From assembly GCA_018266835.1 (NCBI GenBank), contig JAFDZP010000007.1, forward strand, positions 62,001 to 126,000: DNA of 64,000 nt, given 5' to 3'. Below, piece by piece: positions 1 to 64,000 of the stretch. Position 1 is the first letter of the stretch. Each line of letters opens with the position of its first letter. The position numbers were made by a program, and so were the translations under genes. This DNA comes from Bacteroidota bacterium (GTDB taxonomy: Bacteria; Bacteroidota; Ignavibacteria; Tepidaquicellales; Tepidaquicellaceae). The notes under the pieces were generated by a model. That model saw only the letters and a program-made list of their open reading frames with translations, searched no databases and had not been told where the DNA came from.

Positions 1-1323
1 TCAAACTCAACTTATCACGGTTACGATGTTACCATTTCAAAAATCCGTTTCAGAAATCTAAACGGCGGAAATTATTACTTCGATGTTGCAGGTAAAATAA
101 TTCTTGCAGAAGATTTATCAGGTGAAGGCGGAAGTGACTTCGGACTATCATATAAATTTTACAGAAATCCGAACAAAGGCGGAAGCGGTTCAGAGGTTTC
201 TTACGCTAATGAAGTTGAGCAAAACGAAATAGGTGTTAGCTTTCAAAACTCGGAATCATCATACTCTGCTTCAATTAAATACATGACGGGTGACCCGACT
301 TACGGCTCCGCTTTCATGGCATCGTTCGATATGACAATGCACGACCCGACTGAAATGATTGTATCCAGCAGAATAATATTAGGCAAAGCGCCGCAAGGAT
401 TCAAATACTGGTTTGTTGAAGCGGGAGCTGAATTTCAGAACAATCCTATTGCAATCGGTATCGGTGACTTAGGTGTTTACGGATTCAAAGGAAGAGTCTA
501 TTCAAAAATGAAACATACAGGTGTCGGTATTGGAAACAATACTTACGTTCCTGATGCAGGAACAACATTCGGAGTATATGCAGAAGTTCCTTTCATGTCA
601 ACTGAAGACGCCGGCAGAAAGATCTGGGGCAAAACTTCATTTGAAGTTACAATAGGAAATGGATTTAAAAGCATTCTCACAGGCAATGTTTACATTCTTT
701 CAGACGGAGTCGGGAACACAAATGCAAAGATATACGGTGATGCCGTTATAACAGTAAGCACAACTCCTGCATTCTTCAGCGCAGATGTTAACGTAACTGC
801 AAACATGGATAATGTAGTATGCGGCAAAGGCAACCTTGCATTGTACTTCGGTTCTGATACCTGGTATCTGAATGTCGGTACAAAACAAACTCCGGTTACC
901 ATGAACATCTACTGCGGACCAACAACTGCTACTGCATATGTTGATTTAAATTCTTCCAACATTGCATTCGGAGTCGGCTATTCAGTTGATTCAGGTCCCC
1001 AGCACTGGGCAATCTTCTACGGCAGAGCATGGGGCAGTGTAACTATTGATGGTAGTCTTGCCTACTCACCGTTCCAATTCACAGGCGGTGCAGTTATTAC
1101 AGGCAGCGCAGAGTTGGGCTTCCACTATAATGTTTACTTCGATGAAGGTGATTTAACCGTGCTGTCAGGCTCAATTACAGCAACTCTGCAGGCAACACTT
1201 CCGAATCCTGTATGCTTTGCAGGTTCAATTAGCGCTAAAGGCTGCTTCTGGAAATTCTGTAAAACGGTAACTTTAAAAATGAGATATAAAAACGGATCTT
1301 TTGCATTTGAAGATCACTGCTAA
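1..1323 (+). CDS. Large exported beta-rich protein, 3' part only
   Basis: The reading frame is open from the first base of the window to a TAA at 1323, so the start lies upstream and only about 440 C-terminal residues are visible. An ATG at 283 is internal, because codons before it read as protein of the same character. The protein is rich in Gly, Ser, Thr and aromatic residues in alternating patterns, as in extended beta structures of surface proteins. The last third holds several Cys, including a GCFWKFC cluster and a C-terminal Cys. No T9SS tail is visible. It is followed after 11 bases by an exported FN3 protein, so they probably form an operon. I do not recognise the family; a surface or barrel-associated structural protein is an inference. 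Confidence 0.7.
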   Translation, partial: SNSTYHGYDVTISKIRFRNLNGGNYYFDVAGKIILAEDLSGEGGSDFGLSYKFYRNPNKGGSGSEVSYANEVEQNEIGVSFQNSESSYSASIKYMTGDPTYGSAFMASFDMTMHDPTEMIVSSRIILGKAPQGFKYWFVEAGAEFQNNPIAIGIGDLGVYGFKGRVYSKMKHTGVGIGNNTYVPDAGTTFGVYAEVPFMSTEDAGRKIWGKTSFEVTIGNGFKSILTGNVYILSDGVGNTNAKIYGDAVITVSTTPAFFSADVNVTANMDNVVCGKGNLALYFGSDTWYLNVGTKQTPVTMNIYCGPTTATAYVDLNSSNIAFGVGYSVDSGPQHWAIFYGRAWGSVTIDGSLAYSPFQFTGGAVITGSAELGFHYNVYFDEGDLTVLSGSITATLQATLPNPVCFAGSISAKGCFWKFCKTVTLKMRYKNGSFAFEDHC

Positions 1324-1334
1324 AATAAAATTAT

Positions 1335-3281
1335 ATGAACAAATACATAAAAATAATATTTCTGATTTTAATTTTTTCACAGGTATCTTTTGCGCAAAAC
1401 TCATTTGTAAGAGCAGGATACTCTCCCAAAGAAAAATCAGTAATCATAAAATGGTTTCAGGAAAAAAACCGCTTCGATGATGGAGTAAATATTTACAGAA
1501 AAGATAACACCGATAACAACTGGATAAAGCTGAACGATAAGCCGTTAAAAAAACCTGCTAAGCTTACTGAAAGCGAAGCAAAAGCAGGTGATAAGAACTC
1601 AGCCATTTATAATTACATTTTATACAATGCTCCGAAAGATGCGGTTGATTATGAGAACTGGGAATTCACTCTTATTCTCAAGACCTTGCTTGATAATGAC
1701 TTTGCAAAATACGCTGCAATGAGTTATTCGGATAGCAAAGTTGAAGCAGGTAAAAAATATACTTATAAAGTAAGCTATATCAGCGGAGGTTCAGAAGTTG
1801 AATTAGCATCTTCCGATGAAACAGGTATAGATGAAGCTGCTTCAATTGTTAATAATTCATTAACCCTTCTACAGAACAACGAAAAAATATTTTGCAACTG
1901 GAATACGGAGCAGGATAAATTTATTGCTTACAATATTTACAGAGATTCAAAGAAACTAAACGACAAACCTATTTTTGTTTTTGATACAGAAAAGAAGCAG
2001 GCTTATTTATTTGCAGATTCACTTACTTCAGACGGCACTTATTCTTACACATATACCGGACTAGATGCTTTCGGAAATGAAAGTGCCCAGTCGAACAGTG
2101 TTTCTATTACAGTTGCTTCTATAAGTATACCTCCAAGAGCAACTAACGTAAGATATGATGGAAATGAAAAATTGACGTTGTTCTGGTCTATTCAGGCTTC
2201 AAACAATTTGAAAGGATTTAACATTTACAGAAGTAATGACGCTAAAGGTGAGTTTACAAAAATAAACTCTGCATTGCTATCATCCTCTGATACTTCATAC
2301 GTTGATAACACTGCCGAGCAGGGAAAGAAATATTTCTACTATGTCTCCACTGAAAATAATGCAGGTATGATAAATAATTCATCAGTTATTGCCGCAGTAA
2401 GTGCAGATTTTTCAAAGCCGAACGCTCCTGAAAATTTAACAGCAGTAAGTGACTCAGTTAAGGTTCAGCTTACTTGGAATAAAAGTACTTCATCAAATGT
2501 AATCGGATATAAAGTTTACAGAAACGTAAAGGGAAACGAGAATGAGTTCATTCTCTTAACTCCTCTGCCGTTAAAAGAAACTTCATATACTGATACTCTA
2601 AGTAAAGGCGCATTGAATGATTTTTATTACAAAGTTGTAGCATTAAATCAGAAATACATTAACAGCGATTACACTCAGCCTGTTACCGTAAAGCTGAAAG
2701 ATGTAGTGCCGCCATCCGTTCCATTGATTTCAAATACTTCATTTGAGAATAATTCTGTTGTATTGAAATGGATTCCGCAATTTGAATCTGACTTATCCGG
2801 ATATAAAATCTATCGCTCGGAAGATAGTGTTGCAGGATTTACTGAAATATCCTCAACTGTAAAAGGTGCAAACTCATTTACAGATAATACAGTAACAGCA
2901 AACAAGACTTACTATTATAAAATCTCCTCAACAGATATTTCAGGTAACATTTCACCGCAATCAGATTTAGCAATGGTAACAACAGGTTCAGGTGAAATGC
3001 AAACACCACAGATGAAATTAAATCTTACTTACAATAAATCTGCTAACTCTGTAGATATCTCATGGGATAACGCCGGAAATACAACACCTGTAAAGGGTTA
3101 TTTAGTCATGAGAAGAGACGGAGAAGATGAATTTTCATATTCAGCAAGTGAAGTAATTAGCGGATTGAATTTCAGTGATGCTAATATTGAAATCCCTGCA
3201 AAATATAATTACTCAATAAAAATTATTTATGAAAACGGTGATGTGGCAACAACACCTGAACAATCAATTGAAACAAATTAA
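1335..3281 (+). CDS. Exported protein with repeated fibronectin type III domains
   Basis: The 648-residue protein starts with a clear signal peptide (hydrophobic stretch ending SQVSFAQ near residue 21). From about residue 165 onward it is made of four or five FN3-like units of about 95 residues. Each shows the usual pattern: a W in the B strand region (LFWSI, LTWNK, LKWIP, ISWDN), then a GYKVYR/GFNIYR-type motif, then a YYY/YYKV motif. The N-terminal 140 residues also contain an IYRKD motif and may be a diverged FN3 unit. FN3 arrays in secreted bacterial proteins usually act as spacers or binding modules. It sits between two other exported proteins with 11 and 9 base gaps, suggesting one transcription unit and a shared role at the cell surface. 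There is no T9SS sorting domain. Confidence 0.85.
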   Translation: MNKYIKIIFLILIFSQVSFAQNSFVRAGYSPKEKSVIIKWFQEKNRFDDGVNIYRKDNTDNNWIKLNDKPLKKPAKLTESEAKAGDKNSAIYNYILYNAPKDAVDYENWEFTLILKTLLDNDFAKYAAMSYSDSKVEAGKKYTYKVSYISGGSEVELASSDETGIDEAASIVNNSLTLLQNNEKIFCNWNTEQDKFIAYNIYRDSKKLNDKPIFVFDTEKKQAYLFADSLTSDGTYSYTYTGLDAFGNESAQSNSVSITVASISIPPRATNVRYDGNEKLTLFWSIQASNNLKGFNIYRSNDAKGEFTKINSALLSSSDTSYVDNTAEQGKKYFYYVSTENNAGMINNSSVIAAVSADFSKPNAPENLTAVSDSVKVQLTWNKSTSSNVIGYKVYRNVKGNENEFILLTPLPLKETSYTDTLSKGALNDFYYKVVALNQKYINSDYTQPVTVKLKDVVPPSVPLISNTSFENNSVVLKWIPQFESDLSGYKIYRSEDSVAGFTEISSTVKGANSFTDNTVTANKTYYYKISSTDISGNISPQSDLAMVTTGSGEMQTPQMKLNLTYNKSANSVDISWDNAGNTTPVKGYLVMRRDGEDEFSYSASEVISGLNFSDANIEIPAKYNYSIKIIYENGDVATTPEQSIETN

Positions 3282-3290
3282 ATTTTAAAA

Positions 3291-5759
3291 ATGAAAATTT
3301 CTAAATTATTTTTTCTTCTCCTGTTAATTTGTGGAACCTCCCAAGCACAAATTTCAATTACAATTACTCAGCCGCCGCCGAATCGCTTTTATATTGAGGA
3401 TTTATGGAAAATAAAAATCATGAACGGCTCTACCACTAATAAGACCATTTATCTTAAAGGACTCATCACTGAAGCCGTGAAAGGAACTGTAATAACTGCA
3501 ACAACAAAGTCATTTGTTGTTGCTCCCGGAATAAACTCTCTCACTGCGGCACAATTAGGAAGCATTGATGTTGCTTACAACGACGGCAAGATAAAAGACA
3601 TTATAAAAAACACGGGCGGACTGCCTTCAGGTAAATATCAGGTTTGCGTCAGCGCTTATGAAGATGCAACTAATACTTTTCTTGCCTCCGATTGTCTGGA
3701 TAGAACGATTGAAAATATTACTCCTCCGACACTTATTGCTCCTATGCATCAGTCATTGGTAGATAATAAAATCCCCGTTTTCTCATGGGTACCATCCACA
3801 ACAAATAATTTCAGAAATTTTTCATATGCACTGAAAATCGTTGAAATAATTCCCGGGCAATCTGCATATGATGCCTTCGCTTCGAATCCTTTATTCTATG
3901 ATAAAAGCAGTATACCTGTTAACATTTATCAGTATCCTGTTTCTGCGAGAGACTTTAACAACAAAACTTCATATGCATGGAAAGTTGAAGTTGTTGAAAA
4001 CAATATTGTAATTTCGTCCAGTGATATTTATAAATTCACTTATTCCGATAAAAGCGATACATCTTATAAAAAGATGACTGGCAGGATTAAAGGGTCTAAT
4101 GAGTTTAAAAACTCAAGATTTTTTACCAACGATAACTCATTACAGTTTTTAGGGGCAGCTTCCAATCCTCCCGTGAAAACCAGGTTGTTCTCCGGCAATA
4201 TGAAAATTGCCTCGCAGTTCTCAAACAAGAGCGGGCTGAACCAAAGAATGCCTCCGGGCTACGGAAGACTTGAATTGAATCCGAAATTAACGCTGGGAGC
4301 GTTTCCTTTCACCATGAATGCTTTGCTTTCAAGTCTGCCCGTAACCAACACGCAGAACATTAACAACGTAAGTTTTAATTTTGAGCAGGAAGAATTTTTA
4401 GAAAATGTGAAAGCGCAGGAAAATAAATCAGGCCTTGAAAGATTTATTTCCAATTTCAGAAGAATAGGAGTAGGAACAACTTATCCTGAGTATTCAGATT
4501 TAACAGTTACAGGAGTTCCTGTTACCGGAACAAATCTGGAATTTGAACCGGGATTGATTTTGCTCGGTATCACAGGTATCAATACACAAAAATCAGTTGT
4601 GGATGACCAGAACAATTTAACTGCTCTTGACAGGAATTTTGTTGCAGGAAGAATTGGTGTAGGAACTTTTGAATCATCACACTTTCTCTTTACTTATTTG
4701 AACGGTTGGGAAAATGAAAATACTTCAAGAGTTAATACATACGCTATATCCCCTGCAAAAAACTATATGCTTGGAGTAAATGGTAAACTTTCATTTCTTG
4801 AAAACTCTTTGAACCTTGAAGCAGAAGCAAACGGTTCGCTTTTTACACGCGATAAAAATGCGCCCGAGATTGAAACATCGGCAGTTCCGGATTTGGTAAA
4901 AAATCTTTTCAATATAAATATCAGCAGCTCGTTTGATTACTCATTTGGAGTAAAAGCAAGTTACGATATTAACCAGTCCGGAACAAAAATTTCAGGGGCA
5001 GTAAAATATATAGGTCCGGGATATAAAACATTCGGCAATCCTGACTTAGTCAGTGACAGAATTCTTATTGATGGAAAGATTGAGCAGTCACTATGGAACA
5101 ACAAAATTTCTCTTTCTGCTTTTGTAAGAAACTCAAAAGATAACCTAATTGACTGGAAGACATCCACAACTCAGCTAACTTCTTTCGGATTCAGTGCCTC
5201 CGTGCGACCTGAAAAACTTCCTTACTTTAGTATAAGCTACTCTCCTTTCAAGCAAAAGAATGACGTAGCAAACGATACTTTAAAAATTGATAACGACATC
5301 GCTTCATTTTCTGCAAACACAGGATACAATTTTAAGGCAGGAAATATTTATTACTTCACTGGAATAAACTTTAATAATCAGAACGCAACTTCATTCAAAG
5401 GACTCGCAGATTACAAGGTCAATTCCCTATACGTAACTGAAAATGTCAGCTTCTTAATTCCATTATCTTTTTCGGGAACGTTTGGTTATACAGGAAGTGA
5501 ATACTTGGGATTATCAGATAAGATTTACAGCTATGACTTCAGCACATCGTACACTTTCTTTGATAATTTTGCGAACACTTTGGGAGTATCATACAACACG
5601 GGAAACACCGATAAAAGAACTTCGCTTTATCTTCAATCAGTATTTCCCGTATTTGATTTAGTCAAATTTGATTTGAGAGCCGAGCAGTCATTTATTACAT
5701 TAGTTAATGACAGCCGCAATGAATTTATTTTCAGAGCTAACTTAAGTAAAAATTTCTGA
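3291..5759 (+). CDS. Exported protein, N-terminal adhesin-like domain plus C-terminal outer-membrane barrel
   Basis: The 822-residue protein has a signal peptide (cleavage likely after SQA, residue 19). Residues 20-145 form a beta domain beginning ITITQPPPNRFYIEDLW, which somewhat resembles the TANFOR-type domain of Bacteroidota surface proteins; I am not certain of that. Residues 145-250 look like an FN3/Ig-like domain (PVFSWVPS). From about 330 to the end the sequence alternates polar and hydrophobic residues with many aromatics and ends in Phe (LSKNF), typical of an outer-membrane beta barrel. It is the last gene of the rightward exported-protein operon and is immediately followed by a gene on the other strand. 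A surface or secretion-associated barrel is an inference. Confidence 0.7.
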   Translation: MKISKLFFLLLLICGTSQAQISITITQPPPNRFYIEDLWKIKIMNGSTTNKTIYLKGLITEAVKGTVITATTKSFVVAPGINSLTAAQLGSIDVAYNDGKIKDIIKNTGGLPSGKYQVCVSAYEDATNTFLASDCLDRTIENITPPTLIAPMHQSLVDNKIPVFSWVPSTTNNFRNFSYALKIVEIIPGQSAYDAFASNPLFYDKSSIPVNIYQYPVSARDFNNKTSYAWKVEVVENNIVISSSDIYKFTYSDKSDTSYKKMTGRIKGSNEFKNSRFFTNDNSLQFLGAASNPPVKTRLFSGNMKIASQFSNKSGLNQRMPPGYGRLELNPKLTLGAFPFTMNALLSSLPVTNTQNINNVSFNFEQEEFLENVKAQENKSGLERFISNFRRIGVGTTYPEYSDLTVTGVPVTGTNLEFEPGLILLGITGINTQKSVVDDQNNLTALDRNFVAGRIGVGTFESSHFLFTYLNGWENENTSRVNTYAISPAKNYMLGVNGKLSFLENSLNLEAEANGSLFTRDKNAPEIETSAVPDLVKNLFNINISSSFDYSFGVKASYDINQSGTKISGAVKYIGPGYKTFGNPDLVSDRILIDGKIEQSLWNNKISLSAFVRNSKDNLIDWKTSTTQLTSFGFSASVRPEKLPYFSISYSPFKQKNDVANDTLKIDNDIASFSANTGYNFKAGNIYYFTGINFNNQNATSFKGLADYKVNSLYVTENVSFLIPLSFSGTFGYTGSEYLGLSDKIYSYDFSTSYTFFDNFANTLGVSYNTGNTDKRTSLYLQSVFPVFDLVKFDLRAEQSFITLVNDSRNEFIFRANLSKNF

Positions 5760-6260
5760 TTACTTATTAGGAGCCTCTTCCATCATATGGCAGTTCATGC
5801 ATCCGAAACCTGACTGAGATTCATGAGTATATTCGGGCAGGCCTAGTAAAGCAGCCATTTTAGGTTTTACTACGCTTGCCATGAATGTCATGTAATTAGG
5901 ATTATCATGTGCAATCTCTTCAAAGTTCATGTGGAGTTTTGGAATTCTTGAGTTCGGCATTTTAAAATCTCCTACCTTCACTCCGCTTCCGTGACATGTT
6001 CTGCAGTTCATAGCTGTGAATCTTGTTGAATCGAACTTGTTAAATTCTTCATACATAGCAGGCATAACAACTTTCTTCATATAATTTTTTCTTTCTTCAA
6101 AGCTCATCTTTTCCCAGTTAATAGTAGTGCTATCAGACGGCATGCTTTCAGTTTTACTTTTTTCTGATGCTTCGCTGCTGCTTCCGCTCCAGATAATTAC
6201 AGGTACAAATAAAACTATCGCCAGATAGATAATAAAAGTAATGTTTTTTTTGTTCTTCAT
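5760..6260 (-). CDS. Membrane-anchored diheme c-type cytochrome
   Basis: The gene encodes 166 residues from the ATG at 6260; a TTG 27 bases further upstream would only add a charged tail. Residues 7-24 form one hydrophobic segment, an uncleaved anchor or signal peptide, and the rest should face the periplasm. Two heme-binding motifs are present, CRTCH (86-90) and CMNCH (154-158), the second eight residues from the C-terminus. Several Met and His residues (for example H110, M111, H118) could be distal ligands. It probably moves electrons between periplasmic partners. It overlaps nothing, ends one base after the stop of the convergent barrel gene, and is divergent from the coiled-coil lipoprotein gene. 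It belongs to no cytochrome family I can name. Confidence 0.8.
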   Translation of the reverse strand: MKNKKNITFIIYLAIVLFVPVIIWSGSSSEASEKSKTESMPSDSTTINWEKMSFEERKNYMKKVVMPAMYEEFNKFDSTRFTAMNCRTCHGSGVKVGDFKMPNSRIPKLHMNFEEIAHDNPNYMTFMASVVKPKMAALLGLPEYTHESQSGFGCMNCHMMEEAPNK

Positions 6261-6390
6261 TTTTGATTTAGTTTTTAGGATGCACAATTATACGCTTAGC
6301 AGTCAATAAAATCTACTGAAAATCTTTTCACAAACTTTAGACTTAAAGATGAAGATTATAATTTGTAAGTTTGTATAAACATATTGAATA

Positions 6391-7035
6391 GTGAATAAAA
6401 TCTATATATTAGCAGTAATATTTCTCGCAGCAACTCTGTACTCATGCACATCACCCGAAGAAAAGTGGATATCAGATTACAAACAGGTTAAGTGCGACTC
6501 CGTAAAGCTCAGCGAAAAAATTGAAGAGGAAATCAAAAAGGACTTAAAAGATACTCTTGCAGCCAAAGAAACTCTTGAAAAAGATTTAAAGCAGCTGACA
6601 GCACCTGATGAAAAAAAGCTTGCAGGATTTAACGATGCACTAAAAAAGTCAGATGCCGACTTTGATAAAAAAATTGATGAAGCAAAAGCTGAACTGAAAA
6701 AAGCAAAAGGTAAAGAGGAAGAAAAAGCAGCTAATAAAAAAATTGATGGACTGATATTTCAAAAGTCAGAAGCAGGCAAAGATATAGGGCAGAAAATATT
6801 TGTTACTAAAAATGAGATGAACAAAAAAGCTGCGGTGAAATCGCTGAAAGAAGAGATTAAGTCAAAGGAAAAATTTATTAAGGAAAAAACTGAGGACAGA
6901 CGAAGTAAATATAAAGGTGAAATAAAAAGATTACAGAATAAACTTCTCGAACTTCAAAAAGATAAACCGAAAAAATTAGAAGAGGAGGCTTTCAAAAAGC
7001 AAATTGAAGCCATTGATAAAGCCCCCTGCAATTAA
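6391..7035 (+). CDS. Coiled-coil lipoprotein, lysine/glutamate rich
   Basis: The 214-residue protein starts at a GTG and has a short signal peptide followed by a lipobox (LYSC, Cys 19), so it is predicted to be lipid-anchored. From residue 30 to the end it is almost entirely charged, alternating Lys/Glu with regular hydrophobic positions, consistent with a long alpha-helical coiled coil. The stop is followed closely by the convergent end of ppa. The function is unknown; a periplasmic spacer or cell-envelope tether is possible. Composition alone would make many unrelated coiled-coil proteins score as relatives, so homology calls need care. Confidence 0.75.
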   Translation: MNKIYILAVIFLAATLYSCTSPEEKWISDYKQVKCDSVKLSEKIEEEIKKDLKDTLAAKETLEKDLKQLTAPDEKKLAGFNDALKKSDADFDKKIDEAKAELKKAKGKEEEKAANKKIDGLIFQKSEAGKDIGQKIFVTKNEMNKKAAVKSLKEEIKSKEKFIKEKTEDRRSKYKGEIKRLQNKLLELQKDKPKKLEEEAFKKQIEAIDKAPCN

Positions 7036-7057
7036 AAATTTTATTAATTCTAATTTA

Positions 7058-7753
7058 TTATTCTAATTTAAAATCTTCAAAATCATTTCTTAAAAGCTTA
7101 TCAAGGTTTGCATATTTTTCTAAATAATCCTGATAACTTGCTTCAATAACTTCGTATGCTTCTTCTCTTCCGTATGTGTGAGTGATTTCGCAATGCGAAG
7201 TCTCAGCACCTGGAGCATCTTTATATGTAAGGAAGTAATGTTTTAGCCTGTCAATCAAAGATGCAGGACAGTCAGTTATATCATCCCACACTCCGAAAAT
7301 ATTATCACCGTGCATAACTGCAATAATTTTATCATCAGCTTCGCCGCCGTCAATAAACCTGAATCCTCCTATAGGAGATGCCTGTAACAATATATCGCTG
7401 TGTGTAATTGTCTTTTCAGTTAATACACAGATATCGAGCGGGTCACCATCGCCTACGATGTTTGGTCTTCCTGTTTCTCTTCTGCAGATTTCAGCAACAC
7501 GTTCAGCGCAGTATGTCTGCGGAACAAGTCCGTACGGAGTAGGACAGATGTTTGAATATTTCTGCGGGCGGTCAACTTTTAAATAACCGCTTGCTTTATC
7601 TATTTCGTATTTCACTGTGTCAGTCGGAACGATTTCTATGTAAGCCGTAACGATTGCAGGTGAGTGCTTCCCAATCGGCACTCCATGCCATGGATGTGAT
7701 TTAATAATTGTTCTGATTGATCTCCAGATTGGTTCTAGTGCTTCTCTGCTCAT
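7058..7753 (-). CDS. ppa: Inorganic pyrophosphatase (family I)
   Basis: This soluble enzyme hydrolyses diphosphate to two phosphates, pulling biosynthetic reactions forward. The 231-residue protein carries the family I signature DGDPLD (102-107) and downstream acidic metal ligands in EADDK (138-142), plus the conserved YGLVPQTY region (74-81). It is longer than the roughly 175-residue enterobacterial enzyme, with extra N-terminal and C-terminal sequence. Its start codon overlaps the stop of ruvA by 4 bases, so translation of the two is probably coupled in the recJ-yebC-ruvC-ruvA-ppa direction. Confidence 0.93.
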   Translation of the reverse strand: MSREALEPIWRSIRTIIKSHPWHGVPIGKHSPAIVTAYIEIVPTDTVKYEIDKASGYLKVDRPQKYSNICPTPYGLVPQTYCAERVAEICRRETGRPNIVGDGDPLDICVLTEKTITHSDILLQASPIGGFRFIDGGEADDKIIAVMHGDNIFGVWDDITDCPASLIDRLKHYFLTYKDAPGAETSHCEITHTYGREEAYEVIEASYQDYLEKYANLDKLLRNDFEDFKLE

Positions 7754-8376
7754 TTTTTTGTTGTGATGTATTCTAATGATTTACGGATAAGTTCTTCCGT
7801 ATTTAAATTTACGTTTGATGTTTCCTTTAAAACTTCCCTTATAATTTTCTCCGCATCGTTCCTGTTATAGCCAAGGTTTAATAAAGCTGATAACGCTTCG
7901 TATCTCGAATTTTCTTTTTCAGTTGTTATTCCGGTTCCTCCTGCTTTCACAGGCTCTGATTCCTGCATATGTTCCAGCTTAAATATTTTATCTTTCAAAG
8001 TCATGGTAACTAACTCAAGCTTTTTTGCTCCAAGTCCGGGGATTTTCATAGCAAATCTGTTATTGCCCATGATAAGCGTTACAATATCTTCAAAACTTGC
8101 GTTTGCTAATATAGTATGAGCAAGTTTTGTGCCGATTCCATTAACAGTTATCAATAGTTTGAAGATTTCTTTCTCTTTTTCATCTGCAAATCCAAACAGC
8201 TGCAGTGAATTTTCTTTTACATCTAAGTATGTAAATAAAATATATTCTGATTCTACATCAGCGCACATATCATAAGCTTTTTTAGAAACGAATATATGAT
8301 AGCCGACTCCGTTCACATCCAGAATAATCTCGCTGTTCTTTCTTGATAATATTTTTCCTCTTAATAATCCTATCAT
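7750..8376 (-). CDS. ruvA: Holliday junction branch migration protein RuvA
   Basis: RuvA binds four-way DNA junctions and loads the RuvB motor during recombination repair. The 208 residues show the three expected parts: an N-terminal OB-fold beginning MIGLLRGKI, two helix-hairpin-helix motifs in the middle (VNGIGTKLA and IPGLGAKKLE), and a C-terminal three-helix domain (ALLNLGYNRNDAEK) that contacts RuvB. Length matches the family (about 200). It lies one base downstream of ruvC and overlaps ppa by 4 bases. No ruvB is in the window, so RuvB must be encoded elsewhere. Confidence 0.95.
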   Translation of the reverse strand: MIGLLRGKILSRKNSEIILDVNGVGYHIFVSKKAYDMCADVESEYILFTYLDVKENSLQLFGFADEKEKEIFKLLITVNGIGTKLAHTILANASFEDIVTLIMGNNRFAMKIPGLGAKKLELVTMTLKDKIFKLEHMQESEPVKAGGTGITTEKENSRYEALSALLNLGYNRNDAEKIIREVLKETSNVNLNTEELIRKSLEYITTKK

Positions 8377-8377
8377 A

Positions 8378-8950
8378 TCACTTTACAGTTTTGATATATA
8401 ACTTATCCGGATTTTGCTCTACAAATTTTCCCCATGAGTTTTTCTTCTTCGATACCTTAGCATGTCCGTTTTGCTTGATAACTGAATTGCTGAAGTGATG
8501 GCACAGAGCAACTGCCAGCGCATCCGATGAATCAATAAACTTTGGATTTTCCTTCAAAGAAAGAATGCTCTTTATCATAAACTGCACCTGCTCTTTGGAA
8601 GAAGCACCGTTACCTGTTACGGACTTTTTTATTTCTCTTGGGGAATATTCCGAAATTTTTAACTGAGAGTGGACTGCGGCAATAAGGGCTACTCCCCTTG
8701 CCTGTCCTAACTTTAAAGTAGACTGAATATTCTTGTGATAAAAAGCGGTTTCTATTGCGAACTCATTTGGTTTGTACTTCTCCATCTTCTCCAAACATAC
8801 TTCATAAATAATTTTTAATCTTTCAGGTATTGATAATTTTTTGTTAAGATTAATCGTATCGATATCAAGCGCAGTAATCTTGTCCCTGTCAATTTCAATT
8901 ATGCCTACCCCCGTAATTATTGTTCCGGGGTCAATCCCGATTATTCTCAC
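8378..8950 (-). CDS. ruvC: Crossover junction endodeoxyribonuclease RuvC
   Basis: RuvC resolves Holliday junctions by paired metal-dependent cuts. The 190-residue protein begins MRIIGIDPGT with the catalytic Asp at residue 7, has the second acidic residue Glu 67 in FAIETAF, and the C-terminal acidic/His group in SSDALAVALCHH. The loop with GNGASSKEQV carries the usual basic/Lys position. Length is slightly above the E. coli protein (173) because of a Lys-rich C-terminal tail. It is directly followed by ruvA and preceded by yebC with a 28-base gap, a common gene order. Confidence 0.95.
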   Translation of the reverse strand: MRIIGIDPGTIITGVGIIEIDRDKITALDIDTINLNKKLSIPERLKIIYEVCLEKMEKYKPNEFAIETAFYHKNIQSTLKLGQARGVALIAAVHSQLKISEYSPREIKKSVTGNGASSKEQVQFMIKSILSLKENPKFIDSSDALAVALCHHFSNSVIKQNGHAKVSKKKNSWGKFVEQNPDKLYIKTVK

Positions 8951-8978
8951 GATTAAAAATTTTTTTTATTGTGTCAGA

Positions 8979-9707
8979 TTATTCTGATTGAAAATCTGCA
9001 TTCGTATAAACATTCTGTACGTCATCATTCTCTTCAACTGCATCAAGGAATTTCAAAACTGTTTCCTGTGCTGCGCCTTCAAGAGCAATTAAATCTTTTG
9101 TAATGTATTGGAGCGATGCGCTTTCAAATTTATAGCCTTTATCTTCTATTGCTTTTCTTACCTTGTCAAAGTTTTCCATAGAGGAAATTACTTCAAAGTA
9201 ATCACCTTCATTTTTTAAGTCATCAGCGCCTGCATCGAGAATAACTTCCATAAGCTCATCTTCCGTCACGCCTTCCTTCTCAACATTGATAACTCCTTTT
9301 CTTTCAAACATCCAGCTTACTGAGCCCGTATCTCCGAAGTTACCGTTATTCTTAGACATTATATGTCTCAGCTCGGCAACTGTTCTGTTACGGTTATCGC
9401 TGATGCACTCAACAATGATTGCAATCCCGTTGGGAGCGTAGCCCTCATAGGTAAGCTCTTCGTAGTTCACGCCTTCAAGCTCGCCTGTGCCTTTTTTAAT
9501 ACCGCGTGTGATATTTTCCTGCGGCATGTTGTTAGCTTTGGCAGTCTTGATGGCAAGCCTTAGTCTCGGATTATCATCAGGATTTCCGCCGCCGTCTCTT
9601 GCTGCAATGGTAATTTCCTTGATAATTTTTGTAAATACTTTTCCTCTTGCTGCATCGATTGAGCCTTTCTTTCTTTTAATCGTTGCCCACTTGGAATGTC
9701 CTGACAT
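8979..9707 (-). CDS. yebC: YebC/PmpR family protein (TACO1 family)
   Basis: The 242-residue protein starts MSGHSKWATIKRKKG, the hallmark N-terminus of the YebC/TACO1 family, and continues with the conserved DNPRLRLAIKTAKANNMP segment and the GYAPNGIAIIVE strand. Length fits the family (about 240-250). Members have been described both as DNA-binding regulators and, more recently, as translation factors that help ribosomes at difficult (for example polyproline) sequences. A good ribosome-binding site (AGGAGT) lies just upstream of the ATG. It heads the ruvC-ruvA-ppa group; the upstream gap to recJ holds two strong palindromes. Confidence 0.94.
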   Translation of the reverse strand: MSGHSKWATIKRKKGSIDAARGKVFTKIIKEITIAARDGGGNPDDNPRLRLAIKTAKANNMPQENITRGIKKGTGELEGVNYEELTYEGYAPNGIAIIVECISDNRNRTVAELRHIMSKNNGNFGDTGSVSWMFERKGVINVEKEGVTEDELMEVILDAGADDLKNEGDYFEVISSMENFDKVRKAIEDKGYKFESASLQYITKDLIALEGAAQETVLKFLDAVEENDDVQNVYTNADFQSE

Positions 9708-9759
9708 TTTTTACTCCTTAGTTATAAATATTAAAAATTGTAATTAAAATTTTTGATTC

Positions 9760-9829
9760 CCCTCATTCCCAACGTCCTCGTTGGGAATGAGGGATTACGA
9801 ATCCGCCGCGGCGGATTCGTAATGAGGGA
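9760..9829. repeat. Pair of perfect palindromes (REP-like) between yebC and recJ
   Basis: Two hairpins sit back to back. The first has 15-base perfect arms (9760-9774 and 9779-9793) with a TCCT loop. The second is a perfect 30-base palindrome with no loop (9794-9823). The first ends AATGAGGGA (9786-9794) and the same nine bases recur right after the second (9821-9829). The GC-rich second palindrome stands out from the AT-rich surroundings. They could fold in DNA as cruciforms or in RNA as a terminator or processing signal. The shared tail suggests copies of one dispersed family (compare 53480-53520). Confidence 0.8.
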
Positions 9830-9833
9830 AGAC

Positions 9834-11567
9834 CTAATAAAACTTCATATCCTTAATTTTCAGCTTAATCTTTTCGTAGCCTCTCCATGCAGATTTCTCA
9901 ATATTATAACATGCATCGCAGTATGCGCCTTCAATTATATTCGGTTTGTAATCATTTGAATTAAAGAACACTGCATCAAAATGATTTCCGTTGTCATCTC
10001 TTAATTTAAAAAGAGTCGTGAAATATTTTGCGTGCTTTATTTCTCCGACAATCTGTAATTTTTTTGTTGTGAAAACAGGTAAAGTATTTCCAGGCCCGAA
10101 CGGCTCAAAGAAACTCAATATCTTTACAAATCTTTCGTCAATTTCTTCAAACGTAATTTCTCCGTCAACTTCTATTTCAGGAATAAGCTGCTCATCAGTT
10201 AACTCCCTTACTGCAACTTCATTAAAAACTTTTTTGAATTCGTTTATATTAGCGACTTCAATCTCCAGTCCCGCCGCATGAAAATGTCCGCCGTACTGAA
10301 CAAGAAGGTTATCGCATTTCTTTAATGCTTCATAGATATTAAATCCGTTAATGCTTCGTGCGCTTCCCTTTGCAACTCCGTTAACAGTTGTAAGAACTAT
10401 AGAAGGAATATTATATTTCTCCACAAGTCTTGCAGCAACAATTCCTATCACACCGGGATGCCATGAATCGTTATGAATTACGATTGCATTTTTATATTCT
10501 TCATCGGAAGAATCTTCATACATTTTAAAAGCAGTATCGGTAATATTTTTATCTATCTCGCGTCTTGTGATGTTTTCGGAGTTAAGTATATCTGAAAACT
10601 CCTGTACGTCCTGCTGATTATCAGATGTAAGCAGCTTCACTGCGCGCTTTGCATCGCCTAATCTTCCTACGGCATTAATCCTTGGAGCAACGGTATAAAT
10701 AATATTGTTTGTATTAAGCTTACCGATTTCAAGTCCCGATGATTCCACCAAAGTTCTGAAAGCAGGCCTCGGAGTTGAATTTAAAATTTTAAATCCCTCT
10801 GCAACAAGAATTCTGTTCTCATCTCTTAATGAAACGATATCGGAAGCAGTAGCAATAGCAACGAAGTCCAGAAGTGAATTTGGTAACTCGGGAGTGCCTT
10901 TTAAAATCGCAATCGCCTGCATAAGCTTGAATGCAACACCCGTTCCGCATAACGCTTTGAAAGGGTAAGTGCAGTCTCTTCTTACAGGATCAATAACTGC
11001 CAGTGCCTGAGGAATATTATCGGGTGACTGATGATGGTCGCAGATAATAAACTCAACGCCTTTTGATTTTGCATACTCAATTTTATCAGCTGCAGTAATT
11101 CCGCAGTCGATAGAAACGATAAGCTTAATGCCTTCTTCGGCAGCAGTGTCGATTGATTTTTTTGATATTCCGTAACCTTCGGTAATTCTATCCGGGATAT
11201 AGACTGAAGCATCTAATCCGAAATTTTTGAGGAACAGATAAAACATTGAGACTCCGCAGGTGCCGTCAACATCATAGTCACCCAGGAGCATAATTTTTTC
11301 CTGATTGTCGATAGTCTCAATGAGACGCTCGGCAGCAATTTTACAATCTTTAAGTAAGAACGGGTCGTAAAGTTTTTCTATTGTGGGACGAAAAAATTTA
11401 ACTGTCTTTGCATAATTTGTAATTCCACGTAAGCATAGGAGCTTTATTACAAGGTCAGGCAACTGTACCTTGGTTTTCAGCCCTCTTATTTCATTCGTTA
11501 AATTATTAAAGTCTTCAATGCTAGATCCGTCATTATTTAGGTTTTTAAATTTCCAATTTTTATTCAA
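9834..11567 (-). CDS. recJ: Single-stranded-DNA-specific exonuclease RecJ
   Basis: RecJ digests single-stranded DNA 5' to 3' in recombination and mismatch repair. The 577-residue protein has the DHH-family motifs: LLGDYDVDGTCG (95-105, motif I), VSIDCGITA (151-159), and the DHH triad itself in IICDHHQ (175-180). The C-terminal half contains the DHHA1 domain with GGHFHAAGLE, followed by the RecJ OB-fold. Length is typical. It reads leftward toward yebC, about 126 bases away and separated by palindromes, so the two may or may not be co-transcribed. The upstream neighbour is a tRNA-Leu gene on the same strand. Confidence 0.95.
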   Translation of the reverse strand: MNKNWKFKNLNNDGSSIEDFNNLTNEIRGLKTKVQLPDLVIKLLCLRGITNYAKTVKFFRPTIEKLYDPFLLKDCKIAAERLIETIDNQEKIMLLGDYDVDGTCGVSMFYLFLKNFGLDASVYIPDRITEGYGISKKSIDTAAEEGIKLIVSIDCGITAADKIEYAKSKGVEFIICDHHQSPDNIPQALAVIDPVRRDCTYPFKALCGTGVAFKLMQAIAILKGTPELPNSLLDFVAIATASDIVSLRDENRILVAEGFKILNSTPRPAFRTLVESSGLEIGKLNTNNIIYTVAPRINAVGRLGDAKRAVKLLTSDNQQDVQEFSDILNSENITRREIDKNITDTAFKMYEDSSDEEYKNAIVIHNDSWHPGVIGIVAARLVEKYNIPSIVLTTVNGVAKGSARSINGFNIYEALKKCDNLLVQYGGHFHAAGLEIEVANINEFKKVFNEVAVRELTDEQLIPEIEVDGEITFEEIDERFVKILSFFEPFGPGNTLPVFTTKKLQIVGEIKHAKYFTTLFKLRDDNGNHFDAVFFNSNDYKPNIIEGAYCDACYNIEKSAWRGYEKIKLKIKDMKFY

Positions 11568-11586
11568 TTTTCATAGATATTAATAG

Positions 11587-11670
11587 TGCTCAAAAAGGGA
11601 CTCGAACCCTTACCCCGAGACCGGGACTGCACCCTGAATGCAGCGCGTCTACCAATTCCGCCATTTAAGC
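11587..11670 (-). tRNA. tRNA-Leu, anticodon CAG
   Basis: Read on the minus strand, the 84 bases fold as a class II tRNA. The acceptor arms are GCTTAAA and TTTGAGC (one G-T pair), the D arm contains GGTAGACGC, and the anticodon stem is CTGCA/TGCAG around the loop TTCAGGG, giving anticodon CAG. A long variable arm and a T arm with GGTTCGAGTCC follow. The long variable arm and D-arm sequence are typical of tRNA-Leu. The 3' CCA is not encoded. It sits just upstream of recJ on the same strand. Confidence 0.95.
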
Positions 11671-12009
11671 TGTTACAACATGGAAAATAAAAATAAGGCT
11701 TTGCATATTCAATGTAATCTATTTTCTATAAAATAAGCATTTTAGAAACAACTTACCTATTAGTAGGAATGGGTGAAAAATGTTTTGTTGGGAAAATTAG
11801 TTTGAGTATTTTTGAAAAGGATTTTGATTGAGTGAATTTGAATTCTTATTTTGCAGAAAAACCCGACCAAAACCCGACTTTTTTAAAATTAAAATTCTTC
11901 AGTATTGTTTTTACAACATCGGAGTGATGAAAATCCATCAAAAATCCGTCATTTTAGAAAAACTATTAAATAGGTGATATAAAATTGGTATTCTAAAATA
12001 AAATTTCAT
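11671..12009. other. AT-rich gap beside tRNA-Leu, holding the left direct repeat
   Basis: No open frame of useful length is seen. The stretch holds a short CCCGACCAAAACCCGACTT tandem (around 11861-11880) and the left copy of a roughly 73-base imperfect direct repeat (11895-11967) whose partner lies after the next gene (12527-12599). I see no integrase remnant that I can prove. Confidence 0.5.
11895..11967 (+). repeat. Imperfect direct repeat, left copy
   Basis: This copy matches 12527-12599 over about 73 bases with several mismatches and a small gap. The best shared blocks are ATTGTTTTTACAA and CAAAAATCCGTCA. Together the two copies bracket the small membrane-protein gene at 12010, leaving about 560 bases between them. 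Such flanking repeats can mark insertion of a cassette or two copies of a dispersed element. Confidence 0.55.
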
Positions 12010-12486
12010 ATGGTTGATCAATTGGTTTTTAATATTTATTATTTAGTTTATAAATATCCGGTATTTTTCATAATACTTATAGGAATATATTTATTTTTTT
12101 TCATCTTAACATTAAAAAATACAAAATTCAAAACGATCTCCCGTTCTAAAATATTAATCATTATAGTTGTAGCTATATTGAATTTAATATTTGTGAGCTT
12201 TATTGTGCTAAATACTTTAGAAAATGTACGGGAAATTGGTAAGCTTGAAGACAAACTTAACCATGGTGCTGAAATATTGGAAAAATACAAACTCAAAAAT
12301 TTAAAATATCCTGAAAGCCTAATTGGTTTAGAAAGTGAGTTTAAATTATATAATATAGATAGTTATAAATATGAAAAATATTCTGACGGCAATATGATTT
12401 TAAAGATTAGAATTTACGATACATACAGTGATTTGTGTTATAAATCTATAAATAATGAGATTACTCTTGAGAATTATATATATTAA
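12010..12486 (+). CDS. Small orphan membrane protein
   Basis: The 158-residue protein has two strongly hydrophobic segments (about residues 15-35 and 46-67), then a soluble C-terminal part of about 90 residues. The latter starts with a helix (REIGKLEDKLNHGAEILEKY) followed by LKYPESLIGLES and short beta-like stretches. The YP-SL pattern faintly recalls pseudopilin-like proteins, but this is weak. The gene is more AT-rich than its neighbours, stands alone, and is bracketed by imperfect direct repeats, so it may be a recent insertion. The function is unknown. Confidence 0.6.
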   Translation: MVDQLVFNIYYLVYKYPVFFIILIGIYLFFFILTLKNTKFKTISRSKILIIIVVAILNLIFVSFIVLNTLENVREIGKLEDKLNHGAEILEKYKLKNLKYPESLIGLESEFKLYNIDSYKYEKYSDGNMILKIRIYDTYSDLCYKSINNEITLENYIY

Positions 12487-12526
12487 ATTTTAGGCCGTGG
12501 TAATAAATCTATGCATTAATTTTTAA

Positions 12527-12599
12527 AATCCCGAGAATTGTTTTTACAATACTGAGCTGGACAAAATCCGTCAAAAATCCGTCAATTTAGAAAAAATTT
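12527..12599 (+). repeat. Imperfect direct repeat, right copy
   Basis: This is the partner of 11895-11967. It contains a short internal tandem, ATCCGTCA repeated with a spacer of three A residues. It ends just before the hairpin-repeat mosaic. Confidence 0.55.
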
Positions 12600-12666
12600 T
12601 CTTTTGATTGGATTCCCGCCTTCGGGGGAATGACAAACAAAATGTTACAAAAATGTTACAATGTAT

Positions 12667-12713
12667 GTTCCGACGCAAGAGCCCCGATAAAGCGGGATGT
12701 GCCACATCGGAAC
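12667..12713. repeat. Hairpin repeat element with GTTCCGA/TCGGAAC ends
   Basis: The 47-base segment has perfect 7-base outer arms and an inner potential stem CCCG/CGGG around ATAAAG. GC content is far above the surroundings. It looks like a dispersed intergenic element rather than a terminator, since no T run follows. Confidence 0.5.
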
Positions 12714-12727
12714 TAGAGGTCGAGTTT

Positions 12728-12838
12728 CCCCCTCCTTTTCAAGGAGGGGGATTAAGGGGGTGGTTAAAGTGAAGAAACAACTATTACTTACTAGTTCCCT
12801 TTAACCCCTCCCTGACCCTCCCCTTAGTAAGGGGAGGG
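12728..12838. repeat. Two inverted copies of a CCCCCTCC/GGAGGGGG hairpin element
   Basis: Copy 1 (12728 to about 12769) is a hairpin with 10-base arms (12728-12737 and 12741-12750) followed by a GGGGGTGGTTAAAG tail. Copy 2 (about 12799-12838) is the same arrangement in reverse orientation: hairpin 12816-12838 with 11-base arms and one loop base, preceded on the plus strand by CTTTAACCCCTCCC. About 30 bases separate them. A third copy lies at 53432-53472. The conserved hairpin plus tail in different loci marks a mobile or REP-like family. Confidence 0.75.
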
Positions 12839-12842
12839 AATA

Positions 12843-12912
12843 TGATGTAACAATAATGTTACAATCTGTGACATCATAAAAATCATAATGATCAGTGTTC
12901 AAGAATGTTACA
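12843..12912. promoter_or_regulatory. Cluster of TGTTACA-type motifs upstream of the ABC ATPase gene
   Basis: TGTAACA (12846), TGTTACA (12857), TGTGACA (12867) and TGTTACA (12906) lie within 70 bases, the last ending 46 bases before the start codon. Two more copies are at 12643 and 12654. The motif and its inverse both occur, as expected for a regulator-binding site or a by-product of AT-rich repeats. Regulation is only a suggestion. Confidence 0.3.
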
Positions 12913-12958
12913 ATTTTGCTACTTTATAAAAAGCAGAAATACCGTAAATTAATTTTAC

Positions 12959-13711
12959 ATGATAAAAGTAAAAAATCTTACCAAAAAATACGAAGCTATT
13001 ATTGCGTTAAATAATATCTCGTTTGAGCTTAACAGAGGTGAAATAACGGGATTAATAGGCACTAACGGCGCGGGTAAATCCACAACGGTAAAAATTCTAT
13101 CAGGACTTCTTGAATATGACTCTGGTTCAGTTTCAATAATGGATATCGATGTTTTAAAAAATCCTATTGAAGTAAAAAAGATTATCGGCTACGTTCCGGA
13201 ATCACCGAATCTTTTCAATTCCCTTTCCGTGCTTGAGTATCTGAATTTCATAGGAGAAATTCGCGCAATTGATAAGCCGTTACTCAAAAAACGAATTGAT
13301 AATTTCGCAAACTTCTTTGCGTTTGACCAGTACTTAAATGAGTCAATCGGAATTTTATCAAAGGGTAATAAGCAAAAGGTTCTTATTACATCTTCCCTGC
13401 TTCACAATCCTGACATAATTTATTTTGATGAGCCGCTTAACGGACTTGATGCAAACAGCATATTTGCTTTTCAGGATTTAGTCGCTTATCTCAAATCAGA
13501 AAATAAAATTATACTTTACTGTTCGCATTTATTAAACACGATTGAAAAAATTTCCGACAGGATAATTTATCTTGATAAAGGCATTATTAAAATTGATAAG
13601 CCAACGGAAGAGCTGCGAAACTCTGCTAACTATACTGACCTTGAAAACATGTTCCGTGAAATAAGCATAGCCGATGAAGCAAACAAATTTAAAGTAACTG
13701 ACCTGTTTTGA
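12959..13711 (+). CDS. ABC transporter ATP-binding protein
   Basis: This 250-residue ATPase subunit has a Walker A motif GTNGAGKST (34-42), a signature LSKGNKQ (133-139), a Walker B motif IIYFDEP (153-159), and a switch His in YCSHLL. The subfamily resembles the CcmA/NatA/ABC-2 exporters (GEITGLIGTNGAGKST, GYVPE). These normally pair with a multi-span permease, but none is adjacent: the next gene encodes an exported barrel-like protein. The permease must be elsewhere, or the transporter is a remnant. Six TGTTACA-like motifs precede it. Confidence 0.88.
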   Translation: MIKVKNLTKKYEAIIALNNISFELNRGEITGLIGTNGAGKSTTVKILSGLLEYDSGSVSIMDIDVLKNPIEVKKIIGYVPESPNLFNSLSVLEYLNFIGEIRAIDKPLLKKRIDNFANFFAFDQYLNESIGILSKGNKQKVLITSSLLHNPDIIYFDEPLNGLDANSIFAFQDLVAYLKSENKIILYCSHLLNTIEKISDRIIYLDKGIIKIDKPTEELRNSANYTDLENMFREISIADEANKFKVTDLF

Positions 13712-13735
13712 AAATCTGAATAAAACAATTAAGTA

Positions 13736-15640
13736 TTGCTGCGAATAATAATCATATTTTGTATTACAATAATATCAGCTCAGTTATTCGCACAGTCAAC
13801 AACTACATTTATAGATTCTGCTTACATAAACAACTTCCTGTACACTGAGTTTGAGAATAACAGCAACACTGCGCGATTAAACTCGCGCATTAACTACAGC
13901 TTTCTCAGGCCAAAACTGTATATCACATTCAAAAATTTTTATAATTCAGATGTATCTAAACTCTCTCAGAATTTTTACAGGGACCTTGATAATCTAAAGC
14001 TTGAAGCACTATATTTAAAATCAGATAAGTTCAATTTCGGCGGCGGAGTTAAAAGCAGTATTCTTTCTGACCAGAGAATTACAGAAAGCAGTGTTAACAA
14101 TAACGTCTTCGTTTACTCGACTGCAAATTATAATTTAACATCTGACATTGCATTCAAATTAAATACAGGTTACAAAAGAGAAAATCAAATTGGAGAAATT
14201 GCGTCGGGATTCAGCGGCGAGTTTAAATCAGATATACCCTATCTCAATATAGAAAATTATATTGCCCGCTCGAATCTATATTTATCCTATGATGCGCTGG
14301 ATAAAAAGAAAAATTATCAGAACGAATTATACACCGAGCTTTATAAAAAATTTGCCGATGGAAGCAGCAATACAGGGATATTTAAATATTATTCGCTTCG
14401 AAGAGATTTCTTCGTTGCAGCTACTCCAAGCATCTCACAGCAAAACGGAGTAATAAATAATGTGGAGTCACGAATAGAAAACGCAGTGCAACTTGAAGAT
14501 AATTTTAATTATCAGCTTTCACAAAACGGAGGGCTTAGACTCGGGGGAGTGTATCTCACAAAAACAATTAACAGGGAATTCAAATATGATGCTGACCCTC
14601 AGAACGTGTTGATAGAAAATGTTTACGATACAAAAATTCAGGAGAACAAACTGGAATTTTTCTCGGGGCTTCAATACAGTTTTTTTAATCTCGGCGCAAA
14701 TATTGAAATGAATTACTCGGAGCGCTCGGAAAACCACGACTTAACAAATCCGGGTTTATATACTCCCTCACAGTTAAGTGAGCTTGAAAAAGTTGAAAAG
14801 AACAAAGATAATAATAGCAAGAAAACGAATCTTAACTACGAATTTTTTTATGATGTTTCCAAAGTTCATTCGCTTGAGTTCAAAGGGTATGCTTCCATAC
14901 TTCATTATGATACTGACAGCAAAACAAATTTCGATGACAGGGATGAACAGAACCAGATATATTCTATATCACATTTGTATAACAACAAGAATGATTTTAA
15001 AGTAAAGACAACTTTTGACGTAAATATATCGAAGCTCAAATATATTTTTGCAGAGCGAAGTGCAAACAATTATACGAATAAAATTTATAAGCTGACATCG
15101 GAGAACGAGTATAAAATTCTTCCGAACCTTATAACAAGAAATTCATTTCAGGTGCTCGCAAACTATACGGTTTATGATTTTGAAGATATAATTTCACAGA
15201 TAAAAAGTTTTTCGTACAGGCAGCTGAACTTAAAAGATTCGACATACTATGAACTGAACAAGCATTTTTCATTCGAGGTTTATGGCGAAGCAAAAATTTA
15301 TGAACAAGGTGAATTTAATAACAATGCCTTCTCAATAAACCCTATTTTTTACAATGTGGATAGGTCTGCATTCTTTCAGGTAAACTATCGCATAAGTAAT
15401 CTCGTAAAGATAAGCGGGAAGACTTCTTACTTCGAGCAGCAGATATATAATTATCAGGATGGCGAGAAACTGTTGAAGAGTACCTTCAGAACTTCAAGTG
15501 TTATGGGAAAAATATTTTTCTATCTTGGAAAAAATTCTTTGATTAACTTTACATATTCTGTTGACTACTTAAGATACGATGCAGAAGAGCAAAATTATAA
15601 TACAAACAATGTTTCACTGAACGTGTTCTATAATTTTTAA
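13736..15640 (+). CDS. Exported outer-membrane beta-barrel-like protein
   Basis: The 634-residue protein starts at TTG (an in-frame stop lies just upstream, so no earlier start exists) with a signal peptide ending QLFAQ (about residue 19). The remainder has alternating strand-forming residues, many Tyr/Phe/Asn, and repeated patterns typical of large outer-membrane barrels, ending in Phe (NVFYNF). It lies 24 bases after the ABC ATPase gene and 14 before the kinase gene. I do not recognise a named family; an outer-membrane protein of unknown cargo is the most I would claim. Confidence 0.75.
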   Translation: MLRIIIIFCITIISAQLFAQSTTTFIDSAYINNFLYTEFENNSNTARLNSRINYSFLRPKLYITFKNFYNSDVSKLSQNFYRDLDNLKLEALYLKSDKFNFGGGVKSSILSDQRITESSVNNNVFVYSTANYNLTSDIAFKLNTGYKRENQIGEIASGFSGEFKSDIPYLNIENYIARSNLYLSYDALDKKKNYQNELYTELYKKFADGSSNTGIFKYYSLRRDFFVAATPSISQQNGVINNVESRIENAVQLEDNFNYQLSQNGGLRLGGVYLTKTINREFKYDADPQNVLIENVYDTKIQENKLEFFSGLQYSFFNLGANIEMNYSERSENHDLTNPGLYTPSQLSELEKVEKNKDNNSKKTNLNYEFFYDVSKVHSLEFKGYASILHYDTDSKTNFDDRDEQNQIYSISHLYNNKNDFKVKTTFDVNISKLKYIFAERSANNYTNKIYKLTSENEYKILPNLITRNSFQVLANYTVYDFEDIISQIKSFSYRQLNLKDSTYYELNKHFSFEVYGEAKIYEQGEFNNNAFSINPIFYNVDRSAFFQVNYRISNLVKISGKTSYFEQQIYNYQDGEKLLKSTFRTSSVMGKIFFYLGKNSLINFTYSVDYLRYDAEEQNYNTNNVSLNVFYNF

Positions 15641-15654
15641 AAACTAAAACGATT

Positions 15655-16059
15655 TTGAAAACATACAGCCTTGTACTGCCCAGCGACAGGAAAGAAATAA
15701 GCAAATTTGAAAATCTCCTTGTAGAGATTAATAATGAATTCGGAATGGCTATGGAGAAATTCATTAACTTTCAGATAGCTGCATCAGAAGCAATAGTCAA
15801 CGCAATAGTTCATGGCAACAAACAAAATCCTCAGAAGAAAGTATTTGTAGAAGTAATAACAGATGAGCATAAACTTGAAATGAGAATAAAAGATGAAGGC
15901 GAAGGATTTGATGTATCCAAACTTCCCGATCCCACCGACGAAACAAACCTGTATAAAGAATCCGGCAGAGGCGTATTTATTATCCGTTCGTTAGTAGATG
16001 AGTTTTATATAGAATCAGATACTGCAGGAACACGAATGGTTCTTTTAATGCTAAAATAA
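15655..16059 (+). CDS. RsbW-like serine/threonine kinase (anti-sigma factor type)
   Basis: The 134-residue GHKL-fold protein carries the N box EAIVNAIVHG (45-54), the G1 box DEGEGFD (80-86) and the G2 box GRGVFII (104-110), matching the RsbW/SpoIIAB class of anti-sigma regulatory kinases. Such proteins bind a sigma factor or phosphorylate an anti-sigma antagonist with a STAS domain. No STAS partner or sigma gene is adjacent, so its partners are unknown. It starts at TTG. Two TTGCAGC hairpins follow its stop. Confidence 0.85.
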   Translation: MKTYSLVLPSDRKEISKFENLLVEINNEFGMAMEKFINFQIAASEAIVNAIVHGNKQNPQKKVFVEVITDEHKLEMRIKDEGEGFDVSKLPDPTDETNLYKESGRGVFIIRSLVDEFYIESDTAGTRMVLLMLK

Positions 16060-16064
16060 AAAAA

Positions 16065-16089
16065 TTGCAGCCGTGAAACACAGCTGCAA
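16065..16089. terminator. Short TTGCAGC hairpin after the kinase gene
   Basis: Perfect 7-base arms TTGCAGC (16065-16071) and GCTGCAA (16083-16089) surround an 11-base loop. There is an A run before it and no T run after, so it would terminate leftward transcription better than rightward. The same arms recur at 16195-16237. Confidence 0.5.
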
Positions 16090-16194
16090 CTCGTATCAGG
16101 TATTTCACAATACCCCGTCCTCGATACTATTTATGACTCAAAATTACCTATAGCAGATATCACTATCAAAGAAACTTTAATGTATTTGTGAGTA

Positions 16195-16237
16195 AAAAAA
16201 AATTGCAGCTTCTCCCCGCGAGCCGCTGCAATTTTTT
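16195..16237. terminator. Bidirectional terminator between convergent genes
   Basis: The arms are AAAAATTGCAGC (ending 16209) and GCTGCAATTTTTT (16225-16237) around a GC-rich loop. A runs and T runs on both sides allow termination in both directions, fitting its place between the rightward kinase gene and the leftward T9SS cargo gene. Confidence 0.8.
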
Positions 16238-16278
16238 GTAACAAGAAATAACAAACGTCCTGTTATTCTGCCTTAAAA

Positions 16279-17904
16279 TTATTTTACTAAAATCATTTTC
16301 TTTGTATCTGTTCCGTTAGCAGTTTCTAATTTATAGAAGTAAATTCCTCCGGATAATTTTTCAGCATTAAAGTTTACTTCATAGCTTCCTGTATTCATCG
16401 AAACATTAACAAGCTCGGCAACTTCTTTTCCGTTGATATCGGAAACTGTTAATTTCACTGCGCCTGCTTTAACGATATCAAAAGAAATTTTTGTCGAAGG
16501 ATTGAAAGGATTCGGATAGTTCTGATTCAGTCTGAACGAACTTAGAGTTTCTCTCGGGCTGTGAATTCCGACAAGGTCACCCATTTTGATAAGCATGTAA
16601 TCTGCTGAACCGTAGCCTGTCATATTAATGCTGCCAAATACTGCGGAGTTACTGAAAAATCCTGTGAGAAATATGTTACCTGCGTTATCTGTTCGTAAGC
16701 AATTGCCGACATCCTGACCTGAGCCACCACCGATTTTTACCCATTGAAAATCGCCGTTGGAATTATACTTTGCAATATATGCATCTCCCTGACCGCTGCT
16801 AACTACATTTGTATTACCGAAAGTTGCTGTCTCCATGCAATAACCGGATACAAATACGCTGCCCTGGGCGTCAACTACCGTTGCATTTGCGAAGTCATAG
16901 TTTGCTCCGCCTGCGCTTTTAACCCAGATGTTGTTTCCGTTTACATCAAACTTTGATACAAAGATATCATACTGTCCTGTTGAAGTTAAGTTATTGCTTC
17001 CCATAGTCATTGAGTTTTGAAAGCAGCCTGCCCAGTAAATATTGTTTGAAGCTCTGTCAAAGCACAGTGAGCGCATATTTTCCGAACCGCTTCCGCCGAA
17101 CTGTTTTACCCAAAGCTGTGTGCCGTTTAAATCATACGCTCCAAGAAATAAGTCTGCAGGTCCGTTACTTGTTAACATAACTCCGTCAAAGTTAGATGTG
17201 CCGCCGAATATTCCTGCCATGTAAAATTTATCAGTTCCGGTTGCAATGTAAGGGTAGCCGCCTGTGTTTTTTGCCCATACAGGTGTTCCGTCGGCACCAA
17301 CTCTCATAACAAATTTTGCTGTACTGCTTCCGTTAGGAGGTAATGAAATTCCTCCTTCTGCAGTAAAAGTTCCGTAGTATTGACCGGTTATAAAAACATC
17401 GTTGTTAATCATAGACATGTCTACAATGAAGTCCTGTGAAGCACCGCCGTATTGTTTTACCCATTGATATTCGCCGGCAGGATTTAATTTTGCTATGAAT
17501 ATATCTTCACCAAGTTCTACCCCTCCTGCAGTTAAAGTAATTCCGTCAAAATGTGAAACACCCTGGAATGTACCGCCCACGTAAACATTACCGTCTTCGC
17601 CTATGAAAATTTTATCAGCTTCATCTTTCATTGAGCTTCCTGCAGATTTGAACCATAGTAAAGAACCTGCAGAATTATACTTTGCTATAAAAATATCAAA
17701 GTCGCCAAGACTTGTAACATTCACATTTTCAAAACTTGCATTGCTTTTGTAGCAGCCGGCTGTATATATGTTTCCGGAGTTATCCACACACATACCGTAT
17801 CCGTAATCAGTAGATGCGCCGCCGCCTTTTTTCCCGAACTGAAAGCTTTGAGCATTTAGAACTCCGCAAAGAAGTAAAAGGAGAATTATTAATTTTGATT
17901 TCAT
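16279..17904 (-). CDS. T9SS-secreted beta-propeller-like repeat protein
   Basis: The 541-residue protein has a signal peptide (MKSKLIILLLLLCGVLNAQ) and about nine repeats of roughly 45-50 residues of the form DNSGNIYTAG...F...DIFIAKYNSAG...W.KSAGG, as in SBBP-type beta-propeller repeats. The C-terminal 75 residues form a T9SS type A sorting domain: LNQNYPNPFNPSTKISFD, then GKEVAELVN and GGIYFYKLE, ending KKMILVK. This predicts export through the inner membrane by Sec and across the outer membrane by T9SS, with surface attachment or release. The function of the propeller is unknown; such proteins often bind other surface components. It is transcribed divergently from the gene at 18072. Confidence 0.88.
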   Translation of the reverse strand: MKSKLIILLLLLCGVLNAQSFQFGKKGGGASTDYGYGMCVDNSGNIYTAGCYKSNASFENVNVTSLGDFDIFIAKYNSAGSLLWFKSAGSSMKDEADKIFIGEDGNVYVGGTFQGVSHFDGITLTAGGVELGEDIFIAKLNPAGEYQWVKQYGGASQDFIVDMSMINNDVFITGQYYGTFTAEGGISLPPNGSSTAKFVMRVGADGTPVWAKNTGGYPYIATGTDKFYMAGIFGGTSNFDGVMLTSNGPADLFLGAYDLNGTQLWVKQFGGSGSENMRSLCFDRASNNIYWAGCFQNSMTMGSNNLTSTGQYDIFVSKFDVNGNNIWVKSAGGANYDFANATVVDAQGSVFVSGYCMETATFGNTNVVSSGQGDAYIAKYNSNGDFQWVKIGGGSGQDVGNCLRTDNAGNIFLTGFFSNSAVFGSINMTGYGSADYMLIKMGDLVGIHSPRETLSSFRLNQNYPNPFNPSTKISFDIVKAGAVKLTVSDINGKEVAELVNVSMNTGSYEVNFNAEKLSGGIYFYKLETANGTDTKKMILVK

Positions 17905-18071
17905 AAGAAGAGTTTTAATTTTTAGTAAAACTACTTTAAATATGTTTATAAATCAAAAAATTTTAATTAGATTTGTGAGCTGAAACATTCTCACTTTATA
18001 AAATTAATGCATTTTATCGCATATTTTATAATATTTGTGAGATAAATTGTGAACTCTAAAATTCATCAAGA

Positions 18072-19475
18072 ATGCTTATAGATTTGTTAAAATCGTTATC
18101 GGAAACCGAAATTTTAAGATTTGAAGAGTTCTTAAGTTCTCCATATTTCAATAAAGCTGTTTACCTTAAGAATTACTTTTTGAAATTGAAAGATTTGCAT
18201 CCTCATTTTCAGAATTTTGAAGATGAAAAAATAGCTATCTTCAAATCACTTTATAATAAAGAGTATAACGATACTACAGTAAGAAAGCTAAACAGTGAGT
18301 TATTAAAATTAGCAGAAGAATTTATATCAATAAATTTATTCCGGAGTAAAAGTATTCTTAAAAATTCACTCTTACTGGAAGAGCTTGACAAAAGAAAGAA
18401 TGATAAACTTTTTCAAAAAAGACTCAGTGAAACTTACTCATTGGTGGAAAATTTCAGCCTGAAAAATGAAAAGTATTTTAAGGAAATGGGAGTTTTAAAC
18501 GATGCAGAAATATTGTTCCATTCAATGCGTGACAGGCGAAAAGGATTTTCAAAATATTACACTTCCATTGAAAATCTTGATAAAGCATATATCATACAAA
18601 AACTGAAAAAGATTATAATATTAATTACAGAAGACAGGCATTTTGCAAAAATCTTAAAAGACAGAAAAGAAATTGAGAGCTTCATAAAATTAATTCAGAA
18701 AAATCCATATTTTGAATTTCCGGTCATTCAGATTTTAACCAATGTGATAATGATTAACTGGGAGGCAAACGAAAAGTATTTCCATGCACTTAAGCAATTA
18801 CTTTCACGTTACAAAAATGAAATTTCTATTGATGAACTTGAATGGGCTTACTTTGCGATGATGAACTTTATTGTGTTTCAGGTTAATAAAGGTAAGAAAG
18901 AATTTGCCAAAGAGGAACTGGAGCTATACAGAAACATCATATCAGATAATCTTCTGCTTTATAATGATACATTGGAATCTGTCTTATTTAAAAATATTAT
19001 TTCATGCGCAGTTGATGTAGGCGATCTGAAATTTGCAGAGGATTTCAAAGATGAATATTCAAGATACATTCTTACCGATGATAAAAAAGATATTGTAGAG
19101 TATTGCAATGCAAATATAAATTATGCGAAGAAACAATATTCAACTGCTTTGGAAACACTGTCAAAAATAAATTTTACCGATGTAAATCAGAAATTCAGTC
19201 TCAGGAATCTAACATTAAAAATTTATTACGAAAGTGAAATGTATGAACAGGCAATACTGACGATTGAATCATACAAGCAAAATCTGAAAAGAGAGAAAAC
19301 CCTTCCTGAAGGAATAAAAAAATTATACAGTTCTTTCATTAATTTATATCAAAAAATTTTAAAACTGAAACTCACTCCCGGAAAGTATGAGGCGCAGGCA
19401 CTCCTTAAAACAATACTTAAAACTGAAACAATAGCAAAAAACTGGCTATTGGAACAGGTCAGTTATTTGATTTAA
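18072..19475 (+). CDS. Alpha-helical cytoplasmic protein of unknown function
   Basis: The 467-residue protein has no signal peptide or membrane segment. It is rich in Leu, Lys, Glu and Phe and looks entirely helical, with TPR-like spacing in the second half (YCNANINYAKKQYSTALETL, EMYEQAILTIESYK). The N-terminus MLIDLLKSLSETEILRFEEF is a motif I have seen in uncharacterised FCB-group proteins, but I cannot name a family. It stands 111 bases before the sugar transferase gene and may be expressed separately. A scaffold role is inference from helical repeats only. Confidence 0.7.
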   Translation: MLIDLLKSLSETEILRFEEFLSSPYFNKAVYLKNYFLKLKDLHPHFQNFEDEKIAIFKSLYNKEYNDTTVRKLNSELLKLAEEFISINLFRSKSILKNSLLLEELDKRKNDKLFQKRLSETYSLVENFSLKNEKYFKEMGVLNDAEILFHSMRDRRKGFSKYYTSIENLDKAYIIQKLKKIIILITEDRHFAKILKDRKEIESFIKLIQKNPYFEFPVIQILTNVIMINWEANEKYFHALKQLLSRYKNEISIDELEWAYFAMMNFIVFQVNKGKKEFAKEELELYRNIISDNLLLYNDTLESVLFKNIISCAVDVGDLKFAEDFKDEYSRYILTDDKKDIVEYCNANINYAKKQYSTALETLSKINFTDVNQKFSLRNLTLKIYYESEMYEQAILTIESYKQNLKREKTLPEGIKKLYSSFINLYQKILKLKLTPGKYEAQALLKTILKTETIAKNWLLEQVSYLI

Positions 19476-19586
19476 TTTTTTCTAAAAATTTACATTTTTA
19501 CTTAGTGATAAATCCCCTATTTTTTAAAAATTTAAAGTTACGAATATTATAAAATCCTTACATTTTATTAACAATTTATCGTTTAG

Positions 19587-21002
19587 ATGAGCAATAAGTC
19601 AACAAAAGTTGAGGTTTTAATCCCGCTTCTTACAATTCTATCAGATTCTATATCAATATTCGGAGCATTTCTATTGTCATACTGGCTTAGATTTCTCTCT
19701 CCTTTTGTTAAATATCTGGGAGGTGAAACAGAACCGCCGCCGATAATGGGATATCTTGGCTTTGCCTTAATTACAATTCCTGTAGCAATTTTTATCTTTC
19801 AGCAGCGAAAGATGTACCGGATAAAAAGAAACGTATTCATCTTTGACGAATTTTTTGTTGTTATAAAATACGTTTCCATCTATATAATCTTCTGTATGAG
19901 TCTAATTTTCTTTTACAGAGATTTTCCATATTCAAGAGTTGTATTCGGTTTACTTTGGGTCACTGCGATTATATTTACGACTTTAGGAAGGTATCTTTTG
20001 ATAAAATATGAAAAAAATCTTTACAACAAAGGAATAGGCGTGGTCAATGTAGCTATTTTCGGAATGAATGAAATGGCTTTGAAAATCTATGAACAATTTG
20101 TAATGGATAAATATGTAGGATATAATGTTACAGGATATTTTACTTATGATTTTAACGAGAACTGGCTTAAAGATAAAGTTCACCTTGGCAACTATAAAGA
20201 AATTCCTACGGTAATCCGGGAAAAGAAGATTGAGAAAATAATCATAGTTTTACCTTCCCAAAAGCATATTCTACTCGAAGAACTTATTAAGTTATGTGAA
20301 GGAATTAACATAGAGTTTATGCTTGCTCCGGATTTCATAGAAATGATAACGAGTCATTTACGAATAGAAGAAGTTAACGGAATTCCATTCATGAAATTAA
20401 AATCTGTTCCAATGAATGTATGGAACAGATTTGTTAAAAGAACTTTTGATGTTCTTGCTTCTTTGCTTTTATTAATAGTAATTTCACCCGTGATGATAGT
20501 CCTTTCATTACTTGTTAAGTTTACATCTAAAGGACCTTTATTTTATAAACAGGAACGTGTAAGCCTTGACGGGAAAAAGTTTGAAATGCTGAAGTTCCGT
20601 TCAATGAAAATTGACGCCGAAAAAAGCGGACCTCAGATGACAACCATCGATGATGACAGATATACTTCAATTGGTAAAACACTGCGAAAATATTCTTTGG
20701 ATGAGCTTCCTCAATTCATTAATGTGCTTAAAGGTGAAATGAGCATCGTGGGACCCAGACCTGAGCGCGAGCATTTTATCAATACAATGAAAGATACAAT
20801 AAGTAAATATCTTGAAAGGCACAGAGTTAAATCAGGGATAACAGGATGGGCTCAGGTAAATGGACTTCGAGGTACTGATACACCATTACAAACCCGCATA
20901 GAATACGATATTTATTACATTGAAAATTGGTCTTTAGTATTTGATATTAAGATAATTATCAAAACTATTAAGGAAATGTTTTTTTCAAAAACTGCATTTT
21001 AA
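19587..21002 (+). CDS. Polyprenyl-phosphate sugar-1-phosphate transferase (WcaJ/exopolysaccharide initiation type)
   Basis: This integral membrane enzyme transfers a sugar phosphate from a nucleotide sugar to undecaprenyl phosphate, starting a surface polysaccharide or glycan. The 471-residue protein has four N-terminal membrane segments (about 12-34, 55-72, 90-110, 117-135), a Rossmann-like CoA-binding-type domain (150-260), and the C-terminal bacterial sugar transferase domain. That domain holds KRTFDVLAS (284-292), KFRSM (336-340), the catalytic DELPQ (372-376) and SIVGPRPE (386-393). A further hydrophobic segment at 290-310 anchors the catalytic part. Its glycosyltransferase partners are not next to it. 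The following small membrane protein is 10 bases downstream. Confidence 0.92.
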   Translation: MSNKSTKVEVLIPLLTILSDSISIFGAFLLSYWLRFLSPFVKYLGGETEPPPIMGYLGFALITIPVAIFIFQQRKMYRIKRNVFIFDEFFVVIKYVSIYIIFCMSLIFFYRDFPYSRVVFGLLWVTAIIFTTLGRYLLIKYEKNLYNKGIGVVNVAIFGMNEMALKIYEQFVMDKYVGYNVTGYFTYDFNENWLKDKVHLGNYKEIPTVIREKKIEKIIIVLPSQKHILLEELIKLCEGINIEFMLAPDFIEMITSHLRIEEVNGIPFMKLKSVPMNVWNRFVKRTFDVLASLLLLIVISPVMIVLSLLVKFTSKGPLFYKQERVSLDGKKFEMLKFRSMKIDAEKSGPQMTTIDDDRYTSIGKTLRKYSLDELPQFINVLKGEMSIVGPRPEREHFINTMKDTISKYLERHRVKSGITGWAQVNGLRGTDTPLQTRIEYDIYYIENWSLVFDIKIIIKTIKEMFFSKTAF

Positions 21003-21012
21003 TTTTTTATAA

Positions 21013-21375
21013 ATGATACCTGTTGTAATTTTTTATTTGCACACAATTTTTGCTGTTTATGCTTTCTGTAAGTCGTTTCAGACTGAAGGCTTAATGCAGG
21101 CCTTCCTTAATACGGGCTTCATTATAATTTTATTTTCTGTAGGCTGGACGATTTCCGATTTATTCGTCGGCTTTGCTATATCGCCAAACGGATATATGAT
21201 TGACATGCCGACAAGTAAGGTTATTTTGAATCTTCTTAAAATTTCCGGCTTCTTTACACCGGGACAGGGCAGAGGAACTTTAAACCCAAAAGATTCGATT
21301 TCACTTATAGTCCTTACAGTTATGGAGTATTATTTCTACAAATTCTATTTTAGAGAAACTAAAGCTGCTTCCTAA
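21013..21375 (+). CDS. Small membrane protein of unknown function
   Basis: The 120-residue protein has hydrophobic segments at about 1-18 and 30-55 (FIIILFSVGWTISDLFVGFAI), then a Gly/Pro-containing stretch and a final aromatic-rich segment (MEYYFYKFYF). It begins 10 bases after the sugar transferase gene and ends 8 bases before the next T9SS cargo gene, so it is likely co-transcribed. I do not recognise the family. Confidence 0.65.
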   Translation: MIPVVIFYLHTIFAVYAFCKSFQTEGLMQAFLNTGFIIILFSVGWTISDLFVGFAISPNGYMIDMPTSKVILNLLKISGFFTPGQGRGTLNPKDSISLIVLTVMEYYFYKFYFRETKAAS

Positions 21376-21383
21376 GAAGCCAA

Positions 21384-23444
21384 ATGAAAAAAGTCTTCAC
21401 ACTAATATTGCTTTTTGCAATTTCCCTTTCTTATGCATTTATTTATAAGTCCGATAGCTCAGCTGCAAACAGCATAGTTTTACAGTTTGTAACTCATAAT
21501 GGCTATGGCAATAATCTTTATATAGATAATGTCACAGTTGGCCCTAAATATGACAGAGATGTTAAGGTAACTTCATTTATCAATCTTCCCTCAGATACAA
21601 TTTATACACCACAATCTAGAAGATTAATATTAGATAATTTACAAATATTAGTAACAAATGTCGGAAAACTTGCAGTTGATTCCATAAAAGTCCATTTAGA
21701 TATTCCGGAAATCGGATATTATTGGTATTTCAATATACCATTAGCGCAAAATGAAATTAAACTTTTAAGTTTTCCTGAAGCTGTTTTTGCTCATAATAGA
21801 ACATATCACCCTATACTTTACGTTTCTGATTCTGCTGATAAAAATCACTCTAACGATACTATAAGACAAAGCTTTGGCTACTATCTTGGAGCACCTAAAA
21901 AAGTTTTATTTGAAGAATTCACCAGCGCAACAAGTTTATCCGCATCTATTAATAATCCATCATTAAATAATTTTGTAAATTCAAAATTCGACAGTATTGT
22001 TGCTATAAATTATCATCTTGGATTTCCGGCACCCGGCAATGATTCACTCTACTTAGCCGATACAATTCAGAATAAAGAAAAAGCTGATTACTATAATATA
22101 GTTGCTGTACCAAAACTAATTTTTAACGGAGCTTACTTTTCCAAGTTTCCGTTCAGTACTGAAAATCTCAAGTCTTCATTTGATACATTAAAAAATATAG
22201 GTTCTCCTATCAGTATGTCAGTTACCGATGCACGACTGGCTGGAGATACGATTAGCTCTAATATTACAATTAATGTTCTTGCCCCCGTAATGGCAGGCGA
22301 TTATTATCTCCGTGTAAACGCAATTGAAAGGAGAGTTTCCTACGTTAATCCTCCGGGAACTAATGGTGAATCTGTATTCTATGATGTATTCAGGGAGGCA
22401 GTTCCGAATACACAGGGAATTTCAATTCCAACAGCAATTGGTACATATAATTATAATGTAAAATATAAAAGAAATCCTGTATGGGTGGATTCAATGGTTT
22501 ACACTGCAGCATTTGTTCAGAATGATAGAACATTTGAAGTCCTTAACTGTGCGAAATCACGTTCAGGTGTTTATGAAAAATTAAAACATTACAATTTAAC
22601 CGATGCTTTACCGGATTTTAAAGCAGGAAAATTCAAGCAATCACAATACGGAAAATTCGGTTCTAAACAATTTACAAAACATTCAGGAAGAAGTATTCTT
22701 GATACAACAGCTACAGATTTTTATTTAGAGCAATTTGAATCACAGGGACTTCCGTATGACTGGACACTTGCACATCAATCGGAATTATTCACTTTTCAAA
22801 ATGTTTATAACAGCGGAATAAACGGACCATCATTTCCGGGCAACGGTTGTTTGAAAATGAATTTTTATGATAATACAGATATTGGACAGATGGATACGCT
22901 TTACTCCCCTATAATTTATGGAGTCACATCCCAGGATACAATAAGGTTTGATTATGCTTATGCAGGTTATCTGTACAACGAAGGTGACAGTCTCTATATA
23001 AATATCTCCACAGACGGCGGACTTACTTTTCCAAGAAATATTTTTCACAGAGGCGGAATAGGATTAGCAACTGCCTCAAGTTCTACAGTGGCATTTGTAC
23101 CGGCATTGAGAACTGAGTGGAGAACTATTTCTCAATCATTGCAGGGAATTATACTGGACAGGTATTCAGTTCCGGTTGCAAATGAATTTACACTTTATCA
23201 GAACTTTCCTAATCCGTTTAATCCGTCTACTAAGATTTCATTCAATCTTCCTGCAGAATCAAAAGCATTATTAATTATTTACGATATTTCAGGCAGAGAA
23301 GTAAAACAATTGGTGAACGAAATTCTCGCGGCAGGTTTGCATGAAGTAAATTTTAACGGTGAATCTTTATCTTCTGGTATATATTTTTACAAACTGATAA
23401 CCCCCGGATTTACTCAATCCAAAAAAATGGTTTTAATTAAATAA
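21384..23444 (+). CDS. T9SS-secreted protein with Omp28-like thioredoxin-fold domain lacking the CxxC pair
   Basis: The 686-residue protein has a signal peptide, an Ig-like domain (about 55-165), an Omp28-related thioredoxin-like domain (about 170-400), a beta domain, and a T9SS type A tail (LYQNFPNPFNPSTKISF ... KKMVLIK). The thioredoxin-fold part aligns with the next gene product: VLFEEFTSATSLSASINNP here against VERFTSSTCGPCASNNP there. The active-site CGPC is replaced by SLSA (184-187), so redox activity is probably lost while the fold (PPGTNGE, PVWVD blocks) is kept. It follows 8 bases after the small membrane protein and is 26 bases before its paralog. Confidence 0.87.
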   Translation: MKKVFTLILLFAISLSYAFIYKSDSSAANSIVLQFVTHNGYGNNLYIDNVTVGPKYDRDVKVTSFINLPSDTIYTPQSRRLILDNLQILVTNVGKLAVDSIKVHLDIPEIGYYWYFNIPLAQNEIKLLSFPEAVFAHNRTYHPILYVSDSADKNHSNDTIRQSFGYYLGAPKKVLFEEFTSATSLSASINNPSLNNFVNSKFDSIVAINYHLGFPAPGNDSLYLADTIQNKEKADYYNIVAVPKLIFNGAYFSKFPFSTENLKSSFDTLKNIGSPISMSVTDARLAGDTISSNITINVLAPVMAGDYYLRVNAIERRVSYVNPPGTNGESVFYDVFREAVPNTQGISIPTAIGTYNYNVKYKRNPVWVDSMVYTAAFVQNDRTFEVLNCAKSRSGVYEKLKHYNLTDALPDFKAGKFKQSQYGKFGSKQFTKHSGRSILDTTATDFYLEQFESQGLPYDWTLAHQSELFTFQNVYNSGINGPSFPGNGCLKMNFYDNTDIGQMDTLYSPIIYGVTSQDTIRFDYAYAGYLYNEGDSLYINISTDGGLTFPRNIFHRGGIGLATASSSTVAFVPALRTEWRTISQSLQGIILDRYSVPVANEFTLYQNFPNPFNPSTKISFNLPAESKALLIIYDISGREVKQLVNEILAAGLHEVNFNGESLSSGIYFYKLITPGFTQSKKMVLIK

Positions 23445-23470
23445 TCTTAATAAAAAATAAAAGCGGGAAA

Positions 23471-25333
23471 ATGAAATTCAAATTTTTATTGAATTTGGTA
23501 CTGCTCATCTCTGTAACATGTATTTTTAATACAACATTTGCAGGAGATAGAACAGTATTAGTCGAAAGATTTACCAGCTCCACATGCGGTCCTTGCGCAT
23601 CAAATAATCCTACAGTTGATGCATTCATGAATTCACTTACAAGTTCTCAGATAATGGGATTAAGCTTTCACATGAACTGGCCTTCTCCGGGAAATGACCC
23701 TATGTATATGTACAATATACCGGATAATACAACTAGAAGAACTTACTATAATGTTAATGCTATCCCACAGCTTCAGATGGATGGTATCCTGACACTTGAG
23801 CCTAACTATTCAAATGCACAGCTTACAAATGCGTTCAATACCAGAACTGCCCTGTTAAGTCCTGTTACAATCATTGTAAGACAAACAGATATCGGAACTG
23901 ACAGTATGCAGGTACTTGTAACAGTATATTGCGAAACTGCAATTGCAACTCCTTCAGTTACAATGCAGGTAGCAATTATGGAAAAGCTCATTCAGTATCC
24001 TTCTCCTCCCGGAACAAACGGCGAAACATCATTCCACACCGTAATGAGAAGAATGCTTCCTAATGCAAGCGGTATTACTTTTGACTTAACACCGGGCACA
24101 AGAAAAGATTATGAATTCAGAATAAAAAAAGATGCACTTTGGAATCCTGCACAGATTCAGGCTGTAGCTTATGTTCAGACATCAAACAAAGAAGTTTTAA
24201 ATTCCGCCTGGAAGCTTTCAGATTTTTGTTTACTTCCAAATACTGCTTTCAAAGTTGTAAACAGCGGCACATCACAAAATGCCAATTATAAAATTGCTGT
24301 TCCGTATATTGCAGACGGATATAATTCACCTGTTACATTCTCTGCTTCAGTAGTAGGTAATCCTGCGGGAGTTTCAGTAACTTTCCCAAGCGGTAATACT
24401 TTGAGCAATTTCCCTGACTCAGTATCAGTAAACGTTGCTTCGACAGGCAGTGTACCTGCAGGAATCTACCAGGTTGTAATTACAGGAACAAACGGTCTTG
24501 GAAAATCTCATAAAGTTTCTGTCAACTATAATATCGGCAGAAGTTTTGTAAATGTAGGAGCAAATAAACCCAGCCTTTTATTTAATGTAGATGGCAATGC
24601 ATACGGTGCTTCACAATTATTCACATGGGATTTAAATTCAAATCATAACCTGAGTGTAACAACACCACAGGTATTTGCTACTACACGATATGTATTCCAG
24701 AACTGGAGCAACGGCAGCACGGATACTGCTCAGACTGTTAATATTAATACAAATATTTCGAGCTATGTCGCTAATTTCAAAACTCAGTATAAATTAACAG
24801 CAAATACAAATCCTGCCGGAATGGGAGTAACAATTCCGTCCGCAGGACAATTCTGGGATGAGAATTCAAGTGTAAGTCTTAGTGTATCTGCAACTCAGGT
24901 TTCTTATAATGGAAAGACCTATTACTTCCAGAGATGGCTTGGAGGCGGAAACAATTCTTATACGGGAACAAATCCTTCAGTCTCTTTAAATATGACTAAC
25001 CCAATTAATCAGATTGCGATTTATGATACTATTGATGTCGGTATTTCTAATTTAGGAACAGGAATACCTGATAAATATAATTTATATCAGAATTATCCCA
25101 ATCCTTTCAACCCGACAACAAATATAAAATTTGATATTCCAAATTCTTCATTCACTTCTTTGAAAGTTTATGATATAAACGGAAGAGAAGTCGCAGAATT
25201 ATTAAGCCAAAACTTACAGGCAGGAAGATATGAATATTCTTTCAATGCATCTGCTTTATCAAGCGGAGTTTATTATTTTAAACTCGATGCAGGAGAATTT
25301 AATCAGATAAGAAAAATGATACTGGTGAAATAA
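23471..25333 (+). CDS. T9SS-secreted Omp28-like thioredoxin-fold protein with CGPC motif
   Basis: The 620-residue protein has a signal peptide (to about residue 24) and an Omp28-related domain (about 27-255) with a CGPC motif at 39-42, immediately after VERFTSST, as in thioredoxin-like reductases. Later come the blocks NVNAIPQLQMDG and PPGTNGETSFHTVMRR. Two Ig-like or repeat domains follow (ATTRYVFQNWSNG and YYFQRWLGGG repeats, about 360-515). The T9SS type A tail LYQNYPNPFNPTTNIKFD ends KKMILVK-like (RKMILVK). An extracellular or surface disulfide-exchange role is inferred from CGPC. A bidirectional terminator follows. Confidence 0.88.
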   Translation: MKFKFLLNLVLLISVTCIFNTTFAGDRTVLVERFTSSTCGPCASNNPTVDAFMNSLTSSQIMGLSFHMNWPSPGNDPMYMYNIPDNTTRRTYYNVNAIPQLQMDGILTLEPNYSNAQLTNAFNTRTALLSPVTIIVRQTDIGTDSMQVLVTVYCETAIATPSVTMQVAIMEKLIQYPSPPGTNGETSFHTVMRRMLPNASGITFDLTPGTRKDYEFRIKKDALWNPAQIQAVAYVQTSNKEVLNSAWKLSDFCLLPNTAFKVVNSGTSQNANYKIAVPYIADGYNSPVTFSASVVGNPAGVSVTFPSGNTLSNFPDSVSVNVASTGSVPAGIYQVVITGTNGLGKSHKVSVNYNIGRSFVNVGANKPSLLFNVDGNAYGASQLFTWDLNSNHNLSVTTPQVFATTRYVFQNWSNGSTDTAQTVNINTNISSYVANFKTQYKLTANTNPAGMGVTIPSAGQFWDENSSVSLSVSATQVSYNGKTYYFQRWLGGGNNSYTGTNPSVSLNMTNPINQIAIYDTIDVGISNLGTGIPDKYNLYQNYPNPFNPTTNIKFDIPNSSFTSLKVYDINGREVAELLSQNLQAGRYEYSFNASALSSGVYYFKLDAGEFNQIRKMILVK

Positions 25334-25354
25334 ATTTTAGTATAGTTTATTTAT

Positions 25355-25395
25355 AAAAAAAGCCCTGTTGAATTAACTTTCAGCAGGGCTTTTTG
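25355..25395. terminator. Bidirectional terminator
   Basis: A hairpin with arms AAAAAGCCCTGTTG (to 25370) and CAGCAGGGCTTTTT (from 25381) has one wobble pair and a 10-base loop. A and T runs on both sides serve the convergent T9SS cargo and metallophosphoesterase genes; the stop codon of the latter lies inside the loop. Confidence 0.88.
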
Positions 25396-26707
25396 TTTTC
25401 AATGTTAAGATTGTTATTTCCGGACGACAGTTTAATCTTAGCGGCAAACCTACAGTTCCTATTCCTCTGCTTACATACATGTTTGAATTTTCATTTTTAT
25501 ATAATCCCTCTACAAAACTGCTTACTGCTGCAGCAATTGATAAATTAAAATTTCCTAACTTGGCAAATACAATCTGACCTCCATGAGTATGTCCGCTGAC
25601 TGTTAAATCTATTTTTTCTTTAGAAAAATCATTAAAGAAATACGGCTTATGGTACATAAGAATTTTGGGGATAGATTCGAATGACAGATTATTCTGCTTC
25701 ATTATTTCCTTTGCATCTGTAACCGTCTTATCAAAGTATTTATAAATAACGGGGTCGTAATTTGCGCCGCTTACTCTCGTATCTTCCATTCCCATTAGTA
25801 ATAATTTTTTATTATTTATCTCTAAGATTGTATTCTCGTTCCTCATTAATTTAATCGGAGTTTCATTCAAAACTGCTTTTGCCACATAATCAGCATCGTG
25901 AAAATAATCATGATTTCCCAGTGTTGCATATACTCCATACTTTGCTTTTAAATCTTTAAAAGCTTTTGTAAAAGGATAAACTTCCGTACGCTCTGAGTTT
26001 GTTAAATCTCCCGGGATAAGTATTAAGTCTGCATTATAGCTGTTAAGAATATCGGTATAATTTTTCATCTGAGATTCATTCATGTAAGGTCCCGAATGAA
26101 TATCGCTTATTAATAAAATTCTCAAGCCTGCGAGTTCTGCAGGAAGATTCTCGATATAAATATTCTGGTTAGTTACTGCAAACTCATCTTTTTTAAGAAC
26201 TCCTATAGTAGCGCTTGTAAATGTATAACCTGTTAATAAAATTCCGCCTGCTCTTATAAATTTCCTGCGTGACTCATCAAATTTTTTGTATTCTCTGTTC
26301 TCTTTTACCTTAGAATATTTTTGCTTAAAATAACGGAATTTATTTGTAAGATAATAAAATAAAAATACCGGCAGTTTTATCAGCTTAATGGCAAGCATTA
26401 ATAGACCTAAAAATATAATTGCTGCCTGGAAGATAAAGAATGGAACTATAAATAGATTATACAGCCATTTCGGCAATGAACTGAAGTCCATTCTGTTTGT
26501 GACAAGATAAACGTAGGGAATATTAAGAATAACAAAAGGAACAATTGTTATTATTTTCCAGAATTTCTTTCTGGAATTATCATTCTTAAAAAACGGGAAG
26601 TAAGGATTTGAATTACCGAATTTTCTGAATGACCAGAATGCAAAAGATTGGATTAATCCTACAATAAGGAAGAAAAATAAAAAAAATAAAAATTTCGGTG
26701 ACGCCAT
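25373..26707 (-). CDS. Membrane-anchored calcineurin-like metallophosphoesterase (YaeI/YkuE type)
   Basis: The 444-residue protein has three or four N-terminal membrane segments (about 5-25, 52-70, 82-108, 110-122), then an RRKFIRAGG Tat-like motif and a short hydrophobic stretch (148-170). The phosphoesterase domain follows with metal-binding motifs SDIHSG (201-206), GDLTN (233-237), GNHDYF (264-269), YHKPYFF and SGHTHGGQ. Relatives hydrolyse phosphate esters outside or at the membrane, some acting on lipid A-type or UDP-diacylglucosamine substrates. The substrate here is unknown. The gene stands alone; a terminator for the metal locus lies just upstream. Confidence 0.88.
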   Translation of the reverse strand: MASPKFLFFLFFFLIVGLIQSFAFWSFRKFGNSNPYFPFFKNDNSRKKFWKIITIVPFVILNIPYVYLVTNRMDFSSLPKWLYNLFIVPFFIFQAAIIFLGLLMLAIKLIKLPVFLFYYLTNKFRYFKQKYSKVKENREYKKFDESRRKFIRAGGILLTGYTFTSATIGVLKKDEFAVTNQNIYIENLPAELAGLRILLISDIHSGPYMNESQMKNYTDILNSYNADLILIPGDLTNSERTEVYPFTKAFKDLKAKYGVYATLGNHDYFHDADYVAKAVLNETPIKLMRNENTILEINNKKLLLMGMEDTRVSGANYDPVIYKYFDKTVTDAKEIMKQNNLSFESIPKILMYHKPYFFNDFSKEKIDLTVSGHTHGGQIVFAKLGNFNLSIAAAVSSFVEGLYKNENSNMYVSRGIGTVGLPLRLNCRPEITILTLKTKSPAES

Positions 26708-26775
26708 TTAATATATTAAACTCGTTTTATAATAAAATCGTTTCAATGTGTAATACGCAAATAGTTTTAATTTGT

Positions 26776-26812
26776 TAAAAAAAACCTCTTCCCGATTTTC
26801 TCAGGAAGAGGC
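26776..26812 (-). terminator. Rho-independent terminator of the metal-handling locus
   Basis: On the minus strand the hairpin CCTCTTCC/GGAAGAGG is followed by eight T residues. It lies 31 bases downstream of the HMA gene stop and ends that operon before the phosphoesterase gene. Confidence 0.88.
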
Positions 26813-26842
26813 TATTATTATTTAAAATAAAATATAACAGTC

Positions 26843-27292
26843 TTATATTTTTTTTGCCTGCTTTACCTTAACTGCATTATCGGAAAGACTGACATTGCCT
26901 GAAATTGAAATCTTGTCGCCGTTAGAATATTCGCTGCTAAGATTTTTCAATATTAAATCAGGAGTATTTCCCGTGACTAAATGATTATTTTCATATGTTC
27001 CTTCAGCTTTGATAAGAATATCTCTTACACTGAAACCGCCGTCTGTCACACCGTCTTTTAATTTATTAATATCAATCTTTGCATCTTTCTTAAATGTTAT
27101 AGTAAAGGTCGCTTTTACCAAATCAGCTTTAACTGACTTTACAAAATCCATTGAACGGAATTCTTCTTCAACACCTTTAGCGCATAATGAGCATGTAAAT
27201 CCGTCAACTCCAATGGTAGCCTGAGTAACCTGTGAATATACCATTGTAAGCGGTGACAAAAGAAATAATATAAGTACAGATATTTTTTTCAT
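26843..27292 (-). CDS. Periplasmic heavy-metal-associated (HMA) domain protein
   Basis: The 149-residue protein has a signal peptide ending VYSQ (about residue 21). An HMA fold follows with the metal-binding pair GFTCSLCAKG (Cys 34 and 37) and the expected strand/helix order (VKSVKADLVKATFTITFK, then KLKDGVTDGGFSVRDI). The C-terminal 50 residues are a small beta domain of unknown type. Copper(I) is the usual metal for such domains, so it may pass copper to or from the cysteine-rich neighbour. The start codon directly follows the stop of the upstream cysteine-rich gene with no gap (TAAATG), so translation is probably coupled. Confidence 0.88.
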   Translation of the reverse strand: MKKISVLILFLLSPLTMVYSQVTQATIGVDGFTCSLCAKGVEEEFRSMDFVKSVKADLVKATFTITFKKDAKIDINKLKDGVTDGGFSVRDILIKAEGTYENNHLVTGNTPDLILKNLSSEYSNGDKISISGNVSLSDNAVKVKQAKKI

Positions 27293-28069
27293 TTATTTAT
27301 TATCAGTCTTTTGTTCGTTATCGTTTTTATTCATATATTTCGAAGGATTTGCTTCAAAATCCTTTATGCACATTTTACAGCAAAAATAATATTTTGTTCC
27401 TTCATATGTAGTATAAACAGTATTTTTGGCCGGTTCGTTCATTACAGGGCACATTAAATCTTTTGCATATTTCATTGGTTCGTTTTTGAAGCTTTTTACA
27501 CAGTCATTACAGCAGAAATTATAATCTTTTCCAAGATAATTGAATACTACTTCTTTGCCTTTTGGAATTGATTCACCTGATACTACACAAACTGAAGCGC
27601 TGTCATTTGAAATTCCGCCAGCATTGTTTTTATCTTTGCAGCATGAAGCACTTGCGCATTTACCATTATCACAGCAGTTATTATCTTTGCAGCCCTTGCA
27701 TCCACCGTCTTTGCAGCAGTTTTCAGCGCATGTGCAGTTTTCACATTTACAGTCAGTGCAGCAGCAAGCAGCAGCTACTACAACAGCTCCGCCTGAAGTT
27801 TTCTTTGAGTCACAGCTTGTCTTTGAATCGCATTCCATTTTTGAATCGCAGCATGATTTTGAATCACCGCTTTTCATTGCACAATTATCCATTGTGCAGC
27901 ATCCGTTATCTGCGCAGCATGAAGCACAGTTGCCTTCAGAACAAGTACAGCTTACACATACACAATTTGTACAGCAGCATGATTTATCTTCACTGTATGA
28001 ATTACTATACATAAATGCAATAGCTACCATTGCTAAAGCAAGAGCGCTTAAGAATAATTTCGTTTTCAT
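27293..28069 (-). CDS. Exported metallothionein-like, cysteine-rich protein with two YHS domains
   Basis: From the ATG at 28069 the protein is 258 residues (an ATG 30 bases upstream would add an unneeded tail). After a signal peptide or anchor (residues 1-22) comes a region of about 120 residues packed with Cys. Two related modules start CCCTNCVCVSCTC (about 32) and CCCTDCKCENCTC (about 103), with CC pairs and DSK spacers between them. The C-terminal 90 residues hold two YHS-type units, each Cys...NFCCNDCVKSF or YFCCKMCIKDF, a soft-metal-binding fold. I count 41 Cys in total. The likely role is periplasmic metal binding (copper, silver, zinc or similar). It sits between the HMA gene and another short Cys-rich gene. 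Confidence 0.88.
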   Translation of the reverse strand: MKTKLFLSALALAMVAIAFMYSNSYSEDKSCCCTNCVCVSCTCSEGNCASCCADNGCCTMDNCAMKSGDSKSCCDSKMECDSKTSCDSKKTSGGAVVVAAACCCTDCKCENCTCAENCCKDGGCKGCKDNNCCDNGKCASASCCKDKNNAGGISNDSASVCVVSGESIPKGKEVVFNYLGKDYNFCCNDCVKSFKNEPMKYAKDLMCPVMNEPAKNTVYTTYEGTKYYFCCKMCIKDFEANPSKYMNKNDNEQKTDNK

Positions 28070-28125
28070 TTGAGTTAAATTTAAATTTAGAAAATTCATT
28101 AAAATTGTCGATAAATTTTAATTCT

Positions 28126-28533
28126 CTAAATTCTAAGAACGCACTTGATAGTATTAATATCTTCGTTCGGAGGCGAGTGGAATGTATTTATTATAGAGTT
28201 AGAAAAACTTTTAAAGTTTTCATTACCTATTGGTAAAATTTCAGCAGGAGTAAATATCTTTAAAGTTTTTATTGTATTGGTAACTGTAAAGTTTTGTGTG
28301 AGTTCAGCGGGTTCGGTGTTAGCTTCTTTCATTTCGCAAACACAGTGGCTTACAAGTTTCACTTCTTTTTTATTTGCGCAGCAGCTTTTCGTTTCCGTTT
28401 TGTGCTTGCAGCAGCAGTCAGTCATGTCCTTCATAGAACAAAAAACACTGCTTACAACAGAGAGGTTTACTAGTGTAAACACTGCTGTTACAACCAGAAT
28501 TAAAATTTTGTTATATGATGGTCTTTTTATCAT
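28126..28533 (-). CDS. Short exported cysteine-rich protein
   Basis: The 135-residue protein has an N-terminal hydrophobic segment (residues 10-30, ending VVSS) and a Cys-rich part (VFCSMKDMTDCCCKHK, SCCANK, HCVCEM: nine Cys between about residues 32 and 67). A low-complexity tail follows with an FHSPPNEDI motif. The combination of CC pairs and a late PP motif recalls small Bacteroidota proteins annotated near copper-handling genes, though I am not certain of the family. It precedes the YHS/Cys-rich gene by 56 bases on the same strand, so all three genes likely share an operon. An open frame on the opposite strand is a shadow. Confidence 0.75.
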   Translation of the reverse strand: MIKRPSYNKILILVVTAVFTLVNLSVVSSVFCSMKDMTDCCCKHKTETKSCCANKKEVKLVSHCVCEMKEANTEPAELTQNFTVTNTIKTLKIFTPAEILPIGNENFKSFSNSIINTFHSPPNEDINTIKCVLRI

Positions 28534-28590
28534 TACAATAAAAATTAAGAAGAAATAACTCTATTTAAAATCCAATTTTTTGTACTACTG

Positions 28591-29445
28591 TCAATTCATA
28601 ATATTTACCGAACTTAACACAATTTCGGTATATGTATCATAATATCCCACTGTCTGTCCGCCATAAATTACGGGATTATTTTTAAAAGCATACGACCTTT
28701 TTACCATTCCGACTTTTGAATAATAATCGTATGCAATATAGTTTGTGTCTAAAATCTCCGGATTACCTGTATAAAGCTTTCTCTGAATTTTAATACAATT
28801 ATATGTTCCTGCCTGAGTCTGCACCTGTTCATAAGTAAAATATTTTTTTCTTTGTGTTTGTATAGCACCTGTGTTTCTGAAAAACCATTCAGAGTTTTGT
28901 ACTATTGGATACTTTATACAGTTCGCCTGCACATTAGATAACTCATTATGGTCATTCATTAATATAGTTCTCAGATAATCAACCGGTAAATTATTTTCAT
29001 TACTCTTTGTTCTGGTATTAACAGGTCTGTAAGGACCAAATCCAGGACCATAATCATCTACATATCCTATAATTACTAGCCCTGTATCAGTCTGCACGTA
29101 AAATTCTGCAGTGTTATATGCATGCGCTGGTGAAGTGTAATTTCCTCTTAACACTCTTGCATTAATTCCGTTATAGACCGTGTCATTTTTCCAGACGCTA
29201 TAGCCGATTCCATCTGAAGAGTCCAGTTCGCCGCCTATGTAATTTCTTGCAGAGTCAGGATGAAAGACAAATCGCTGCGATGTCTTAAAAAACCAGTTCG
29301 AATTTAAAGCGAACGGATATTTAAAATTTGTTGATGTATCTGCCGGAGTTACGGGATTCACTATTGTGTCATCACTCTTTGAACATGAATATATTACCAG
29401 CGAAGCAGCAAATAAAAAAAGTATTTTTGAAATTAATTTACTCAA
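28591..29445 (-). CDS. Putative lipoprotein of unknown function
   Basis: The 284-residue protein has a signal peptide with lipobox VIYSC (Cys 21), then a linker rich in Thr/Pro/Asp and a beta-rich domain (FKYPFALNSNWFFKTS, then later NSEWFFRNTG in a similar arrangement). The two NS-WFF blocks suggest an internal repeat. Its start overlaps the end of the methyltransferase gene by 4 bases, linking it to the pepT operon. The function is unknown. Confidence 0.78.
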   Translation of the reverse strand: MSKLISKILFLFAASLVIYSCSKSDDTIVNPVTPADTSTNFKYPFALNSNWFFKTSQRFVFHPDSARNYIGGELDSSDGIGYSVWKNDTVYNGINARVLRGNYTSPAHAYNTAEFYVQTDTGLVIIGYVDDYGPGFGPYRPVNTRTKSNENNLPVDYLRTILMNDHNELSNVQANCIKYPIVQNSEWFFRNTGAIQTQRKKYFTYEQVQTQAGTYNCIKIQRKLYTGNPEILDTNYIAYDYYSKVGMVKRSYAFKNNPVIYGGQTVGYYDTYTEIVLSSVNIMN

Positions 29446-29909
29446 TATATAAAGGGAATAAGTTTTTTAGAATTTTTCATATAATTTTTATACTCTACAA
29501 ATTTCTCAGAAAGCAGCTTCTCTTCGTAATTAAGTTTTACAATAAAAATTATTATCAATGCCGCAAGTACTGAAATATTTACAACAGTAAATCTGGTTGT
29601 AATCCATATCAGTCCCAGTAAGATAACAACTGTGTAAATGGGATGCCGCACATATTTATACGGTCCTGATGTTACTAATACTGCGCTTTTAGCAGGAACA
29701 GGTAATACAGAAAAATTTTTATTCAATAATAATGCCGACCACAATCCGATTAACAACAACAGGATTTCAGAAATGAATAAAAATTTATTTTCGGGGAGGA
29801 CTTGCCCGTTAACCATCAGAAATCCGGCACAGGCTAATTGCAAAATAACTATTGTAAAGGATTTAATCAAAATGAATTCAGGATTTCTTATCAGGATTTC
29901 TCTTCCCAT
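29442..29909 (-). CDS. Isoprenylcysteine carboxylmethyltransferase-like membrane protein
   Basis: The 155-residue protein has four hydrophobic segments and the family motif GPYKYVRHPIYT (about 83-94), which in ICMT/PEMT-type enzymes binds S-adenosylmethionine, with a C-terminal EEKLLSEKF stretch. The substrate in bacteria is usually unknown (lipids, quinones or small molecules). It overlaps pepT by 19 bases and the lipoprotein gene by 4 bases, so the three are translationally linked. Confidence 0.85.
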   Translation of the reverse strand: MGREILIRNPEFILIKSFTIVILQLACAGFLMVNGQVLPENKFLFISEILLLLIGLWSALLLNKNFSVLPVPAKSAVLVTSGPYKYVRHPIYTVVILLGLIWITTRFTVVNISVLAALIIIFIVKLNYEEKLLSEKFVEYKNYMKNSKKLIPFIY

Positions 29910-31141
29910 ATCTGAACCAGATGAACAATTGTATCAACTGCCTTCTGCATTTCCTGAATAGAAGTCCATTCAAGCTTTGAGTGAAACGCATGCTCGGCAG
30001 CAAAAATATTAGGAGTCGGCAAACCCATGAATGATAAACGCGAGCCATCTGTTCCTCCTCTTATAATATTTACTCTCGGAGTCATCCCTGCCCGGGTAAC
30101 AGCTTCCTTTGCATAATCTACCAGCTGCGGATGTCTGTCCAGTACTTCCTTCATGTTTCTGTACTGCTCAGTAACTTCAAAATTAAATGAGGAGCGTTTG
30201 TATTTATATAAAATATTTTCAGTGATTGTTCTCAGCATGTCTTCTTTTTCTTTTAATCCTTCTACAGTAAAGTCGCGGATAATAAATTTCAAAGTCATCG
30301 ATTCCACTCCGCCTTCCATTACTATCGGATGCACGAATCCTTCTTTTCCCGATGTTGTTTCAGGGGAGCATCTTCCCTTCGGCAGCGCATCTATAATTTC
30401 TGATGCAATCTTTACAGCATTCTCCATAATTCCTTTTGCAAATCCCGGGTGAGTATTAAATCCGTGTATTTGTATTTTGACAGCATCAGCAGAAAACGTT
30501 TCATCTTCTATATGTCCATATGCTTCGCCGTCCATTGTATAGCAGTAGTCAGCGGCGAGTTTTTTTAAGTCAACATTATCTACTCCCCTGCCGATTTCCT
30601 CATCAGGTGTAAATAAAATTTTTATTGTGCCATGCTTTATTTCAGGATGAGTGATTAAATGATTTACTGCATCCATTATCTCTGCAAGTCCCGCCTTATT
30701 ATCTGCGCCGAGAAGTGTAGTGCCGTCAGAAGTAATTATATCACAGCCGAGATTGTTGTTGAGCTCGGGATTTTCTTCAGGTCTTAACACCTGAGTTTTA
30801 TCAGCCGGCAGAACTATATCTCCGCCTGAATAATTTTTATGTATGATTGGTTTAACGTTCGCTCCGCTGGATTCAGGTGAAGTATCCATGTGCGAGCAGA
30901 AACATATCACAGGGACTTTCTTATCCGTATTTGCAGGCAGCGTTCCGTAAACGTATCCGTACTGGTCTAAATGCGCATCGGATATTCCCATTGCAAGAAG
31001 CTCTTCAACTAAAATTTTCCCAAGATTCTTTTGTTTTTCAGTGGAAGGCGAAGAAGATGAATTCATATCCGATTGTGTATCAATAGTAACGTATTTCAAA
31101 AACCTATCGGAGCAGGTGTAGTTTATATTTAGTTTTGACAT
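29891..31141 (-). CDS. pepT: Peptidase T (tripeptide aminopeptidase)
   Basis: This M20-family zinc aminopeptidase trims N-terminal residues from tripeptides in the cytoplasm. The 416-residue protein has metal ligands and catalytic residues in HMDTS (84-88), GADNKAG (145-151, bridging Asp 147) and TPDEEIG (178-184, catalytic Glu 181), plus the dimerisation domain motif HGFNTHPGFAKG and a C-terminal His in AAEHAFHSKLEW. Length fits PepT (about 408). It is first in a three-gene leftward operon. Confidence 0.94.
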   Translation of the reverse strand: MSKLNINYTCSDRFLKYVTIDTQSDMNSSSSPSTEKQKNLGKILVEELLAMGISDAHLDQYGYVYGTLPANTDKKVPVICFCSHMDTSPESSGANVKPIIHKNYSGGDIVLPADKTQVLRPEENPELNNNLGCDIITSDGTTLLGADNKAGLAEIMDAVNHLITHPEIKHGTIKILFTPDEEIGRGVDNVDLKKLAADYCYTMDGEAYGHIEDETFSADAVKIQIHGFNTHPGFAKGIMENAVKIASEIIDALPKGRCSPETTSGKEGFVHPIVMEGGVESMTLKFIIRDFTVEGLKEKEDMLRTITENILYKYKRSSFNFEVTEQYRNMKEVLDRHPQLVDYAKEAVTRAGMTPRVNIIRGGTDGSRLSFMGLPTPNIFAAEHAFHSKLEWTSIQEMQKAVDTIVHLVQIWEEKS

Positions 31142-31239
31142 AGTCTGATTTGTAGTTTTATAAAATTAATCATAAAAAAATCTTTATTTCATATTCTTTT
31201 TTTTACCTGTAAAGGTATCCGCAAAATATCACTATTAAT

Positions 31240-31485
31240 ATGTCAAAAAAAAAATTAAATTTATTTAAAAATTATATGAAAGAAATTAATTATGTAATTT
31301 GGAATGAAGGCAAACACTATGTAGCTCAGTGCCTTAATGTGGAGATTTCTTCTTTTGGTGATAGCGTAGATGAAGCCAGAAAAAATATAAAAGAAGCTAT
31401 TGAACTTTACTTTGAAGGAGAGTCAGATTTAGAAATTCAAAATATTGATTCATTATTTCTTGGTAAGGAACTGGTAAATGCCTAA
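31240..31485 (+). CDS. hicB: HicB-like antitoxin
   Basis: The 81-residue protein matches the HicB fold: YVIWNEGKHYVAQCLNVEI, then FGDSVDEARKNIKEAIELYFEG. The usual DNA-binding domain after this fold is absent. A second ATG at 31276 would give a typical start (MKEINYV), so the first 12 residues may be untranslated. It precedes hicA and overlaps it by 8 bases, forming a type II toxin-antitoxin pair with the antitoxin gene first. Confidence 0.87.
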   Translation: MSKKKLNLFKNYMKEINYVIWNEGKHYVAQCLNVEISSFGDSVDEARKNIKEAIELYFEGESDLEIQNIDSLFLGKELVNA

Positions 31486-31696
31486 AGAATACTCCTCTAA
31501 AGAAATCGAAACTGTTCTAAAGAAAATAGGATTTGTTTTTATTTCTCAAAAAGGCTCACACGGCAAATTTAAAGATGATAAAGGTAAAACTGTAATTTTA
31601 CCTATGAATAAAAAAGAAATACCTTTTGGAACATTCCGCAGCATCTTGCGCCAGGCAGGAATTGACTTAAATGAATTTATAAATAAACTTTCTTAA
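31478..31696 (+). CDS. hicA: HicA-like mRNA interferase toxin
   Basis: The 72-residue double-stranded-RNA-binding-fold protein has the catalytic-type His in SQKGSHGKF (His 28), followed by strand VILPMNKKEIPFGTF and the final helix SILRQAGIDLNEFI, all typical of HicA/YcfA. HicA toxins cleave mRNA and are blocked by HicB binding. It is encoded directly after and overlapping hicB. Confidence 0.9.
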   Translation: MPKEYSSKEIETVLKKIGFVFISQKGSHGKFKDDKGKTVILPMNKKEIPFGTFRSILRQAGIDLNEFINKLS

Positions 31697-31702
31697 CTCA
31701 CC

Positions 31703-32188
31703 TTATTTCTTCTGTCTCATCTGCTTTTTTATCAGCATCATTTGCCCCAGATGGTAAGCATTGTGAATATTCATATTGTGTAAAGTTTCCCACCAAAGCC
31801 AGGTCTTATCAGGGTCACTGAAAGGTCGTTCATCAAATTTTTCTTCAGGAGAGTTTTTCATCGCTTCATAAAGTCCATCCATTACTTTATAAAATTTATT
31901 CAACAATTCTTCTTTTGATAAATCATTATCATCAAATGTAGGGTCATTATCTGACTTAATATGCACAGCCGGCAATGGAGTTCCTATAAAACGCATGTAA
32001 TATTTTTCATTATAGAATAAAAGATGAATCACAAGCTGGCGGATTGAGTGCTGCTCTTCGCTTTCTTTCCACTTAAATTCTTCGTCTGATAAATCAGAAA
32101 TTACATCTTTGAGGGGCTTGAACCAGCTTTCTTCATTATAGCAGGCAGCATACTGCTCTACCAGAAGTTGTTTAATTGTTGTTGGCAT
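31703..32188 (-). CDS. DinB-family four-helix protein
   Basis: The 161-residue protein shows the DinB/YfiT-like metal-binding layout: one His in the second helix (LVIHLLFYNEKYY) and two late His in NIHNAYHLGQMMLI. Family members bind nickel or zinc; some are bacillithiol- or glutathione-type transferases, many are of unknown role. It is unrelated in detail to the second DinB protein at 50697. The stop lies 6 bases after hicA on the opposite strand. Confidence 0.82.
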   Translation of the reverse strand: MPTTIKQLLVEQYAACYNEESWFKPLKDVISDLSDEEFKWKESEEQHSIRQLVIHLLFYNEKYYMRFIGTPLPAVHIKSDNDPTFDDNDLSKEELLNKFYKVMDGLYEAMKNSPEEKFDERPFSDPDKTWLWWETLHNMNIHNAYHLGQMMLIKKQMRQKK

Positions 32189-32193
32189 TTAAG

Positions 32194-32910
32194 TTACAGT
32201 ATTTTTTTATAAAACTTCTCTATAGCTTTATCGCAAATATCTTGATTACTTACAGAATTCTCACTAGAATTAATTTTCCAACAAATTTTGTCGACGATAT
32301 CAAAATTTGGATAGTATGTATCGGTAACATCATAATATTTATTTGTATGTTCGAACCCATTATCCTCTAACTCTCGCAAAATCACATTTAAATGAGACTC
32401 TTTAAGTGAATATTCTCTCCACCATGCCATTATTAAAATGTATCTTCCATTTCTAATTGAAATATGATTTTGCTCATTTTTAATTAACCAATTTTTATCA
32501 ATTTGGTGCAAGGTACCTATAAAGATTTTTTTTAAGTCGTAAAACAATTCATCACCTAAATCTACTACATTTTTATCATAAGAATTCAACAAATTTTCTC
32601 GTTTTAGTTCTGCATTTTTTATTTCTTGTAAATCCTTAATTTTTTCGACAATATTTTTTGTTATTACCTTAAATCCTAAATTATTATAACGACTCATAAT
32701 TTCTTGAGCATCACTTTTATAATCACGTCCAAAACTTCCAGCATAAATTTTTGCCTTCAAGAACCCAGAAGGTAAAGTAAAATTACTACTGGTAGGTAAA
32801 ATCATATAAAAGGAATCAGATTCTTGTGTCTCTCGATCAATAATTCCATTTTTTTCAAAGATAGTCATGCCTCTTTCTCCCCAACCATCTCTAAAAAAAA
32901 TTATAACCAT
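32194..32910 (-). CDS. Orphan protein of unknown function
   Basis: The 238-residue protein lacks a signal peptide or membrane segment. It begins MVIIFFRDGWGERGM and contains a middle Lys/Glu-rich helical part and a Trp-rich stretch (MAWWREYSLKESHLNVIL). Codon use is more AT-rich than the surrounding genes. It ends 6 bases before the DinB gene on the same strand. I do not recognise a family; an accessory gene in the same variable patch as hicBA is possible. Confidence 0.6.
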   Translation of the reverse strand: MVIIFFRDGWGERGMTIFEKNGIIDRETQESDSFYMILPTSSNFTLPSGFLKAKIYAGSFGRDYKSDAQEIMSRYNNLGFKVITKNIVEKIKDLQEIKNAELKRENLLNSYDKNVVDLGDELFYDLKKIFIGTLHQIDKNWLIKNEQNHISIRNGRYILIMAWWREYSLKESHLNVILRELEDNGFEHTNKYYDVTDTYYPNFDIVDKICWKINSSENSVSNQDICDKAIEKFYKKIL

Positions 32911-33136
32911 CTTTGAGTTTTTGTAAAAAACATCATAATAAAACTCATTTCCCTTATTACCTATTATACGGTTTTTATATAATGGATAAAAAAATATTTT
33001 TAACTTTGTACTCCCAATTATTTCATTATATATTTTTTTTTACAAATTCTTCATCTTGTGTTAAAAAGGTGAAAGCTATGTCAAATTCTTTTTCTTCCAT
33101 TAATTCATAATTCTAAATTCTGAATTCATAATTAAA

Positions 33137-33967
33137 CTACTTCCCTCCCTTAAACTCCGGTCTCTTCAGACTCGCAACAAATCCTGCTGCATCGTATGCT
33201 TCATCAAGTGAAAGCGAACCGGGATTATCTCTCGGCATCTGAGTCTTCAGAAATTTCACAAGGCGTTCCATTTTGCTCATTCCTGCGCCGTCGTTAAAAC
33301 TGTCGTCTCCGCAGATGGGAGGAACAAGGTATTTTACACCGATTTCCTGCGGATTTTTTAAAGTCCCCAGCCCGCCGTAAGCATGGCACGTAATACATCT
33401 TGTATCGTAAATTCTTTTCCCTTTCTCTATATCAGGCTCGCGTTTAGGGAAATCAATATCATTTATCGTTACTCCCTGCAAGTCTTTAGGAATACCTTTT
33501 GAAAGCCAGTTCATATATGCAAGAATACTTTTCAGTTCATAACTATCAGGCGGGAGCTTCCTACCATTAAGACTTCTTTCGAAGCAGTCTTCAACCCTTT
33601 CCGTTAAATCCGACATTCTGTTATGTCTTTTACTTAATGCAGGGTAACGGTTTGATACTCCTATATAGCTCATTGTATTTTTATCCATACCTCCGTTGAA
33701 GTGGCAGTTCTGACACTCAAGATTATTGCCTGCATATCGCATCGATTTATTTTCCACATCGGCACCTACTATGTTAGACGTTTCCGTTATCAGTCTGTGA
33801 CCGTATCGTATCATATTTCCCAGCGAGTCATTCGGAAGCGAGTTCACATCATACTGCGGCCAGCTGCTGAAAATCCCTTTTACATAAGCTTGTATCGGGG
33901 CTTTAAAAACGAACCCTCCGATTATTACAATTAGAATAAGAACAGGAATATAAATTTTAAATTTCAT
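33137..33967 (-). CDS. TsdA-like diheme cytochrome c, copy 1
   Basis: The 276-residue protein has one N-terminal hydrophobic anchor (5-24), so it should face the periplasm. Two heme motifs occur, CQNCH (85-89) and CITCH (191-195), each in a separate domain. A conserved Cys 128 in EDCFERSLNG lies where thiosulfate dehydrogenases of the TsdA family have the Cys ligand of the active-site heme. NRYPALS and a late TQMP motif also fit. TsdA oxidises thiosulfate to tetrathionate or reduces tetrathionate. The neighbour at 34073 is a tandem paralog. Confidence 0.85.
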   Translation of the reverse strand: MKFKIYIPVLILIVIIGGFVFKAPIQAYVKGIFSSWPQYDVNSLPNDSLGNMIRYGHRLITETSNIVGADVENKSMRYAGNNLECQNCHFNGGMDKNTMSYIGVSNRYPALSKRHNRMSDLTERVEDCFERSLNGRKLPPDSYELKSILAYMNWLSKGIPKDLQGVTINDIDFPKREPDIEKGKRIYDTRCITCHAYGGLGTLKNPQEIGVKYLVPPICGDDSFNDGAGMSKMERLVKFLKTQMPRDNPGSLSLDEAYDAAGFVASLKRPEFKGGK

Positions 33968-34072
33968 TTCGTTAGTATTAAGTAGTAAGTATAATGTATA
34001 AAGTACACAGATAAAAACAACTTACAACTTTGAAACTTAAAATTTAGTAAAACTAAAATTACTTACTTAAAA

Positions 34073-34927
34073 TTATTTATTATTATAATGCGGCCGCTGT
34101 AAAGTTAACACATATGCAGCGCAATCGTAAGCATCTTCAAGTGAAAGCGAGCCGGGTTTATTTTTTGGCATCTGAGTTTTCAGAAACTTTACAAGAAACT
34201 CCATGCTTCCCATTCCTGCTGCATCATTGAAAGAATCATTTCCGGCAATAGGCGGGATAATATATTTCACGCCTCCATGTATCTCAGGATTTTTTAAAAC
34301 TCCCAGACCTAAATCAGCATGGCAGCTCATACAATTATTTGCAAAAACTGATTTCCCTCTTAAGGCATCAGGCGCGCGGTTTAGCTTTTCAACATCTTTT
34401 ATATTTATTCCTTCCAGGTCCTTAGGCACTCCGCTGCTTATCCAGTTCAGGTAAGCAATAATGCTTCTCATCTCAAAATTATTTTCAGGCATTGGTCTTC
34501 CGTTCATGCTTCTTATAAAGCAGCCGTTTACTCTCTGAATTAATGAAGTTGATTGCCCTGTGGATTTATCTATAGAAGGATATCGGTTCGCAACTCCGAC
34601 AAGATTGTAAGTGTTTTTTACAAGTCCTGCATCGAAGTGGCAGTTTCGGCATTCGAGATTATTGCCTGCGAAGCGCATTGCTGTATCTTTCACATCGGGA
34701 CCCACAATGTTGGAAGTCTCCGTTAATAAACTATAACCGTAGCGAATCATTTTACCGGATGAATCGGCGGGCAAATCGTTTACATCAAAGCGGGGCCAGG
34801 TATCCGGGTTGGATGAAACATCTTTTGCTGATTTATTGCGGAACAGAATCACTATAACCAGAGTTATAATGACAGCTCCGGCAATATACAGGAACAAACT
34901 GAAGGTCTTTCTGTTATCTTGAGCCAT
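34073..34927 (-). CDS. TsdA-like diheme cytochrome c, copy 2
   Basis: The 284-residue protein is a paralog of the downstream copy along its length (SLLTETSNIVGPDV, AGNNLECRNCHFDAG, GVANRYPS, KFLKTQMP, PGSLSLEDAYD). Heme motifs are CRNCH (93-97) and CMSCH (199-203); the candidate heme-ligand Cys is 136 in NGCFIRSMNG. The hydrophobic segment is at 10-29. Two near copies in tandem, 105 bases apart, suggest duplication and possibly divided roles in thiosulfate/tetrathionate or related sulfur electron transfer. Confidence 0.86.
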   Translation of the reverse strand: MAQDNRKTFSLFLYIAGAVIITLVIVILFRNKSAKDVSSNPDTWPRFDVNDLPADSSGKMIRYGYSLLTETSNIVGPDVKDTAMRFAGNNLECRNCHFDAGLVKNTYNLVGVANRYPSIDKSTGQSTSLIQRVNGCFIRSMNGRPMPENNFEMRSIIAYLNWISSGVPKDLEGINIKDVEKLNRAPDALRGKSVFANNCMSCHADLGLGVLKNPEIHGGVKYIIPPIAGNDSFNDAAGMGSMEFLVKFLKTQMPKNKPGSLSLEDAYDCAAYVLTLQRPHYNNK

Positions 34928-35107
34928 AAAATTGAATGAAGGGGGAGTTTATAATTTATGTAAATATAGAAGGTTAAATTGGAAATAAAAATAATCTTTT
35001 TTGTAAGGAAGTAAGACTTGAGATATAAAAGGATAAACCTTTATATCTTAATTCTTAAATGTAAAAAACTTATTTTCAATTAATCTATCTTAACAATCAT
35101 AAACTTT

Positions 35108-36913
35108 ATGAAAAACCTCAGTTACATCTTTTTATTTTTAGTTCTCACAGGTATTGCCAATTTTTCTTACGGGCAAAAAATTGACGAAAAACTTTTATTC
35201 TCAGGCAACGGTCAAAACAACATTGACGCATTCAGTTATTATACAGACGGCAATGGAAACTATGCATTTGTAGAGTACGATAACAACACAAACCAATCCA
35301 GACTTGTCAGCAACAAAGGAAACTCCGATTACTACGATGTAGTAAATGCTGACCCCAAATTTGATAGAAGCGGAAACAACTACACAACCGCTTACAACTA
35401 CAGAAAAGATACTACATATCTTGCAGATGTAAACGTTCTGCTGATGAACGGCAAAAAAGTTGCCGAGCTTGCAACAATAGATTCTTATAATGCATTCATA
35501 AACAGCTCTGACCAGTACCAGACAGTTATTACTGACGGCGATAAGCAATATATTGCTAAATTCTCCTCTGACGGAAACCTGGTAAAAACCGGACCATATG
35601 ATTTCGTGAAGAGCATATATGCAGAAATAACCGATGCTCCTTCAACAATGGAAGGCGAAGATAAAATGGCACAGAATCTTTTCAAAGATAAGAACGGAAA
35701 CTACGGATATATTGTAATTCAAAACGGTAAGGCTTCTATAATGTTCGGCAACGATGTTACAAGTACAAACTACACTGATATACTTGAAACAAGCTTCAGA
35801 TATGATAAGAACGGAACACTTACTTACATTGCTAAGGGCAACGGATTATTTTATAGCGGTTACGGAAGTGAATTTGTTGTACAGGGTGATAAAAAATGGA
35901 ACGATTTTAGTTCTGTAAATCCACCTGTGAAATTCACAAAAGATAATATTCCTGTTTACACAACAATGGACTCGATAAACGAAAACACATATTCAACCAG
36001 ACTTGTTGTAGGAAACGATTATTATCCTGTTTACAGCAACGCTTCAAAGACAAGTCCTGTATCAGGTTATACAGGCGGAATTTTTGATATAAATATTGCT
36101 GATAACGGTAATATCACTTTCTCAGGACAGACACAGATTATATCAAAAAATCCTGATGGCTACGATGACTACACTTACAAAACTGTAAATGTTATAAACG
36201 GAATTGAAGGAAAGGGATATTTTAACCAGGGTGTTATCAAGTACAGTAAAGCAGGCGCAATGTTAGTCGCAGGCTCAGCTTCACAAAGCGATAAAAAAGT
36301 ATCTTTGTTCATGAATACAGGAAGCGATTCTAAAGTAGTAACAGAAAAAAAATATGACGGAATAAATGATTATGATTTTATCAACGGCGGAAGCAAATTT
36401 TATTATGTAGGAGTTACATACGGTGATTATGAAAAAGGCACAAAAGATAAGAGCGATGTTTATATCAATGGTGATTTAGTCGGCAAGTATGAAAATCTTT
36501 TAGGACAGGGAACAGATGAAGGAAATTTCAACAGCATTATTTTCAATTCTGCAGGTGATTATGCATTCGTTGTACAGAACTCAAACGAAAAGAAAGTTAA
36601 CGGTGAAATGACCTATGATTACACAACTGATATAGTTTCTAACAGAGATATCGATAGTCCTTCACTTCCAAATGGAAGAGATAAATTCTCCTATGTAGAT
36701 AATTTAAAATTCTTAAAGAACAGCAAACTATTTTATGTAGGTTATTTATATCCTACAGATGCAACTATGGAAAGCTACCTCGTTCTTGATAGCAAGATCT
36801 TAGGCAAACCTTACAGCTCTATAAACAATCTTAAATACAACAAAGATAACAACACCATTACTTTCAGAGCTTCGAGAGGAAATAATCTTTACGACGTTAC
36901 AGTAAGATTATAA
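35108..36913 (+). CDS. Exported repeat protein, probable beta-propeller
   Basis: The 601-residue protein has a signal peptide ending SYGQ (about residue 22). The rest consists of repeated short beta units with Asp/Asn/Gly turns (DGNGNYAFVEY, DKNGNYGYIVI, DKNGTLTYIAKG, NSAGDYAFVVQN) spaced irregularly, as in WD-like or NHL-like propellers. There is no T9SS tail and no lipobox, so it is probably periplasmic or secreted by another route. It stands alone on the plus strand with a terminator after it. Confidence 0.75.
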   Translation: MKNLSYIFLFLVLTGIANFSYGQKIDEKLLFSGNGQNNIDAFSYYTDGNGNYAFVEYDNNTNQSRLVSNKGNSDYYDVVNADPKFDRSGNNYTTAYNYRKDTTYLADVNVLLMNGKKVAELATIDSYNAFINSSDQYQTVITDGDKQYIAKFSSDGNLVKTGPYDFVKSIYAEITDAPSTMEGEDKMAQNLFKDKNGNYGYIVIQNGKASIMFGNDVTSTNYTDILETSFRYDKNGTLTYIAKGNGLFYSGYGSEFVVQGDKKWNDFSSVNPPVKFTKDNIPVYTTMDSINENTYSTRLVVGNDYYPVYSNASKTSPVSGYTGGIFDINIADNGNITFSGQTQIISKNPDGYDDYTYKTVNVINGIEGKGYFNQGVIKYSKAGAMLVAGSASQSDKKVSLFMNTGSDSKVVTEKKYDGINDYDFINGGSKFYYVGVTYGDYEKGTKDKSDVYINGDLVGKYENLLGQGTDEGNFNSIIFNSAGDYAFVVQNSNEKKVNGEMTYDYTTDIVSNRDIDSPSLPNGRDKFSYVDNLKFLKNSKLFYVGYLYPTDATMESYLVLDSKILGKPYSSINNLKYNKDNNTITFRASRGNNLYDVTVRL

Positions 36914-36940
36914 AATAGTTTTAAATAATTTTTAAATTCA

Positions 36941-36974
36941 ATCCCTTCTCTTTTAAATAAGAGGAGGGATTTTT
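36941..36974 (+). terminator. Terminator after the propeller-like gene
   Basis: The 12-base arms ATCCCTTCTCTT (36941-36952) and AAGAGGAGGGAT (36959-36970) pair with one wobble and are followed by a T-rich tail. It lies between convergent genes, but the T run favours rightward termination. Confidence 0.82.
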
Positions 36975-39400
36975 TATTTCCAGTCTGTAACATCTATCTT
37001 CTTTCCGTCGCTTTCTAGTATCAGCGCGCCGTCCAGATCCGTTCTATAAATTTCGCTGCCGAGTAACTTCAATCTTCTTAAAACTATATCTGAAGGATGA
37101 TTGTAAATATTATATAGCCCGCATGAAATCAAAGTAATCTTCGGATTACATTTAATTGCTAATGGAATCGTAGTAGATGTAATGCTTCCGTGATGACCTG
37201 CCTTTAAAATATCTGCGCTTAAAAATTTTCCGTAGCTGTTAACAATAAATCTTTCCGCCTCCTTCTCAGCATCACCTGTGAATAACACTTCCGTATCTTT
37301 ATATTTGAATTTTAAAACAACTGAGCCGTTATTCAAATTTGAATTAGAATAATCTGACGATAACTTTACGAATTCTTCATTGGGAAACAAGCAGTATAGC
37401 CTGAACTCATCTGACTTGATAACATCGCCGAACCTCATCACACTTCGGGGAATTTTCTTAGCTCTGATAATGCTGTCTATGGAATTTACATAGGGACTGT
37501 TATATCTTTGCCCGCTTTCAAGAATGTTATCTACCTGAAAATTTTCAAGGATGTACTTCAATCCACCTATGTGATCCATATGCAGATGAGTGTAAACCAG
37601 TAAATCAATTTTATCTATATCGTTACGTTTTAAATAAGGAGTAACAGTATTCTCTCCTGCATTGTAGTTAAAATTTTGTCCGCCGGCATCAATCAGAATT
37701 GTTTTTCCCTCAGGAGTTTTAATAACTGCGCAGTCTCCCTGCCCTACATCAAGAAATGCAATTTTTAAATTCCTATTAAAATCTAAATTCGTCAGATAAA
37801 ATGCGGCTATAATTAAAACAGCTAGAGTACCTCTGAACTTTAGATTGTATTTTTTAAGAGTGAATAGATTTATTATAAAAGCTAAATAGAGTACAAGATT
37901 CGCAAAAGAGAATTTATAAATATTAACGTAGCTGAACGGAAGCTGCGCAGAATATTTTATAAGCCAAAGCTGTGCTTTCAGGAACCAGTAATTCGTTTCT
38001 CCTATGATTGATGAGAGAAAATCCGAGAATATTCCGATAAGAATTTGTAAAAATCCCAGTGCAAGAGAGATGTTCGATGCCCAGACTGAAAATATATTTA
38101 CGAATAATGCAACGAGTGATAATTTGTTGAAGTAAAGAGCAGTTAAGGGAAGCGTCCCTATTTGCGCAGCTAACGTTATAAAGAATGTTACCATCATCCA
38201 GAATAAAAATTTCTTCCACAAGGTATTTGCCTTCACTCTTTGGATAAATAAATCTTCAAATCTTTTGTATAAGAATACTATTGATATAACCGCTGCAAAT
38301 GATAAAATAAAGCTTGGGTCAAATAATTGTTTTGAATCGTACAGAAGCATGAGCAATCCTGAAAATCCTATGACATTATAGATAATTATCTTCCGCTGGA
38401 TTTGAAATCCCGTGAGTATAATCACTCCCATAAAAGTTGCTCTTACAATTGAAGGCGAGCTTCCCGTAAACAGGCAGTAATAGAAAAGTAAAATAATAAT
38501 AATTATTAATCTGTAAGGCTGGGGAATTCTGAGAATAGAAAAAAGTATCGTAAGAAAAATAATAACGTATGCAATGTTCAGTCCCGATACAGCAATCAGG
38601 TGCATCACACCTGCATTGACGAAATCAACTTTCATTTCACGTGTTATATCCGTCCGTTCGCCTGTAACAATTGCTTTCAGAAATGCGCCTTCGTCACCGG
38701 GTACAAATCTGTTTATATTATTCAGCGCAAACTTCTTTGAAGGATAAATAATATACTTATCAAGAAAACCTAAATTATTCTTCGAAGTAACTTCATAAAA
38801 ATTGTAACCGTTTACTGTAAATATTTTATCTATTCCCTGCAATTGGAGATATCTTTTGTAATCGAACTCGTCGGGATTTCTCATTGGCTCCGGAGTACTT
38901 ATTCTTCCTATCAAACTTACCCTGTCCCCTTCCTCCAGTTCCTTTGCATTCTCTTCAATCTTCTGTCCGCTTTTGAAAATTCTTACTATCACATCTCCGG
39001 CAACATTAAAACTGTCCTTCATCGTAACTAAATTTTCCGACTCCAGAACAAATCTTACTCTCCCGGAATCGTAATCAGGAATATTTTTTATTATACCTGT
39101 TAACTGAACGTAATTATTTTTACCCGAATCAGGAAATTTTTTAATTGAGTTTGCTTCTGTTAAATTGAAATCTATGTTTGACTTAAATACTCCCGCGATG
39201 AAAATCAAAAGGAATAATAAGATGTGTCTGAAATTATTTTCCGGTGATTTATAAAATAAAATGAGATTAAAAAGGAATAATATTAAAACAGAATAGAAAA
39301 GATATTGAGCTGATAAGAAGAATATATTACCTGCAATCACACCCAGTGCAAAGACTATAAAAAATTTTACAGCAGGAATATTTTTCAGTAAATGCAGCAT
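36974..39400 (-). CDS. comEC: ComEC/Rec2 DNA-uptake channel protein
   Basis: ComEC forms the inner-membrane channel that brings single-stranded DNA into the cytoplasm in natural competence. The 808-residue protein has the three expected parts: an N-terminal region with membrane segments and an OB-fold (about 90-200), a central competence domain with many hydrophobic helices (about 235-515, beginning AIVTGERTDI and MHLIAVSGLN), and a C-terminal metallo-beta-lactamase domain with LDVGQGDCAVI, a THLHMDHIGG metal site and a KAGHHGS motif. Length is typical. It stands alone on the minus strand. Confidence 0.93.
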   Translation of the reverse strand: MLHLLKNIPAVKFFIVFALGVIAGNIFFLSAQYLFYSVLILFLFNLILFYKSPENNFRHILLFLLIFIAGVFKSNIDFNLTEANSIKKFPDSGKNNYVQLTGIIKNIPDYDSGRVRFVLESENLVTMKDSFNVAGDVIVRIFKSGQKIEENAKELEEGDRVSLIGRISTPEPMRNPDEFDYKRYLQLQGIDKIFTVNGYNFYEVTSKNNLGFLDKYIIYPSKKFALNNINRFVPGDEGAFLKAIVTGERTDITREMKVDFVNAGVMHLIAVSGLNIAYVIIFLTILFSILRIPQPYRLIIIIILLFYYCLFTGSSPSIVRATFMGVIILTGFQIQRKIIIYNVIGFSGLLMLLYDSKQLFDPSFILSFAAVISIVFLYKRFEDLFIQRVKANTLWKKFLFWMMVTFFITLAAQIGTLPLTALYFNKLSLVALFVNIFSVWASNISLALGFLQILIGIFSDFLSSIIGETNYWFLKAQLWLIKYSAQLPFSYVNIYKFSFANLVLYLAFIINLFTLKKYNLKFRGTLAVLIIAAFYLTNLDFNRNLKIAFLDVGQGDCAVIKTPEGKTILIDAGGQNFNYNAGENTVTPYLKRNDIDKIDLLVYTHLHMDHIGGLKYILENFQVDNILESGQRYNSPYVNSIDSIIRAKKIPRSVMRFGDVIKSDEFRLYCLFPNEEFVKLSSDYSNSNLNNGSVVLKFKYKDTEVLFTGDAEKEAERFIVNSYGKFLSADILKAGHHGSITSTTIPLAIKCNPKITLISCGLYNIYNHPSDIVLRRLKLLGSEIYRTDLDGALILESDGKKIDVTDWK

Positions 39401-39590
39401 TCTATTGTAAGGATTCAGGAAATATAAATTAATATTTAAAAAATTTATACAATAATAGTTGCATCTTTTAAAAGTTATTTATATTTTTGTACAGTAATTC
39501 TGACTCACCACTACTCCCTTAAAAAAAATTCCTTGACTCACTAAACGTTTTTATTTACTAAAAACATTCTTTTTACTATAACAAATTTCT

Positions 39591-39607
39591 GAAACATTTT
39601 TTGTTTC
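39591..39607. promoter_or_regulatory. Short inverted repeat GAAACA-N5-TGTTTC upstream of the exported five-gene cluster
   Basis: Perfect 6-base arms lie 24 bases before the ATG at 39631. It could be an operator or just a chance feature of an AT-rich leader. A reasonable ribosome-binding site (GAAGGTG) follows. No firm promoter can be assigned. Confidence 0.3.
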
Positions 39608-39630
39608 ATTAAATAAATCCCGAAGGTGTA

Positions 39631-40632
39631 ATGGCAACCCCAAATTGCAATCCTAAAAAGTTATTACTGTACTATGTCCTTTTTTTCTTTGTATCATTCG
39701 TATATAAAGAGCTCTACTCCCAGCAAATCGATAATGAGTATTTGGATTTTGCACCGCGAAGTCTAAGGACTACTCTTTCTGCTGACGGTAAAATCGGTTT
39801 TGGAAAAACCGATCCGGCATTCGGAATCAATCAGATAAGATGGAATACATACCTCACATTAAAAAATAATGTTGTACTGGGAGCTGAGGTAAAATCAAAT
39901 AAAGGTAATGACGCTTACTGGTATGAGTTTAGCCAAAGAACAACTAAGTTAAGCCAGTTGTATCTTCAATACAGCAATACTTATAAAGTTTTTTCTTTTG
40001 ATTTTACTTTTAATATGAGATTCGGAAAGCTTGAATATTATCCGAGTTATACTGAACCGCAGTTAATTCTAGATAACATCAACCAATATCTGAACCCGCC
40101 TTCATTTTACGGTGCGCTCTTCAGTGCAGATGCAATGTTCTGGAGACCGATAAATCTGGAGGGTCATTTCAACGCTAACTCTCCTGATGTAAAAAATGAT
40201 TTATATAAAGCAAACATCAACGATGCGTACCTTAGCATAAATCCAGAGACAAAATTTAAATTAGGTGCGCGTGTTTCTGCAGGAAGAATTCAGGGAACAA
40301 AGTACGGAGTGAACGAAGGTTATCTTTATTACTCACCATATATACAAAAAATTGTCCGCCTGGATGCAAGAATAGGAAAGTTACCCGGACTTGATGAAAC
40401 TCCATACGGAATTAGAATCGGGGGCGAAGGATACTTTAAATATTTTGCGCTTGGAGCTTACTACGAAAGAAGAATTAACCAGCAGAATGATGAGAAATTT
40501 ATCGGATTTTACTGGAGAATTATAAATCCTCCTGAGCTTGTAGGCTTTTTAAATTCCTATCAGATAATCTATGATACAAATAATGATATACTGAGATTCA
40601 ATATTCCTTTTTTAACAATAAATATAAAATAA
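39631..40632 (+). CDS. Exported outer-membrane porin-like protein (first of five)
   Basis: The 333-residue protein has an N-terminal hydrophobic signal (11-27, ending LYSQ). Then come alternating strands rich in Tyr, Phe, Asn and Gly (for example DFTFNMRFGKLEYY and LGAYYERRINQQNDEKFIGF), a pattern of an outer-membrane barrel. The C-terminus is unusual, ending LTINIK rather than an aromatic residue. It starts a five-gene run of exported proteins with gaps of 3 to 12 bases. The function is unknown. Confidence 0.72.
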   Translation: MATPNCNPKKLLLYYVLFFFVSFVYKELYSQQIDNEYLDFAPRSLRTTLSADGKIGFGKTDPAFGINQIRWNTYLTLKNNVVLGAEVKSNKGNDAYWYEFSQRTTKLSQLYLQYSNTYKVFSFDFTFNMRFGKLEYYPSYTEPQLILDNINQYLNPPSFYGALFSADAMFWRPINLEGHFNANSPDVKNDLYKANINDAYLSINPETKFKLGARVSAGRIQGTKYGVNEGYLYYSPYIQKIVRLDARIGKLPGLDETPYGIRIGGEGYFKYFALGAYYERRINQQNDEKFIGFYWRIINPPELVGFLNSYQIIYDTNNDILRFNIPFLTINIK

Positions 40633-40639
40633 AAAAAAT

Positions 40640-41104
40640 ATGACAAAAATTTATTTTATACTTTTTTCACTCATTGTTTTTGTTTCAGGCTGCTCTTCAG
40701 TAGATGTGAACGTGCTTGAAGTTTATAAGAAGGAATTCGGTAAAAATGCGCAGAGCAAAAACGATCCGACAAAACAATTCAATAATCTTGATTTAACGCC
40801 TGTTGGGAAATATGCAGGCAAAACGACTGACGGCGGGAAAATTTCCGGTAAAGTTGCAAGCGCTTCAAACTATGAAGTTGCCTTCGCTCTTATTTCATTC
40901 GGTAAAGTTGAAAAAGGAAAGGAAACAGTTTTCAGTAATCTTAAATCAGATTCAAAAGGAAACTTCGAAATAATAAATCTGGAGCCCGGAACATACAAAA
41001 TTGTTTCCATGCAGGTAGGTTACGGACTTACTATTATAGATAATATAGATTTAAATTCTCCAAATTCATCAAAAGATGTGGAATTAATTTTAAACAAAAA
41101 TTAA
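40640..41104 (+). CDS. Lipoprotein with carboxypeptidase-regulatory-like domain
   Basis: The 154-residue protein has a signal peptide and lipobox VSGC (Cys 18). After a linker, residues 65-150 form a beta sandwich with ISGKVASASNYEVAFALIS, SDSKGNFEIINLEPGTYKI and a final short strand, matching the CarboxypepD regulatory-like or transthyretin-like fold. Such domains are usually binding or folding modules on surface proteins. Gene gaps are 7 bases before and 3 bases after. Confidence 0.8.
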   Translation: MTKIYFILFSLIVFVSGCSSVDVNVLEVYKKEFGKNAQSKNDPTKQFNNLDLTPVGKYAGKTTDGGKISGKVASASNYEVAFALISFGKVEKGKETVFSNLKSDSKGNFEIINLEPGTYKIVSMQVGYGLTIIDNIDLNSPNSSKDVELILNKN

Positions 41105-41107
41105 AAA

Positions 41108-42220
41108 ATGAAAAAATTACTCGGTTTAATTTTTGTATTATTTATTTTCAGCAACTCTTTCGCTGCAGACATTTACAAAAATTATGTAGAAGTCGAAAAA
41201 AGCGTAAAATATTATTCTACCTCTCCCGGTGAAAATATAGCAAAAGACGCAACAAATGCGCCCTGCCCGAAATATAAATCATACCAAAGAGTAGTAATCA
41301 CCAGCAGTATTTCCGGCCAGATAAGTGATACCGGCTGGCAGGAAACAGGCACACAGACAACCTGCAGCCCTGTCACAACCGGCGAGGGGCAGCCTGTCTG
41401 CGATACAAGATTTTTTCCCGGAACATCGCTCGGTGACGGAGATGAAACAATTACAACATGCACAACTACTAAAACGGAGTGCGTTGAAAACTGTAATCCT
41501 CCACAATGCACTGCAAGCACTGCAACAAATACTATACAGATAACATTACCAAAATTAGATTTCATAAAAGAGAAGCTTGCAGCGGTTGCGCAGACAACCG
41601 GCTTCATCAAAAAATTTGAACTCACTGTATCAGGCGCGGTCTCAAGAAAAACAGGAGAAGAGTGCTGCCTTGCTGACCAGAACCAGCCGCCGGTAAATTA
41701 CACTGAATACTCAGGCTCTGTAACAGGACAGTTAGATGTTAAGCTTGCAATTCCCGGATGGTCGTGGAGTTTGCAAAGCGAGTGGCAGGGAATTTATAAA
41801 GTTAAAGCAGAAATTTCTTTAGGGCCAACGGTTACTGTTTCTCCTTCCGCAACATTAGGCATTACAGGAAAAATGTATGACGGAAATAAATGCCCTACTT
41901 GCGTAAGCGTGGGAGTAGGTGTTTCAGTCGGAGTCGATGTTAACTTTGAAGGTAATCTTGAATGCAGAGTGAGCGCATTCGAAGGAAGCTGGTTTGAAAT
42001 TAACGGAGCGTTTCAGTTACTTGCGCAGCTGGGATTAAAATCATCTATCGGAGTCAGCGGAACATATAACTGGGACGGATGTCCACAGGCGGGATTCCAG
42101 GGGAAATTTTCCTACGGTTCATTGACTGGATACGGAAAAGCCGCAGTTACAATCTGGGGAACTGAAGTAAGCTTTACAAGAGAAGTAACTCTGCTTGAAG
42201 GCGGCAACATACCTTTTTAA
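41108..42220 (+). CDS. Exported cysteine-rich beta protein
   Basis: The 370-residue protein has a signal peptide (to about residue 20, SFAA). The N-terminal half holds scattered Cys, including an ECVENCNPPQC cluster, and a later ECC. The C-terminal half is rich in Gly, Ser, Val and Thr in strand-like alternation (SVGVGVSVGVDVNFEG, FSYGSLTGYGKAAVTIWG) with a CPTC pair. I count 13 Cys, so disulfides are likely. The C-terminal half recalls the protein that opens the window at position 1 in character, though no alignment was made. It is third in the five-gene cluster. Confidence 0.72.
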   Translation: MKKLLGLIFVLFIFSNSFAADIYKNYVEVEKSVKYYSTSPGENIAKDATNAPCPKYKSYQRVVITSSISGQISDTGWQETGTQTTCSPVTTGEGQPVCDTRFFPGTSLGDGDETITTCTTTKTECVENCNPPQCTASTATNTIQITLPKLDFIKEKLAAVAQTTGFIKKFELTVSGAVSRKTGEECCLADQNQPPVNYTEYSGSVTGQLDVKLAIPGWSWSLQSEWQGIYKVKAEISLGPTVTVSPSATLGITGKMYDGNKCPTCVSVGVGVSVGVDVNFEGNLECRVSAFEGSWFEINGAFQLLAQLGLKSSIGVSGTYNWDGCPQAGFQGKFSYGSLTGYGKAAVTIWGTEVSFTREVTLLEGGNIPF

Positions 42221-42232
42221 TCTTAATTCTTT

Positions 42233-43306
42233 ATGAAAAAAATCTTATTACTAATTATAGTATTTACATCATTTAACTTATACTCACAGAATCTGAATAT
42301 AGAACTTAATAGCCTGCCATTTACAATACTCACTGATGTAAATGAGCCTGTGCTCGGTGCTTCAGTTACAACGGGAGTTTATTCAGCAGGTCTCGGACTT
42401 AATCTTGAAAGCATCATAGGTACTGACAATACTTTTACAAAACCTGAAGCCTTAATTTTGGCAGACTTTAAAGCTAAAAAGAACAGAGATAAAACTGCAA
42501 TGCTTTCCCTTTATGATGACGAAAGCAAGCTGATGGCAGATTCCAAAACTGACATTGATAAAGCCGCAGAAGCTTATAAAGATTTTAAGGACTTTGAGCT
42601 AATCAGCCAGAATTCCGTAGGAGATTTTCTGAGAATAAGATATAATCTCATCAGAAACAGCGGAGGATTTTCTCCCTGGGTTGCAATGATAAGAAAAACC
42701 AACGGAAGATATTACCTGACTGAAACAGTTCCTCTCACAGGATTATTTATTCTTACATCCTCATCGCATCCGAATAATAATTCTACTGCCCCTTACGTGC
42801 CGCTTGAAACATCGGGAATGGAAAAGCTGAATTTTGTCTCAGAAGGATTTTCTGATAAGCAGGGATATTCTGATGCTAAGGAAAAGAATATCGAAGTTTT
42901 TTTCAAATGCATTAAGGACGGCAGCTCATCACGATTTTCAATTCTTAACGATATGAAAAATGCTCTGCTAACAGGAGATAAAGATAAATATCTTAACACC
43001 TGGAATGCTGAGGAAAGAAAGATGCTTGCCGGCAACGATAATTTTGAAAGCAATTTTAATCTTCAGAAGGATTTTTATAATAGAGTAAAAGAAATTATCC
43101 CAATGGGATATTTACAGACAAACGATGAGAGCGTGCTTTTTTTCAAAGTTAAGATTGACGAAACAACATCAGTTTATCAGGCAATTCCTGTAATAAATAT
43201 CAATGGAAAGTACTTTTTAAAATCTGCTCTTAGCAATTATTACGGTTGGGCTATTATAAATCATCCGCTGGTAAAAGCAGGTATCTTTAATTTTTTAGAG
43301 AAATAA
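42233..43306 (+). CDS. Exported protein of unknown function
   Basis: The 357-residue protein has a signal peptide ending LYSQ (about residue 19). The mature part mixes helices and strands, with a middle block VGDFLRIRYNLIRNSGGFSP and a late block QAIPVININGKYFLKSAL that could form NTF2-like cone folds. That reading is only a shape impression. It lies 12 bases after the Cys-rich gene and 12 before the barrel gene. I do not recognise the family. Confidence 0.68.
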   Translation: MKKILLLIIVFTSFNLYSQNLNIELNSLPFTILTDVNEPVLGASVTTGVYSAGLGLNLESIIGTDNTFTKPEALILADFKAKKNRDKTAMLSLYDDESKLMADSKTDIDKAAEAYKDFKDFELISQNSVGDFLRIRYNLIRNSGGFSPWVAMIRKTNGRYYLTETVPLTGLFILTSSSHPNNNSTAPYVPLETSGMEKLNFVSEGFSDKQGYSDAKEKNIEVFFKCIKDGSSSRFSILNDMKNALLTGDKDKYLNTWNAEERKMLAGNDNFESNFNLQKDFYNRVKEIIPMGYLQTNDESVLFFKVKIDETTSVYQAIPVININGKYFLKSALSNYYGWAIINHPLVKAGIFNFLEK

Positions 43307-43318
43307 GTATACAGAATC

Positions 43319-44041
43319 ATGAAAATAATTCTATCCATAATATTAATTTTTTTTATCAGCTCCCGGATTTTTTCTCAGAATTTTTACGGAGTATCCGGTT
43401 ATATAAGAACACCCGATTCCAGAACCGTTCCCTTCAAAGCCGCTAATTTCGGAGCATCTATTGTGCACGACTCAAAATATATCGGTGAAGGAGACATGCA
43501 TCTTTCAACAGGTGAGCATTTTGTCTATGCATTGGGAATTTATGCAGCTGCAGGTGTATTGCCGGGCTTAGAAATAAGCCTGAGGCACGGACGTCAGCTG
43601 GACAGAGAAGGACTGGAAATTTACAGCGGAAGAACCATGAGTATAAAATGGAATCCTATTGATGAGTCTGAAAAATATCCGGCATTTGCAGTCGGCATTC
43701 AGGACCTTCTCGGAGGCTCGTGCTGCCGTGATTTTAACTCACTTTATTTTACTGCATCAAAAAATTTTAAAACCGGTAAACAGATACAGACTTATGCAAC
43801 TGTCGGACTCGGAACTAACCTCTGGACAAAAATAACAGGTTATGCTTATCAGAAAATAAAAGGTTTCTTTGGAGCTTTTGAAACAAATTTCACTCCGTAT
43901 TTTTCTGTTATGGGCGAGTATGACTCTCAGTTTTTTAACAGCGGAGTAAAATATAACTTCAAAAATTTTATTACACTGAGAGTACTCACAACACAATTCA
44001 AGTATTACGGTGTTATGACTGACATTAAATTTTCTCTTTAA
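43319..44041 (+). CDS. YjbH-like outer-membrane barrel protein (last of five)
   Basis: The 240-residue protein has a signal peptide ending IFSQ (about residue 20), then GVSGYIRTPDSRTVPFKAANFG. This resembles the start of YjbH/YbjH-type exopolysaccharide-linked outer-membrane proteins (tip-of-barrel motif GLIxTPxA). The remainder alternates strands and has Tyr/Gly-rich turns. Bacterial YjbH proteins are usually longer (about 700), so this would be a short version. It ends the cluster, 79 bases before the nucleoside phosphorylase gene. Confidence 0.6.
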   Translation: MKIILSIILIFFISSRIFSQNFYGVSGYIRTPDSRTVPFKAANFGASIVHDSKYIGEGDMHLSTGEHFVYALGIYAAAGVLPGLEISLRHGRQLDREGLEIYSGRTMSIKWNPIDESEKYPAFAVGIQDLLGGSCCRDFNSLYFTASKNFKTGKQIQTYATVGLGTNLWTKITGYAYQKIKGFFGAFETNFTPYFSVMGEYDSQFFNSGVKYNFKNFITLRVLTTQFKYYGVMTDIKFSL

Positions 44042-44120
44042 GTATCCCTGCAATTTTTCCGGCTCCCTGTAGTAATCTTGCCTTTATTAAACGGTTAATA
44101 ATCGATATTTTTACCGTTAT

Positions 44121-45425
44121 ATGAACCCAGTCGAAATAATAAAACTCAAAAGAAACAAACACGCACTTACAAGACAACACATCGATTTCTTCATAACGGG
44201 CTACTTAGAAGGAAAAATTCCCGAATACCAGATGTCGGCATTACTTATGGCAATCTATTTTAACGGAATGAACGATGAAGAAACTTTCTACCTCACAGAA
44301 GCTATTCTCTATAGCGGAAAAGTTATTGATTTAGATTTTATAAATGGAGCTAAAGTTGATAAACATTCAACAGGCGGAGTAGGTGATAAAATCTCTCTCG
44401 TCCTCGCACCAGTAGTAGCAGCATGCGGAATTTATGTACCAATGATATCAGGCCGCGGTCTCGGACACACAGGCGGTACACTGGATAAGCTTGAATCAAT
44501 TCCCGGATTCAAAATAGATTACCCTATCGAAGATTTCAAAAAAATTCTAGCACAAATTGGAGTAGTAATGAGCGGGCAAACTAAAGACCTTGCTCCCGCC
44601 GATAAAAGAATTTATGCGCTTCGCGATGTAACGGCTACAGTTGAAAACGTCTCGCTTATTACTGCCAGCATAATGAGCAAAAAAATTGCCGAAGGAGCAG
44701 ACGGATTGGTATTTGATGTAAAAATCGGTAACGGCTCTAACCTTCCTGACTATGACTTATCATTAAAGCTTTCAAAAAATCTTTTAGAGGTCTCAAAGAA
44801 ATTTGGTAAGAAGGCTATCGCGGTATTAACTGCAATGGATGAACCGCTCGGAAATAAAATCGGGAACTGGCTTGAAGTTGAAGAGTCCCTTGAGATGCTT
44901 ACAGGTGTTAATATACCCGATTCAAACAAAGTGAATAACGTTCTCAGCGGAGCAATGATTTACCTCGGCGGAAAAGCAAATTCACTCGAAGAAGGTGAAA
45001 GAATATCACAGGAAAAATTATCAGACGGTACAGCACTTGATAAATTCTACGAAATGGTTTCTATACAGAACGGTGATTTAGAATATATTAAGGACTGGAA
45101 AAATTTAAAACGTCCGGCACATTCTAAGTTAATACGCGCGCAGTCAAACGGATATATTTCTGAAATGAAGGCAGTTGATTTTGGATTTGCAGCAATTGAT
45201 TTAGGCTGCGGAAGAAAAAAGACTGATGATAAGATTGATTATCTTGCAGGAATTATTTTAAAGAAAAAAGTCGGTAGCGAAATAAAAGTGGGGGAACCCA
45301 TCTGTGAAATATTTGCAGAAGAAGAATCAAAATTATTCCACGCAGAGGAAAGAATCCATAAAGCAATAAAATTTACTGATACAAAACCTGAAGAGAAGAA
45401 ACTTATAATAGATATTTTAGACTAG
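44121..45425 (+). CDS. pdp: Pyrimidine-nucleoside/thymidine phosphorylase
   Basis: This cytosolic salvage enzyme cleaves pyrimidine nucleosides with phosphate to free base and (deoxy)ribose-1-phosphate. The 434-residue protein has the family's glycine-rich signature KVDKHSTGGVGDKISL (phosphate binding) and SGRGLGHTGGTLDKLESIPG (74-120 region). A catalytic alpha/beta domain and a C-terminal pyrimidine-nucleoside phosphorylase domain (RAQSNGYISEMKAVDFG onward) follow. I cannot tell from sequence alone whether it prefers thymidine (DeoA) or both uridine and thymidine (Pdp). It is followed after 11 bases by the thermonuclease-fold gene. Confidence 0.93.
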   Translation: MNPVEIIKLKRNKHALTRQHIDFFITGYLEGKIPEYQMSALLMAIYFNGMNDEETFYLTEAILYSGKVIDLDFINGAKVDKHSTGGVGDKISLVLAPVVAACGIYVPMISGRGLGHTGGTLDKLESIPGFKIDYPIEDFKKILAQIGVVMSGQTKDLAPADKRIYALRDVTATVENVSLITASIMSKKIAEGADGLVFDVKIGNGSNLPDYDLSLKLSKNLLEVSKKFGKKAIAVLTAMDEPLGNKIGNWLEVEESLEMLTGVNIPDSNKVNNVLSGAMIYLGGKANSLEEGERISQEKLSDGTALDKFYEMVSIQNGDLEYIKDWKNLKRPAHSKLIRAQSNGYISEMKAVDFGFAAIDLGCGRKKTDDKIDYLAGIILKKKVGSEIKVGEPICEIFAEEESKLFHAEERIHKAIKFTDTKPEEKKLIIDILD

Positions 45426-45436
45426 AATAGATTGGC

Positions 45437-46000
45437 ATGATTAAATTTTTTATAAAGTCAGTATCTACTCTGCTGACGCTTGCAATAATAGGATACATTG
45501 CTTATAAATATGTATCGCCGAAGCTGGAATCAGTCGGAAAAGATGAGCAGTCAGAATACATTCTTGTCGAAAGAGTAGTTGACGGAGATACATTTAAGAT
45601 GGCAGGGGGAGAACGGGTGAGATTATTAGGGATAGATACGCCTGAAAAATTTCAATCGAGTAAATTAGATAAGGATTCAAAAAAATCCGGACAGGATAAA
45701 AAAACAATTCAGATTTTAGGACAGGCAGCATCGGACTATGTAAAAAAACTGGCTGAAGGAAAAAAAGTAAAATTAGTAAAAGAACCGGGAACCGATAAAG
45801 ATAAATACGGTAGAAGTTTAAGATACGTTTATCTTGAAGACGGCACACTAATTAACGCAAAAATTTTACAGGACGGATATGCAAATGTATACCCGACTCC
45901 AATCTCAAAGATAGAAGAATTCAGGAAATACGAACGCGAAGCAAGAGAGAAGAAACGCGGACTATGGGGAGATGTAAAAGGACTTAAGCAATTCGAGTAA
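45437..46000 (+). CDS. Exported thermonuclease-family (SNase-like) nuclease
   Basis: The 187-residue protein has one N-terminal hydrophobic segment (about 6-25), then the SNase OB-fold: VVDGDTFKM, GERVRLLGIDTPE (catalytic Arg and Asp positions), KYGRSLRYVYL, and the C-terminal EREAREKKRGLWGD. Family members cut DNA and RNA with calcium. An extracellular or periplasmic nuclease role is likely. It lies directly after the nucleoside phosphorylase gene, which together would degrade and salvage nucleic acids; that link is an inference from adjacency. Confidence 0.9.
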   Translation: MIKFFIKSVSTLLTLAIIGYIAYKYVSPKLESVGKDEQSEYILVERVVDGDTFKMAGGERVRLLGIDTPEKFQSSKLDKDSKKSGQDKKTIQILGQAASDYVKKLAEGKKVKLVKEPGTDKDKYGRSLRYVYLEDGTLINAKILQDGYANVYPTPISKIEEFRKYEREAREKKRGLWGDVKGLKQFE

Positions 46001-46032
46001 GAAATCTTTCTAAACTTAAATATATAACCCTC

Positions 46033-46440
46033 ATGAGAATTAATTACAAATTCCTCCTGGCAGTTGTAGTATTAGCGTCTCTGGCGTTCGGATGTTCGAT
46101 GTTCGGAAAAAAAGAAAACCGTCTTTATTTCTGTGAGAAATACGATCCCGTAAAAGGTGAAATAGGTGAATCTTCCAAGTTCACAACTGGAACTCTTACA
46201 GTTATGGTTGACTTAAGACCTTCAAAAACAAAAATCGGTGTATCAGATGTAAATATTAATATCACTGATAAGGCAACAGGCGAAGCAGTTGAAACTCTTC
46301 CGTTCACTGTTCAGCCGACAATGGATTATATTTATTTCAATGATGTAAAATTCGATAAACCCGGAAAATATAAAGTAAGCTGCCTTAAACCGGACGGCAC
46401 TGTAGTAGTTTCAGGTGAAATTGAAATCGTAAATAAATAA
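46033..46440 (+). CDS. Small lipoprotein of unknown function
   Basis: The 135-residue protein has a signal peptide with lipobox AFGC (Cys 21), then a single beta-sandwich-like domain (TLTVMVDLRPSKTKIGVSD, YIYFNDVKFDKPGKYKVSCL). A second Cys near residue 25 and one in YFCEKY are present. Its stop overlaps the start of the next barrel gene by one base (TAATG), so they are translationally coupled. Confidence 0.78.
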   Translation: MRINYKFLLAVVVLASLAFGCSMFGKKENRLYFCEKYDPVKGEIGESSKFTTGTLTVMVDLRPSKTKIGVSDVNINITDKATGEAVETLPFTVQPTMDYIYFNDVKFDKPGKYKVSCLKPDGTVVVSGEIEIVNK

Positions 46441-47309
46441 TGCATAAGCTCTTAATCACTTCTCTTTTTAGTATTATAATTATTTTGATGCTGTTCTGCG
46501 ACTCATACTCGCAGAACGGCGTTAGAAAGAAAATTTTCGATGCGCAAAAAGATGCTGCGTATAATTTTCTTACGAATGCAAACCGCCCTTCCCCTGATTT
46601 TTCTTCCGATATGATTAATAAAGAAAAATGGGCTTTAGATATCGCAGGTGCTACGGATGGTAATTATCCCGAAGTATCAGTCACCGGAACATACGGACTA
46701 ACGGATAAAATAAATCTCAGCAGCACGGTTACAGTGTTCACTACAAATTATAATCTTAACGGAAATAAATTTACGGGATTCGGAGATATTCTTCTGAACT
46801 CCAGATTTACTCTCAGCGAAGGAGAAATCTTTTCTCATTTTGCGCAGGTATCTGTGAAAATTCCGACTGCAAAATCGGATGACCAGCTTGGAACCGGTAA
46901 ACCGGATTATCACGCAGGGTTAATCGGGAACTATTCAAAAGAAAATTTATCAATTGATTTATCAGCTTCGTTGGATATGCTTGGCAGACCTGACTTCCCT
47001 GTTTCAAATAAAAAACTGCCTGCAATTGTTCAGCAGGAAATTGACAGCGTGAAACAGTTTTATGATTTTACATTTCAGCCGAATTATTCTATATCATTTT
47101 ATCCTACATACGCTGTTTCAGATAATGTAAGCTTATCTGCAGGAATAGATTTTTCAAGGGATATGAAGCTGAATTCAAATTCATCTACATTCTATTTAGG
47201 TTTAGGATATGACTTTTCCGATAAAGCAAGTTTCAGCTTCGGTTCGGATTTTAATATTATAAATTCTTCCGATTATAATATTTCGGGGGATTTAACTTTG
47301 AGTTTCTAA
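46440..47309 (+). CDS. Exported outer-membrane beta-barrel protein
   Basis: The 289-residue protein has a signal peptide (hydrophobic 3-20, ending DSYSQ). Alternating strands follow, with TDKINLSSTVTVFTTN, FSHFAQVSVKIPT and NVSLSAGIDFSRD, ending in Phe (GDLTLSF). This is the pattern of a small outer-membrane porin-like barrel. It overlaps the upstream lipoprotein gene by one base and is 19 bases before the CTG-started M23 gene. Confidence 0.75.
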   Translation: MHKLLITSLFSIIIILMLFCDSYSQNGVRKKIFDAQKDAAYNFLTNANRPSPDFSSDMINKEKWALDIAGATDGNYPEVSVTGTYGLTDKINLSSTVTVFTTNYNLNGNKFTGFGDILLNSRFTLSEGEIFSHFAQVSVKIPTAKSDDQLGTGKPDYHAGLIGNYSKENLSIDLSASLDMLGRPDFPVSNKKLPAIVQQEIDSVKQFYDFTFQPNYSISFYPTYAVSDNVSLSAGIDFSRDMKLNSNSSTFYLGLGYDFSDKASFSFGSDFNIINSSDYNISGDLTLSF

Positions 47310-47328
47310 ATTTTCAAAAGGGGGCTTT

Positions 47329-48222
47329 CTGAAAAAAATCATTTCATCATTTTCGCAAACAGAAAAACTTTTCTTTATATTTTCTTTACTTTCGTTTTGT
47401 ATCTTATCGGTTAACTTATCTTTTGCACAAACTACTAAAAAGAAAACCGATGACAAACCGAAGAAAAAAAATATCTACATATCGATAGAGACATTATCAC
47501 AAAAGATAAATGACTTAGATGAAGATGACAGCTTTAAGCCGAAGATTGTAAATCCTGCTTCACGATGGGGCGCAATAATGCGTCTGAACCGCGACGGAAT
47601 TCTTCAGAAAAAAGAAGCAATTGATTCAATGTACAGATGGACAAATCAAATGTGGGACTATCTTGAAACTCTTGTGAAGGCAAAGAAGATGAAAAAATAT
47701 TCCGATAAGGAATGGGTTTTCCCCGTGAGAGGCTATACATCTGCAGCTATCGGGGGACATAACGGAAGCGGATACATTACAAGCGGATTTGATTTTTTTG
47801 AAGTGAATTCAGGCGGACATCCGGCTCACGATATTTTTATAAGCGATGCAAATCAGGATGCAATTGATGATAATACGGGCAAGCCCGTTGAAATACTTTC
47901 TATGAGCGGAGGAATGGTTGTTGAAACGCGGACTAACTGGACTCCCGAAATGACGGACATTAAAGGCGGAAATATTGTTTATGTATATGATAACTTTACG
48001 AACGGACTTTTTTATTATGCGCATCTGAAGGAAGTTTATGTAAAGGTCGGTGATATTGTTAAGCCCGGAACAACATTAGGTATAATGGGACGCACGGGAA
48101 AGAATGCATATCCTTCACGCTCCCCAACTCATCTACACCTTATGTACGTTCGTTCGCACGACGGTGATTTACAGCCGGAAAATATTTACGATGATTTAAT
48201 AAAAGATAAAACCATAAAATAA
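47329..48222 (+). CDS. Exported M23-family metallopeptidase, CTG start
   Basis: M23 enzymes cut peptide bonds in peptidoglycan. The catalytic C-terminal domain has HPAHDIF (first zinc His and Asp) and HLHLMY (HxH), around a Gly-rich beta core (ILSMSGGMVVETRTNW, KPGTTLGIMGRTG). The frame extends upstream of the first ATG (47578): reading back, a signal peptide appears only if translation starts at CTG 47329, four bases after an AAAAGGGGG ribosome-binding site, with no ATG, GTG or TTG start available in frame. From CTG the protein is 297 residues. Starting at the ATG would remove the signal peptide. It is followed by guaB 17 bases later. Confidence 0.83.
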   Translation: MKKIISSFSQTEKLFFIFSLLSFCILSVNLSFAQTTKKKTDDKPKKKNIYISIETLSQKINDLDEDDSFKPKIVNPASRWGAIMRLNRDGILQKKEAIDSMYRWTNQMWDYLETLVKAKKMKKYSDKEWVFPVRGYTSAAIGGHNGSGYITSGFDFFEVNSGGHPAHDIFISDANQDAIDDNTGKPVEILSMSGGMVVETRTNWTPEMTDIKGGNIVYVYDNFTNGLFYYAHLKEVYVKVGDIVKPGTTLGIMGRTGKNAYPSRSPTHLHLMYVRSHDGDLQPENIYDDLIKDKTIK

Positions 48223-48230
48223 TTTTTTAA

Positions 48231-49706
<1,476 letters not shown>

Positions 49707-49865
49707 AAGGTTTGTAAAGTTTGTAAAGTTTGTAAAACAATTCGAAATTAAAGTTCATAAAGTTTGATAAAGATATTTTACTTTATAAACCTTATGAACT
49801 TTTTACTTTACAAACCTTATGAGTTTATTACTTTATAAACCTTATGAACATTACAAACTTTATTC
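49707..49865. repeat. AT-rich repeat array between convergent genes
   Basis: Three tandem TTTGTAAAG units (49711 onward) are followed by three 22-24-base copies of (T)TTACTTTATAAACCTTATGA (49777-49799, 49802-49823, 49826-49849). The two halves are roughly inverted with respect to each other (TTTGTAAAG against CTTTACAAA), so the transcript could fold into several alternative hairpins. No gene is present. Confidence 0.7.
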
Positions 49866-50126
49866 TCAACGCATTCCGCTATACGAAACAATTTCCCATT
49901 TAAAAGTCAGATGATCAACAGCAATTTCAGCAGAAATATTCTGCTGAGGGCACTCTACTATATAATGAGTAATTTTTGATTCCCCCGAAGGCACCTGCCA
50001 CTTATTAACCATCTTATTCACGTTATACACCGTATCATTCCATTTGAATCTCAGCACAACCATTTTCATATGATGCATATGGGCTATGACTTCAATGGGG
50101 TCTGATATAAATTTTGCTGCAGCCAT
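49866..50126 (-). CDS. Small protein of unknown function (beta-rich, 86 residues)
   Basis: The 86-residue protein (MAAAKFISDPIEVIAHMHHM...) has no signal peptide. It resembles a one-domain beta protein: IEVIAHMHHMKMVVLRFKWN, then YNVNKMVNKWQVP, then HYIVECPQQ and VDHLTFKWEIVSY. I have seen similar short ORFs annotated as DUF6504-like in FCB genomes, which I mention only as a hint. It stands alone. Confidence 0.62.
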   Translation of the reverse strand: MAAAKFISDPIEVIAHMHHMKMVVLRFKWNDTVYNVNKMVNKWQVPSGESKITHYIVECPQQNISAEIAVDHLTFKWEIVSYSGMR

Positions 50127-50657
50127 AATATTACCTTTATTATTTTTACCTGTTTAATTTAGGGTAATTATAAGAGAATGTCAATTAAAGAATACTAACC
50201 CATAGGCAGGTGAGAGGCTTATACTTCATATAAAATTTTACTTATACTTTTGCAGCTCTTTGGGAACCCACCCCTCGTAATAAAACATGAACCGGAATAT
50301 TCTATAATTCTTAAACTGTCACGGTCTTGTCAAGCATTATTTGAGATATTTTCCCTATTTATACTAATAGGCTCGCACATCTGTTTTTAAAAAACTGTAA
50401 TTCTTATTTTATATTCTAATCAATTTTAAAATTGATTAAAGAAATGATATTAACGGAAAGCAAAATAATTTAGGATTTTTTATAACACGTGAAAAAAAAA
50501 CATCATGAGGCTAATTACCAACTCCTGATTGCATCCCTACAAAAACAACAATTTAGCTCATAACTTACGAGGGGGCGTAAGTTTCGGTATAAGTTTTTCC
50601 AGTAACTTAAGCTCTCCAAAAATTTAAACTTGAACGCTCGATTTGCATTAGCTATTA
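50127..50657. other. 530-base gap without a recognisable gene
   Basis: Nothing protein-coding is seen. The stretch contains a hairpin AACTTACG-AGGGGG-CGTAAGTT (50562-50583), a CCCACCCCTCG motif (50269-50279) and several AT-rich palindromes (for example around 50420-50445). A structured leader or small RNA is possible but not supported by any family signature I know. I see no tmRNA, 6S, RNase P or SRP signature. Confidence 0.4.
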
Positions 50658-50696
50658 TTGAATAATCCGGAAATTCAAAAAATTAACCACACAAAA

Positions 50697-51200
50697 ATGT
50701 TCAGAACAATTGAAGATTTTTCAAACGAGTGGACTTACGAATACGAAGCCACATTAAAATTATTCGGCAACTTAACCAACGAAACTCTTAATACGGAAAT
50801 AAAACCGGGCGGAAGAGATATCGGCTTCCTTGCATGGCATATGGTTGAAACAATTTCTGAAATGCTCAAGACTGCAGGCTTAACTGATATCGATGAACTG
50901 CACGACTTAGATAAAAGCGTAAGAAATGTTCACAAGATAAAATCAGATTACGAACGACTTTCAAAGCAGGCGCTTGAAGCAGTCAAAGACCAGTGGACAG
51001 ATGAAAAGCTGCTTGAGAAAGTCCCTATGTACGGAGAAGAATGGTATAAAGGTTTTGTACTGCAATGCTTAATATTACATCAGGCACATCACAGAGGACA
51101 AATGGAAGTATTAATGAGACAGGCAGGATTGAAGGTTACAGGAATTTACGGACCCGCTGAAGAAGAATGGTCACTGATGGGAATGGAACCGCAAAAGTAA
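50697..51200 (+). CDS. DinB-family four-helix protein
   Basis: From the ATG at 50697 the protein is 167 residues (a TTG at 50658 would add 13). Metal-binding His positions appear as LAWHMVETI and LHQAHHRGQMEVLMRQAG, typical of the DinB/YfiT group, and the end of the protein (GIYGPAEEEWSLMG) fits a known subgroup. The role is unknown; possible metal-dependent thiol transferase. It lies 34 bases before the BI-1 gene and is probably co-transcribed. Confidence 0.85.
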   Translation: MFRTIEDFSNEWTYEYEATLKLFGNLTNETLNTEIKPGGRDIGFLAWHMVETISEMLKTAGLTDIDELHDLDKSVRNVHKIKSDYERLSKQALEAVKDQWTDEKLLEKVPMYGEEWYKGFVLQCLILHQAHHRGQMEVLMRQAGLKVTGIYGPAEEEWSLMGMEPQK

Positions 51201-51234
51201 TTTTTTGTTTAATAATTAAAATTACATATACAAA

Positions 51235-51957
51235 ATGAATCAATTTTATAATAACGGCTCAGGTATGAGTACTTCTATGCCGGGAGCAGTAGTGCAAACA
51301 GATGTAAAAAGTTTTTTGCTGAGAGTATATAACTGGATGGCAATGGGTCTGGCAATAACCGGCCTAACTGCCTTTGCAGTATCTTCATCCGATACTTTAC
51401 TGCAGCTTATTTTTGGCAACCCAATTCTATTCTGGGGATTATTTATAGTGGAGTTTCTTATGGTTCTCGGGCTTTCAGCCGCGATAAATAAAATTCCGTC
51501 AATCGTTGCAATCGGATTATTTTTTGCCTACGCATTTTTGAACGGTGTAACGCTTTCGTTTATATTTTTACTTTATACACATGCGTCCATTTATTCTACG
51601 TTCTTAATATGCGCTATGATGTTTGCATCGGTAAGTGTTCTTGGCTACATTACAAAAATGGATCTTTCAAAGATGGGTTCATTTTTATTTATGGCTTTGA
51701 TTGGATTAATAATCGCATCAGTCGTGAACATATTTCTGGCTAACTCAACACTGTACTGGATTATTAGCTATGCAGGTGTTTTAATTTTTGTAGGATTAAC
51801 AGCTTACGATACTCAGAAAATAAAACAGATGGCATACAGCATGGAATCCGGCAGCGAAACAGGTAAAAAAGCAGCAGTTATCGGCGCGCTTCAGCTATAT
51901 CTGGACTTTATCAATATGTTCTTATTTTTACTCAGAATCCTCGGAAACAGAAGATAA
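51235..51957 (+). CDS. Bax inhibitor-1 (BI-1/YccA) family membrane protein
   Basis: The 240-residue protein has seven hydrophobic segments and the family end motif with TAYDTQKIKQM and the final YLDFINMFLFLLRILGNRR. Bacterial BI-1 proteins can leak calcium and protons across the membrane in a pH-dependent way. Length fits the family. The following 368-base gap is non-coding. Confidence 0.93.
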   Translation: MNQFYNNGSGMSTSMPGAVVQTDVKSFLLRVYNWMAMGLAITGLTAFAVSSSDTLLQLIFGNPILFWGLFIVEFLMVLGLSAAINKIPSIVAIGLFFAYAFLNGVTLSFIFLLYTHASIYSTFLICAMMFASVSVLGYITKMDLSKMGSFLFMALIGLIIASVVNIFLANSTLYWIISYAGVLIFVGLTAYDTQKIKQMAYSMESGSETGKKAAVIGALQLYLDFINMFLFLLRILGNRR

Positions 51958-52334
51958 TTTTGTTGATTTTCTATCTATTGATTCTATTGCTTCTATTAAT
52001 TGATGACAATTTGACCGCAAAGATGCAAAGAATTGATATAGAGAACGCAAAGAAAATTACTAAACCAATTAAAAATTCTCGGCGGCCTTTGCTAAATCTT
52101 CGCTTCTTTGCGGTGAATACACAAATTGAGATGAGTTAAATTCTAAAGTACAACTTTCGGAAATAATAAGCTTTTAGAGTATAATTAGTATTGATTTATC
52201 GAAATAATTTATACATTATTAGGTACGGAGTGAGAACCTAGCAGGTATTCATTTCCCATATAAAATCATTTTAAAACTTCAGGAGGTCACTATAATTTAA
52301 TTTACGTTTTTTTTGTAAATTAACCGTGGGATAT
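51958..52334. repeat. Gap with an inverted CGCAAAG repeat element
   Basis: The segment holds ACCGCAAAG (52014-52022) and CTTTGCGGT (52106-52114), an inverted pair about 83 bases apart, with further GCAAAG and CTTTGC blocks inside. This is a repeat type I associate with intergenic regions of many FCB genomes. The remainder, up to the PorV-like start, is AT-rich with no gene. Confidence 0.6.
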
Positions 52335-53357
52335 ATGGATTCAATTAAAAAAATCTTAGTAGTTATTATATTTTGCCTGTGCGCACAACTCACCTTTGCT
52401 CAAGGCAGCGGTAACAAATACGCAGGAGAATTTCTGGCAATCGGTGTCGGCGGACGACCTCTCGGAATGGGCGGAGCATATGTTGCTCTGGTTAACGATG
52501 TCACTGCAGGATACTGGAATCCCGCATCACTCTCCAGAATTAATTACCCTCAGTTTTCTTTAATGCATGATGAAAGATTCGGCAACCTTATCAATTATGA
52601 TTACGGTTCTGTAGGAATTCCATTCGGTAAATCCGCTTCATTGGGATTCAGCATTATCAGAATGGGAGTAGATGACATTGCAGATACACGTAACGCTTTG
52701 ATTGATCTGAACGGCAACGGAATTCTTGACCCGGGTGAAAGATTAGACCCTGATAAAATTACTTATTTCAACTCAACTGACTACGCATTCTTCCTTACTT
52801 ATTCAAAGAAACAATCAGATAAATTTTCATACGGCGCTAATTTAAAAATCATAAGAAGAAACATTGCTGAAGCATCTGCATGGGGCTTAGGATTTGATGT
52901 TGGTTTAAATTATAATCCGTTCGGAAGATTTTTCTTAGGCGCTAACTTACAGGACTTGACAACAACTTATCTTTCATGGTCAACAGGAAAGAAAGAAACA
53001 ATTTCACCTACTGCAAAAATCGGAACTGCATATTCAATAGATGCTCTTGGCGGAGTAATAACTCCGGCTGTTGATTTTGATGTACGCTTTGAAGGAAGAA
53101 AAGAATCAGCAAATGCTTATATCGGACCTGTCAGTTTTGATATGCACTCAGGAATTGAATACTCATTCAAAAATCTTATCAGTGTAAGAACAGGCTATAA
53201 CGATTTAGGTAATCTTACTTTAGGAGCAGGCGTTAAGCTTCCAAAGCTTGCTATTGATTATTCATTTGCAAAGTTCGACGGCACAGACCAGTTAGGTAAC
53301 ACACATAGAATTTCCCTGGTGTTCACTCTTGAAGAAGAAAAATTCCAAAGAAAATAA
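52335..53357 (+). CDS. PorV/PorQ-family outer-membrane protein of type IX secretion
   Basis: In Bacteroidota, PorV shuttles T9SS cargo from the translocon to the attachment complex in the outer membrane. From the ATG at 52335 (a GTG 9 bases earlier is also possible) the protein is 340 residues. It has a signal peptide ending TFAQ, the family's N-terminal motif FLAIGVGGRPLGMGGAYVAL followed by GYWNPASLSR, and a barrel of alternating strands to the end. The presence of T9SS cargo proteins in this window supports the role, but PorV and PorQ cannot be told apart here. A GAAA-loop terminator follows. Confidence 0.87.
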   Translation: MDSIKKILVVIIFCLCAQLTFAQGSGNKYAGEFLAIGVGGRPLGMGGAYVALVNDVTAGYWNPASLSRINYPQFSLMHDERFGNLINYDYGSVGIPFGKSASLGFSIIRMGVDDIADTRNALIDLNGNGILDPGERLDPDKITYFNSTDYAFFLTYSKKQSDKFSYGANLKIIRRNIAEASAWGLGFDVGLNYNPFGRFFLGANLQDLTTTYLSWSTGKKETISPTAKIGTAYSIDALGGVITPAVDFDVRFEGRKESANAYIGPVSFDMHSGIEYSFKNLISVRTGYNDLGNLTLGAGVKLPKLAIDYSFAKFDGTDQLGNTHRISLVFTLEEEKFQRK

Positions 53358-53381
53358 TTTTCATAAAAGTTCATAAACACG

Positions 53382-53415
53382 AAAGGCTATTGGAGAAATC
53401 CAGTAGCCTTTTTTA
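53382..53415 (+). terminator. Strong GAAA-loop terminator
   Basis: Arms AAAGGCTATTGGA (53382-53394) and TCCAGTAGCCTTT (53399-53411) pair with one wobble around a GAAA tetraloop and are followed by a T run. A near copy of the hairpin recurs at 53525-53552. Confidence 0.9.
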
Positions 53416-53431
53416 TATGACAAACCGGCTT

Positions 53432-53472
53432 CCCCCTCCTTACTAAGGAGGGGGACTGAGGGGGTGGTTACC
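53432..53472. repeat. Third copy of the CCCCCTCC/GGAGGGGG hairpin element
   Basis: The 11-base arms 53432-53442 and 53444-53454 with a one-base loop are followed by ACTGAGGGGGTGGTT. Tail and hairpin match those at 12728-12769 and the inverse at 12799-12838, so the element is dispersed. Confidence 0.75.
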
Positions 53473-53483
53473 GCTAAAAATAT

Positions 53484-53516
53484 TAACGTTACGACGCCGG
53501 GCATCGTAACGAGAGT
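53484..53516. repeat. Short hairpin repeat GTTACGA ... TCGTAAC
   Basis: Perfect 7-base arms around CGCCGGGCA are followed by GAGAG. The arms-plus-GAG tail resembles the 9794-9829 palindrome (CGTAAT followed by GAGGGA), suggesting one loose family. Confidence 0.5.
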
Positions 53517-53524
53517 ATGAACAA

Positions 53525-53557
53525 AAGGCTATCAAAGAAATTTGATAGCCTTCTTTT
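53525..53557. terminator. Second GAAA-loop hairpin
   Basis: Arms AAGGCTATCAAA (53525-53536) and TTTGATAGCCTT (53541-53552) are perfect around GAAA, followed by CTTTT. It lies between the PorV-like gene and the convergent DUF2200 gene and may terminate leftward transcription. Confidence 0.75.
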
Positions 53558-53608
53558 ATTTTTCTTTATACTTATTACTTTCTACTAAATACTAACTACT
53601 CAATACTC

Positions 53609-53974
53609 TCAGAGCTTTCTTAAAATTTTCTCCATTGGTCTTCCCTTAGCAAGTTCATCGATGAGTTTATCAAGATAACGTATTTCGCGCATAAGCGGGT
53701 CTTCGATATTTTCAATCCGTATGCCGCAAATTGTGCCGTTAATAAGTGAACGGTTAGGATTTAGTTTGGGGGCTTTATCAAAAAATGTTTCCATATCAGC
53801 TTTTTTCTCAAGCATGGTTTCGAACTTCTTTTGTGTGTAACCGGTAAGCCATCTGATTATTTCATCAACTTCTGCTTTGGTGCGGCCTTTCTTTTCAGCC
53901 TTGGCAATGTAATGTGGATAGACTCCGGCAAAGCTCATGGTATAGACTCGATTTTTTTTCGCTGTCTCTGTCAT
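53609..53974 (-). CDS. DUF2200-family protein
   Basis: The 121-residue cytoplasmic protein begins [41 protein letters not shown] (41 residues), the core of the DUF2200 family, and ends with the [20 protein letters not shown] helix. Its function is unknown. It is transcribed leftward from a short gap next to a terminator of the transketolase operon. Confidence 0.87.
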
Positions 53975-54000
53975 TTTCTATAAAATTGATTTATAAAACT

Positions 54001-54033
54001 AAAAAGGTTATCCGAAATGAACGAATAACCTTT
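54001..54033 (-). terminator. Terminator of the transketolase operon
   Basis: On the minus strand, AAAGGTTAT and ATAACCTTT (9-base arms, 54003-54011 and 54025-54033) surround a 13-base loop and are followed by a T run. It lies between the transketolase gene stop and the DUF2200 start. Confidence 0.8.
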
Positions 54034-54036
54034 CTA

Positions 54037-54950
<914 letters not shown>

Positions 54951-54954
<4 letters not shown>

Positions 54955-55601
54955 TTTTTATGATTGGTTATTAATTCGAAAATCGGTGTAATGTGTTTAA
55001 GCAATATAACAATTACAATCGAGGAACTTAATGCAAATAATAAGGTAAAGGTCAACTCTTTGCCAAATGTTGTAAAGCCATAGGTAAAAGGGATAATTAA
55101 GTCCTGTGTAAAAATCAAAGCCATAGGAATTAAAATCAATCCGATTACCGTGGCAATATGAACATTGTCCTTAATTTTCCTTACTATGAAATAAAACAGA
55201 AGCCAGTAAATCACGAGCCAGAAATTCATTACGAGTAAAATTCCTGCTCCCGTTGCAAGTCCCCTGCCGCCTTTAAATTTTATAAAGACAGAAAAATTGT
55301 GACCAAGTACTAAAAGAACTAAAGGTATAATTGTAAAATATAGATTCAGTTTTAAAACATATAAAAGAATAATAGCCGGAATTAGTCCTTTGAATAAATC
55401 GAAAAGCATTACAAGTATTCCCGTTGATTTCGAACCCGTTACATCGTACGAATTCATTGCGCCGACATTACCCGTTCCCTCATTTCTTATATCAAGCTGA
55501 TGCCTGAATTTAAGAACTAAATAAGCAGTCGGAATAGAACCTATTAAATAATAAGCAATACACAAGCCCCAATACTCAAAAGATGTTAAAGTGAAATTCA
55601 T
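54951..55601 (-). CDS. plsY: Glycerol-3-phosphate acyltransferase PlsY
   Basis: PlsY adds the first acyl chain to glycerol-3-phosphate, using acyl phosphate, to begin phospholipid synthesis. The 216-residue membrane protein has five hydrophobic segments and the family motifs GTGNVGAMNSYD, GSKSTGILVMLFDLFKG and GHNFSVFIKFKGGRGLATG. Its stop overlaps the start of the transketolase subunit by 4 bases. Confidence 0.93.
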
Positions 55602-55657
55602 ATTATTACCATTTAATCATTTATTAAATTCACATGAACAGGATTAATTCTGAATTC

Positions 55658-56524
55658 TTAAAGCGGTCTGCAAACCATTACTCCCGATTGCTTTTTATTA
55701 CCCATTATGTAATCCTGAATTGTCCCGTCGGAAATTATGACTTCTTTTTTCTTAAGCGATGCATTTAAAAAATAAGGGATGCCGTTCTCTTTATAAATAA
55801 TTCCCGTGTGAGCAATATCAAGTCCGCCGACTTCAGAGGTAATTCCGATTATGTCACCGGATTGCAACGAATCAAAAACACTTGGTAAATCTTTAATGGG
55901 TATATAATAATTTTGTCTGCTGTTAATGTTGTTTTCAACCGCCTGCATTTGCGCAACGTTGTCGGGATTGTTTTTCAGTGCGGGATAGGAGTCAGTATGA
56001 GTTGTCATAAAATCAATTGTCTTGTTATATTCAACTCCGCCGATTTCTTTTGTGATATCTCTTACAATGCCTTTTTTATCATTGTCATAAATCCAGTCGG
56101 AAAAATAATGAAGTCTCGAAGGATATCCGTCTATCTTGCCGTCTCTGTATCTTATCTTCTCGAGTTCTTTTTTATAGTTTTCAAAACTTGTATCTCCCTG
56201 CTTTATTATGCGGGACATCGTAAGAGCATTTTCGCAGAACGTGACACAATCCAGACCAGATACATAAACAATCAATCTTTCTTTATTGGGATTTACATCA
56301 AGTGTACCTGCAACGTAGGGAGTTGCCATAAAAGATTTTCCGACTTCAATAATAACTTCACTAATCGGTTTATCTTTTAAAGAAGCATCAAATGACTTTA
56401 ATATCTTCTTGCATTTCATATCTTCGTAGTCATCGCTTCTGTCATACGCTCTTATTAACGATGGGACTGCAATGCTTGAAATTCCGATTGCTGCAGTTGC
56501 TTTGAAAAATGTTCTTCTATCCAT
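55658..56524 (-). CDS. DUF1460 (NlpC/P60-like) exported protein
   Basis: The 288-residue protein starts MDRRTFFKATAAIGISS, a Tat-like signal. DUF1460 domain motifs follow: SGLDCVTFCENAL (a likely catalytic Cys) and DIAHTGII (a likely catalytic His), in the order of NlpC/P60-type amidases. These enzymes cleave amide bonds in peptidoglycan peptides. It stands alone between plsY (56 bases away) and the divergent GNAT gene. Confidence 0.87.
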   Translation of the reverse strand: MDRRTFFKATAAIGISSIAVPSLIRAYDRSDDYEDMKCKKILKSFDASLKDKPISEVIIEVGKSFMATPYVAGTLDVNPNKERLIVYVSGLDCVTFCENALTMSRIIKQGDTSFENYKKELEKIRYRDGKIDGYPSRLHYFSDWIYDNDKKGIVRDITKEIGGVEYNKTIDFMTTHTDSYPALKNNPDNVAQMQAVENNINSRQNYYIPIKDLPSVFDSLQSGDIIGITSEVGGLDIAHTGIIYKENGIPYFLNASLKKKEVIISDGTIQDYIMGNKKQSGVMVCRPL

Positions 56525-56632
56525 GTTTTGAATTCTAAAAATTATTGTAATTTATTTATTCTGATTATTAATATAAATTCATTAAATATTTAATTTAAAC
56601 ATAATTCTTCCGAATAAGTTCTGTAAAATCCC

Positions 56633-57097
56633 ATGAAAGTTAAAACAAAAGTTGAAATAATAAAGCCAACTAAAAAACAATCGAACGACATATTATTCTT
56701 AGTTGATGAACTTGCTAATTATGAAAAACTAAAGCTCCCTACAAAATCAGCAAAACAAAGATTACTCAGTGATATCTTTTCAAAGAAACCGTTAATCAAT
56801 GTTCTGCTTGCAAGAGCAGATGATAAATACATCGGATATGCTTTTTACTTCTTTTCATATTCATCCTTTCTTGCAAAACCGACTTTATACCTCGAAGATA
56901 TATTTATCCTCGAAGAATACCGCCGCGTCGGAGCTGGGAAATTATTTTTTAAAGAGCTGAATAAAATTGCTAAGGCAAAAAATTGCGGAAGGATTGAATT
57001 TATAGTTCTTGACTGGAACAAAAGCGCCATCTCATTCTATAATAAACTTGGGATTAAAGAATTAGACGGCTGGAAATTTTTCAGAAAGTCATTCTGA
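56633..57097 (+). CDS. GNAT-family N-acetyltransferase
   Basis: The 154-residue protein has the acetyl-CoA-binding motif EEYRRVGAGKLFF (residues about 103-115, of the RxxGxG/A type) between typical strands (YLEDIFIL and GRIEFIVLDWN), and the C-terminal NKLGIKELDGWKFF. The fold resembles diamine acetyltransferase-type members; the substrate is unknown. It is divergent from the DUF1460 gene and convergent with dnaB. Confidence 0.9.
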   Translation: MKVKTKVEIIKPTKKQSNDILFLVDELANYEKLKLPTKSAKQRLLSDIFSKKPLINVLLARADDKYIGYAFYFFSYSSFLAKPTLYLEDIFILEEYRRVGAGKLFFKELNKIAKAKNCGRIEFIVLDWNKSAISFYNKLGIKELDGWKFFRKSF

Positions 57098-57107
57098 TTT
57101 TAATAAA

Positions 57108-58586
57108 TTAAAACGGTTGGTCTACAGGGACATTCCCATTACCATTTACATTTTGTTCAACTATTCCAGCTATGGAATGAAGATCTTTGTTTTCAAAGGT
57201 TGCATATTCTCCTAAGAAAACCAATTCAAAATCTCCTATTGGACCATTTCTCTGCTTACCAATTACAATTTCTGCTTTCCTACTCATCTCCAAAAAACTA
57301 GGGTCATTTCTATCAATTTTAAGTCCTATAATAGGTCTATTTACAAAAATAATCATATCTGCATCTTGTTCAATAGCACCTGATTCACGTAAATCACCAA
57401 GTTGAGGTTTCCTATCTTTTGTCGCTTTCGTTTCTACGTTTCTATTTAACTGTGCGCATGCAACAACTGGTATTTGTAGTTCTTTTGCAAGTGCTTTTAA
57501 TCCTCTCGATACATAAGCAACTTCTAAGTCTCTTCTTTCTGCATCATCTTGACCTCTCACAAGCTGGAGATAGTCAACTACAACCATATCAATATTATGT
57601 TCATGTTTCAAACGTCTTGCCTTAGCTCTTATTTCAAGAATAGAAAGCTCACTTGAGTCATCTATATATAAATCAGTTTTTAACTTGCCAAACCCCTCAG
57701 CAACTTTTTGCCATTCATGATTCGGTAATTTACCAAGTTTTAATTTTTTACCATCAACTTGCAAAACACTCGCTAGTAATCTGTAGACCAATTCTTTATA
57801 TGACATTTCCAGAGAGAATATGGCGACCTTTTTTCCAAATTTTATTGCTGCGTTACTTGCGATGTTCATTGCAAATGCAGTCTTACCATGGGAAGGTCTG
57901 CCAGCAATAACTATCAATTCAGACTTATGAAATCCTCCTGTTAAGCCATCTAATAAATCATATCCAGTAGGTACACCTTCAACTCCTTTGCTAGTTCTTC
58001 TTTCATTTAATTCAATAATTATGTCTTCTATCTCGTCTTTAACGGAAATAACTTTTTTCTTCGCTAAAGATTCGGATATATCGAGTATTTTTTGTTCTGC
58101 TTCATCAAGTATAGAAAAAGTATTATTAGATGAATCAAGACATTTTTCAACAATTCTCGAAGAAATATTGATTAAATTTCTTAAAATATGTTTTTCTGCA
58201 ATAATTCGAGCATAATAAACACTGTTTGCTGACGTAGACACAGAATCAACTAATTCCAGTAAATACTCAATACCTCCAATCTCCTCAATGACTTTCATCT
58301 TTTTAAGTTCATCTTCCAATATGTGAATATCAATTGGTGCTAACCTGCTATTTAAAAGAGTCATTGCATGAAACACATGCTGATTTTTTTTTATGTAGAA
58401 ATGTTCGTATGTAAGATGTTGCAAAATTTCATTCATTACTTGGTTATCTATTAAAATAGCACCAAGAAGCATTTGCTCGAAATCTTGAGCATTTGGAGGA
58501 ATATTAAAATCCTTTTTGGATTTGAAATCGAAATCTTCGTTTAAATTATCTCTCTCGGTTTCTTTTCGGTTATATTTTTTAGCCAT
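57108..58586 (-). CDS. dnaB: Replicative DNA helicase DnaB
   Basis: DnaB unwinds DNA at the replication fork as a hexamer. The 492-residue protein has the N-terminal helical domain (PPNAQDFEQMLLGAIL), the linker, and a RecA-like C-terminal domain with Walker A GRPSHGKT (229-236), the Walker B-like VVDYLQLVRG and the loop DLRESGAIEQDAD. Length is typical. It is transcribed leftward, about 110 bases from the udg gene upstream. Confidence 0.96.
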   Translation of the reverse strand: MAKKYNRKETERDNLNEDFDFKSKKDFNIPPNAQDFEQMLLGAILIDNQVMNEILQHLTYEHFYIKKNQHVFHAMTLLNSRLAPIDIHILEDELKKMKVIEEIGGIEYLLELVDSVSTSANSVYYARIIAEKHILRNLINISSRIVEKCLDSSNNTFSILDEAEQKILDISESLAKKKVISVKDEIEDIIIELNERRTSKGVEGVPTGYDLLDGLTGGFHKSELIVIAGRPSHGKTAFAMNIASNAAIKFGKKVAIFSLEMSYKELVYRLLASVLQVDGKKLKLGKLPNHEWQKVAEGFGKLKTDLYIDDSSELSILEIRAKARRLKHEHNIDMVVVDYLQLVRGQDDAERRDLEVAYVSRGLKALAKELQIPVVACAQLNRNVETKATKDRKPQLGDLRESGAIEQDADMIIFVNRPIIGLKIDRNDPSFLEMSRKAEIVIGKQRNGPIGDFELVFLGEYATFENKDLHSIAGIVEQNVNGNGNVPVDQPF

Positions 58587-58695
58587 TGGTAGGTTTTCTT
58601 AAATATATACAATCGTACGTAACAAGTAAATTGAGATATTTACGAATTGACACTGACGTCCAATTGGCTTTAGGAAGGCAAAAAAACAGGTATAT

Positions 58696-59505
58696 TTACT
58701 TTTTTACAAGTTTGTCATACTCTTTTCTGAGCAGCTGCACATCTTCCCATGTAGGTCTTTTCCAGTTGGGATTTCTTAGCAATGCAGCAGGGTGAAATGT
58801 TACCATCGTTGGAATTCCCTGATATTCATGAAACTTTCCTCTCATTTTTCCAAGGGGCTCTTTTGAACGCAGCAATGTCTGAGCTGCAAATGTTCCCACA
58901 CATAAAATCAATTTCGGTTTTATAAGTTCAAGCTGCTTGAATAAATAAGGTTCACATGCTTCAATTTCTTCAGGCAATGGATTTCTGTTATTCGGTGGTC
59001 TGGATTTTAATATGTTGCAAATGAAAACTTCTTCTCTTGTAAAGTTTACTGCTTTCAAAATTTCTGTTAATAACTTACCTGCTCTTCCAACAAAAGGCTT
59101 GCCCTGCTCATCTTCATCTGCTCCGGGTGCTTCACCTATTACTACAAGTTTTGCTTTGGGATTTCCCTCGCCGAAAACAAAATTTGTCCGTGTTTTCCAT
59201 AACGGACATTTTTTGCATCCCTGAATTGCCTCACGCAAGTCCTGCAGATTTTTTGCATTCTGCCACTCTTCTTTGGTAGGGACTTTCGCTATCTTTTTTG
59301 CCATGTCATCGTTGGGATTTTCTGAATTAGGATAAGAAATAATTTCATCACTTACATTGTCGTTATTTATACCGGCTTGAATATCTAAATCATAAACACT
59401 GTCGGATTTTAATTCATCTTTATGAATAAGATAATTATAGTTCTTCTTGTAAAATTTTAAGTAGCTTTCAAAGTCCTTTAATATTTCATTAACTGTTTCT
59501 GACAT
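58696..59505 (-). CDS. udg: Type-4 (iron-sulfur) uracil-DNA glycosylase
   Basis: This family removes uracil from DNA and carries a 4Fe-4S cluster. The 269-residue protein has candidate cluster Cys 97 and 100 (CKKC), Cys 184 (ACEPYL) and Cys 202, the active motif [12 protein letters not shown] (124-135) and the HPAALLR motif (238-244). An N-terminal extension of about 90 residues is longer than in minimal family members. Its start overlaps coaBC's stop by one base. Confidence 0.92.
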
Positions 59506-60713
59506 TATAGAAAGAGTTTATCTAAAATTATATTTGCAAGTTCAAGCTTAGTCATTTTTTTGTATTTGTTAACACTCTTGTCATCTATTATCGAAGCCAC
59601 ATTAGTATCTGTACCGAATCCTGCGCCTTTTACATTGGGATTATTTAAAACTATAAAATCTAAATTTTTTCTTTTGAGCTTGCTCTTTGCATTTGCGACT
59701 TCGTTGTTAGTTTCAACTGCAAAGCCGACAAGTTTATAATTCTTTTTTTGCTCACCAAGATACTTTAAAATGTCAACGGATAATCCGCACTCAATGTTAA
59801 TCTTATTTTTAAAATTCTCTTTCTTAATTTTTTGTTTACTGATTTTCAATGGCTTGAAATCTTCAATTGCAGCCGTCATTACAATTGCATCTTTGCTTTT
59901 CATATTCTTCTTAACTGCATTAAACATCTGTTCAGAAGTTTCAACATCTATGCGACATACATTTTCAATCTGTAAATTCACAGGACCTGAAATCAAAGTC
60001 ACCTCTGCGCCTCTTTCACTCGCTGCCTGAGCTATTGCAAATCCCATTTTACCAGTGGAAGGATTTGTAATAAACCTAACTGCATCAATGTACTCTCTTG
60101 TCGGTCCCGCTGTAATCAGAACTTTCTTTCCTGCTAAATCTTCCTTCCTACCAAGTTCATTTTTCAAAAACTCAAGCATCACTTCAGGCTCAGCCATTCT
60201 TCCCATACCGACTAAACCGCTGGCAAGCTCGCCGCTCGTCGGTTCAATTATTTTATATCCGTAAGACTTCAGCTTATTAATATTACTCTGAGTGATTTTA
60301 TTCTTATACATATCATCGTCCATCGTGGGAGCAAGTGCTATCGGGCATCGTGTTGCAAGAATTGTTACAAGCAAAAAATTATCGCTCATGCCCGCTGCAA
60401 TTTTTGCAAGTGTGTTTGCAGTTGCAGGCGCAACGATAAAATAATCAGCCCATATCCCTAAATTCACATGCCATGTCTGAGTCTCAACTTTATTCAGAGT
60501 TTTCATTTCACCGTCAGGAAAAATGTTCATTATAACATCGTTCTTTGATAACGCTGATAATGTGACAGGAGAAACAAATTTAGCAGCATCTGGAGTCATA
60601 ATAACTCTGACTTCCGCACCCTCTTTAACAAGAAGGCGGACTAAGCGGCTCATTTTATAAGCAGCAATTCCCGCTGAAATACCTACTAATATTTTTTTAC
60701 CTTTGAGATTCAA
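59505..60713 (-). CDS. coaBC: Bifunctional phosphopantothenoylcysteine decarboxylase / phosphopantothenate-cysteine ligase
   Basis: CoaBC carries out two steps of coenzyme A synthesis. The 402-residue protein has the N-terminal CoaC flavoprotein part (GISAGIAAYKMSRLVR; catalytic His in TWHVNLGIWADYFIVAPATA; the conserved APTMDDDMY) and the C-terminal CoaB part (VLITAGPTREYIDAVRFITN, STGKMGFAIA). Typical length. One base of overlap with udg; the rpoZ operon terminator precedes it. Confidence 0.94.
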   Translation of the reverse strand: MNLKGKKILVGISAGIAAYKMSRLVRLLVKEGAEVRVIMTPDAAKFVSPVTLSALSKNDVIMNIFPDGEMKTLNKVETQTWHVNLGIWADYFIVAPATANTLAKIAAGMSDNFLLVTILATRCPIALAPTMDDDMYKNKITQSNINKLKSYGYKIIEPTSGELASGLVGMGRMAEPEVMLEFLKNELGRKEDLAGKKVLITAGPTREYIDAVRFITNPSTGKMGFAIAQAASERGAEVTLISGPVNLQIENVCRIDVETSEQMFNAVKKNMKSKDAIVMTAAIEDFKPLKISKQKIKKENFKNKINIECGLSVDILKYLGEQKKNYKLVGFAVETNNEVANAKSKLKRKNLDFIVLNNPNVKGAGFGTDTNVASIIDDKSVNKYKKMTKLELANIILDKLFL

Positions 60714-60751
60714 GAGTAACCGATTGGAATGAGTTGTAAGAATAAAAAAGA

Positions 60752-60783
60752 AATACTTACCTGAAAGTAATCAAGTAAGTATT
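60752..60783 (-). terminator. Terminator between rpoZ and coaBC
   Basis: On the minus strand, AATACTTAC and GTAAGTATT (9-base arms) surround a loop and are followed by TCTTTTTT. Placed after rpoZ, it would end the SDR/LOG-yicC-gmk-rpoZ transcript before coaBC. Confidence 0.8.
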
Positions 60784-60824
60784 CTAAAAAAACATATAAA
60801 TTTTAAGACAAGAATTTAAGCTTC

Positions 60825-61121
60825 TTAGTCTGCGCTTCTTTCTTTAAATCTGAAAGAAATCTCATCATTCAGAATTTCTTTGATAGCGCGAATTGTCGGC
60901 TTATTCTTTTGTTCGAACTCTAATGAAATATTCAGTTTATCCTGATTCATTATTGTATCGTCTTCTTCTTCTTTTGCGATGATTGGCTCAAGTCTCTGAT
61001 TGAGTTCCATTTTTTCTTCATCGTTGATTTGCTTGGCTCTTATTGAAGCGATTGCTACTGCTTCGTAAACATTCTGAGCTTTTGATTCAAATCTCTCAAT
61101 GTCTAAAGTTTGAATTGACAT
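60825..61121 (-). CDS. rpoZ: RNA polymerase omega subunit (Rpb6-like)
   Basis: The 98-residue protein begins MSIQTLDIERFESKAQNVYEAVAIASIRAKQ (31 residues), the Rpb6/omega fold found in FCB bacteria rather than the proteobacterial form. It has an acidic middle (KEEEDD) and an RFKERSAD end. Omega stabilises the beta' subunit of RNA polymerase. A good ribosome-binding site (AAAGGAG) precedes it. It directly follows gmk (2 bases), the usual order. Confidence 0.93.
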   Translation of the reverse strand: MSIQTLDIERFESKAQNVYEAVAIASIRAKQINDEEKMELNQRLEPIIAKEEEDDTIMNQDKLNISLEFEQKNKPTIRAIKEILNDEISFRFKERSAD

Positions 61122-61123
61122 GA

Positions 61124-61693
61124 TTATTTCTCCTTTAAGTTATTTTTATATTTTAAAATTATTTCGTTTGCTTCATTGACTGCCGTTGGGAGCTCCTTAT
61201 TTACCACAACGTAGTCAAAAGAATCTTTTTGATTTAACTCCATATCAAACCTCTTTATTCTGGTCTGTATATCTTCATGGTTCTCTGTTGCCCTGTTTAT
61301 CAGTCTTGTCTTTAAAGTCTCTACATCGGGAGGCATGATATATATTAGAACAGCTTTATCTCCATATAGTTTCTTTATTGAAAGAGCGCCTTTAACATCA
61401 ATATCAAAAATTACATTCTTTCCTTTTTCAAGACTTTCATCTATGAATGATTTCAGCGTACCATAGTAATCATCTTTGTAAACATTTTCGTATTCAACAA
61501 GCTCATTATTCTTTATCTTCTCATTGAAAGCTTCTTTAGTCAGGAAAAAATAATCGTGCCCGTGGACTTCATTCCCTCTTTTATTTCTAGTTGTAGCAGA
61601 GATTGAAAAAATCAGATCATTATGAATTTTTAAAAGCTCTCTAACTATTGTGGTTTTTCCTGCGCCCGAAGGTGCCGATATAACAAAAAGCAT
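61124..61693 (-). CDS. gmk: Guanylate kinase
   Basis: Gmk phosphorylates GMP to GDP. The 189-residue protein has the P-loop SAPSGAGKTTI (6-16), the GMP-binding region with TTRNKRGNEVHGHDYFFL, and FDIDVKGALSIKK. Length fits (about 190-205). It overlaps yicC by one base at its start and is 2 bases before rpoZ. Confidence 0.95.
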   Translation of the reverse strand: MLFVISAPSGAGKTTIVRELLKIHNDLIFSISATTRNKRGNEVHGHDYFFLTKEAFNEKIKNNELVEYENVYKDDYYGTLKSFIDESLEKGKNVIFDIDVKGALSIKKLYGDKAVLIYIMPPDVETLKTRLINRATENHEDIQTRIKRFDMELNQKDSFDYVVVNKELPTAVNEANEIILKYKNNLKEK

Positions 61694-62574
61694 TATTCTA
61701 TGTTTTGCAGCTGTTCCCTTATTTTTTCAAGCTCTTCTTTTAATGCCGAGACTCTCTGGGAAATTTCTGCGTTTAAGGATTTTGAAGCCATCGTATTTAT
61801 CTCTCTGTTAATTTCCTGCGTAAGGAAATTTAATCTTCTTCCTGCCAGTTCTTTAGAAGATGCATACTCTTCAAAGTATTTTGTATGACTTCTCAGACGC
61901 ACACATTCTTCACTTATATCAAGCTTCTCAGCAAGAAGAACTACTTCCTGCTCTATTCTGTTTTCATCGATTAGTTTTTTATCACCGAGTAAAAGCTCAA
62001 CTTTCTGAAATAATTTATCTCTTTCGTCTTTAATATTTTCCAGTGAAATCTTCTCAATTATTGCTGATTCGCTTTCAATCATTTTTACTCTTCCCATTAT
62101 ATCGTCACGTAAGCTTTCACCTTCTTTAATCTTCATGTTTATTAAATCATCAAGTCCTTTGTTCAGTAAATCAAGAATAAATTTAAACTCTTCATCGGAT
62201 AATTCATTCGAAACATCTTTTGCAATGAACTCTGAGAAAGTTAAAATATGCTCAAGCTTGATTTTTTCTTTTGAACCGATTGTCTTTCTTATATCTTTTA
62301 AAACATTGAAATAAGTTTTTACATTTTCCTTATCGACTTTGAAAACGTTTTCATCATTCTTATCGGAACCAACATTGATATAAATGCTCAGCTTGCCGCG
62401 GGAGATTTTCTTGCGGACAAGATCTTTTAATTCAAAATCTTTTGTGTATAAAAATTTCGGGTACTTAAAAGTTATTTCACAAAATTTATTGTTGACTGAA
62501 CGGATTTCTATGGAATAATTTTTATCCCCATATTGACCTTCGGCTTTACCGTAGCCCGTCATACTTACAATCAT
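61693..62574 (-). CDS. yicC: YicC-family endoribonuclease
   Basis: The 293-residue protein starts MIVSMTGYGKAEGQYGD, the family hallmark, and continues with IEIRSVNNKFCEITFKYP. It has a long helical middle and the C-terminal QEINREINTMASKSL block. YicC/YloC proteins act as endoribonucleases. It overlaps the LOG-family gene by 4 bases and gmk by one base. Confidence 0.94.
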   Translation of the reverse strand: MIVSMTGYGKAEGQYGDKNYSIEIRSVNNKFCEITFKYPKFLYTKDFELKDLVRKKISRGKLSIYINVGSDKNDENVFKVDKENVKTYFNVLKDIRKTIGSKEKIKLEHILTFSEFIAKDVSNELSDEEFKFILDLLNKGLDDLINMKIKEGESLRDDIMGRVKMIESESAIIEKISLENIKDERDKLFQKVELLLGDKKLIDENRIEQEVVLLAEKLDISEECVRLRSHTKYFEEYASSKELAGRRLNFLTQEINREINTMASKSLNAEISQRVSALKEELEKIREQLQNIE

Positions 62575-63386
62575 ACTGTCTTATTGTTTAATTTATATTT
62601 TACTGTCAATTTAGATTTGAGATATTCAAATCCTTCCTGGGGTGTTTCTACGTATTTCCAGAGTTTTAAATCCTCTTTTGATATCATTCCGAAATCGGCA
62701 AGGGCTTCAAGATTTATAATCTTATCCCAATACTCTTTTCCGTAAATGATAATGAACATTTTCTTGTGGAGTTTTTGTGTCTGTACAAGAGTTATAATTT
62801 CCATAAGTTCATCCAGAGTCCCGAATCCACCCGGCATTATTACAAGCGCCTTTGCAGGATAAGCGAACCAGAATTTTCTCATGAAGAAATAATGAAACTC
62901 AAAATTCAGTTCAGGACTTATATATTGATTCGGGTATTGCTCAAAAGGAAGCGAAATATTCAATCCCATCGAGTAAGCATCTGCCTTCGCAGCGCCTTTG
63001 TTTGCAGCTTCCATAATTCCGGGGCCGCCGCCTGAACAAATAACAAACTCTTTTTCTTTCGGTAATGTCTTAGACCACTTACTAAGAAGATAAGCCATTT
63101 CAACCGTATCTTCATAGTACTTTGACATCATTAAATCCATCTCAGCGCGCTTAAGTAATTCAGCTGAAGCGTTATCTTTTTTCAGCTTCCTCAGATTTTT
63201 TTCTGCCTGAGCTTTTGATTTCACTCGTGCAGAACCGAAGAAAACAATTGTATGATTTATTTTATACTTCTTAAATCTTTCAAGAGGTTCAAGATACTCT
63301 GTTAAAATTCTTACGCTTCTTCCTGCAGGTGAGTTTAAAAACTTTGCATTGTGATAAGCCTTTGGTGCTTTTATTATTCGTGCCAT
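62571..63386 (-). CDS. LOG-family (TIGR00730) Rossmann-fold protein
   Basis: The 271-residue protein has the LOG motifs GGGPGIMEAANKGA (about 119-132) and PGGFGTLDELMEIITLVQTQKL (about 192-213 split by a short segment), which form a nucleotide-monophosphate-binding site. Bacterial members are nucleotide 5'-monophosphate phosphoribohydrolases or lysine-decarboxylase-like proteins. An N-terminal extension of 50-60 residues is longer than in minimal members. 4-base overlap with yicC and 9-base gap to the SDR gene. Confidence 0.92.
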   Translation of the reverse strand: MARIIKAPKAYHNAKFLNSPAGRSVRILTEYLEPLERFKKYKINHTIVFFGSARVKSKAQAEKNLRKLKKDNASAELLKRAEMDLMMSKYYEDTVEMAYLLSKWSKTLPKEKEFVICSGGGPGIMEAANKGAAKADAYSMGLNISLPFEQYPNQYISPELNFEFHYFFMRKFWFAYPAKALVIMPGGFGTLDELMEIITLVQTQKLHKKMFIIIYGKEYWDKIINLEALADFGMISKEDLKLWKYVETPQEGFEYLKSKLTVKYKLNNKTV

Positions 63387-63395
63387 AAAATCCGA

Positions 63396-64000
63396 TTATG
63401 AAATAATCGATCTTCCTCCGTCCACAGCTACTACCTGACCTGTAATGTATTTATTTTCGTTCACTAAGTAATTTATAATTGATGTAATATCGTTTGCTTC
63501 ACCTATTTTTTTCATAGGGTATTTTTTTGTTTCAGCCGGATTCACATTTTCATTTTCATCTCCTTCAATCCATATTGTTCCCGGAGCAATTGCATTAACT
63601 AAAATTTTCGGAGCAAGTTTCTTTGCCAGAAGATAAGTCATTTTTATAACTCCAGCCTTTGAAATTCCGTAAGGCATGTAACTTGTCCAGTTTAGTATTC
63701 CTCCAAGCGATGCCATGTTAATAATCTTACCCTGTTCAATATCGGAATTCATCATTATCTTCGCAGCTTCCTGCGCGCAGAAGAATCCGCTCTTTAGATT
63801 CGTATTTATAAACCTGTCGAATATCTTTTCATTGATATCAAAGAAATCATAGTTCTCAAATATCGCAGCGTTATTTATAAGAACGTCAAGCTTCGGAAAT
63901 TCCCTGCCAATAACTTTAAACATCGACTTTATTTCCGTTACTTTGCTGATATCAGCTTTTATCGGAAAAACTATTGAGCCGTTTTTAGCAAGCTCATGGC
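63396..64000 (-). CDS. Short-chain dehydrogenase/reductase, 5' end outside the window
   Basis: The frame is open to the last base of the window, so the start (and the TGxxxGxG cofactor motif) lies beyond. Visible are VLINNAAIF (NNAG-type motif), the catalytic YMPYGISKAGV (Tyr and Lys of YxxxK) and the C-terminal TGQVVAVDGG motif. The substrate cannot be named. It precedes the LOG gene, so this operon may begin with this reductase. Confidence 0.88.
   Translation of the reverse strand, partial: HELAKNGSIVFPIKADISKVTEIKSMFKVIGREFPKLDVLINNAAIFENYDFFDINEKIFDRFINTNLKSGFFCAQEAAKIMMNSDIEQGKIINMASLGGILNWTSYMPYGISKAGVIKMTYLLAKKLAPKILVNAIAPGTIWIEGDENENVNPAETKKYPMKKIGEANDITSIINYLVNENKYITGQVVAVDGGRSIIS

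Follow-up and report, generated by a model that had tools for sequence, protein, structure and literature searches.

A candidate extracytoplasmic soft-metal buffer encoded by a three-gene operon with a metallothionein-like YHS protein in Ignavibacteria

What would a bacterium gain from exporting three small, cysteine-bearing proteins encoded side by side, and which metal would they handle? The question is raised by a predicted operon of three adjacent minus-strand genes at 26843-28533 of the window, the 64,000-nucleotide stretch of DNA analysed here, which belongs to a genome of 4.0 Mb in 8 contigs (99% complete). The coordinates of the genes and of the features within them are collected in Table 1.

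Operon layout and the three products

Genes 1 and 2 are separated by 26 bp, and genes 2 and 3 abut (TAA ATG). A hydrophobicity scan found a single hydrophobic segment in each of the three proteins, located at the N-terminus and with none further on, which fits the expectation for Sec export. The first-pass annotation had described three adjacent exported proteins on one strand, the last two genes touching at TAAATG and a strong terminator at the end, and the gene coordinates, the N-terminal segments, the junction itself and the hairpin with its T run all agree with this layout. Gene 2 encodes 258 amino acids if started at the ATG at 28069, a start that fits the relatives because these begin at MKT(K/R); the length of 258 residues given earlier corresponds to this start, and the count of about 41 cysteines proved exact. 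Pfam searches recognized an HMA domain in gene 3; in gene 2 they detected YHS in two stretches, and gene 1 yielded nothing convincing.

Table 1. Features of the operon, in window coordinates; residues of gene 2 are counted from its first ATG
Feature	Position	Strand	Remarks
Gene 1, short exported Cys-rich protein (predicted)	28126-28533	-	135 aa, 9 Cys, C-terminus ...VLRI
Gene 2, exported metallothionein-like and YHS-YHS protein (predicted)	27293-28099	-	268 aa from first ATG, 41 Cys
Likely Sec signal peptide of gene 2	27992-28069	-	residues 11-36, MKTKLFLSALALAMVAIAFMYSNSYS; hydrophobicity peaks at residue 15, with no further peak downstream
Metallothionein-like region	27620-27991	-	residues 37-160, 33 Cys, no Phe, Tyr, Trp or His
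First Cys module	27941-27979	-	residues 41-53, CCCTNCVCVSCTC
Second Cys module	27728-27766	-	residues 112-124, CCCTDCKCENCTC
YHS domain 1	27458-27592	-	one Cys, then FCC-x2-C
YHS domain 2	27326-27457	-	one Cys, then FCC-x2-C
Gene 3, exported HMA protein (predicted)	26843-27292	-	149 aa, GFTCSLCAKG site, C-terminal beta extension
Predicted metal site GFTCSLCAKG	27173-27202	-	VDGFTCSLCAKGVE block invariant in 6/6 aligned homologues
Intrinsic terminator closing the operon	26783-26813	-	13-pair hairpin, then T run, z -5.25

Two other features of the surrounding DNA were observed. At 31240-31696, two small adjacent genes (81 and 72 aa) resemble, by eye, a HicB/HicA toxin-antitoxin pair. The genes at 21384-25333 encode a pair of large exported proteins, each with a sorting tail at the C-terminus (LYQN-PNPFNP) and the second also with a CGPC motif; both keep their order beside the operon in the same-genus genome G001 (L046).

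The product of gene 3 belongs to the HMA family (PF00403, 34.1 bits against a cut-off of 24.8, E=3.6e-8) and carries the CxxC site, as proposed for it in the first pass. It stays below the curated NCBIfam cut-offs for MerP (23.8 against 92.55 bits) and CopZ (43.1 against 91 bits). In a profile search of solved structures ATP7B, CopZ and CopA ranked first, and the AlphaFold model (pLDDT 86) superposes on Cu(I) chaperones for some 68 residues, with the C-terminal beta extension lying outside these matches; there is also resemblance to MerP and ZntA domains. In an alignment of gene 1 proteins (n=25), cysteines 32, 51 and 64 and the C-terminal isoleucine are invariant. Of the 39 loci examined, 32 have a homologue or look-alike of gene 1 close to the YHS gene, ending in isoleucine and usually in LRI; the filter used for this count does not pick up the window's own gene. 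Assignment of gene 1 to HYC_CC_PP (NF047658) was rejected, with 11.3 bits (E=0.35) against a cut-off of 28; two of the 25 homologues match this family at all, and the similarity is confined to the general pattern.

A metallothionein-like region fused to two YHS domains

Cysteine makes up 15% of gene 2, compared with a background of 1.0% in the open reading frames of the window, giving a P of about 1e-34 for 41 cysteines in 268 residues; in the one-pass list of these frames, gene 2 is the most cysteine-rich by a factor of four. The duplicated CCCT-x-C-x-C-x-x-C-T-C modules reported earlier are present, and the two YHS-type domains said to follow them are recognized by PF04945 as two stretches (61.2 bits against a cut-off of 30.3, E=9.5e-17). 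The Pfam metallothionein profile matches neither gene 2 nor six homologous or stand-alone Cys-rich proteins. For the YHS core, the model consists of two beta-hairpin/helix units (pLDDT 85); the Foldseek hits, to TRASH/L24e-like chains and to monooxygenases that bear a YHS domain, were weak, as were those of a profile search of the PDB.

The first-pass annotation had itself raised the possibility that the cysteine-rich region is a low-complexity artefact. Compared with G001, 28 of 30 aligned cysteines in this region are kept, against 36 of 75 other residues. Synonymous differences greatly exceed non-synonymous ones (pS 0.81, pN 0.24, against G001), an excess found in all three genes. The retention of cysteines together with the synonymous excess indicates that gene 2 encodes a selected protein and is not an artefact; its cysteines are clearly under purifying selection. 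Among the relatives of gene 2, the number and spacing of cysteines differ greatly: the linker between signal peptide and YHS domains contains between 0 and 33 of them in the 39 loci, the window protein having the maximum, and the conserved core of the YHS-YHS family consists of the cysteines of both YHS domains.

The YHS-YHS protein was found in 26 of 29 genomes of the window's family and in all 15 of the order's other family. The HMA family is present in 13 of the 29 family genomes and absent from the other 16, so that the HMA protein is not obligatory. The order short Cys protein, metallothionein-like protein, HMA protein was found in eight genomes (G000, G001, G004, G014, G013, G022, G103, G138), four of which have a stand-alone metallothionein-like gene without YHS. 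In G013 and G022 the operon encodes the short Cys protein, an exported 17-Cys protein of 114-119 aa that lacks YHS, and the HMA protein, with YHS-YHS encoded elsewhere in the genome. In G103 and G138, from another family of the class, the product of the middle gene is small, exported and Cys-rich: it has 60 aa including 9 Cys in G103 and, counted from the second ATG, 51 aa including 7 Cys in G138. Multicopper oxidase genes lie near both operons. The earlier caution that the three genes might not be conserved together is thus answered by an association kept across genera and in another family.

Gene 2 of the window resembles a fusion whose two parts are found as separate genes too, the Cys-rich parts being taken as homologous by position and composition, not by alignment. 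The occurrence of the metallothionein-like and YHS parts both fused and separate (L076 and L079 included) argues for a functional link, and, together with the kept three-gene order, gives the strongest support for joint action of the parts. No relative was found among the viral contigs searched; the matches on plasmids, mostly rhizobial ones, were weak and confined to the YHS part, and several carry a P-type ATPase annotation. In another family of the class, an exported protein of 270-280 aa (QELFIQTEPASNMPA) follows an HMA gene (L206 332-1168, L207 419-1237), and Pfam gave no convincing match for it.

Neighbouring genes and the choice between metals

Among the 39 loci, an HMA gene lies near the YHS gene in seven. 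CusABC-type genes adjoin the YHS gene in L055, whose CusB has HMBD and HMA domains, and in L060, and a gene for a copper ATPase does so in L062 (TIGR01511, above cut-off). The earlier statement that no efflux gene is adjacent therefore holds for the window copy, which has no adjacent RND or P-type ATPase gene as in Cus/Cop efflux operons and is not flanked by a gene for a transporter, sensor or TonB receptor, but not for some relatives, which have CusABC or the CopA ATPase. The window's genome also has copper-type genes away from the operon: one for a CPC ATPase lies near C2 233.6 kb and one for a multicopper oxidase near C2 1.26 Mb. The operon could thus supply or relieve their products. On C4 of the same genome, a protein that joins an HMA domain to a MauE-like membrane domain is followed by a His/Asp/Met-rich exported protein (L098 7444-9747), possibly another metal locus.

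Other neighbours bear on copper supply as opposed to detoxification, with the module storing copper for respiratory cuproenzymes, or taking it from a TonB-dependent importer, under scarcity. A gene for a TonB-dependent receptor lies within 6 kb of the YHS gene and on the same strand in 23 of the 39 loci, and this receptor family has an invariant ACCDL motif whose CC pair stands before or in the plug. The YHS gene adjoins genes resembling alternative complex III in L049, L057 and L062 and those of cytochrome bd in L058 and L084, and the TonB receptors OprC and NosA have been linked to copper uptake (PMC7558416). The CxxxM-HxM motif of OprC, however, is not evident in the receptor family, and a search that was positive in G014 did not detect this family in the window's genome. 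Moreover, cytochrome bd contains no copper, and the efflux genes (Cus, CopA) adjoin the module too, so that we regard the supply reading as unlikely. Independently of this reading, the ACCDL receptor at L059 3143-5368 and its 15 homologues, which usually adjoin a YHS-YHS gene, may form a metal receptor family.

A buffer for zinc, cadmium or mercury in place of copper appears less likely still. HMA and Cys-rich sites bind these metals as well, bacterial metallothioneins of the SmtA type bind zinc, the HMA protein is similar to MerP and ZntA domains, and in G022 an RND/P-ATPase locus of unassigned metal adjoins an HMA gene; against this, copper proteins make up the top profile hits and those neighbours that could be assigned, and no mer or ars gene was seen in the loci read, part of whose neighbours were searched. 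A redox or structural role in the envelope, with cysteines forming disulphides and metal being incidental, would accord with the great variation in their number and spacing and with a periplasm that can be oxidising; periplasmic free thiols are oxidisable, and part of the gene 2 cysteines could thus be disulphides. We nevertheless consider this role improbable, given the CxC and CC spacings, the region without aromatics or histidine, the association with HMA and Cus/CopA, and a linker whose cysteine count ranges so widely beside a conserved YHS core. Bufferins chelate copper, are rich in cysteine and leave the cytoplasm by Sec (PMC12452194), and in these respects bufferins and oxazolins resemble gene 2, which might then be a precursor peptide whose cysteines an MNIO enzyme converts to copper-binding heterocycles. 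This reading was rejected as highly improbable since no MNIO gene (PF05114) was found in the window's genome at E<=0.01, with two of the control genomes positive; there was likewise no match to bufferin Pfam families, and no MNIO partner was recognized beside related loci.

Proposed function and comparison with known systems

We consider it somewhat probable that the operon encodes an extracytoplasmic soft-metal buffer with its chaperone, most likely for Cu(I), and Ag(I) would bind as well. The structure matches of the HMA protein suggest this, in combination with biochemical support for a copper response of the YHS domain of the M. phlei adenylyl cyclase (PMC4626032). The selective retention of cysteines between species, the gene order kept in relatives, the Cus, copper ATPase, TonB receptor and multicopper oxidase genes near the module in relatives, and the CPC ATPase and multicopper oxidase genes of the window's genome also speak for it. 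Against it stand the window copy's lack of an adjacent transporter, sensor or receptor gene, the missing receptor family in this genome, the oxidisable thiols, the binding of Zn, Cd and Hg by HMA and Cys-rich sites, and the family genomes that have no HMA protein. The "periplasmic copper or silver sponge plus delivery protein" of the first-pass annotation is thereby retained as the likeliest reading, through the similarity of the HMA protein to CopZ and CopA and the Cus, CopA and multicopper oxidase neighbours in some relatives. The export signals seen in the sequences, the domains, the conserved cysteines and the kept gene association are observations; from these we infer the identity of the metal, its binding, the direction of transfer and the role of the short protein as follows. 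The product of gene 2 would be exported by Sec, and its 33-Cys region would take up several metal ions in thiolate clusters, with the two YHS domains adding two further cysteine sites, maybe for exchange. The exported HMA protein would carry ions one by one between the gene 2 store and further proteins of the envelope. Accessory metal binding or docking is the probable task of the short Cys protein, and the metal would then reach efflux systems (CopA/CusABC in relatives) or cuproenzymes.

The proposed role resembles that of the extracytoplasmic metal sponges Csp1, SilE and bufferins, and gene 2 belongs to none of those families that were tested. With SmtA, BmtA and MymT it shares a dense, aromatic-free array of CxC, CxxC and CC; to our knowledge these bacterial metallothioneins are cytoplasmic and have no export signal, whereas gene 2 has such a signal and a YHS fusion, and lacks the Pfam metallothionein match. 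SilE and PcoE have the multi-site extracytoplasmic binding proposed here, and bind metal via His/Met, not Cys. The YHS/TRASH proteins, among them CopA N-termini and exported tandem YHS proteins of Aminicenantes and Acidobacteriota, share the domain and its tandem arrangement; unlike gene 2, the Aminicenantes and Acidobacteriota proteins examined have no large Cys-rich region. Gene 3 is like the MerP/CusF-type chaperones in being exported and single-site, with the HMA fold as in MerP, but lies far under the MerP cut-off, has the extra C-terminal beta extension and keeps other partners. Csp1 and NGO1701 are likewise exported and Cys-rich, with a high predicted Cu(I) capacity. Csp proteins are preformed four-helix bundles and Csp1 has a Tat signal (PMC7558416), in contrast to the metallothionein-like region of gene 2 behind a Sec-type signal and fused to YHS, and gene 2 had no match to the Csp copper storage family in Pfam or NCBIfam. 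In the open-access papers searched nothing was found on YHS combined with metallothionein or on exported or periplasmic bacterial metallothioneins, which is weak evidence of absence.

A wider reading, possible but doubtful, is that Ignavibacteria have a modular extracytoplasmic metallothionein system for acquiring and holding copper at the envelope. Here an exported metallothionein, interchangeably stand-alone or fused to YHS, would have its capacity tuned by gain of Cys modules, as the range of linker cysteines suggests. It would cooperate with an exported chaperone of the HMA type and, for the majority of relatives, with a TonB receptor of its own that bears the CC motif. If this is true, thiolate-cluster storage can run in the envelope, with a chaperone of its own and across a whole family, and buffer capacity seems to evolve through added Cys modules. 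Several uncharacterised families in a poorly studied class of Bacteroidota, among them the short Cys protein and the CC-motif TonB receptor, would moreover gain a function open to testing.
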